DNA from: Thermoproteales archaeon
GTDB lineage: Archaea > Thermoproteota > Thermoprotei > Thermofilales > B69-G16
Direction of reading: 5' to 3'
Length of the DNA: 32,183 nt
Assembly: GCA_021161825.1 (NCBI GenBank)
Contig: JAGGZW010000086.1
Coordinates: 1 to 32,183, forward strand
Both the position numbers and the translations under genes were made by a program. Position 1 is the first letter of the stretch. Every line of letters begins with the position of its first letter. The notes beneath the pieces were generated by a model. It ran no database searches. It had not been told where the DNA came from and worked only from the letters and a program-made list of their open reading frames with translations. This document shows, in pieces, positions 1 to 32,183 of the stretch.

Positions 1-2
1 CT

Positions 3-677
3 GGTTGTCGTGGTTTGGATGGTTTATTGGGTGGCGGCGTTGAAACAGGCGCTATCACAGAATTTGTAGGCGAATTCGCAACAGGAAAAACACAAATAGC
101 ACACCAACTAGCAGTAACAGTACAACTGCCTTTGAAGAAGAAGGGCTTAAATGCTAAGGCTATATTCATCGATACTGAGGGTACTTTTAGGCCTGAACGC
201 ATCATACAAATAGCAGAATATAGAGGATTAAACCCAGAAAAAACACTAAAAAACATCCTATACGCAAGAGCATACACAAGCGAGGAACTCCTATTCTTTA
301 TATATAAAGCAGTGCTTTATCTAGAAAATAATGTTGGATTGGTAGTTATAGATACTTTAACAAGTCTTAATATTGAAATTTTATCCAAAGAAAAGAGAGC
401 AGCATACGAGTCTTTAATAATTTACATGATGCTTCGCTTATTAGAGGCAGCTTTAGCAAAAAAAGTTGCGATCGTTATAACTAACCGTGGCTTTATGCGC
501 GGCGAAAATTTCTGGGTTATCGGAGATCCTCAAATTAGCATGCTTTCATCTTTACGCGTACATCTTGAAAAACAGCCTGGAGGTGCTTGGACAGCAAAAA
601 CTTTATATTCTCCACATGGAAAACGCCGTGTTTGTAGATTTCGGATAACTGAGAAAGGTCTCGAAGATTTAGCTTAA
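3..677 (+). CDS. RadA/Rad51-family ATPase paralog, 5' end outside the window
   Basis: RecA-fold ATPase of the RadA family, open at the left window edge: the frame runs from base 3 and residues before the first TTG (base 15) still match RadA, so the HhH domain and true start lie upstream. The first half is close to canonical RadA, with the LGGG turn, a complete Walker A (GEFATGKT) and the IDTEGTFRPERI segment, followed by a Walker B-like LVVID. The second half diverges. The arginine-rich L1 loop is replaced, TNQV has become TNRG, and the GG.I.AHA stretch of the L2/ATP-cap region is absent. It keeps an FRITEKGL end as in RadA. An ATP-binding recombination mediator or Rad51 paralog fits better than the main strand-exchange recombinase. 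A second RadA-family gene lies at 28269-29237. RqcH follows after 10 bases. Confidence 0.8.
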   Translation, partial: GCRGLDGLLGGGVETGAITEFVGEFATGKTQIAHQLAVTVQLPLKKKGLNAKAIFIDTEGTFRPERIIQIAEYRGLNPEKTLKNILYARAYTSEELLFFIYKAVLYLENNVGLVVIDTLTSLNIEILSKEKRAAYESLIIYMMLRLLEAALAKKVAIVITNRGFMRGENFWVIGDPQISMLSSLRVHLEKQPGGAWTAKTLYSPHGKRRVCRFRITEKGLEDLA

Positions 678-687
678 GTGATTTAAT

Positions 688-2700
688 ATGAAGAAGGCAT
701 TGGACGCAATAGATATAATGGCTTTAATCCCAGAATTGAACAGTCAGCTTAAAGATTCTAAACTTATCAACGTTTATGCTATCAACGAAATGTTTCTATT
801 CAAGTTTAGAAAGAAAGGAGAAAAACTATACATGATATTTCATCCTAAAATCGGCTTGTACCTAACTAGCTATGAAATACCTACGCCAAAATATCCGTCA
901 AATGTCGTGTTAAAGTTACGTAAAATAATTAAAAACGCGAAGATTGTGGATGTTATTCAAGTTAATAACGATAGGATAGTAAGAATGGAGATGCGCGAGG
1001 GGGATAAAGTTCTCTATGTATATTTTGAAGTAATTAGGGAGGGAAATTTAATTGTAACAGACCAGAATCAAAAGATTCTATTCGCGCTTAGATACAAAAA
1101 AATGCGAGATAGAAACATTCACGTAGGAGAAAAGTATAAGCAACCCCCCGCAGGCTTAGACCCTCTAAAAGTCCACCCTCGAGAACTATACGAAAAATTT
1201 AAAACGGAAAGCATGAAAAAATTGTTTATACTGTTATTGAGAACTTTAAATGTTCCAAAAGATGTTTTAAAAGAAGCATTTTTTAAATTGAATTTGAGCG
1301 AGAACGTAACCCTAGACGCTATCGATTCTAAAATCTTTGAAGAATTAATAGTTACGCTACAAAATATAATATTTGAAGTTAAAAACGGAAAATTAAAACC
1401 AAATTTACTAATTGAAGACGATAACCCTATAGGCGTTTACCCAATAATCTACGAGCATATAAAAATGAGAAAGCAATTAATTTTCTATTCCTCTTTTAAC
1501 AAGGCGGTCGATGAATATTTTACTCCTAGACTAATTACCAAGCTAAAACCTGAAAGAGATTTAAAGAGTAAAGAGAAGAGAATTTCCGATATAATACATA
1601 CGATAAAAAAATATGAAACAAAAGAAAGAAAGATGATAAGCATTGCAAATATAATAATTACAAATGTTAACGTTCTAAATGACATAATAAAAAGTATTAG
1701 GAAAAGAGAATTAGATGAGCTGCGCAAACTGGAAAAAACTTATGGTATTTCAATATTAAACGTTGACTACTCTAAAAGCGAGGTATTATTAAAAATTGGT
1801 GAAACTGAGATAGTATTAGATCTGAAAAAGACAGCTGGCGAAAATGCTGGAAAATATTTTGATGAGGCTAAAAAGCTTAGAAAAAAAATAAAAAAAGCCG
1901 AAAAGATATTAGAGGATCTTAAACGAGAATTGGATCAGGCTAAAGCAGCGGATAAAGCCGAAGTTATACGCTTAAAGATGCGGAAAAAGACCAGGTGGTA
2001 TGAAAAATTCAGATGGTTCATGACAAGCGACGGATTTATAGTTATCGGAGGAAAAGATTCGACGCAAAATGAGGTGTTAGTTAGAAAGTATATGGAAGCA
2101 TCAGATATTTTCATGCATGCAGACATTTACGGCTCTCCAGCCGTTATCATTAAATCGAAAAAAGAAAAAATACCAATTAGGTCAATCTTAGAGGCAGCTC
2201 AATTTACGGCGGTCTACTCTAGAGCTTGGGAAGCGGGATTTTCGTCAGTCGACGTCTACTGGGTTAGACCAGGGCAGGTTTCTAAAAAAGCGCCTTCAGG
2301 TGAGTATATTTCAAAAGGAGCCTTTATGATCTATGGCAAAAGAAATTACATCGAGAAAGTTCCTCTCATTTTAGCTATTGGGGTAAAAATAAAGGAAGAC
2401 AATGTTGAAATAATATATGGACCGCCCTCAGCAGTAGTTAATAACGCGCTTTTCTACGTTTTATTAGTGCCGGGAAATATGAAAAAAGAAAAAACCGCGC
2501 TGCAAATTTTAAAAATTTTTGAAAAAAACATACTTAAATTTTTTAAGGAGAAAAAGGTAAAATTTAGGTTAGAAATCGAGAAAATAAAAGAAGCTCTTCC
2601 ACAAGGATCTTTTCATATAATCCAAAAGCCAGAAAAGGTGTTAGATGAGATTGAAAGATATTATCGTGAGAAAAGTAATGAGAAAACCTTTAACGATTAA
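688..2700 (+). CDS. rqcH: RqcH / NFACT-family ribosome quality control protein
   Basis: Archaeal member of the NEMF/Tae2/RqcH family, which binds the obstructed large ribosomal subunit with a peptidyl-tRNA and, in bacteria, recruits tRNA-Ala to tail the stalled chain. The 670 residues show an NFACT-N region, a charged coiled coil (about 290-430) and the NFACT-R (DUF814) domain from about 436, with TSDGFIVIGGKD and, near residue 474, DIFMHADIYG. The Asp-Arg pair needed for tailing in RqcH is present as D95-R96 within NNDRIVRM, so tailing activity looks retained. Length is normal for archaeal homologs. The ATG has a GTGAT Shine-Dalgarno at 678-682. Its 3' end overlaps the CBS gene by 56 bases. 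Downstream sits a Mut7-C RNase, so the cluster may combine ribosome rescue with RNA decay. Confidence 0.9.
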   Translation: MKKALDAIDIMALIPELNSQLKDSKLINVYAINEMFLFKFRKKGEKLYMIFHPKIGLYLTSYEIPTPKYPSNVVLKLRKIIKNAKIVDVIQVNNDRIVRMEMREGDKVLYVYFEVIREGNLIVTDQNQKILFALRYKKMRDRNIHVGEKYKQPPAGLDPLKVHPRELYEKFKTESMKKLFILLLRTLNVPKDVLKEAFFKLNLSENVTLDAIDSKIFEELIVTLQNIIFEVKNGKLKPNLLIEDDNPIGVYPIIYEHIKMRKQLIFYSSFNKAVDEYFTPRLITKLKPERDLKSKEKRISDIIHTIKKYETKERKMISIANIIITNVNVLNDIIKSIRKRELDELRKLEKTYGISILNVDYSKSEVLLKIGETEIVLDLKKTAGENAGKYFDEAKKLRKKIKKAEKILEDLKRELDQAKAADKAEVIRLKMRKKTRWYEKFRWFMTSDGFIVIGGKDSTQNEVLVRKYMEASDIFMHADIYGSPAVIIKSKKEKIPIRSILEAAQFTAVYSRAWEAGFSSVDVYWVRPGQVSKKAPSGEYISKGAFMIYGKRNYIEKVPLILAIGVKIKEDNVEIIYGPPSAVVNNALFYVLLVPGNMKKEKTALQILKIFEKNILKFFKEKKVKFRLEIEKIKEALPQGSFHIIQKPEKVLDEIERYYREKSNEKTFND

Positions 2701-3472
2701 AAAGGAAATGACAGTATTTGATACTATTAAGGTTTTACTAAAAGATGGTGTTGACGTTGCAGTGATATACGATGAGGGAGAAAGCAAAGTTGTGACATCG
2801 TATTCTGTGGCAGAAATTATTCTAAAAGATTTCAAGAATATATCTAAAAGCTTGGAGAAGACTGTCATGTTCATTAGCAAAAAAGTATCATACGTTCCTG
2901 AAAGCAAAAAGCTTAGAAAGTTAATGAAAAATCTTGAACATCTGGTTCACAGCGGAAATCTGATTTTCCTGGGCAGAGGCGGGAAAATAACGGGTTACTT
3001 AAAGCCAGAAGATTTGTTTGCAGTATATAACAGAAATTTCATGTGTAATGACATAAATACTAATTTTTTCTACCCAGTAAACTGCTTAATGATCTACCCA
3101 AACAGGTCTATAAAATCTACACTTTCCTCTCTAATAAAAAATAATTCATCCTTTGCGTTCGTATATTCCAGAGGTGGATTTAAAGGTGTTATCGGAATCA
3201 GGGATATTCTAAGCGAGTTTGTGGCCGAGGAAAACATTAAAAAAATACTTTCAGGAGATTTAGGATACTTTTACGAAGCTTCGATATCCGAAATAGAGTA
3301 TAGTAAAGATACATGTATTAGTGTAGAAGAAATAAGTAGGGAAAAAATAATATCAACAATATTGAAAAACGGCAATATTGTAATTTTGAAAGATAAAAAC
3401 ATCTACCGCGCCATAGACGATAAAAACCTTTTATACTTTACTCATAAAGTTCTATTTATGAGATCCTTATGA
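2645..3472 (+). CDS. CBS-domain protein
   Basis: 275 residues that look like tandem CBS motifs and nothing else. The N-terminus has the typical form V.KVMRKPLTIKKEMTVFDT.KVLLKDGVDVAVIYDEG, and a second unit near 145-195 reads CLMIYPNRSIKSTLSSLIKN followed by FKGVIGIRDILSEF. CBS pairs usually bind adenine nucleotides and sense energy state or regulate a partner. No catalytic domain is visible, so the partner is unknown. The start lies 56 bases inside rqcH, but an AAGGTG Shine-Dalgarno at 2635-2640 sits just upstream of this ATG and supports it. The stop overlaps the next start as ATGA, which implies translational coupling. The last 70 residues are not recognisable. Confidence 0.7.
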   Translation: MRLKDIIVRKVMRKPLTIKKEMTVFDTIKVLLKDGVDVAVIYDEGESKVVTSYSVAEIILKDFKNISKSLEKTVMFISKKVSYVPESKKLRKLMKNLEHLVHSGNLIFLGRGGKITGYLKPEDLFAVYNRNFMCNDINTNFFYPVNCLMIYPNRSIKSTLSSLIKNNSSFAFVYSRGGFKGVIGIRDILSEFVAEENIKKILSGDLGYFYEASISEIEYSKDTCISVEEISREKIISTILKNGNIVILKDKNIYRAIDDKNLLYFTHKVLFMRSL

Positions 3473-3978
3473 ACTACGATTTTATTCTAGATGCTATGCT
3501 CGGTAAAACTGCTAAATGGTTGCGAGTATTAGGCTACAGTGTATACTATAATGCTAGCGTCGACGACGATTACCTAATTTCCCTATCCAAGAGCTGCAAT
3601 GCTGTGCTAATAACGCGAGACAGGTGCTTGTTTGAAAAAGCTCTTAAAAAGGGAGTAAAAGTTCATTTAGTAGAAAAAAGTTCTAACGTGGATATTTTAA
3701 AGGAGTTAAAAGAAGTTTTCAGTATCTCACTAACGATTAACCCGGAGAAAACGAGATGCCCAAAATGTAATAATCCTCTAATAAAGAAAAACCCCAGTAG
3801 CTTGATAAATTCTCTACCAGAAAAAATTCTTAAAAGTTATAATATCTTTTTTGTATGCACGAATTGTGGCTCTATATATTGGATGGGAAAACATTTTAAA
3901 TCAATGACAACAATACTTAGTGAAATTAGAGGTGATAAGACGTCGAAAAGTTATCGATCGAAGAAGGCAGATTCTTAG
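3469..3978 (+). CDS. Mut7-C RNase-domain protein (COG1656)
   Basis: Small PIN-fold RNase of the Mut7-C type with a C-terminal zinc ribbon. The N-terminus FILDAMLGKTAKWLRVLGY is the family signature, with the first catalytic Asp at residue 8. A DDDY cluster near 31 and ITRDR near 48 supply the other acidic residues. The ribbon has CPKC and CTNC pairs, followed by IYWMGKHF. Family members are thought to be metal-dependent ribonucleases acting on structured or damaged RNA, but substrates in archaea are not settled. It starts with a 4-base overlap with the CBS gene. Its 3' end overlaps the proposed true start of the AMMECR1 gene by 37 bases and contains that gene's Shine-Dalgarno. Confidence 0.82.
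   Translation: MNYDFILDAMLGKTAKWLRVLGYSVYYNASVDDDYLISLSKSCNAVLITRDRCLFEKALKKGVKVHLVEKSSNVDILKELKEVFSISLTINPEKTRCPKCNNPLIKKNPSSLINSLPEKILKSYNIFFVCTNCGSIYWMGKHFKSMTTILSEIRGDKTSKSYRSKKADS
3929..3936 (+). promoter_or_regulatory. Shine-Dalgarno GAGGTGAT that sets the AMMECR1 start
   Basis: An eight-base GAGGTGAT, fully complementary to the expected archaeal 16S 3' end, lies inside the Mut7-C gene. Five bases after it comes the codon GTC at 3942 in the AMMECR1 frame. It is 62 bases ahead of the GTG at 3999, too far to serve that codon. It is therefore evidence for the upstream, non-standard start. Confidence 0.6.
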
Positions 3979-4580
3979 TAAAACTTGCTAGACATGCCGT
4001 GGAAGATTATTTAACATCATATAGAGAGCTTTCTCCTCCAGAAGATACTCCCGCCGCGCTCTACGACAAGCGTGGCGTTTTTGTAACTCTTGAAAAAATT
4101 GTCGTAACGCCCGATGGATTAAGAAAAAGAGAATTACGGGGTTGTATAGGTTTCCCAGAGCCAGTATTACCGTTAGTAGAAGCGACGATTAAAGCGGCTA
4201 TAGCCGCGGCTTTTCATGATCCTAGATTTACTCCATTAATGCAGGCAGAACTGCCTTCTATAGTATTTGAAGTTAGCGTATTAACAAAGCCTGAACTTTT
4301 AAAAGTTGAAAACCCGAAAGAACTGCCTCGTAAAATTAAAGTAGGAAAGCATGGGCTCATAATTGAAAGAGGATTTTTTAAAGGACTCCTGCTTCCTCAG
4401 GTAGCAGTGGAATATGAATGGACTGAGGAGGAATTCCTAAATCAAGCATGTTTTAAAGCTGGATTGCCCAGTAGAACTTGGATGATGCCTGGAACGAACG
4501 TATACGTGTTCGAGGCTCAAATATTTGCCGAGCTAGAGCCTAACGGCGAAATAATCGAACGTAAACTAAGTTTCGAGTAA
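3942..4580 (+). CDS. AMMECR1-domain protein, apparent GTC start
   Basis: AMMECR1-family protein with the hallmark ELRGCIGF followed by a conserved AAFHDPRFTPL segment. The molecular function of the family is unproven; a radical-SAM-linked or RNA-related modification role has been suggested. The first ATG/GTG/TTG in frame is GTG 3999, but the codons just before it encode LSIEEGRFLVKLARHA, which is the conserved first helix of the family. That frame is open back to a TAA at 3936-3938 and contains no ATG, GTG or TTG. A GTC at 3942, 5 bases after a perfect GAGGTGAT, gives a 212-residue protein of normal family length. Starting at 3999 would leave 193 residues and lose the helix. A sequencing error that removed a GTG is the alternative. 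Family call very safe; start codon inferred. Confidence 0.85.
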   Translation, partial: VEKLSIEEGRFLVKLARHAVEDYLTSYRELSPPEDTPAALYDKRGVFVTLEKIVVTPDGLRKRELRGCIGFPEPVLPLVEATIKAAIAAAFHDPRFTPLMQAELPSIVFEVSVLTKPELLKVENPKELPRKIKVGKHGLIIERGFFKGLLLPQVAVEYEWTEEEFLNQACFKAGLPSRTWMMPGTNVYVFEAQIFAELEPNGEIIERKLSFE

Positions 4581-4591
4581 AATAAACGCAA

Positions 4592-4635
4592 AACTAATTA
4601 TACTAAAAATGAGTTATAAACATAAGCGTAGGTGT
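4592..4635 (+). promoter_or_regulatory. Likely promoter and RBS for the thioredoxin-fold gene
   Basis: A TATA-like TAATTATACT at 4595-4604 is followed about 25 bases later by AGGTGT (4630-4635), a Shine-Dalgarno 6 bases ahead of TTG 4642. Together they support the TTG start over the ATG at 4609, which has no Shine-Dalgarno and would begin near the TATA box. Confidence 0.4.
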
Positions 4636-4641
4636 CAGAAA

Positions 4642-5397
4642 TTGAGATCAATACAACTGTTCATTTGCAGAGACCAGAGGTCTAAGCAGTTACTAGACGA
4701 GTTAAACTCTATACTAAAACCTTATAGAAATGAGGTAGAGCTGAAAGTTCACATAGTTCACATAAAAAATCCCGAAGATTTCGAAAATTTTATGCTGATG
4801 ATGGAGGAGCTTTTCGGGGGGATATCGACATTGGTATTTAGAAAGTATGGTATAAGGAGTATACCAGCTATCGTTATCGATGATAGAAAAGTTTTTGAAG
4901 GAAAATATCCATCAAGAGAAGAACTTGAAGAATTACTAACTTATGAGGGTATCTTATTAAAAGAAATTAAGCATGAAGTTCCAACAATTAAGGTTGAAAA
5001 AATCGAAGAAGTTGCGCCAACACCAAGCCCGGTGAAGATAATCAAGCCAAGCGTCGAGGAGCTTCTTCCTAAAAAAGAAGAACTTGAAGAAGCTGAATTC
5101 GAGATTGAACCTGTTGAAAGAATAACTACTGTAGAGCCTGAACTCGAGATCATGCCATCTACCAGAGAAGTTGAAACAGAGCATATTGAGGAAACGGTAA
5201 AACCGGAGCAGGAGGTTGCTTCATCTGTCGAGATTGAGTATGCGAAAAAGGGAGAGCCTGTAATAAGGGAAGAAGTTAGGAAAGTGAAACATAAACGTTC
5301 ATGTAATACGTGTATTTTCTATAATGAATCTACTAAAAGATGTGCAATGCTAGGTAAGATTGTAGATGATCCATCTAATCCGCCCTGTCAGTGGTAA
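4642..5397 (+). CDS. Thioredoxin-fold protein with acidic linker and C-terminal four-cysteine domain
   Basis: Three-part protein of about 251 residues that I do not recognise as a named family. Residues 1-95 look like a thioredoxin fold: SIQLFIC strand, helix, then YGIRSIPAIVIDD with the cis-proline, then FEGKYPSREELEELL. The CxxC active site is absent: only one cysteine (FIC) is left, so disulfide exchange by the usual mechanism is unlikely. A linker of about 110 residues rich in Glu, Pro and Val follows. The last 30 residues carry C-x2-C-x8-C-x15-C ending in DPSNPPCQW, a compact metal-binding module. TTG 4642 is preferred because AGGTGT lies 6 bases upstream and the domain begins right there; an ATG at 4609 would add 11 basic residues. 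It may be a metal or Fe-S handling adaptor, but that is a guess. Confidence 0.6.
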   Translation: MRSIQLFICRDQRSKQLLDELNSILKPYRNEVELKVHIVHIKNPEDFENFMLMMEELFGGISTLVFRKYGIRSIPAIVIDDRKVFEGKYPSREELEELLTYEGILLKEIKHEVPTIKVEKIEEVAPTPSPVKIIKPSVEELLPKKEELEEAEFEIEPVERITTVEPELEIMPSTREVETEHIEETVKPEQEVASSVEIEYAKKGEPVIREEVRKVKHKRSCNTCIFYNESTKRCAMLGKIVDDPSNPPCQW

Positions 5398-5436
5398 AGT
5401 TTGAATTGTTATTAACTTCATGGAAACAGTTAAATC

Positions 5437-5450
5437 CGCCTTTTAAATCT
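5437..5450 (+). promoter_or_regulatory. Promoter of the DNA ligase gene
   Basis: TTTTAAATCT at 5441-5450 is centred about 22 bases before ATG 5467. That spacing suggests a leaderless or nearly leaderless transcript. The only Shine-Dalgarno-like element is a weak run of G just before the ATG. Confidence 0.4.
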
Positions 5451-5466
5451 GATATCTTGGGGGAAA

Positions 5467-7254
5467 ATGGATCTAGAATATTCTTTTCTAGCAGATACTT
5501 ACGAAAAAATCGAAAAAATTACAGGCAGAATAGCTATGACAGAGTATTTAGTTAATTTGTTTTCTAAAACTCCTTCTGAAATTATCGATAAGGTTGTTTA
5601 TTTAACTCAAGGTAAGCTATATCCAGATTATGTTGGTATTGAACTTGGTATAGCTGAGAAATTGGCTATGAGGGCTTTGGCTATTGCTGTTGGAGTGAGT
5701 ATAAGCATGATAGAAGCAGAATACAAGAAGCTTGGAGATATAGGATTAACAGCTGAGAAAATATTAACAAAGTATAAACCGATATCAATTACTCATTTCT
5801 TCGATACTGCCACGGCTTCGCGAAAACTTACGGTTTCGGAAGTTTACGAAAAGCTTGATCGAATAGCAAAGGCAGCGGGGGAAGGATCGCAGGATCTAAA
5901 AATTTCGCTTCTGGCTTCATTATTAAAAGATGCATCGCCTAAAGAAGCTAAATATTTGCTTAGAACGGTAACGGGGAGGCTAAGATTAGGAATTGCTGAT
6001 ATGACGATTCTAGACGCTTTAGCTATCGCGTTTACTGGATCAAAAGCTGCAAGAGATATTATAGAGAGAGCTTACAACATTCACCCAGATCTAGGGCATA
6101 TAGCCAGGGTTCTAGCAACAGAGGGCTTGGAAGGAGTTAAAAAAATAAGAATAAAGGTTGGCATCCCGATCCAGCCAATGTTGGCGGAAAGACTAAGCGA
6201 CCCCAAAGAAATTTTAGGTAAGTTGGGAGGTAAATGTATTGCAGAATACAAGTATGATGGTGAGCGGATACAAGCCCATAAAGGCATTAATAAAGTGACA
6301 TTGTTCAGTCGTAGACTGGAAAATATTACGCACCACTACCCAGACGTCGTCGAAATGGTACGTCGTTATATAAAAGCTAAAGAAGCTATAGTGGAAGGTG
6401 AGTGCGTTGCCGTAAATCCCGATACTGGTGAAATGCTGCCCTTTCAGGAGCTTATGCATAGAAGACGCAAATACGGTGTAGAAAAAGCAATGGAAATGTA
6501 CCCCGTCCACCTATACCTGTTCGACTTATTGTATTGTGACGGCATAGAGTATATTTCAAAACCATATCCGGAAAGAAGGGAGAAGCTTAAGGAAATAGTT
6601 GAAGAAACAGATGATATATCTCTATCCCAGGCAATTATCGTAGATAATCCTGAGGATTTAACTAGGTTTTTTGAACAAGCTATAACCGATGGTTGTGAAG
6701 GTATAATGTGTAAATCTATAGCATCAGACTCTATATATCAAATGGGCGCGCGAGGATGGTTGTGGATAAAATACAAGCGAGACTATAGATATGAAATGTC
6801 CGATACTGTAGACCTCGTAGTTGTTGGCGCTTTTCATGGTAGAGGAAAAAGAGCTGGAACTTATGGAGCTTTATTAATGGCTGCATATAATCACGAAAAA
6901 GATGTATTTGAGACGGTCTGCAAAGTTGGAAGCGGATTTACAGACGAGGATTTGGAAAAATTACCGGAGATGCTTAAGCCTTATATAATACCGCATCAGC
7001 ACGCAAGGGTAGTATCGAAAATAGAGGCTGATGTATGGTTTGTGCCAGCTATCGTGCTCGAGATCATAGGCGCTGAAATAACTCTAAGTCCTTTACACAC
7101 CTGCGCGTTTGGAAAAATAAGAGAAGATGCAGGGCTTGCTATAAGATTTCCACGCTTTACTGGCAGGTTTAGGTTTGATAAGGAGCCAGAACAAGCAACT
7201 ACGGTGAAAGAGCTAATAGAGATGTATAAGACTCAGAGGAAAACGGCATCCTAG
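5467..7254 (+). CDS. lig: ATP-dependent DNA ligase
   Basis: Replicative-type archaeal DNA ligase, which seals nicks in Okazaki fragments and repair patches through an enzyme-AMP intermediate. 595 residues is the usual family length. The N-terminal DNA-binding domain covers about 1-215. The adenylation domain follows, with the nucleotide-attaching lysine at about residue 262 in AEYKYDGERIQ (KxDG motif), then the FSRRLENIT, VEGECVAV and EGIMCKS motifs and WIKYKRDY (motif V). The OB-fold end starts near DLVVVGAFHGRGKRAG. It has its own promoter and ends with a 4-base convergent overlap with the next minus-strand gene. Confidence 0.96.
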   Translation: MDLEYSFLADTYEKIEKITGRIAMTEYLVNLFSKTPSEIIDKVVYLTQGKLYPDYVGIELGIAEKLAMRALAIAVGVSISMIEAEYKKLGDIGLTAEKILTKYKPISITHFFDTATASRKLTVSEVYEKLDRIAKAAGEGSQDLKISLLASLLKDASPKEAKYLLRTVTGRLRLGIADMTILDALAIAFTGSKAARDIIERAYNIHPDLGHIARVLATEGLEGVKKIRIKVGIPIQPMLAERLSDPKEILGKLGGKCIAEYKYDGERIQAHKGINKVTLFSRRLENITHHYPDVVEMVRRYIKAKEAIVEGECVAVNPDTGEMLPFQELMHRRRKYGVEKAMEMYPVHLYLFDLLYCDGIEYISKPYPERREKLKEIVEETDDISLSQAIIVDNPEDLTRFFEQAITDGCEGIMCKSIASDSIYQMGARGWLWIKYKRDYRYEMSDTVDLVVVGAFHGRGKRAGTYGALLMAAYNHEKDVFETVCKVGSGFTDEDLEKLPEMLKPYIIPHQHARVVSKIEADVWFVPAIVLEIIGAEITLSPLHTCAFGKIREDAGLAIRFPRFTGRFRFDKEPEQATTVKELIEMYKTQRKTAS

Positions 7255-7826
7255 CTTCGAGTGTATTCTTTCTCGTACATTTTGGCTAATGTCCATCTGA
7301 TTGCGCCACGGAGTTCGTCCAGCCTTCTTTCATCCCTATAATTATATATAACCAGTTCTTTTAAGACATCATCTTCGGATTTTACTTCATAATCTATAAC
7401 TAAATCTGGATCAAGCACTCCTTCTCTAGCTTTTTCTTCGTCACTGCTTCGCATTTCAAATAAAAGCCTATTTAACAGGAAATGTCTAAATGGTGGAGTA
7501 GATACGTGTAATGTTTGGAGAGGCCGTATTATAGCGCGGTCTTTATAGACTATCATTTTAGCTAGTTTTTCACCTGTACGAGCTGTGATAATGTGTTCGG
7601 CCAAAGGCTTTTCTAAGATTTCCTTTTCTGAGGGGACATGAGCTTTCATTTTTTCTCTGGCAAGTTCGGAAGCTGGTACAAAGCTTTCACTGGATAAAAC
7701 TTCGTCAATGAAATTGGTCAAAGCTTTTAATTCCATTAATTCTTTTTCGAGATCTGCTATTCTCTTCTCCAAACGTTGCTTTAAAGAAGCCAATAGTTGG
7801 AGTCTAGAATCGACCAATGCTACCAC
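7251..7826 (-). CDS. Conserved-looking coiled-coil protein of unknown function
   Basis: 191 residues with no family I can name. Residues 5-50 are a predicted coiled coil (leucines spaced through LQLLASLKQRLEKRIADLEK). The rest is a compact soluble domain with the regions AKMIVYKDRAIIRPLQTL, PPFRHFLLNRLLFEMR and LRGAIRWTLAKMYEKEY. No membrane segment, cysteine cluster or nucleotide-binding motif is seen. GTG 7826 is about 26-35 bases from a TATA-like TTTAATAATA on the minus strand, which fits a leaderless start; TTG 7817 is an alternative. It is divergent from the HAD gene and convergent with the ligase, so it is transcribed alone. Codon use matches its neighbours. Confidence 0.6.
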   Translation of the reverse strand: MVALVDSRLQLLASLKQRLEKRIADLEKELMELKALTNFIDEVLSSESFVPASELAREKMKAHVPSEKEILEKPLAEHIITARTGEKLAKMIVYKDRAIIRPLQTLHVSTPPFRHFLLNRLLFEMRSSDEEKAREGVLDPDLVIDYEVKSEDDVLKELVIYNYRDERRLDELRGAIRWTLAKMYEKEYTRS

Positions 7827-7914
7827 TCTCTTAAGATATTACGGACAATCAATATTATTAAATTTATCTCAAAGCATGAACTTTATTTATTTGCTTTACA
7901 AACAACATTAAAGT
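7827..7914. promoter_or_regulatory. Divergent promoter region, coiled-coil gene / HAD operon
   Basis: 88 bases serve both directions. On the plus strand CTTTATTTAT (7881-7890) lies about 29 bases before ATG 7915. On the minus strand a TTTAATAATA-type box around 7851-7862 lies about 30 bases before GTG 7826. Both fit leaderless transcripts. No clear operator palindrome is seen. Confidence 0.45.
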
Positions 7915-8577
7915 ATGAAAATAAAGCTTGTAATATCTGATCTAGACCAGACAATCCTAGATACTTTGAATAGATTCTTCAGAGTATTCAATAAAACATT
8001 GAATTTCTATTGTTCAATGCAGGTTGACTGGAAAACTTTCCTTGAAAAATATAAAAAAGACAAGCTGGATAATATCGTATCCTCTATCGCCCCATTGGAT
8101 AAATTCTGGGATAAATTTCTAGAAATCTACGATGATGAAAGCTTTACCTATGACAAGGTAATAGATGGTGTTAAAGAAGCTCTTTCACAATTGAAAAATG
8201 AAGGTTTGAAAATAATAGTTGTAACTGGAAGAAAATCTCGAAAAGAAAGAGTATGGGAAAACTTGAGATATCATAGATTAGACGTTTATATAGATGACGT
8301 TTACACAGTTCTCGACGTAGATAATCAAGAATTTAGATTTTCCAAAAAGGAGATCATATTAAAGGTACTCAATGATTATAGTTACAAGAGAGAAGAAGCT
8401 GTTTTTGTAGGAGATTATCGCTACGATATGTTAAGCGGTAAAAAAGCAGGCGTTTTAACAATTGGCGTTTTAACAGGACACGAAGATAGGAAAACCTTGT
8501 TTGAATACGGGGCTGACCTTGTTATTAAAAGCATGGCACAGCTGCCTAAGATCATTAAAGATATGGAGCGTGAGTAG
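7915..8577 (+). CDS. HAD-superfamily phosphatase
   Basis: Haloacid dehalogenase-fold hydrolase, 220 residues, of the phosphoglycolate-phosphatase-like type with a small helical cap. Motif I is ISDLDQT (nucleophile Asp9, acid/base Asp11), motif II the Thr in VVTGR, the conserved lysine lies in FSKKEII, and motif III is FVGDYRYDM. The substrate cannot be read from sequence; sugar phosphates or a nucleotide are usual. It probably opens a long operon that continues with a PfkB kinase at zero spacing, so a sugar- or nucleoside-phosphate pathway is plausible. The AT-rich leader suggests leaderless translation. Confidence 0.85.
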   Translation: MKIKLVISDLDQTILDTLNRFFRVFNKTLNFYCSMQVDWKTFLEKYKKDKLDNIVSSIAPLDKFWDKFLEIYDDESFTYDKVIDGVKEALSQLKNEGLKIIVVTGRKSRKERVWENLRYHRLDVYIDDVYTVLDVDNQEFRFSKKEIILKVLNDYSYKREEAVFVGDYRYDMLSGKKAGVLTIGVLTGHEDRKTLFEYGADLVIKSMAQLPKIIKDMERE

Positions 8578-9528
8578 ATGTTTTTATCCATAGGAAATAT
8601 TAATTTTGACTACTTGATCTTTACTAAAGAACCACCTGTAATTGATGGGCGTATTGAAGCGCGTAATTTTGTTATTGAATCGGGAGGGTCTGCATGTAAT
8701 TTTGCTGTAACTATAACTAAGCTTGGTGGAAAGTGCAGAGTTTTTGGCTGCGTAGGTAGAGATGGAGATTGGCTCATTAAAAGATTAAAAGAGAAAAAAG
8801 TGGAAGCTTCTGAAATAATAAAAGTAGCCGAGAGAGAAAGTGGTAAAGTATTCGTCATTATCGACTTAAAAGGTCATAGGACAATGATAGCGTATAAGGG
8901 TGCTAATGAGCTTTTAAAGCCCGAACTTATTAAAAAATTGAATCTAGAAAAATATGTTCACGTTCATGTAAGCAGTAGAGAACCATGTTTTATTAACGAG
9001 ATATATATGAGAATTGGAGATAAGCATAACATTACGTTATCGTACGATCCAGGGTGGACAATAGTTAAAAGGGAATCTGGTGAAATTTTGAACATACTTG
9101 ACAAGCTAGATTTTTTGCTTATGAATAGACGGGAATTTGGTTATTTCATAAAAACTAATAATATTACAGATATTACGAAACTTTTTTCAAAATTTCAAAA
9201 ACTGAAATTTATACTGGTAAAGGAAGGAGAAAAAGGGGCTAAGGCAATTCATGGCAAAAAGACAATTAACGTGCCGGCATTTAAAGTCTCTGTTGTAGAT
9301 ACTACAGGAGCTGGTGATGTTTTTAACGCTGCAACAATTTTTAGTTTGAAGAATGGGTTTTCGATAAAGGAGGCTTTGATAGTCGGAAACGCCGCTGCCG
9401 CTTTTAAAATTACAAAAGTGGGTGCTCAAGCGGCTCCCTCGACAATGGAGCTATGTAACTTTTTAAAGGAGAGGGGTTTTGAGCGTATTGCCTTGAAAAT
9501 TCAAAATTGGAGGCTAGGAAATGATTAA
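8578..9528 (+). CDS. PfkB-family sugar or nucleoside kinase
   Basis: Ribokinase/PfkB-fold kinase of 316 residues. The N-terminal substrate signature is ESGGSACNFAVTITKLGG (from about residue 35). The C-terminal signature DTTGAGDVFNAA carries the catalytic base Asp247 and the anion-hole glycines. Archaeal members phosphorylate ribose, nucleosides, fructose-6-phosphate or 2-keto-3-deoxy sugars. None of these can be singled out here. The ATG follows the HAD stop directly. Its 3' end overlaps the next start by 8 bases. Pairing with a phosphatase suggests a salvage or recycling step. Confidence 0.85.
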   Translation: MFLSIGNINFDYLIFTKEPPVIDGRIEARNFVIESGGSACNFAVTITKLGGKCRVFGCVGRDGDWLIKRLKEKKVEASEIIKVAERESGKVFVIIDLKGHRTMIAYKGANELLKPELIKKLNLEKYVHVHVSSREPCFINEIYMRIGDKHNITLSYDPGWTIVKRESGEILNILDKLDFLLMNRREFGYFIKTNNITDITKLFSKFQKLKFILVKEGEKGAKAIHGKKTINVPAFKVSVVDTTGAGDVFNAATIFSLKNGFSIKEALIVGNAAAAFKITKVGAQAAPSTMELCNFLKERGFERIALKIQNWRLGND

Positions 9529-9874
9529 TCTCCAAATAATTCACTGTACAGAATTCATTTTTAAAGGGAAAAACTATGAAAATTCAATAGTTGTATTCGT
9601 ATATGAGGAATCGCTGAAAAAGCGACTGGTCGACGTAACAGAATTGATATCTTTAATAAATATAAAAGCCGAGAGAATATTCATTTATCCTTGCTTTTCC
9701 AAAAGATGGATGATAAGCGATGCTGTAATTAAAGCATCAATTGAGATTGCAAAACAATTAAAAAAGAAGTTTACGAACGTCTCTATAATATACCCAACAT
9801 TTACTCGAAACTTTATTTTAACTCCAAACTCTAGCCGTTACTTACTTCTTGAAGCATCACTCAATATTTCATAG
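9521..9874 (+). CDS. Stand-alone protein resembling the archaeal ThrRS editing domain
   Basis: 117 residues whose pattern matches the N-terminal editing domain of archaeal threonyl-tRNA synthetase (DTD-like fold): a first strand LQIIHCTEFIFK, then NSIVVFVYEE, then IKAERIFIYPC followed by a long helix of the form DAVIKASIEIAKQL, and a final NFILTPNSSRYLLLEAS in place of the family's kGHPLsElSR. The usual WYK motif near the end, with its catalytic lysine, is replaced by TRN, and the YPYAHLSS stretch reads YPCFSKRW. If related, it is probably not an active Ser-tRNA(Thr) deacylase. It is somewhat shorter than the usual 135-140 residues. It sits in an operon between the PfkB and KaiC-like genes. 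Family assignment is from remembered patterns and needs a profile search. Confidence 0.5.
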   Translation: MINLQIIHCTEFIFKGKNYENSIVVFVYEESLKKRLVDVTELISLINIKAERIFIYPCFSKRWMISDAVIKASIEIAKQLKKKFTNVSIIYPTFTRNFILTPNSSRYLLLEASLNIS

Positions 9875-9885
9875 ATAGTGAGAAA

Positions 9886-10680
9886 ATGTCGATAGTAAGA
9901 ATTTCAACTGGTGTAAAAGAAGTAGATAGAATGCTGATGGGTGGTATACCAAAAGGTTTTTTAGTCGCGGTTGTCGGCGAACCGGGATGCGGCAAAACCA
10001 TATTTTGCCTACATTTCATCAATGCAGGCTTTAAAAAAGGCGAAAAGGGAATATTTGTGACAACGGAAGAAAGCAGAGAATCTATAGTTAGACAAGCGGA
10101 ACAATTCAATTTCGATTTTTCACAAGCACTAAAAGGCGGCAATCTAGTAATAATTGATGCTTTAATGAGAAGAAGAGAAGATCCATATTCTCTTTCTTCT
10201 CTCGACCCAGAAGAGCTTGTAAAGAAAATAATAGAAATAAAAAAGGAATTTGGATATGGGCATTCGAGGCTCGTAATAGATAGCCTCTCGGCCTTCTGGC
10301 TGGATAAGCCCGCTGTTGCAAGAAAATATTCGTATTTCGTAAAAAAAGTTTTAACGCAATGGGATTTTACTATTCTAGCTACATCGCAATATGCTGTTAC
10401 GACATCGGAAGCGTTTGGTTTCGGTATAGAACATATAGCCGACGGAATTATTAGATTTAGGAAAACTGTAAGAGGTGGAATATTAAGACGATATATTTTA
10501 ATTGAGAAGATGCGGCAAACGCCTCACGATTTGAGAATGCATGAAATTGATATAGTAAATGGTGTTGGTATTGTTGTTAAACGCGCAACAGAATATCGTA
10601 GGGAAGATGTAGCTCTACCAGAACATGTTCGAAGAAAAATAGTAGAAAGTAAAAAAATTAAGGAAAATGAGATACCATGA
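9886..10680 (+). CDS. Single-domain KaiC-like RecA-fold ATPase
   Basis: KaiC/RadA-superfamily ATPase of 264 residues. It opens with the RISTGVKEVDRMLMGGIPKG turn and Walker A GEPGCGKT (31-38). A TTEESRESI segment follows, as in KaiC, then SRLVIDSLS (Walker B). The C-terminal third has the RRYILIEKMRQTPHD strand typical of archaeal KaiC-like proteins. These are ATP-dependent oligomers that act as signalling or regulatory hubs in archaea, not clock proteins. The ATG at 9886 follows a GTGAG Shine-Dalgarno after an 11-base gap. Its stop overlaps the radical SAM start (ATGA), so the two are probably co-translated. Confidence 0.88.
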   Translation: MSIVRISTGVKEVDRMLMGGIPKGFLVAVVGEPGCGKTIFCLHFINAGFKKGEKGIFVTTEESRESIVRQAEQFNFDFSQALKGGNLVIIDALMRRREDPYSLSSLDPEELVKKIIEIKKEFGYGHSRLVIDSLSAFWLDKPAVARKYSYFVKKVLTQWDFTILATSQYAVTTSEAFGFGIEHIADGIIRFRKTVRGGILRRYILIEKMRQTPHDLRMHEIDIVNGVGIVVKRATEYRREDVALPEHVRRKIVESKKIKENEIP

Positions 10681-11858
10681 AGATAAGCCTTACAGAACTT
10701 TACGCTCGTAGGGAATTATTGCGAAATGAGCTAGCCATTAAAATAGGCAAAGAGTCGATCAGCAAGGCTATCAACGATTATCATGCAAAAAGGAAACCTA
10801 GGCCTTGTGGGATAACTGTCCACAGTGTTATTGGATGTTCCTCAGGATGCATATATTGCTACATACCTGATATGGGGTTTAGCAACCTGCATCCAATGCC
10901 GTATGGTTTAACTAAGGAAGAACTGGTTCTCTCGCTTCTTTCTAATAAATATTTCTTCCCTACAGTAAAAGGAACATACTTAGCTTTCGGAAGCATTGGC
11001 GAACCATTTCACCCTGTTGGTATATTAAAAACCACATCTTATCTAGAAGCTGTCACGTCTTTTCTAGGCAATCCAATTCAGGTCTCTACAAAAATGAAGA
11101 TAGCAAGCGAAGCCTATCCTAGGCTAGGAAGATTAAAAACTTATCCAGTTAACATATTGGTAACTATAGTGTCTCTAAAATATGCAGAAATTCTAGAGCC
11201 CAGTGCACCAAGCCCCGAACAAAGATTCAATGTTATTAGAAATCTTAAAGATGAGGGTTTTAAACCAATCCTGTTCTTCAGACCAGTTATACCAGGCGTA
11301 AACGAGGAAGAAGCTGAAGAAATTTTCGAAAAAGCTAGAGAAAGTGGCGCAGTAGGAGTCGTGATTGGCGGTTTTAGAATAACAAGGAGAATACTATCTA
11401 ATCTGAGGAGAGCAGGCATTGACATTTCAGATATAAAAAACAGGATAAAAACAAGGCCGAACGGGCAAACGCCAGTATACACCAATGACATAAAGCAGAA
11501 GCTTGTTGAAATCAGTCGAGAAAAAAACCTTATACCATTTCTCTCAGCATGCTGTGCCAACACGTATAATATAATGGCAACTACGGGGTTAAGAATACCA
11601 TGCGCAAACTTATGCTTCATAAATAAAAAATTCTGTACTAACTGTCCAGTAAATTGTAAAAATATCAAAATAGAAGTTGACGAGGAAGAATTTAAAAATT
11701 CATTCTATAGAATGCTCAACGTTAAACCTGATGAAGTCAATGTTAAACAACACTCTATCAATGTTCAAGTTAAAAAACGTAAACGTAGATTATTGAGACG
11801 TAAAGCCATAATCAAAACAATGGAGAGTATATATAGGAAAAAAATTATAGTCGATTAA
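10677..11858 (+). CDS. Radical SAM protein with cysteine-rich C-terminal region
   Basis: Radical SAM enzyme of 393 residues. The [4Fe-4S] motif is C54-x3-C58-x2-C61 (GCSSGCIYCY), followed by FGSIGEPFHP, which fills the SAM-binding GE motif, and a TIM-barrel core to about residue 260. The layout resembles the SplB-like/Rv2578c group more than elongator or tRNA-modifying families. Residues 285-330 hold seven cysteines (CC, CANLC, FCTNCPVNC), enough for an auxiliary Fe-S cluster. The last 40 residues are strongly basic (KKRKRRLLRRK), which suggests binding to nucleic acid. It overlaps the KaiC-like gene and is followed after 1 base by a DUF504 RNA-end-binding protein, so an RNA substrate is a reasonable idea. 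Confidence 0.8.
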   Translation: MKISLTELYARRELLRNELAIKIGKESISKAINDYHAKRKPRPCGITVHSVIGCSSGCIYCYIPDMGFSNLHPMPYGLTKEELVLSLLSNKYFFPTVKGTYLAFGSIGEPFHPVGILKTTSYLEAVTSFLGNPIQVSTKMKIASEAYPRLGRLKTYPVNILVTIVSLKYAEILEPSAPSPEQRFNVIRNLKDEGFKPILFFRPVIPGVNEEEAEEIFEKARESGAVGVVIGGFRITRRILSNLRRAGIDISDIKNRIKTRPNGQTPVYTNDIKQKLVEISREKNLIPFLSACCANTYNIMATTGLRIPCANLCFINKKFCTNCPVNCKNIKIEVDEEEFKNSFYRMLNVKPDEVNVKQHSINVQVKKRKRRLLRRKAIIKTMESIYRKKIIVD

Positions 11859-11859
11859 T

Positions 11860-13187
<1,328 letters not shown>

Positions 13188-13219
13188 AACTTTACAGTTA
13201 ATATGAAAGTTAGTCATAA

Positions 13220-13226
13220 TTTTTTC
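13220..13226 (+). terminator. T-run terminator after GAPDH
   Basis: TTTTTTC about 33 bases after the GAPDH stop. Archaeal RNA polymerase terminates at such T stretches without a hairpin. Nothing else nearby explains the run, but the area is AT-rich in general. Confidence 0.35.
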
Positions 13227-13355
13227 TAGTTTCTTACCACAAAGATTTTAAAAATTAGATTTCGGGTTTAGGATAAAATTTAGAACATTAAAAACTTAGC
13301 CTAATTTTTGTAAGTATGTTTAATAATGTTTATGCTAAAATTTTAGTATTTAGGA

Positions 13356-13399
13356 ACGGGTGTTTCATATTTTATTTCAGACCTGCACGGGTATTTCAT
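13356..13399 (+). repeat. Pair of near-identical 13-mers, ACGGGTGTTTCAT / ACGGGTATTTCAT
   Basis: Copies at 13356-13368 and 13387-13399 differ at one base and are 31 bases apart. Read on the minus strand, each is ATGAAA[C/T]ACCCGT. The second copy covers the C' box and the start of the D guide in the proposed sRNA; the first lies just past its D box. This looks like a partial duplication of the guide region. Confidence 0.5.
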
Positions 13400-13430
13400 C
13401 AAGTCAAACCTTTCGAGCTTCATCATTAAC
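13375..13430 (-). ncRNA. Candidate C/D-box guide sRNA
   Basis: On the minus strand the order is box C ATGATGA (13426-13420), 12 bases, D'-like TTGA (13407-13404), C'-like TTGATGA (13402-13396), 15 bases, box D CTGA (13380-13377). Size and order match archaeal C/D sRNAs, though the D'/C' gap is only 1 base and both inner boxes are imperfect. The guide before box D is complementary to ACCUGCACGGGUAUU; the first nine bases agree with the highly conserved GACCUGCACG segment of 23S rRNA as I remember it. The base paired five nucleotides upstream of box D would be the G of ACCUG. A TATA-like CTTTATTA lies about 30 bases upstream (13457-13464). Confidence 0.5.
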
Positions 13431-13568
13431 GTCTATTAAAGGATACCAGCTGTAATAAAGATTACTTCATCTGCCTTTTCAAAAAGCTAAACCTGTTTCA
13501 TATAGTCATTATATTAAATTAAAATACTCCCATTAAATATTAACTATATTAATTATAAGGTGAGGGTA

Positions 13569-14306
13569 ATGGCAGAAATTTCAGACTCCATAGTTAGAGA
13601 AATTGCGGTAAAAATAGCAGGTGATATTATATTGTCTTCTAATCCGGGCAAAGTCATGAAAAGATGGCGTGAAACTTTCAGAATTTCACAGATTGAAATT
13701 GCACAAAAAATGAGAGTATCGTCATCAGTTATAAGCGATTATGAAAGCGGTAGAAGAAAGTCGCCTGGAGCAAAATTTGTTAAAAACTTTGTAAATAGTT
13801 TAATAGAGGTTGACATGGAAAGAGGTAGAGAAGTTTTATCGAATTTATTGAGGATAATATTGGGCGGTAGCAAGCTTTACAAGGCAGTTATCGATATGAG
13901 AGAGTTTTCGAAACCTATAGCAATAGCAGATTTTTGCGAAAAAATCAACGCGGATCTAATAGTTAGCGTAGGGTCAGAATCGACGCTACTTTACGGATAC
14001 ACCGTTGTCGACAGCATAAAACTAGTAATAGAAGTTCCTTCTTATGAATACGTTAGGCTTTACGGAACTACAACGCAAAGAGCGGCTATTTTCACCAAAG
14101 TTACATATGGCAGAAGTCCCATGGTTGCCATTAAAGCGATGCAAGCAGGGATGGGAGGCCTACATCCTGCTCTAGTTGTGATGCACGGTCCAACACGCGT
14201 AGATAGGCTTGCCAAGGTGATAGCTACAAAAGAAGGAATACCTTTAGCACTTTCTAGAGCTGGAAGTGTAGAAGAGTTGTTGGAGTATCTAAAGAAAATA
14301 ACTTAA
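13569..14306 (+). CDS. COG1709-type transcriptional regulator, XRE HTH plus ligand-like domain
   Basis: About 245 residues. A Cro/C1-type helix-turn-helix is clear at about 35-75 (RISQIEIAQKMRVSSSVISDYESGRR). The rest is the archaeal COG1709 C-terminal domain, with SVGSESTLLYGYTVVDSI, TYGRSPMVAIKAMQ and LHPALVVMHGPTRVDRLAK, and a final IPLALSRAGSVEELLEYL. That domain probably senses a small molecule; the effector is unknown. ATG 13569 is chosen over GTG 13560, because AAGGTGAG (13558-13565) overlaps the GTG and is well placed as its Shine-Dalgarno. It is transcribed alone and ends 2 bases from the convergent hsp20 gene. Confidence 0.85.
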   Translation: MAEISDSIVREIAVKIAGDIILSSNPGKVMKRWRETFRISQIEIAQKMRVSSSVISDYESGRRKSPGAKFVKNFVNSLIEVDMERGREVLSNLLRIILGGSKLYKAVIDMREFSKPIAIADFCEKINADLIVSVGSESTLLYGYTVVDSIKLVIEVPSYEYVRLYGTTTQRAAIFTKVTYGRSPMVAIKAMQAGMGGLHPALVVMHGPTRVDRLAKVIATKEGIPLALSRAGSVEELLEYLKKIT

Positions 14307-14308
14307 TT

Positions 14309-14740
14309 TTAGTCGACGCTGATACGGTAGACTTTGTATTTTTTAGGTAGTCTGATCTCCAGTATACATCCACGAAGCTTTGCTTTGGCCTTTTTCGCGT
14401 CTACCGGCGTTGGTAATATTATCTCCTTCCTGTACATTTCAAAGCTTGTTCTTCCATATGTTATTAAATCGTCGAATGGAACTTTTCTTTCCATTTTAGC
14501 CTCAACAACGATTTTATTTTCAGTAGCCGTAACCTTGACATCTTCTTTTCTCTTTACGTATGGCAGATCAACACGCACAATGACTTCATTTGGTGTTTCC
14601 TCAATGTGGTATAAAGGTTCCAAACATTTACTTTCGAAGTCGAATAACGGTTTAAATATCTCCTTTTCAAATTCCCTGAAAGCTTTTTCGATCTCTTCAT
14701 GAATTTTTCTTATTCTATCAAATATCCATTCTTCGCTCAT
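14309..14740 (-). CDS. hsp20: Small heat shock protein, Hsp20/alpha-crystallin family
   Basis: 143-residue small heat shock protein, an ATP-independent chaperone that holds unfolding proteins in large oligomers. A helical N-terminal arm (to about 38) precedes the alpha-crystallin domain, with EPLYHIEETPNEVIVRVDLP, EDVKVTATENKIVVEAKM and ending LRGCILEIRLPKK. The terminal IxI motif is only loosely kept, as YRISVD. The start is supported by GAGGTGGT about 5 bases upstream on the minus strand. It lies 15 bases downstream of the PAC2 gene, so PGK, PAC2 and Hsp20 appear co-transcribed. Confidence 0.92.
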   Translation of the reverse strand: MSEEWIFDRIRKIHEEIEKAFREFEKEIFKPLFDFESKCLEPLYHIEETPNEVIVRVDLPYVKRKEDVKVTATENKIVVEAKMERKVPFDDLITYGRTSFEMYRKEIILPTPVDAKKAKAKLRGCILEIRLPKKYKVYRISVD

Positions 14741-14755
14741 GTAACCACCTCTACG

Positions 14756-15496
14756 TTATGCATACATTAGAGGAACCGCAAACTCGTACTCTTTGCCAGA
14801 GGTTTTGAGAGAGCTCATTGTTCTTTGCATAAGTTCACGCAATTTTAATCTAATCTCCTCTTCCTGTTTTAATAAAGGTTCTACATCAATATTTATGTTT
14901 AGTATTTTACCCAAAACTTCTAAAGCTGCTGCTGCAGCTCCAGGATCTGGATAATTAACATAGGATTCTGCCAGTAAAACCATTGCCGGAACTTTTCTTT
15001 TGATGCATTCCTTTAATATAGTCGCGTAGATTCCCGCTATAAAACCGTTTTTAAAAATTTCAAATCCCTTCTTCTTTAAAAATTCGCGATCTATATCATT
15101 GGTTACTGCGACGTAAACTTTAGGCTTGCTAAGCTCGATCCTATTGGGGACAGGGACTCCCCCTATCATTATTATTTTTTCAGATTCTATATCCTTCGCT
15201 AATGACACGATTTTTTCAGCTAAAGGTGCGAGCTGGTCGGAAGGTATGGGAACCTCTGACATTAAAACGGTTTTATTATCATCAGCGTGAAATCTTACAG
15301 GTAGCACGGGTTTAGTTTCATGGAAAACGAGTATAGGTGGAAATTTTGGGGAATCTATAAATGCAACTTCTTTCATATTGAACGTCTTTACCAGATATGA
15401 TGACGAGATAGCACCAACTAGTCCAATATCTGGTAACCCAATAATTAACGGTTTCTTTTTGGGAATATCATTTTTCTTAAATATTTCAATGGTCAC
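14756..15496 (-). CDS. PAC2-family proteasome assembly chaperone homolog (PbaB-like) with HbYX tail
   Basis: 246 residues of the archaeal PAC2 family. IGLPDIGLVGAISSSYL is the family's opening, followed by EVPIPSDQLAPLAEKI, IMIGGVPVPNR and a LAESYVNYPDPGAAAAALEVL stretch. The protein ends in ...VPLMYA, so the last three residues, Met-Tyr-Ala, form a hydrophobic-Tyr-any (HbYX) motif. In PbaB and proteasome activators this motif docks into the alpha-ring of the 20S proteasome. A charged helix (about 205-235) sits before the tail. It uses a GTG start with AAGGTGG upstream, starts 9 bases after PGK, and is followed by Hsp20, which makes a protein-quality-control grouping. Confidence 0.85.
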   Translation of the reverse strand: MTIEIFKKNDIPKKKPLIIGLPDIGLVGAISSSYLVKTFNMKEVAFIDSPKFPPILVFHETKPVLPVRFHADDNKTVLMSEVPIPSDQLAPLAEKIVSLAKDIESEKIIMIGGVPVPNRIELSKPKVYVAVTNDIDREFLKKKGFEIFKNGFIAGIYATILKECIKRKVPAMVLLAESYVNYPDPGAAAAALEVLGKILNINIDVEPLLKQEEEIRLKLRELMQRTMSSLKTSGKEYEFAVPLMYA

Positions 15497-15505
15497 GTTG
15501 CCACC

Positions 15506-16738
15506 TTAAATTTTCGAATATTTTCTCAAAGCCTCAACTACTGGTAATGTTCCCTTAATCAAATATTCCATTAAAGCTCCACCAGCTGTGCTAACATAGC
15601 TAAATCTTTCCAAGTATCCAAGTTTTCTAGCAGCTGCTATGGTATGTCCTCCACCTATGAGAGAGAATGCTTGTGATGAAACCATTGCCTCGAAAATTGC
15701 CTCTGTACCCTTACTGAAATTGTCTTCTTCAAAGATTCCTAGCGGCCCGTTCATAACAACGGTCTTGGCGTTCTGTATTTTAGAAGCATATGCTTTAATG
15801 GTATTAGTTCCTACGTCTTTTATGAGATAGTTTGTTGGTAGTTTTTCCACGCTAATTTCTTCACGAGCATTATTAACATCTATAGCCAAATCGTCAGGGA
15901 GTAGTATCTTATCTCCATATTCGTCTAATAATTTCAAAATTTTATCTTTTAACTCTAGAAAACCTTTTTTTTCTAATACATTAACGTTTTTTTCGCCTAA
16001 ATCAACTCCTTTAGAATACAAGAATAGATTAGCAACTAATCCGCCAGTTAAAACGTAATCAGCTATGCCTTGACTTAATACTGCATATGATAAGTCCGCA
16101 GAATCCTCGGCTTTTGCGCCTCCAAGTATATACACGCAGGGATGTTCGGGATTGTTCCTAACTTTGTAAAGAACTCGCAGTTCTTGCTCCATGACTCTAC
16201 CCGCTATAACTTCCTTTGCAATAGGCATTAAACCTACCATCGAAGCGTGAGATCGATGCGCAGCGGCAAATGCGTCGACACAAAAAACATCTACAAACGG
16301 TGCCAACTCCTGCACAAGCTTGCTTTTCGCATGTTCTTCCGGAGGTAATTTTTTAGTTTCATCTTTCCACATTCTAACATTTTCGAGAAGTAAAACCTCG
16401 CCCTTTTTCAGTTCATTGATAGCTTTCTTAGCTTTTTCTCCAAAAATATCGTCAACAAACTTTACTGGAATGTTCAAAATATTGCTTAGTTTTTCCGCAT
16501 GTTGCTTTAAACTTATAAAATCAGGTTCTCCAGGTCTGCCTTGATGAGCCAATAGAACGACTTTTGCCCCTCTATCTATAAGCTCTTGTATAGTTTTAGA
16601 ATGAGTTCTAATTCTCGTATCGTCTATTAGACGCTTAGTATTGGGATCTACTGGACTATTAAAGTCTACACGTGTGAAGACGTTTTTATCTTCTACTTCT
16701 ACATCATCTAAAGTTTTGATGCCTAATTCTTCAATCAT
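15506..16738 (-). CDS. pgk: Phosphoglycerate kinase, archaeal type
   Basis: Transfers the acyl phosphate of 1,3-bisphosphoglycerate to ADP in glycolysis (or the reverse in gluconeogenesis). The N-domain has FTRVDFNSPVDP, LAHQGRPGEPDF (archaeal variant of HLGRP) and LLLENVRMW; the C-domain has ILGGAKAEDS, VVMNGPLGIFE and IGGGHTIAAA. About 410 residues, normal for archaeal PGK. ATG 16738 is chosen over ATG 16750, because GGTGG lies 5 bases ahead of it and the family starts at this point; a TATA-like TATATATTT at about 16770-16778 would place transcription start near 16750. It lies 2.3 kb from a GAPDH of bacterial type, so the two glycolytic steps have different origins. Confidence 0.95.
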   Translation of the reverse strand: MIEELGIKTLDDVEVEDKNVFTRVDFNSPVDPNTKRLIDDTRIRTHSKTIQELIDRGAKVVLLAHQGRPGEPDFISLKQHAEKLSNILNIPVKFVDDIFGEKAKKAINELKKGEVLLLENVRMWKDETKKLPPEEHAKSKLVQELAPFVDVFCVDAFAAAHRSHASMVGLMPIAKEVIAGRVMEQELRVLYKVRNNPEHPCVYILGGAKAEDSADLSYAVLSQGIADYVLTGGLVANLFLYSKGVDLGEKNVNVLEKKGFLELKDKILKLLDEYGDKILLPDDLAIDVNNAREEISVEKLPTNYLIKDVGTNTIKAYASKIQNAKTVVMNGPLGIFEEDNFSKGTEAIFEAMVSSQAFSLIGGGHTIAAARKLGYLERFSYVSTAGGALMEYLIKGTLPVVEALRKYSKI

Positions 16739-16834
16739 CCGGTCCACCATTAACTAGACAGTTATAACCAAATATATACGTTATCATTTAACATCGCTAA
16801 AGTAATAAGGAAGCATTGTTTAAAAAATAAAATT
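16739..16834. promoter_or_regulatory. Divergent promoter region, pgk / asparaginase
   Basis: The minus strand has CGTATATATTTGG around 16768-16780, about 25 bases before the expected pgk transcript start. The plus strand has CATTTAACAT (16785-16794) and GTTTAAAAAATAAA (16818-16831) as TATA candidates for the asparaginase. No operator repeat was found. Confidence 0.4.
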
Positions 16835-16840
16835 GGTGAT
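16835..16840 (+). promoter_or_regulatory. Shine-Dalgarno GGTGAT that sets the asparaginase start
   Basis: GGTGAT ends 5 bases before CTG 16846. There is an in-frame TGA at 16837-16839, so translation cannot start further upstream. The first ATG in frame is 159 bases further on, inside the conserved domain. Confidence 0.6.
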
Positions 16841-16845
16841 TTATT

Positions 16846-17799
16846 CTGAAGCCTGGGATTCTTTTACATGGAGGAGCTGGCTTTTACGATATAGATTCAA
16901 ATAGGGAGCAGGAAATAAGGAAGGCTATAAGAGAAGCAGCTGAGAAGGGTTTTGAAGAACTTCAGAAAAATGCCAGAAAGGCTGTTGTCGAGAGCGTTAA
17001 GATAATGGAGGATAGTGGAATTTTTAACGCAGGCGTTGGCTCTGCTCTGACATTGAGTGGACGCGTGGAGATGGACGCAGCTGTCATGGATGGACGTGAT
17101 CTATCCATAGGAGCTGTCGCGAATTTAAGAAATATTAAAAATCCCATTCTGGTGGCTGAAAAAGTATTGGAGGTTACAGATCATATATTGTTGGCTGGCG
17201 AAGGAGCTTACAAATTTGCTAAAATGATAGGATTTGAAGATGCGGGTGATTTGTTAATAACAGCGGAGAAGAATAGGAAGCGTGAAGAGATGATAGAGAA
17301 GTGGCTTAGAGGAGATATTTACACCACGTTTACCAAATTAAGAAAACTATTTGAGGAAAAGAGTAGCGAAATTTTGGGGACGGTTGGAGCTGTTGCATGT
17401 GATTTTGAAGGTAATCTTGCAGCTGCGGTGTCTACAGGAGGAATACGTATAAAACTAGAAGGTAGAGTGGGAGACTCGCCACTACCAGGAGCGGGTTTTT
17501 ACGCTAATAGCGAAGCTGCTGCCGTAGCAACTGGAATAGGCGAATACATAGCTAGAATTCTTTTATCCAAATACGCTTGTGATCAAGTGTCTTTAGGTAA
17601 ATCAGCTCGAGAAGCTGCGAAAGGAGCTATTAACTACATTACAAGAATATTTGGTAGCGATATTGCAGGTATAATAGTAATCGACAAGGAGGGAAGAATT
17701 GGAGCGGACTTTAATACTAGGGGAATGGCGAGAGCCTATATGAGAGAGGGCTTAGAAAATCCTAAAATCGCTATTTACAAAAACGAAAAATTCTTCTAA
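16846..17799 (+). CDS. Isoaspartyl peptidase / plant-type L-asparaginase (Ntn hydrolase), apparent CTG start
   Basis: Ntn-fold hydrolase that removes isoaspartyl residues from peptides and hydrolyses asparagine. The precursor cleaves itself before a threonine, here Thr179 in ILGTVGAVACDFEG, which becomes the nucleophile; a TSTGG-like VSTGG and GDSPLPGAGFYAN follow, as in the family. The N-terminus must start at CTG 16846: it gives MKPGILLHGGAGFYD, the family's opening, whereas ATG 17005 would drop 53 residues including the essential HGGAG. GGTGAT at 16835-16840 gives the ideal 5-base gap, and a TGA just upstream rules out an earlier start. ATT 16843 is possible but too close to the Shine-Dalgarno. 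The full length of 317 residues is normal. Stop overlaps carbamate kinase by 4 bases (convergent). Confidence 0.9.
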   Translation: MKPGILLHGGAGFYDIDSNREQEIRKAIREAAEKGFEELQKNARKAVVESVKIMEDSGIFNAGVGSALTLSGRVEMDAAVMDGRDLSIGAVANLRNIKNPILVAEKVLEVTDHILLAGEGAYKFAKMIGFEDAGDLLITAEKNRKREEMIEKWLRGDIYTTFTKLRKLFEEKSSEILGTVGAVACDFEGNLAAAVSTGGIRIKLEGRVGDSPLPGAGFYANSEAAAVATGIGEYIARILLSKYACDQVSLGKSAREAAKGAINYITRIFGSDIAGIIVIDKEGRIGADFNTRGMARAYMREGLENPKIAIYKNEKFF

Positions 17800-18728
17800 T
17801 CAGGCACTATCCACGTTCCAGACCTACCTTTGATAGAATCTTCTAATTTTTCTAAATGAGCAATAATTGCCGGATTCTTTGTTTTCTCCACATATTCAAT
17901 GCAAGCCAATATTTTAGGACCCATACTGCCTGGCGGAAAATGTCCCTCATTATAGAATTTTCTAGCCTCGCTAACCCTTAACCGTTTCAAAAATGTTTGT
18001 TTATCGCTTCCATAGTATAAAGCTGCACCCTCCACATCTGTTAAAATTATTAATCTATCAGCATTCAATTCTATTGCCAGAAGAGCGCTTGCCAGATCCT
18101 TATCTATTACTGCTTCCACTCCAAACAATCTGTTATTTCGTTTGATTACAGGTATTCCCCCTCCACCAGTACAAACTACTATGACTCCGTTATTGACTAG
18201 GTTTTTTATCGAAGATATTTCTATGATTCTTTTCGGCGTGGGAGATGGTACGACTCTCCTCCAGCCTTTATTAGTTTGAAACTTCATTATCCATCCCCTT
18301 TCAACTTGTAATTTCTTAGCTTCGTTTTCTCTATAAAATGGACCTATTGGTTTGCTAGGCTTTTGGAACGCGGCATCGCTTTCATCAACTAAAACCTGGG
18401 TAAGCAGCGTTGCCACCTCTTTCTCTATTCCAATCTTCTCAAGATGAGATTTTAGCTCTTGCTGAATAAAATAGCCAATCATGCCTTGGCTCATCGCTCC
18501 ACAAACATCGAGGGGCATTGGAGGAACTGTATTGGCTGCTATCTCTTGCTGGAGGTATATATTTCCAACCTGCGGTCCATTACCATGCGTAATGACAATT
18601 TTATGGTCTTTAACTAGCTTCGATATTTGCCGTATAGCTCTGCGTAGATTTTTTCTTTGTTCATCAGCAAAGCCTTTTTCGCCTTTGCCAATAAGAGCGT
18701 TACCTCCAAGAGCAATCACAAGTAGCAT
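17796..18728 (-). CDS. arcC: Carbamate kinase
   Basis: Amino-acid-kinase fold enzyme that interconverts carbamoyl phosphate + ADP and carbamate + ATP. 310 residues is the expected length. Motifs in order: VIALGGNALIGKGE, VITHGNGPQVGN, DVCGAMSQGMIGYF, GPFYRENEA, RRVVPSPTPK, VCTGGGGIPV, AVIDKDLASALLA and HFPPGSMGPKI. In archaea it can serve fermentation of agmatine/citrulline or supply carbamoyl phosphate; no arcA or arcB is in the window. It is divergent from the SUI1-like gene, sharing a 56-base promoter region. Confidence 0.95.
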   Translation of the reverse strand: MLLVIALGGNALIGKGEKGFADEQRKNLRRAIRQISKLVKDHKIVITHGNGPQVGNIYLQQEIAANTVPPMPLDVCGAMSQGMIGYFIQQELKSHLEKIGIEKEVATLLTQVLVDESDAAFQKPSKPIGPFYRENEAKKLQVERGWIMKFQTNKGWRRVVPSPTPKRIIEISSIKNLVNNGVIVVCTGGGGIPVIKRNNRLFGVEAVIDKDLASALLAIELNADRLIILTDVEGAALYYGSDKQTFLKRLRVSEARKFYNEGHFPPGSMGPKILACIEYVEKTKNPAIIAHLEKLEDSIKGRSGTWIVPD

Positions 18729-18784
18729 TTTTTCAACCGCGTAGATTAAATATTATTTAGTTATATTAATGCTTGGGTAAACTA
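18729..18784. promoter_or_regulatory. Compact bidirectional promoter, arcC / SUI1-like gene
   Basis: The near-symmetric TAAATATTATTTA (18747-18759) lies about 22-30 bases from both ATG 18728 (minus) and ATG 18785 (plus), so one AT-rich element may serve as TATA box in both directions. Leaders would be a few bases or absent. Confidence 0.4.
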
Positions 18785-19216
18785 ATGAAACTAATATTCA
18801 TAGGTAGAGAGGAGATAGATGGGAAACGTGTTGTAATTTTGGAGTACTCAGGATTTGACGATGAACAGATAGAATCTATACTTAAAAAATCAGGTTTACG
18901 CTATGATAAAAAAGGAAGGCTTATCATTGTAAGCGGGAAATCTAAAAACAAGATTAAAAATATTCTAGTAAAGTCAGGAATCAACCCTGAGGATATCATC
19001 GTCGAAGGCGAGTTTCTTTCTTTTAAGCACCTTTTCAAAAGGATTAGTATAGGTAGAAGCGCCAGGTTGATATGTCCCAGGTGCGGTTCCAGGAATGTAA
19101 GAAAGATAAGTTTTCTTTCGGGATGGTTGACGCCTTTACAGCTTATATGCGAGGATTGCGGATATATTGGTGCAGCATTTTTAGAGGTGGAGGAGAATGT
19201 TAATAATAGAACCTAA
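18785..19216 (+). CDS. SUI1/eIF1-like domain with C-terminal zinc ribbon
   Basis: 143 residues. Residues 10-78 fit the pattern of the SUI1/eIF1 fold: VVILEYSGFDDEQIESILKK, a short strand GRLIIVSGKSKNKIKNIL, and ending GINPEDIIVEGE, close to the GxxxENI end of eIF1. The similarity is in pattern and is not strong. Residues 100-140 form a zinc ribbon with CPRCGSRN and CEDCGY around a GWLTPLQL loop common to archaeal ribbons. A role in translation is possible, but unproven. ATG 18785 is preferred over TTG 18773, which lies 4 codons upstream. The gene's end overlaps the deoC start by 20 bases. Confidence 0.55.
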   Translation: MKLIFIGREEIDGKRVVILEYSGFDDEQIESILKKSGLRYDKKGRLIIVSGKSKNKIKNILVKSGINPEDIIVEGEFLSFKHLFKRISIGRSARLICPRCGSRNVRKISFLSGWLTPLQLICEDCGYIGAAFLEVEENVNNRT

Positions 19217-19916
19217 AAAGCTTGTAAAGACGATATCGAGAAGAGAATTGGCGAAAAAAATAGATCATACGCTTTTAAAACCGAATGTTACGTTGAGCCA
19301 GCTAGAAAAAACATGTATCGAGTCTAGAAACTATGGTTTTGCAGCTTGCGTTATTCCAGCATTTTTTGTTGAAAGGGCTGTTAAACTTCTGAAGGAGTCT
19401 GATGTTAAAGTAGCTACTGTTATCGGTTTTCCACATGGAAATTTAACTACAAAAGCTAAACTTGCTGATACCAGGGAAGTTCTGGAGAAAGGAGCTAGAG
19501 AAATTGATATGGTATTAAACATTTCAGCGCTCAAAAGCGGGTTATACGATTTTGTAAAGTGGGAAATTAGAGAAATAGTGGATTTAGCAAAAGATTATGA
19601 TGCGGTTATTAAAGTAATAATAGAAACTGCATATTTAACCGATGATGAAAAAGTAAAAGCAGCTGTAATTGTTAAAGAAGCTGGTGCGCACTACGTAAAA
19701 ACGAGCACAGGTTTTGCAGGAGTAGGAGCAACAGTTCACGACGTATTGCTGTTGAAAAGGGCTGTTGGAGAATTTCCTAAAATAAAAGCTGCGGGAGGAA
19801 TTAGGCATTTAGAAGATGCATTGATAATGATATTTGTGGGCGCCGAGAGAATAGGTACCAGCAGCGGAGTACGTATAATGGAAGAATACGATAAACTAGT
19901 GAATAGTCTAAAATAG
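19197..19916 (+). CDS. deoC: Deoxyribose-phosphate aldolase
   Basis: Class I aldolase that splits 2-deoxyribose-5-phosphate into acetaldehyde and glyceraldehyde-3-phosphate. 239 residues with KKIDHTLLKPNVTLSQLEK, VIGFPHGNLTTKAK, EIDMVLNISALKSG, VKVIIETAYL, and the Schiff-base lysine in HYVKTSTGFAGVGATVHDV, then IKAAGGIR and RIGTSSGV. GGTGGAGGAG just upstream gives a good Shine-Dalgarno within the preceding gene. The product feeds the triose pool used by GAPDH, whose gene is about 7 kb away. No other deoxynucleoside-salvage gene is adjacent, but a PfkB kinase and a HAD phosphatase are in the window. Confidence 0.95.
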   Translation: MLIIEPKKLVKTISRRELAKKIDHTLLKPNVTLSQLEKTCIESRNYGFAACVIPAFFVERAVKLLKESDVKVATVIGFPHGNLTTKAKLADTREVLEKGAREIDMVLNISALKSGLYDFVKWEIREIVDLAKDYDAVIKVIIETAYLTDDEKVKAAVIVKEAGAHYVKTSTGFAGVGATVHDVLLLKRAVGEFPKIKAAGGIRHLEDALIMIFVGAERIGTSSGVRIMEEYDKLVNSLK

Positions 19917-19930
19917 TTTCGACAAACAAC

Positions 19931-19945
19931 TAATTTTTTATACCC
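19931..19945 (+). promoter_or_regulatory. Promoter of the HMG-CoA synthase operon
   Basis: AATTTTTTATACC at about 19932-19944 lies about 32 bases ahead of ATG 19974. The T run may also end the deoC transcript. A pyrimidine-rich leader (CCCCCTCTGTTCTCTC) follows with no Shine-Dalgarno, so the leader is very short. Confidence 0.5.
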
Positions 19946-19973
19946 CCTCTGTTCTCTCTACTCTTCGATCTCT

Positions 19974-21020
19974 ATGAAGCCGTTAAAGAAAGTGGGCATT
20001 GCGGGATATGGAGCATACATACCTATGTATAGAATTAAAGACGAGGAAATTGCTAGAGTTTGGGGAAGGGATGTTAGGCGTACACCTATTCAGGAAAAAT
20101 CTGTTCCTGGAATTGATGAGGATTCATTGACTTTTTCCGTAGAAGCGGCTCAAAACGCCATTTTAAGAGCCAAAGTAAGTCCTCAAGAAATAGAAGCAGT
20201 CTATGTCGGGTCTGAAAGTCCTCCTTATGCTGTAAAACCAACAGCCACAGTCGTCGCCGAGGCACTCGGAATAACACCGAGGTTGATAGCTATTGATATG
20301 GAATTTGCATGTAGAGCTGGCACCACGGCAATGCAAAGCGTTATGGGCTTAGTAGCCAGCGAAATGATAAAATACGGGCTTGCTATAGGAACAGATACGG
20401 CCCAAGGAAGACCTCAAGACGAACTCGAATATACGGCCGCTTCTGGCGCTGCAGCTTTTATATTAGGGCCTCACAATTCTGAAAATGTAGCACTTATCGA
20501 GGGATCGTATTCGTACGTTACAGATACTCCGGATTTTTGGCGTAGAGAGGGAGAATTTTATCCCATGCATTCTTTCCGATTTACCGGTGAGCCAGCGTAC
20601 TTTCATCATATATACCATGCGGCAATCGGGTTAATGGAATCATTAGGGCTTAAAAACAGCGACTTCGATTACGTTGTTTTCCATCAGCCAAATGTGAAGT
20701 TTCCATTAAAAATAGCTAAACTTTTAGGATTTTCAGCAGATAAAATCAAAGATGGTTTATTAACTGGAATAATAGGGAATACTTACGCGGCTGCCTCCAT
20801 GATCGGTCTTGCCGCCGTATTAGATAAAGCAAAACCTGGAGAGCGGATATTAATGGTATCCTTTGGTAGCGGCGCTGGATCGGATGCTTTCAGTATAATC
20901 GTCCAAGATGCTATCGAAGAAAAGAGAAATTTAGCTCCTTTAGTAGAGGATTACATTAAAAGAAAAAAATACGTAGATTATGCAACTTATGTGCGGCTGA
21001 GACGAAAATTGAGGAGGTGA
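19974..21020 (+). CDS. Hydroxymethylglutaryl-CoA synthase, archaeal type
   Basis: Condenses acetyl-CoA with acetoacetyl-CoA to HMG-CoA, the entry to archaeal lipid (mevalonate) synthesis. 348 residues as usual for archaea. The thiolase-fold active site has Cys113 in [13 protein letters not shown] and His237 in [25 protein letters not shown] starts the protein and [15 protein letters not shown] ends the fold. It leads a three-gene operon with the thiolase and DUF35 proteins; in methanogens these form one complex that passes acetoacetyl-CoA directly from thiolase to synthase. Confidence 0.96.
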
Positions 21021-21025
21021 TTAGA

Positions 21026-22189
21026 GTGAATAAGGTATATCTCATAGGTGGAGGAGCGACAAAGATAGGAGAGCATTGGGAAAAATCGCTGAGGGATCTC
21101 TTTGTGGAAGCGGCATTGAAAGCTGTAGATTCTGCTGAGATATCACTAAAAGATATTGAAGCCGTCTACGTCGGTAACATGTCCTCTGGTGAACTGCAAG
21201 GACAAGAACATTTAGGATCTTTAATGGCGACTTGGCTTGGAATACCTGGAGTAGCTGCGGCTAAGGTAGAAGCAGCCTGTGCAAGCGGCGGAGTAGCTTT
21301 CCACCAAGCGTATCTAGCCGTAGCTTCCGGATTATACGACTGCGTTCTTGTGGGAGGAGTAGAAAAAATGACAGATGCTATAATATACGATGTTACTGCC
21401 GCGCTTATTATGGCTGATGACTATGAGTATGTAGCTTTTACGGGAGCGAGTTTTGTAGGTTTGAATGCTATCGTCTACAGGTACTACATGGAGAAATTTG
21501 GCGTAAAACAAGAAGATATTGCATTATTTGCTGTTCATGATCATAAGTATGCAGTAAATAATTCCTACGCACAATACCAGTTCGCGGTTTCGCTGGAAAG
21601 AGTTCTAGAATCGCCGAACGTGGCGGATCCGATAAAACTTTTTGAATGTGCGCCTGTTGGAGATGGATCTGCAGCATTGGTTCTTTGCTCAGAGGATTTC
21701 GCGAAAAAGCTTGGTAAAGATTTCTTAGTGCAAGTTGCGGCATCAACTGTTGCAACGGATACGATAAGCCTTACAAATAGGAGAGATTTAGCAACCCTGG
21801 AAGCGACCGTGAAGGCAGCTAATAGAGCTTATAGAATAGCTAAGATAAGTGTTGAAGATATCGACGTGATAGAGGTTCATGACGCGTTTACTATTTTAGG
21901 CGTCCTACATCTGGAGGATCTAGGCTTCGCTGAAAAGGGTCAAGGTTGGAAGCTTTTAAAAGAGGGAGAGCTGGAGAAAAATGCTAAAATACCTACGAAC
22001 ATGTCTGGAGGTTTAAAAGCTAGAGGGCACCCAGTAGGTTCGACTGGCGTATATCAAATATTCGATATTTACCTACAATTAATAGGCGAGGCGCCAAACC
22101 AAGTTGATAGTGCCGAAATAGGCTTAGCTCAAAGCGTTGGAGGCGTGGGTGGAACGGTAGCTATTAATATTTTAAGGAGGGTGAAATAA
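21026..22189 (+). CDS. Acetoacetyl-CoA thiolase (acetyl-CoA C-acetyltransferase), archaeal type
   Basis: Makes acetoacetyl-CoA from two acetyl-CoA. The nucleophile is Cys85 in VEAACASGGVAFHQ; the other active-site residues are in EVHDAFTILG and the ARGHPVGSTG loop. GTG 21026 is chosen over GTG 21017, because GAGGTGAT (21014-21021) overlaps the latter and is 4 bases before the former, giving MNKVYLIGGGATKIGEHW. About 387 residues. The HMG-CoA synthase stop overlaps the Shine-Dalgarno, so translation is coupled. The gene belongs to the SCP-x-like thiolase group that works with DUF35 proteins. Confidence 0.94.
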   Translation: MNKVYLIGGGATKIGEHWEKSLRDLFVEAALKAVDSAEISLKDIEAVYVGNMSSGELQGQEHLGSLMATWLGIPGVAAAKVEAACASGGVAFHQAYLAVASGLYDCVLVGGVEKMTDAIIYDVTAALIMADDYEYVAFTGASFVGLNAIVYRYYMEKFGVKQEDIALFAVHDHKYAVNNSYAQYQFAVSLERVLESPNVADPIKLFECAPVGDGSAALVLCSEDFAKKLGKDFLVQVAASTVATDTISLTNRRDLATLEATVKAANRAYRIAKISVEDIDVIEVHDAFTILGVLHLEDLGFAEKGQGWKLLKEGELEKNAKIPTNMSGGLKARGHPVGSTGVYQIFDIYLQLIGEAPNQVDSAEIGLAQSVGGVGGTVAINILRRVK

Positions 22190-22599
22190 TGAGCATTCCG
22201 GCATCGAGTGTCCCGAGATCTTGGAGAGAAAGAATAGTAAAGTATAGGCTTATAGGATCAAAATGTAGCGAATGTGGAAAAACGAGTTACCCACCGAGGA
22301 ATATTTGTCCATATTGCGGGTCTAGAAGGCAAGAAAAGTTTGATTTGCCACGAAGGGGGAAGGTGTTATCGTATACCGTGATACGAACACCACCGCGAGA
22401 CTTCCTAGAATATAGTCCATTTATCGTAGCATTAATAGAATTAGAAGATGGTACAAGGGTGTTAAGTCAATTGACAGACGTTGAGCCTGATGAGGTTAGT
22501 ACTGGCATGGCGGTCGAAGCTGTTTTTAGGCGTTATAAAGAACAAGGGAAGGAAGGGATTATTGAATATGGAATAAAGTTCCGTCCATTAATCAAATAA
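22189..22599 (+). CDS. DUF35 zinc-ribbon/OB-fold protein of the HMGCS-thiolase complex
   Basis: 136 residues. A rubredoxin-like zinc ribbon (CSECGKTSYPPRNICPYCG, about 26-44) leads to an OB fold with the typical GKVLSYTVIRTPPRDF and PFIVALIELEDGTRVLSQL. It overlaps the thiolase stop as TAATG, with GGAGGGTGA just ahead. In characterised archaea this protein holds thiolase and HMG-CoA synthase together and forms a shared CoA-binding site. Confidence 0.95.
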   Translation: MSIPASSVPRSWRERIVKYRLIGSKCSECGKTSYPPRNICPYCGSRRQEKFDLPRRGKVLSYTVIRTPPRDFLEYSPFIVALIELEDGTRVLSQLTDVEPDEVSTGMAVEAVFRRYKEQGKEGIIEYGIKFRPLIK

Positions 22600-22603
22600 T
22601 TTA

Positions 22604-23650
22604 TTAGCCTATTTTAGATTCTTCAAGAACTGTTACCAAACCTATTACAGCTGATGTTAAAGCATTGTCCGTGGATATAGTTATGCCTGGTGCAAGATCT
22701 ATTACTAGCTCAGCTGCTCTGAAAAGCCCTGTCGGCAAGCCTTCATGAGCTCCAATTAAAATTATAATCTCTTTATGTTTGCTGAATAAATCAATTATTG
22801 AATCTTTAACCATCGCTAGTGGTTTTCCACGAGTAGAAGTTACGATTATAGGTTTATCACATTTTAATCTTACGAATTGATATAGGTCGTATACATAGAC
22901 GGGCACTTTATGGGGTTTGACACTGTAGGCTTTTTTCTGGATTTCATATCTCGACTTTATACCCTCGTATACGCCGTCTAGAAAGGTTTTGAGGATAAAG
23001 CCTTCCAATGGCCTGAAAGGGGTCACGTAAAGGGATTTAATTTCAAAGGTTTGTGCGGCTCTACCTATTCTTATTCCCATTCTCCTTACAGCTTCTATAT
23101 CGCCAACATAAGGAACCTGACCTATAACTATTCGTTTAAGAATTTGTCGAAGATTCGGCTTCCCTGGATAAGATTTTTTTCTCTCCTCAGATCCGGATGT
23201 TATTGAAATAAATGCCTCGTCGTGGAAAATTTCAATCCATACAATTTTGTCAGGATAGGATAGATTGACCAGCGCCCCAGTAACAGATTGAACAGCTGAA
23301 CCGGCAGCTATATTCACGTCTACACTGGAGAATTCATGTTTACCCCTCCTCGTAGTTCTAACGGCGAAAGTGTCATTTTTGCTTATTAAACGTAAAGCCA
23401 CCTTCGCTGCAGCTTCTGATATTTCATCGATGCTAGCTTTGCAAGATGCGTAAACTGGCAATACCTTCTCTGCTTCATACACTTTTTGCTTTATAACATT
23501 TACTATGTCAGGTTCAGGGTCTATGTTTTTTACGAAGACTATACCGACGCTGCCGCGTGGTTTGGACTCGACTATGGCTGTGGGGAACATCTCTTGTATT
23601 CTGGAGGCTGCGATGTTTTCGAGATTTTTTAAGGTTTTTATCAGTAACAT
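22604..23650 (-). CDS. THUMP-domain SPOUT-type RNA methyltransferase (COG1818)
   Basis: 348 residues. The N-terminal half fits an NFLD/THUMP RNA-binding unit (LLIKTLKNLENIAASRIQE; DTFAVRTTRRGKHEFSSVDV; SYPDKIVWIEIF). The C-terminal half has a SPOUT-like trefoil-knot pattern: KPIIVTSTRGKPLAMV, IIILIGAHEGLPTGLFRAAE and DLAPGITISTDNALTSAVIG. SAM-dependent methylation of tRNA or rRNA is likely; the target base is unknown for this archaeal group. It is transcribed right after the NSUN-type gene (4-base gap), and convergent with the DUF35 gene. Confidence 0.8.
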   Translation of the reverse strand: MLLIKTLKNLENIAASRIQEMFPTAIVESKPRGSVGIVFVKNIDPEPDIVNVIKQKVYEAEKVLPVYASCKASIDEISEAAAKVALRLISKNDTFAVRTTRRGKHEFSSVDVNIAAGSAVQSVTGALVNLSYPDKIVWIEIFHDEAFISITSGSEERKKSYPGKPNLRQILKRIVIGQVPYVGDIEAVRRMGIRIGRAAQTFEIKSLYVTPFRPLEGFILKTFLDGVYEGIKSRYEIQKKAYSVKPHKVPVYVYDLYQFVRLKCDKPIIVTSTRGKPLAMVKDSIIDLFSKHKEIIILIGAHEGLPTGLFRAAELVIDLAPGITISTDNALTSAVIGLVTVLEESKIG

Positions 23651-23654
23651 CTTA

Positions 23655-24950
23655 TCACCTATATATTCTAGCTATAAAAAATCCTGTTGTTTTATTAATA
23701 TGTGGAAATAGTCTTTTCACTTTGCGTGCAATTCTATAAGTATTATAACCCGAAGTACCGATAACATTGGAAGTGTCTACTTCTATATCATAATTGGCTA
23801 ATAATTTCTCTATTACAAGCTCACCTTCTTCAGGAAGTAGCGAACACGTAGAATATACAATAGTAGTATTTTTCCTAGAATCTTTTATAGCTTTTTCAAG
23901 CATTGAATATTGAACTTTCTGAAACTTTATAGGATCGAAGCCACGCTTATTCAATGCAAGTCTCAATCCTGGATCTGAAGCTATGGCACCAGTATTGCTG
24001 CACGGAGCATCAATAATTATCTTCCTAGGATATTTAGATAAGCATATTCTAGTGGAATCGCACAAAATTAAGTCAACATTTAAAACGTTCCATAATTGTA
24101 ATAAGTTTTTCATATCCGAGAGTCTGCCGTGGCTAAGATCAAGAGCTATTATCCTAGAAGTATTATCCGTTAGTTGCGCTATTATTGAAGTCTTAATGCC
24201 CGGAGCGGCAGCCATATCCAGAATATTATCGTATTTTTCTGGAGAAATAGCGCTAACCACTACGGCGCTTCCCTTATCATGTATTATAACGTAACCATTT
24301 TTAACAATACTTGAAATAATTAGTTGTTCGCGACCTTTCAAAACTTCATACATATAGTCGTAATCCTTATCTTTTCTTACTACTGCGACTTGACTTAGCT
24401 TTTTTAAAATTTTAATAGGATTATCTTTTAATGAATTAATCCTGATCCATGTCATAGAGTGCATTGTCGATCGAAGCAAATTTTCTAAACTAGAACGATC
24501 CATAACTTTCAGAAGTCTGACTATAAGCCAGTCGGGAATTGAATATTTAACTCCTAATCTTTGATTACCGGGAATTTCTTCTAAAATATCTTCAAAAGTT
24601 AACCTACTGACTTTCTTTAAGATTCTAAACATCTTACTTGTGAGTAAGCCACCCGATATCCTTTTCAAATCTTCAAATGTGAAACCTAGTTTTTTATCTA
24701 TTAAAAGTGTAAATCCCACGCGAAAAGCACATACACGTCTTAGAGGAGCATGTATTTTCTCTGAAGAAAGTAGGTAATCGGCTGCGCGGTAGTAGAATAG
24801 GCTGTTAAAAGCGAAATTGTAGGTTCTGATTATATTTTCTTTAAAGTCGACTTTAGAAATAGTTTCTGAAAATGCTCTATCCAATGATATACCATGGCGC
24901 TCGATTTTTTCAAGTATTAATGTTGCTGCTCTAAAGGCGGCTCGAGACAT
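23655..24950 (-). CDS. NOL1/NOP2/Sun-family RNA m5C methyltransferase
   Basis: SAM-dependent cytosine-C5 RNA methyltransferase of the RsmB/NSUN type, 431 residues. The first 150 residues are helical, with a NusB-like look. The catalytic domain has motif I ILDMAAAPGIKTSIIAQ, motif IV IIIDAPCSNTGAI and motif VI VYSTCSLLPEEGELV, so both catalytic cysteines are present. It closes with FFIARIYR. Substrate (rRNA or tRNA) is not readable. It heads a two-gene minus-strand operon with the THUMP protein, and is divergent from the recombination-like operon across a palindrome-bearing promoter. Confidence 0.9.
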   Translation of the reverse strand: MSRAAFRAATLILEKIERHGISLDRAFSETISKVDFKENIIRTYNFAFNSLFYYRAADYLLSSEKIHAPLRRVCAFRVGFTLLIDKKLGFTFEDLKRISGGLLTSKMFRILKKVSRLTFEDILEEIPGNQRLGVKYSIPDWLIVRLLKVMDRSSLENLLRSTMHSMTWIRINSLKDNPIKILKKLSQVAVVRKDKDYDYMYEVLKGREQLIISSIVKNGYVIIHDKGSAVVVSAISPEKYDNILDMAAAPGIKTSIIAQLTDNTSRIIALDLSHGRLSDMKNLLQLWNVLNVDLILCDSTRICLSKYPRKIIIDAPCSNTGAIASDPGLRLALNKRGFDPIKFQKVQYSMLEKAIKDSRKNTTIVYSTCSLLPEEGELVIEKLLANYDIEVDTSNVIGTSGYNTYRIARKVKRLFPHINKTTGFFIARIYR

Positions 24951-25051
24951 TATATTATCATATACGCTCCGTTAATATGAAGTGTTCGCACACGTGCATG
25001 CGCATTCACATGCAACATGACCTTTTATTATTCTAAAACTAAATTGTATCG
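24951..25051. promoter_or_regulatory. Divergent promoter, RNA methyltransferase operon / recombination-like operon
   Basis: On the plus strand CTTTTATTAT (25022-25031) lies about 25 bases before ATG 25052. On the minus strand a CATATTAAC-type box (about 24973-24981) lies about 27 bases before ATG 24950. Between them is a block (24983-25018) with much higher GC than its flanks and many CATG/GCAT words, including a 16-base palindrome. Confidence 0.5.
24994..25009. promoter_or_regulatory. 16-base near-perfect palindrome, operator candidate
   Basis: GTGCATGCGCATTCAC is its own reverse complement at 14 of 16 positions (the mismatch is one symmetric pair). It sits about 12 bases from each TATA candidate of the divergent promoters. 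This upstream position would suit a dimeric regulator acting on both operons. Confidence 0.45.
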
Positions 25052-25705
25052 ATGAAAATGCGTTTAAGCAAGATACTAGTCTATGGCATTGGCCTGCTGA
25101 TAATATACCACTTTTCACGCATATTAACAATTATCATATTAGTTGTAGTAGGCCTACGCTACCTCTTCCATCTATACAAAAAGAGCGATAAAATGCATAA
25201 AATATACGATTATGTAGCGAGAAAACTTAGGCTATTGTCATTAAATAAGAATCTTAAAAAGCTACTAAATCCTCTGAGCAGAGCAGAAATAAGTCTTGTC
25301 AAGTTGAGAAGTTTTTACAGAATATATCGCTGTTCGAATGATGCGATTTTTGTTGCGATTAACGGGTTTAAAATTACATTATTTACTATAATAAAAATAC
25401 ATCTCGATCCGAACAAAATAAGTTGCGCAGATTTTATCGGCAGTCTTTACCAGCTGCTATCAAGACAAATAGACGGTTTTAAGATAGTAATTAATGAATT
25501 TGATAGACAAGAGATTTACCTAATATTATCTACGTCAAAATATGCGCAGGCTATAACCCAAAAACTGCTAGTTGATATGGAAGACAAAATCGATAAAATC
25601 AGAAGTTCTTTTGCATATCTTCTATCCTCTCCTAGAATGTTAGAGAATATTCTAAGTGTAGACGTTTTGAGAAATGAAGATATTTTTGAGGTGATAATTG
25701 CTTGA
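25052..25705 (+). CDS. Small membrane-anchored protein, first gene of the recombination-like operon
   Basis: 217 residues, no family recognised. Residues 7-40 are strongly hydrophobic (ILVYGIGLLIIYHF, ILTIIILVVVGLRYLF), enough for one long or two short membrane segments, followed by a positive stretch KKSDKMHK. The soluble part (about 70-217) has alternating strands and helices, such as DAIFVAINGFKITLFTIIKI and GFKIVINEFDRQEIYLIL, then helices. The pattern loosely recalls the N-terminal region of VirB4/HerA-like transfer ATPases, which precedes their motor domain. The next gene, overlapping by 4 bases (TTGA), looks like the motor domain without its Walker A, so the two may be halves of one decayed or split system. 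Function unknown. Confidence 0.6.
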   Translation: MKMRLSKILVYGIGLLIIYHFSRILTIIILVVVGLRYLFHLYKKSDKMHKIYDYVARKLRLLSLNKNLKKLLNPLSRAEISLVKLRSFYRIYRCSNDAIFVAINGFKITLFTIIKIHLDPNKISCADFIGSLYQLLSRQIDGFKIVINEFDRQEIYLILSTSKYAQAITQKLLVDMEDKIDKIRSSFAYLLSSPRMLENILSVDVLRNEDIFEVIIA

Positions 25706-26847
25706 GAAAGGGAAACTTCGAAATAAACAAGTGTTCTTTGGATAACGTAGATTTTAAAGGCAATATCCTAATCACCGGAAACTTGAGCCTTCAGGCATTA
25801 GTAAACGTTTTATTGTATGAAAAAATAGAAAAAATATTAGTTTTAGACATAGATGGAAAAATAGAAAGTTTGTTCAAGGCTTCCGGATTGGATATAAGAT
25901 ATGTTGATGCGGCTTATTTACTAAAAGAGCTCCTATATTCAAAAAACTCTATGTATTTTTCAGATCTCGTCGAAATAGCTAGGTTATCGTTTAATGTAAG
26001 TTTGCCAGCGGCCTTTATGGGAATAGAAGCTTTAAGCAGCAATACAGCGGAAGCTATTGAAGTAATTCATAGTGAAAACATATACTTAGAGGCCAAATAC
26101 ATCATTAGAGCATTAACCTCGCTATTAAACTCGCTAACATATGATGTTGACGAAAACGAAGCTTTATTGATTTTATCTCTTAAAAACCTATCTCCAAGCC
26201 TATTACATTTCATGTTTTTTGTATTCTTAATATATTTTTCGGTAAAGGTAAAGGAAACAACGGCAGCGATTCCGGTGGAAATAATGAAAGAAATCAAGCA
26301 TAGAAACCTCGTTTTCTTGATGACTAGAAAGTTGTTAAACGTAAGTGATATTGTATTTTTTGGGAGTTATCTAGGTGATTTACTTAAAGAGTTATTGCTA
26401 GAAATCGATATAGCAGTAATATCGGGTAAGGCATTTTCTGAGGATATCAACATTATAGGAGAAAGATTCCCCTGCGTCAACGAGATTAGAAAATTATTAG
26501 AACTCGGCGAAGATATGGTCATTTGCACTGATAACAAGGTGTACATTATAGAAGATTTTATTAAGATTTCTGAAAAATGTCCCCCTATTAGCTACGAATC
26601 TTATGAATGTAATTTTTCCGACAACATCAACATTCAGGAAGTTAAAAAAATACTGAACTTGGTAAACTTATCACCAGTAACTAAGGACGAGTTAATAATC
26701 TACTTGAAAAATTGCAACTGGACCGAACCTTTGAAAATTATCGATGAACTACTTTTAAACAAATTTATCGAAGAAATTCTTGGAAGAGATGGCAACTACT
26801 GGCTTAGAATTACTCCAAGAGGACGATTATTCCTGAAGGTGAGGTAA
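25702..26847 (+). CDS. P-loop-ATPase-like protein without Walker A, winged-helix end
   Basis: 381 residues, not matched to a named family. The start NILITGNLSLQALVNVLLY resembles the strand-loop-helix of a HerA/FtsK/VirB4 P-loop, but the GK[ST] is missing (GNLSLQAL). ILVLDIDGKIESLF then parallels HerA's second strand (VLDxHGE). A later LVFLMTRKLLNVSDIVFFGSYL is in the place of the sensor strand and IxxQxP region. Residues 315-380 form a winged helix (LSPVTKDELIIYL; LRITPRGRLFL). I infer a pseudo-ATPase or structural partner. TTG start, with GAGGTGAT (25688-25695) 6 bases upstream. The following gene starts right after the stop. The HerA link is tentative. Confidence 0.55.
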   Translation: MRKGNFEINKCSLDNVDFKGNILITGNLSLQALVNVLLYEKIEKILVLDIDGKIESLFKASGLDIRYVDAAYLLKELLYSKNSMYFSDLVEIARLSFNVSLPAAFMGIEALSSNTAEAIEVIHSENIYLEAKYIIRALTSLLNSLTYDVDENEALLILSLKNLSPSLLHFMFFVFLIYFSVKVKETTAAIPVEIMKEIKHRNLVFLMTRKLLNVSDIVFFGSYLGDLLKELLLEIDIAVISGKAFSEDINIIGERFPCVNEIRKLLELGEDMVICTDNKVYIIEDFIKISEKCPPISYESYECNFSDNINIQEVKKILNLVNLSPVTKDELIIYLKNCNWTEPLKIIDELLLNKFIEEILGRDGNYWLRITPRGRLFLKVR

Positions 26848-27816
26848 ATGGCTGAAATAGGATTGTGTATAGGTTATAAATTACCTTTATTGAAATCAAC
26901 GGTATATCTTTTACCTTCTGGGCAAAACCCATTGCCTTCAAACTTTCCATCAACTTATTTACCGATAATCTTAAAAAGTATCGAATTGGATGGTTGGTTA
27001 ACTAAAAGAGATGTAAATAATATTTTAGAAATATTTGTAGATGATATAGATAGCGAAACTGTAGATTTTAGGCATCTAGAATCGTATTGGGGCGAGCCGT
27101 TCAGAACGATAAGAGGATATTTCTATGGAAAAAATTTCATAACAAGTAAAAAATATGATGCAGATAACGTTGTAAGCTATTGGATAGCACCCTGTTTCGC
27201 GACTCTCTCAATTGTAATGGCCATAATCCTGTCAGATAGAAGCCTGCTTATTGCTTGGATTGACATGCTAAATGAAGCGCAAAAAAGATACATAAAAAAT
27301 TTAGTTATGGTAAGAACTAGACGCTACTGGCTGTGCGCGTTAGAGAATTATGATGATCTGCTCGCGTTATCGAGTGATCTTATAGCACCATCTAACATGG
27401 AATTAAAGAGTAGAATAAGAATTTCTAGAGCATACCTTGCCGATACTGACGAGGAGGCACTCATAATTTTTACAAGAAAAAACGATATATGGATTCCGAA
27501 AGGTAAATTAAAAACTATAAATATAACTGGAGGACCTGTCGTAAAATCGCCTAGTAAAATTTCATACTTAAATTTAGTGTTCGGTCAAGATAGCGAGCTT
27601 GTACACAGCCTACTAGATGAATTATTGAATAACATGCCGTTATCAGTACCTGTTTTTATTAGTATATTGAAGGAATACTTTAATGATATAGGAAAAGCTG
27701 GAAGAATTTATTCTAAAATGCTTACTTTGCGCTTGATAAAAATTGTCCAAGCACATTTGTATATAACCGAAAAGGGTGTTAAATGGTATGAAAATTATAA
27801 AAAATCGAATAGTTGA
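26848..27816 (+). CDS. Orphan protein with winged-helix-like C-terminus
   Basis: 322 residues with no recognisable family. The first 120 residues contain FRHLESYWGEPFRTIRGYFY. A hydrophobic patch at about 113-140 (IAPCFATLSIVMAIILSDRS) could be a buried helix or a weak membrane segment. The last 70 residues (LLDELLNNMPLSVPVFISIL through LYITEKGVKWYENYK) look like a winged helix, as in the preceding gene, whose end reads ITPRGRLFLK; the two may be distant paralogs or share a partner. ATG abuts the previous stop; GGTGAGG is the Shine-Dalgarno. Its 3' end overlaps the SWIM gene by 29 bases. Confidence 0.55.
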   Translation: MAEIGLCIGYKLPLLKSTVYLLPSGQNPLPSNFPSTYLPIILKSIELDGWLTKRDVNNILEIFVDDIDSETVDFRHLESYWGEPFRTIRGYFYGKNFITSKKYDADNVVSYWIAPCFATLSIVMAIILSDRSLLIAWIDMLNEAQKRYIKNLVMVRTRRYWLCALENYDDLLALSSDLIAPSNMELKSRIRISRAYLADTDEEALIIFTRKNDIWIPKGKLKTINITGGPVVKSPSKISYLNLVFGQDSELVHSLLDELLNNMPLSVPVFISILKEYFNDIGKAGRIYSKMLTLRLIKIVQAHLYITEKGVKWYENYKKSNS

Positions 27817-28276
27817 ATTTAATAAAATTAAAAAAATAGCATATACTATTATAAAATCTACAGATTTGCTAGATATTCGAGATTTAGAAAATGAAGTAAG
27901 AAAAATGGCTTATGAGCATAAGATAGATTATAAAAAGTTGCTAATGCTGGCGTTATCTATTGAAAAATTAAAGAGAAAATTTCCTAACAAAAGTTCCTCA
28001 TGGATTTTGAGAGCAGCTATAAGAGTTATGATTGGGATACTTCCGCTCAGCAGTAATGCTTGGAAAGTTCCAGGATTGATGGAGTTAAATGACTACTATA
28101 GCTGGTATTATGTAAGATTTGACAATGCAGTATCTGTCTATAAGTGTGACTGCTATTATCACGCTTGGGGTTTCTACAGGAAATATAAAGTCTGTACTCA
28201 CGTTGCGGCTGTCTTAGTTTTTAAAGAAATGAATCGCTTGATGTCTGAATATTTAAAAGGTGATATTTTTGAATGA
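27788..28276 (+). CDS. SWIM zinc-finger protein, Shu2/SWS1-like
   Basis: 162 residues. The C-terminal SWIM motif is complete: Cys120-x-Cys122, 13 residues, Cys136-x-His138, followed by Ala141, i.e. CxC...CxHxxA. The extra alanine is the hallmark that separates the Shu2/SWS1 family from other SWIM proteins. Eukaryotic SWS1 pairs with a Rad51 paralog (SWSAP1 or Psy3/Csm2) to support Rad51 filaments. The first 100 residues are helical and basic. ATG 27788 is preferred over GTG 27776, because GGGTGTT lies just ahead. The next gene, overlapping by 8 bases, is a RadA-family ATPase, the partner this family would need. Confidence 0.8.
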   Translation: MKIIKNRIVEFNKIKKIAYTIIKSTDLLDIRDLENEVRKMAYEHKIDYKKLLMLALSIEKLKRKFPNKSSSWILRAAIRVMIGILPLSSNAWKVPGLMELNDYYSWYYVRFDNAVSVYKCDCYYHAWGFYRKYKVCTHVAAVLVFKEMNRLMSEYLKGDIFE

Positions 28277-29237
28277 AGATGTAGAACAAAACAAAATTTC
28301 CGGTTTGCTTAAGTATCCTGGGATAGGCAAGATAACTATTCAAAAGCTCGAAAAAGCTGGGATATTAAACATTAACGATCTGCTTCTGTTCAATCCGGAG
28401 GAAATAATGGAAAAAGCAGATATAGATATCGAAAAAGCATTACATATCTTAAAGTTGGCTCGGCGAATCCTTGGAAGACAACCTAAAGTTTTAAAAGCAA
28501 TTGAATATGAACAGGTCATGAATTCCCGAGAGTTTATAACTACCGGAGTAGCCTCTATTGATTCTATGCTTGGAGGTGGAATCTTTGTATGGGATATCTA
28601 CGAGTTTGCTGGTGAATACGGTAGCGGTAAAACACAGCTATGTCATCAATTAGCTGTAGCAGTACAACTATCACGTGAAAAGGGCGGACTTGAGAGCGCA
28701 AGCATTTATATAGACACAGAAGGAACTTTCAGCCCTAAAAGGATACGAGATATTGCACGAAAGTTTAAGCTGAATGTGAGAAATGTGTTAGAGAACATCT
28801 TCGTTTTCAGGCCAATAAACGTGAGCGAGTTAGAGGATGTAGTTACGGGAGAAATTAGAGATATTGTTAGAAACTGCGTAAAGCTTGTTATAGTTGATAG
28901 TATTATAGCGCTATATAGAGCCGAGTTTAAGGGAAGAGAGTGGCTTGCAAGGCGTCAACAACGTATAAATTATCTCATAGACTGGCTTAAAAGATACGCT
29001 CACATGTATAACATTGCAGTTGTTTATACAAACCAAGTTTTAAGCCAACCCGTCCCCTGGGGTGCAACTTTGAAAATACCGGCAGGTGGTAATATTATAG
29101 CGCATGCTGCAACCCATAGATTTATCCTCAGATCCTTGAAGGAAAAATGGCATATTGAATGTATCGATAGCCCTAGAATTCCCAAAGGTTCTGAAGCTTG
29201 CTTTAAAATAACCGGGAAAGGTTTGGAGGATATTTAG
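28269..29237 (+). CDS. radA: RadA-family recombinase or Rad51 paralog with VxxA in place of FxxA
   Basis: 322 residues, close to full RadA layout. N-terminal HhH domain (YPGIGKITIQKLEKAG, about 16-31), linker, then the RecA core with Walker A GEYGSGKT (115-122), YIDTEGTFSPKRI, Walker B KLVIVD (205-210), an L1 loop keeping ARRQQRIN, TNQVLSQ, and GGNIIAHAATHRF. It ends DSPRIPKGSEACFKITGKGLEDI. Aligned without gaps to the linker of canonical RadA, the polymerisation motif FxxA reads V74-L-K-A77: the phenylalanine that plugs into the neighbour is lost. That suggests altered self-assembly. TTG 28269 is chosen over GTG 28260, because AGGTGAT (28257-28263) overlaps the latter and is 5 bases from the former. 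It lies between SWIM and nuclease genes. Confidence 0.85.
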   Translation: MNEDVEQNKISGLLKYPGIGKITIQKLEKAGILNINDLLLFNPEEIMEKADIDIEKALHILKLARRILGRQPKVLKAIEYEQVMNSREFITTGVASIDSMLGGGIFVWDIYEFAGEYGSGKTQLCHQLAVAVQLSREKGGLESASIYIDTEGTFSPKRIRDIARKFKLNVRNVLENIFVFRPINVSELEDVVTGEIRDIVRNCVKLVIVDSIIALYRAEFKGREWLARRQQRINYLIDWLKRYAHMYNIAVVYTNQVLSQPVPWGATLKIPAGGNIIAHAATHRFILRSLKEKWHIECIDSPRIPKGSEACFKITGKGLEDI

Positions 29238-29750
29238 ATGAACTGTCTGAAAAAAATTAGGGAAGCCATTGAAAATTTAGAAATCGCGAGAAGTAGCAAG
29301 AATGCCTATACTGTTACGAAAATTGCAAGATCTTTAGCCAGTAGTCGTAGTCATGGAGTAGGGGCAGATAGAGGCAGGAAAGTTCACAATTTCTGGGGTG
29401 ATCCTTTTGAAATTGCTAGAAACAGTGAATATTTGTGTCCCTTTCCGCTTGCTTGTAAAATAAATGATTGCTGGATATATGGTTATGCGGATTTAATACG
29501 ATTTTGCAACTGCAAACCCGTAGAGGTTATAGAGGTAAAAAGTTACAGCGGGTATTGTAGATATGATGAAATACAGGTTATAATTTATGCTTTTTTAGCA
29601 TACAAGCTTTTCCGCTTGAAAAGTAAACCTAAAGCGTTTTTAGTACTTGGATGGGATGGAAGAAATTTTGTTACAAAGCAGCTTGTAAGCTGGGAACCTG
29701 ACAAAGTCTTTTCTATGATAATACAAGCTATTAACAAAAATATTAAATAG
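29238..29750 (+). CDS. PD-(D/E)XK nuclease, RecB/Cas4-like
   Basis: 170 residues, a small RecB-type nuclease. The motifs are in the right order: G46-x3-H50 (GRKVH), Asp85 in YGYADLI, Glu99-x-Lys101 in VIEVKSYS, and Gln113-x3-Tyr117 (QVIIY). These are the metal-binding and catalytic residues of the Cas4/RecB/AddB group. Ten or so cysteines are scattered (CPFPLAC, FCNCK, YCRY), but the typical Cas4 C-terminal three-cysteine cluster is missing, so an Fe-S cluster is doubtful. GGAGGAT is the Shine-Dalgarno, and ATG abuts the RadA stop. An end-processing nuclease in a recombination operon fits. It is the last gene of the six. Confidence 0.8.
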   Translation: MNCLKKIREAIENLEIARSSKNAYTVTKIARSLASSRSHGVGADRGRKVHNFWGDPFEIARNSEYLCPFPLACKINDCWIYGYADLIRFCNCKPVEVIEVKSYSGYCRYDEIQVIIYAFLAYKLFRLKSKPKAFLVLGWDGRNFVTKQLVSWEPDKVFSMIIQAINKNIK

Positions 29751-29772
29751 ATTATTGGCTGGTTCATAAACT

Positions 29773-30276
29773 ATGTCTGAAATAGAATTCGATGAGAAAA
29801 CGCTGAAAATTGCTGGTGAAAAAATTCGTATGGAGATTTTAAAAATTCTAAATAAAAAGAAGACTATTTCTATAAATGAGTTGTCGAAAATTATGGGTAA
29901 ACATAGGTCGACGATTAACAGGCACTTATTAAAACTTGTTGAAGTCGGTTTGGTTGATAGAACCGAAGTTGTAAAAGGATCGTTCGTTTATTCTTTATCG
30001 TCTAAGGGTTTAGCGCTGATAGAACATGTAGAAAAATATGGCATCATGCCGGAAGTTAGAGTAGAAATATTAAAAGAGCGTAGATTACCGCGAATTATAA
30101 AATCAATCTTTAAATTGGTAATGTATACAATACCGGTCATATTTTTTGTCATAGGAATCGCTGGTCTAGTGGCACAAGCGGAGGTTAGGTTTTTATCAAG
30201 AATTATATGGTTTTTACTGTTTGCCTTTATTTCCGTAACATCATTTTTAATATTTAGGAAGGTTTTTAAATACTGA
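29773..30276 (+). CDS. Winged-helix regulator with C-terminal membrane segments
   Basis: 167 residues. An ArsR-like winged helix covers about 10-85 (IRMEILKILNKKKTISINEL, HRSTINRHLLKLVEVGLVDR, VYSLSSKGLALIEH). Two hydrophobic stretches follow, about 117-137 (LVMYTIPVIFFVIGIAGLV) and 144-163 (IIWFLLFAFISVTSFLIF), so the DNA-binding domain would be held at the membrane. A TATA-like ATTAAATAG about 27 bases upstream suggests its own leaderless transcript rather than readthrough from the operon. Its 3' end overlaps the convergent gene by 11 bases, and that gene has the same kind of architecture. Signal and targets are unknown. Confidence 0.75.
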   Translation: MSEIEFDEKTLKIAGEKIRMEILKILNKKKTISINELSKIMGKHRSTINRHLLKLVEVGLVDRTEVVKGSFVYSLSSKGLALIEHVEKYGIMPEVRVEILKERRLPRIIKSIFKLVMYTIPVIFFVIGIAGLVAQAEVRFLSRIIWFLLFAFISVTSFLIFRKVFKY

Positions 30277-31180
30277 CCCCCAAAAATTTCAGCGTATAGC
30301 TGATGTAAAACAGCAAGAATACTATTATGAATGCTCTATCCTTGCTCATTTCCTTGTAAATTGCTATAATAGCAGTTAAAAATCCTAAGGTGAAAACTTG
30401 CAGTAGCCTGTAGATGAGAGCTGAAACAAAAACTGAAAACATGTTCCCACCCATTACCATAAGGATTATCTGGTGGGTTAAAGGAAATATTAGCAATGGG
30501 GCGAGAGCTACAAGCGATGACAGGAAATATTCAGGACGTGATGTAAGATCGCTGCCCATTATTAAAGACACTATATCTATGAATAGAACTATAATAACCC
30601 AGCTAAAGAAGTTTTTAATGATTATAAACGAGGTTTTGTCGATTGAGAATATCCAGATTTTTATAGTTTCTACATTTGTAAGTTCGGAATACTCGAGTAT
30701 GTCCAAGTGAAAATTAGTCATAAAAGCCATGTAAATAATCAATATTAGAGGTAGTATAGAAGATAGTAAAGCCAGTTTTAGGTTGTTATAAAAGTTTAAG
30801 AAAAAATTTTCGGGAAGCAATAGCGGGTCTATGTACCTGTGATAGAATCTATACACGAGATTTTTCTCTCTAAGAATGTAGTTTAAACGCCTCGACTCTT
30901 CTATCAAAACCTTATAAATTTTTTGTCCTTCCTCTGTCAAAGCATATTTTCTATTTTCATCCTGATATATGATACCTCTTAAATGGTCCAAGTTATAGTA
31001 TAGATTCCCAACGCTCATTTTCAGCGAGCGACGCAACTCTGTAAAACTTACCTGTCCCTTTCTACCAATTAATGCTATTATTTTTCTCTTGTGAGGATTG
31101 CCTAAGATACTATACAATTTTTCGACGTTACTTTCCTCTTGATCCGAACTTATGGCTTTTTTCCGTCGTCTAGGCGACAT
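30266..31180 (-). CDS. Winged-helix regulator fused to a multi-pass membrane domain
   Basis: About 304 residues. A winged helix covers about 20-95 (YSILGNPHKRKIIALIGRKG, FTELRRSLKMSVGNLYYNLD, KYALTEEGQKIYKVL). The rest is a membrane domain with about five hydrophobic segments, among them ALLSSILPLILIIYMAFM, IIIKNFFSWVIIVLFIDIV, LSSLVALAPLLIFPL and AFIIVFLLFYISYTLKFL; the arrangement resembles a Yip1-type domain. ATG 31180 is preferred over GTG 31189, because GTGAT lies 4 bases ahead; this gives MSPRRRKK. It may be a one-component membrane regulator. It is convergent with another winged-helix/membrane protein. Confidence 0.7.
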   Translation of the reverse strand: MSPRRRKKAISSDQEESNVEKLYSILGNPHKRKIIALIGRKGQVSFTELRRSLKMSVGNLYYNLDHLRGIIYQDENRKYALTEEGQKIYKVLIEESRRLNYILREKNLVYRFYHRYIDPLLLPENFFLNFYNNLKLALLSSILPLILIIYMAFMTNFHLDILEYSELTNVETIKIWIFSIDKTSFIIIKNFFSWVIIVLFIDIVSLIMGSDLTSRPEYFLSSLVALAPLLIFPLTHQIILMVMGGNMFSVFVSALIYRLLQVFTLGFLTAIIAIYKEMSKDRAFIIVFLLFYISYTLKFLGVSI

Positions 31181-31349
31181 ATCCATCACTATAATGTTTA
31201 GAACATAATTGTAGGAGATTTAATAAAATATTTTAGATATGCCATTAAATACTTTTGCTGTCATTCCTGCTAATAAGTTAAACTATTATATATTTAACTT
31301 CTATATTATAAAATTGTATCTTACTAGCATAAAGTACGGGAGTATACCA
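31181..31349. promoter_or_regulatory. Divergent promoter region, membrane regulator / TIM-barrel gene
   Basis: Very AT-rich, no gene. Plus strand: TTATATATTTA (31285-31295) and CTATATTATAAA (31302-31313) are TATA candidates for the gene at 31350, which also has GGGAG at 31338-31342 as Shine-Dalgarno. Minus strand: an ATTTTATTAAAT-like box around 31219-31231 suits the regulator. The frame of the TIM-barrel gene is open across this region to 31239 but the codons there show no family match. Confidence 0.4.
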
Positions 31350-32084
31350 ATGGAAATCGGTGTAATAGTTAACGCTACTGTGAATCTCGCGGGGAAGATC
31401 TATAATCAGTATAAAAAAGTTGTTAATTATAACTGGGAGCTAAAATTTGAAACATTAAAAGTATTGGAAGAAATAGGAATATACGAGATTGTAGATCCCT
31501 TAATTGAAAATGATATATCTGCTTACGCTATATACATGCCTTCGATAGAAAATTTTGATGAAAAAGATTTAGAGCTTATCGAGAAAACAGCTATGATTGC
31601 GGACGAGCTAAAGTCGGAAATGCTAGTGCTTCCAGCAGAAACGGGAAAAATTGACACTATTTTCTTAGATAAAGTATTTGAATTAGTATCAAATTATAAA
31701 TTAAAGCTTTGCTTCGATACAAAACATAAAATAGCAAACGTAATGGAAATATTTAATATATTGTCAAACTACATAGGTGGCGTTTTTTATATATCAACTA
31801 CATTGTCGATATTATCTAAGCATGAAACGATGTTAAGCGTTGTAGAGGATATGCATGGCTTGCTTAAAATAATACATGTCGGCGAAAAAGATATAAACTT
31901 ACTTAAAAAAGATAAAAGTCTCTTTACACACTACTATAATTTTATCGAGCATCTTATCAAAAAGAATTACGTAGGCTATCTCGCCCTACCATTCTCAACA
32001 GATGACCACTTTATTATTCTTATAAGTAATTTAAAATATTTTTTAAAAATTTTTAAAGAGAGGGAATTTGAACATGTTAGATAG
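31350..32084 (+). CDS. Xylose-isomerase / AP-endonuclease-2-like TIM-barrel protein
   Basis: About 244 residues that follow a TIM-barrel rhythm of the sugar isomerase/AP endonuclease 2 superfamily: MEIGVIVNATVN, SAYAIYMPSIENF, SEMLVLPAETGKID, YKLKLCFDTKHKIANVMEIF, GGVFYIS, IIHVGEKD and VGYLALPF. The metal-binding Glu/His/Asp set is not all evident: only isolated candidates such as Glu in PAETG and Asp in CFDTKH can be placed, so the activity is open. ATG 31350 with GGGAG upstream is chosen; an upstream ATG at 31239 would add 37 unusual residues. It overlaps the cis-prenyltransferase start by 11 bases, which suggests a link to polyprenyl lipid metabolism or simple co-expression. Confidence 0.55.
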   Translation: MEIGVIVNATVNLAGKIYNQYKKVVNYNWELKFETLKVLEEIGIYEIVDPLIENDISAYAIYMPSIENFDEKDLELIEKTAMIADELKSEMLVLPAETGKIDTIFLDKVFELVSNYKLKLCFDTKHKIANVMEIFNILSNYIGGVFYISTTLSILSKHETMLSVVEDMHGLLKIIHVGEKDINLLKKDKSLFTHYYNFIEHLIKKNYVGYLALPFSTDDHFIILISNLKYFLKIFKEREFEHVR

Positions 32085-32183
32085 TTTGCTAAGGAATGGA
32101 TTAAAGCTTCTTCAAGCGTATAGGATTTATGAATATTTACTTCTTTCTGAAATTAAAAAATCTGAGATTCCTATACATGTTGC
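32074..32183 (+). CDS. Start of a cis-prenyltransferase (undecaprenyl/polyprenyl diphosphate synthase-like), cut by window end
   Basis: Only the first 36 residues are present. They read MLDSLLRNGLKLLQAYRIYE, then LLLSEIKKSEIPIHV, which is the lead-in seen in archaeal polyprenyl diphosphate synthases just before the catalytic HxxxIMDGNRR region (IYE...L...IK...IPxHVA). The catalytic motif lies beyond the window. These enzymes make the lipid carrier for glycan transfer and N-glycosylation. GAGAGGGA (32057-32064) is the Shine-Dalgarno. The call rests on a short stretch. Confidence 0.55.
   Translation, partial: MLDSLLRNGLKLLQAYRIYEYLLLSEIKKSEIPIHV

Follow-up and report, generated by a model that had tools for sequence, protein, structure and literature searches.

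The Shu complex of eukaryotes is formed by SWS1/Shu2 together with Rad51 paralogs such as SWSAP1 or Csm2-Psy3, and mediators of this type are known mainly from eukaryotes. The extended motif that marks Shu2/SWS1 proteins reads CxC...CxHxxA (PMC6316741). Among the archaeal DNA-exchange systems, the published Ted loci contain HerA, ParA and a protein named "Rad50", which is said to coat ssDNA (PMC9905601, PMC11868833); the text of the Ted paper mentions neither RadA nor SWIM, and we suspect that this "Rad50" is a RadA paralog. A search of the open-access literature, which left most subscription journals outside its reach, returned no earlier description of an archaeal SWIM-RadA system, and the six-gene unit reported here resembles the eukaryotic Shu complex in kind and seems not to have been described from archaea before, its novelty being provisional. 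The likeness lies in the combination of a CxC...CxHxxA SWIM protein with a RadA/Rad51 paralog, the canonical recombinase being encoded separately. Conversely, the archaeal partner retains the full RadA architecture with its HhH domain, and the operon further encodes a nuclease, a membrane protein and a pseudo-ATPase resembling HerA.

The window, i.e., the whole stretch of DNA that was analysed, is an entire 32-kb contig (C86) belonging to a 1.67-Mb MAG of a heat-loving archaeon, the closest named relatives being MAGs of Thermofilaceae/Thermofilales. The interval 25052-29750 holds six closely packed open reading frames, A to F, all on the + strand (Table 1), in line with the overlapping or abutting same-direction genes of the preliminary description. 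Specifically, A and B overlap by 4 bases, D and E by 17, and both B/C and E/F abut; C and D overlap by 41 bases as called, or by 29 if D starts at an internal ATG. The true start of D may be this ATG, at 27788. A gene for a winged-helix membrane protein follows on the same strand at 29773, 22 bases past F. Upstream of A, about 50 bases are strongly kept in a congener (locus L176) despite the far diverged protein genes; this block reads TGTTCGCACAYGTGCRTG...TTTTAT, and TTTTATTA lies ~25 bases ahead of the ATG of A. On the basis of TTTTATTA and the conserved block, a single promoter for all six genes is plausible. The TGTTCGCACAYGTGCRTG core is present in one copy per genome in host and congener alike, with no mismatches allowed, and the absence of a second such copy from either genome led us to reject the block as a regulon site. 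An Rfam search gave no match.

Table 1. Positions in the window of the six genes and of the conserved upstream block
Feature	Coordinates	Strand	Description
Conserved upstream block	24978..25030	.	Between divergent rRNA methyltransferase-like gene and A; candidate operator/promoter
A	25052..25705	+	217-aa membrane-anchored protein, N-terminal TM then soluble domain
B	25702..26847	+	381-aa HerA/VirB4-fold protein, no Walker A, C-terminal winged helix
C	26848..27816	+	322-aa orphan, winged-helix-like C-terminus
D	27776..28276	+	SWIM protein, CxC...CxHxxA, Shu2/SWS1-type motif
E	28260..29237	+	RadA paralog, N-terminal HhH domain, "DWL" clade
F	29238..29750	+	Small PD-(D/E)XK (RecB/Cas4-type) nuclease, active-site residues conserved

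The host genome encodes a canonical RadA on contig C54 and an ordinary run of NurA-like, HerA, Mre11 and Rad50 genes on contig C58 (read from the sequence, HerA by profile), so that the six-gene set is an addition to a normal recombination machinery. A further RadA-like gene, truncated by the contig end, lies at window positions 15-677; it belongs to a separate divergent RadA branch that is also represented in the congener.

The assignment of E to the RadA-family ATPases is borne out by a match to the Rad51 profile at 3.8e-64 and by an intact Walker A (GEYGSGKTQ). In a maximum-likelihood tree (quick search), E falls within a paralog clade of 41 rows (SH-aLRT 99), apart from the canonical RadA of the same genomes, with several long-branch rows unsure and the L139 protein landing just outside the clade. 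The clade has in common the motif RQQRxNYxxDWL and retains Walker A. The phenylalanine of the FxxA motif, kept in canonical RadAs, is V/A/I or similar in the paralog clade; at this position, E reads VLKA and the canonical RadA of its own host FITA. The FxxA motif mediates RadA/Rad51 polymerisation, and E, having lost this phenylalanine, should therefore not form filaments alone, whereas it could still contact canonical RadA. Like RadB and aRadC, E is a second RadA-type gene alongside the canonical one. Its distinguishing marks are a conserved HhH N-domain, a complete core and a DWL clade of its own with a link to SWIM; on E, RadB models score far below RadA models. A plasmid origin was rejected, as the plasmid matches are haloarchaeal RadA-type genes only 29-37% identical, and so was a phage origin, as PHROGs gave generic recombinases for E and nothing else, and relatives were absent from viral contigs.

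D carries the CxC...CxHxxA motif, which is invariant across 11/11 relatives and agrees with the Shu2/SWS1 type proposed for this SWIM protein. It has no significant Pfam match, and one phmmer query against PDB sequences found nothing up to E 10, so that this single query detected no kinship to Shu2/SWS1 beyond the motif. The proposed pairing of SWIM and RadA paralog recurs in a neighbourhood survey: among the 56 Thermoproteia genomes with a SWIM match, 18 have a SWIM gene ≤3 kb from a RadA-family gene, against 0.95 expected from random placement (P about 1e-20, a value inflated by kinship among the genomes; positions collated by hand). The 18 genomes span about ten genera and eight families, and in two of them the RadA may be canonical. 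Numerous Thermofilum SWIM genes are not close to RadA, and SWIM genes away from RadA also occur in many genomes. Judging from these neighbourhoods, the SWIM-RadA pair is ancient and widespread.

F displays the H...D...ExK...QxxxY pattern of the PD-(D/E)XK nucleases of RecB/Cas4 type, as foreseen in the preliminary description, and its residues H50, D85, E99, K101, Q113 and Y117 are invariant (5/5). Family models respond weakly (Cas4, E 0.046, from one homologue); a Pfam search gave no match, and so no NurA domain, the NurA gene being on another contig, and a comparison with PDB sequences returned nothing. Members of the F family occur in 16 Thermofilales genomes (E 7e-39 or better) and, as a partial gene, in one more, and at most of these loci the gene lies directly 3' of an E-type RadA, so that the E-F pair recurs in Thermofilales.

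The first three genes also correspond to what had been outlined for them, i.e., a membrane protein, a P-loop-like protein without Walker A and an orphan with a winged-helix-like end. A has a single strong N-terminal TM segment (residues 15-33), which resembles that of the TM-anchored VirB4-like proteins in relatives. Profile searches of A gave nothing over the cut-off, and hhalign against single VirB4/HerA proteins detected no kinship to the VirB4 N-domain. By the A family profile, relatives possessing B always have A adjoining, with A-B pairs at L176, L199/L138 and L139 and a partial A at L074. For B, an AlphaFold model of moderate confidence (pLDDT 67, alignment of 4 rows) yields 51 Foldseek matches in the PDB at E≤0.001 (best E 3e-6), the best 50 of which are all HerA, VirB4, TrwB, FtsK-type or related translocases, with Sulfolobus HerA and defence HerAs among the top ones; TM-scores are just ~0.4, supporting the fold family and not the detail. 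Moreover, the B homologue at L139 matches HerA DUF87 (E 4e-4) and reaches the family cut-off in another profile search. Profile searches of window proteins gave nothing over the cut-off for B and C, and the hhalign comparison of B with single VirB4/HerA proteins was in register and not significant. The Walker A P-loop is missing from B, in its own sequence and in the alignment, and B is predicted to be a dead ATPase or platform. The AlphaFold model of C shows a helix-strand, winged-helix-like domain in the C-terminal third, the remainder being modelled poorly; relatives of C are clear in 3 genomes plus L194, with weak ones in Thermofilales.

The congener G002 (Thermofilaceae S146; L037/L176), a second species, has all six genes in unchanged order, upstream of the same divergent rRNA-methyltransferase-like gene, in a stable chromosomal neighbourhood shared with the window. 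Protein identity between the two ranges from 26% (B) to 70% (E), with synonymous sites saturated or nearly so, and the retention of order at this distance excludes chance. In a third congener (G001, 83% complete), the search found no B, C, D or F, nor a clade-type E. In other relatives, the genes recur in smaller combinations with small orphan genes (X, X3, Y and Z, Z being in some a C2H2-type zinc finger): A-B-X-RadA-SWIM-Y-Z in G003 (L074/L200) and G061 (L138/L199), A-B-X-RadA in G029 (L139), A-like-C-X-RadA-SWIM-Z in G006/B15_G2 (L194, L232), C-SWIM-F beside Z-X3-RadA in G003 (L055/L181), and X3-RadA-F in Thermofilum (L109-L116, L183). Thus, Thermofilum has the E-F pair but no A-D, the A-B-X-E-D sets lack C and F, and one genome has C-D-F apart from E. 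Because E+D, E+F and A-B+E-D recur separately, the six genes form no fixed module; by the refuting condition set in the preliminary description, they are a combination of recurring sub-modules particular to this lineage, and the view of them as one single system is not supported.

The genomic contexts in relatives vary by lineage, linking the SWIM-RadA pair in some to resection genes and in others to loci for DNA exchange. In G061/B15_G16, a single run on one strand reads nurA-herA-mre11-rad50-A-B-X-RadA-SWIM-Y-Z. The f9 genomes hold a multi-copy locus with ParA, a TM VirB4/HerA-type ATPase, a Walker A-bearing HerA-like ATPase, SWIM, Y, RadA and a pilin matching the TedC structure of P. calidifontis (PDB 8DFT, E 2e-10); from this content and the TedC match, it is a Ted locus, and L233 has similar content. 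Thermofilum G004 has a TM VirB4-like ATPase ahead of RadA-F-zinc finger; ParB, pilin-like genes and an ATPase of secretion type lie near, and SWIM adjoins a HerA-like ATPase close to this locus; in G003, ParB-like and T2SSE-ATPase genes adjoin C-SWIM-F. A second G061 cluster (L235) encodes a divergent RadA-like protein (387 aa), a HerA/TraG-like ATPase, SWIM and pilin-like genes. The link to Ced-type transfer suggested earlier therefore stands for relatives, whose Ted loci combine a TedB-like ATPase and a TedC pilin homologue with SWIM, RadA paralog and HerA-like ATPase, and whose pilus/VirB4/ParB loci in Thermofilales point the same way; for the window the resemblance is the HerA/VirB4 fold modelled for B. 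The window itself differs in lacking pilin, TedA/CedA and active VirB4; it contains no pilus, T4SS or membrane secretion gene, and the VirB2-like pilin, VirB6-like channel and VirB4-like ATPase found at relatives' loci were not found in it.

Starting from the observed gene content, folds or motifs, clade and neighbourhoods, we favour, with a probability of roughly 55%, a RadA mediator of Shu type that brings along a nuclease, is held at the membrane by an inactive ATPase of the HerA/VirB4 type, and works on single strands produced by resection or import. The lack of B, C, D, F and a clade-type E in G001 and the absence of defence-system matches for A-D and F are counted in its favour. E would bind ATP without self-polymerising, owing to the lost FxxA phenylalanine, and with its SWIM partner D would bind the canonical RadA, whose gene lies on another contig, nucleating, capping or stabilising RadA filaments on single-stranded DNA. 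F would trim DNA ends or flaps for this E-D mediator, A and B may be split, ATP-dead kin of membrane-anchored HerA/VirB4-type translocases that act as a tether or adaptor, either at the membrane or bound to the HerA machinery, and C may be a winged-helix DNA-binding adaptor. The putative substrates are strands from HerA-NurA-Mre11-Rad50 resection or from cell-to-cell DNA exchange, the latter proposed from the occurrence of such genes in the Ted and pilus/VirB4 loci of relatives. The missing pilus and secretion genes of the window count against the Shu-like mediator, as does the fact that no DNA-exchange locus was identified in the host genome. Also on the negative side are the SWIM genes away from RadA, the Shu2/SWS1 kinship that the phmmer query did not extend beyond the motif, the moderate confidence of the B model and the VirB4 kinship of A that hhalign did not detect. 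A wider version is put forward tentatively: an ancient RadA-paralog/SWIM mediator, functional and perhaps ancestral counterpart of Shu, might sit at the membrane end of archaeal DNA-exchange machines and load RadA onto incoming single strands, the Thermofilales form having been remodelled to include a nuclease of its own and an inactive tether of HerA/VirB4 type. The archaeal pair provides a named gene set for testing how Ced/Ted-transferred strands enter recombination, and bears on the origin of Rad51 paralog-SWIM complexes.

The same absence of pilus and T4SS genes suits a possible, clearly less probable account, in which the genes are a general accessory of chromosomal double-strand-break repair downstream of HerA-NurA-Mre11-Rad50, without any tie to import and with an incidental membrane part. 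The joining of these genes to nurA-herA-mre11-rad50 in G061, the stable neighbourhood shared by the window and L176 and the canonical set in the same genome point this way; the conserved membrane protein A and the recurrence of the pair in Ted and pilus/VirB4 contexts of other families do not. The six genes do resemble the HerA-NurA-Mre11-Rad50 operon in having a HerA-fold protein and a nuclease beside a recombinase-type protein, and in G061 the two gene sets are physically joined, but B is predicted to be an inactive ATPase, F is a PD-(D/E)XK enzyme rather than NurA, and the host has the canonical set as well.

HerA-nuclease pairs are common in defence systems, and the defence HerAs among the top structural matches to B would accord with an anti-element function, in which a HerA-like ATPase and the PD-(D/E)XK nuclease attack incoming DNA and the RadA paralog acts as sensor. 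This is improbable given that B has no Walker A, that PADLOC gave no match for A-D and F and a weak one for E, and that the genes are tightly linked to RadA/SWIM and resection genes; the patchy presence among relatives fits defence and non-defence readings alike. That unrelated genes were stacked by chance in a compact genome is the least credible account: the six are not always together, but the A-B, D-E and E-F pairs each recur in distant lineages, and the neighbourhood counts contradict it.

Some minor features accompany the RadA paralogs and SWIM genes of relatives. Small proteins encoded beside RadA paralogs, of C2H2 zinc finger or of winged-helix type and otherwise unlike, have the C-terminal tail NPWxxVL in common (L074 3781-4149, L138 10026-10523, L108 8264-8635, L055 8935-9300, L110 5628-6011), which is possibly a docking peptide. 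SWIM genes are multiplied in the Thermofilum genomes G011 and G015 (11 and 26 matches, many broken), and two copies lie in a 77%-identical repeat beside a 465-500 aa gene that has, by eye, the look of a TnpB/OrfB-type transposon protein; the sites of multiplied or repeated SWIM genes include L047 7696-8100 and L073 around 11342-11840, besides G011 and G015. Lastly, the HerA of G061 (L252 3816-5900) bears a SWIM-like cysteine/histidine pattern at its end (CSACRHSIQPCVHVLA).
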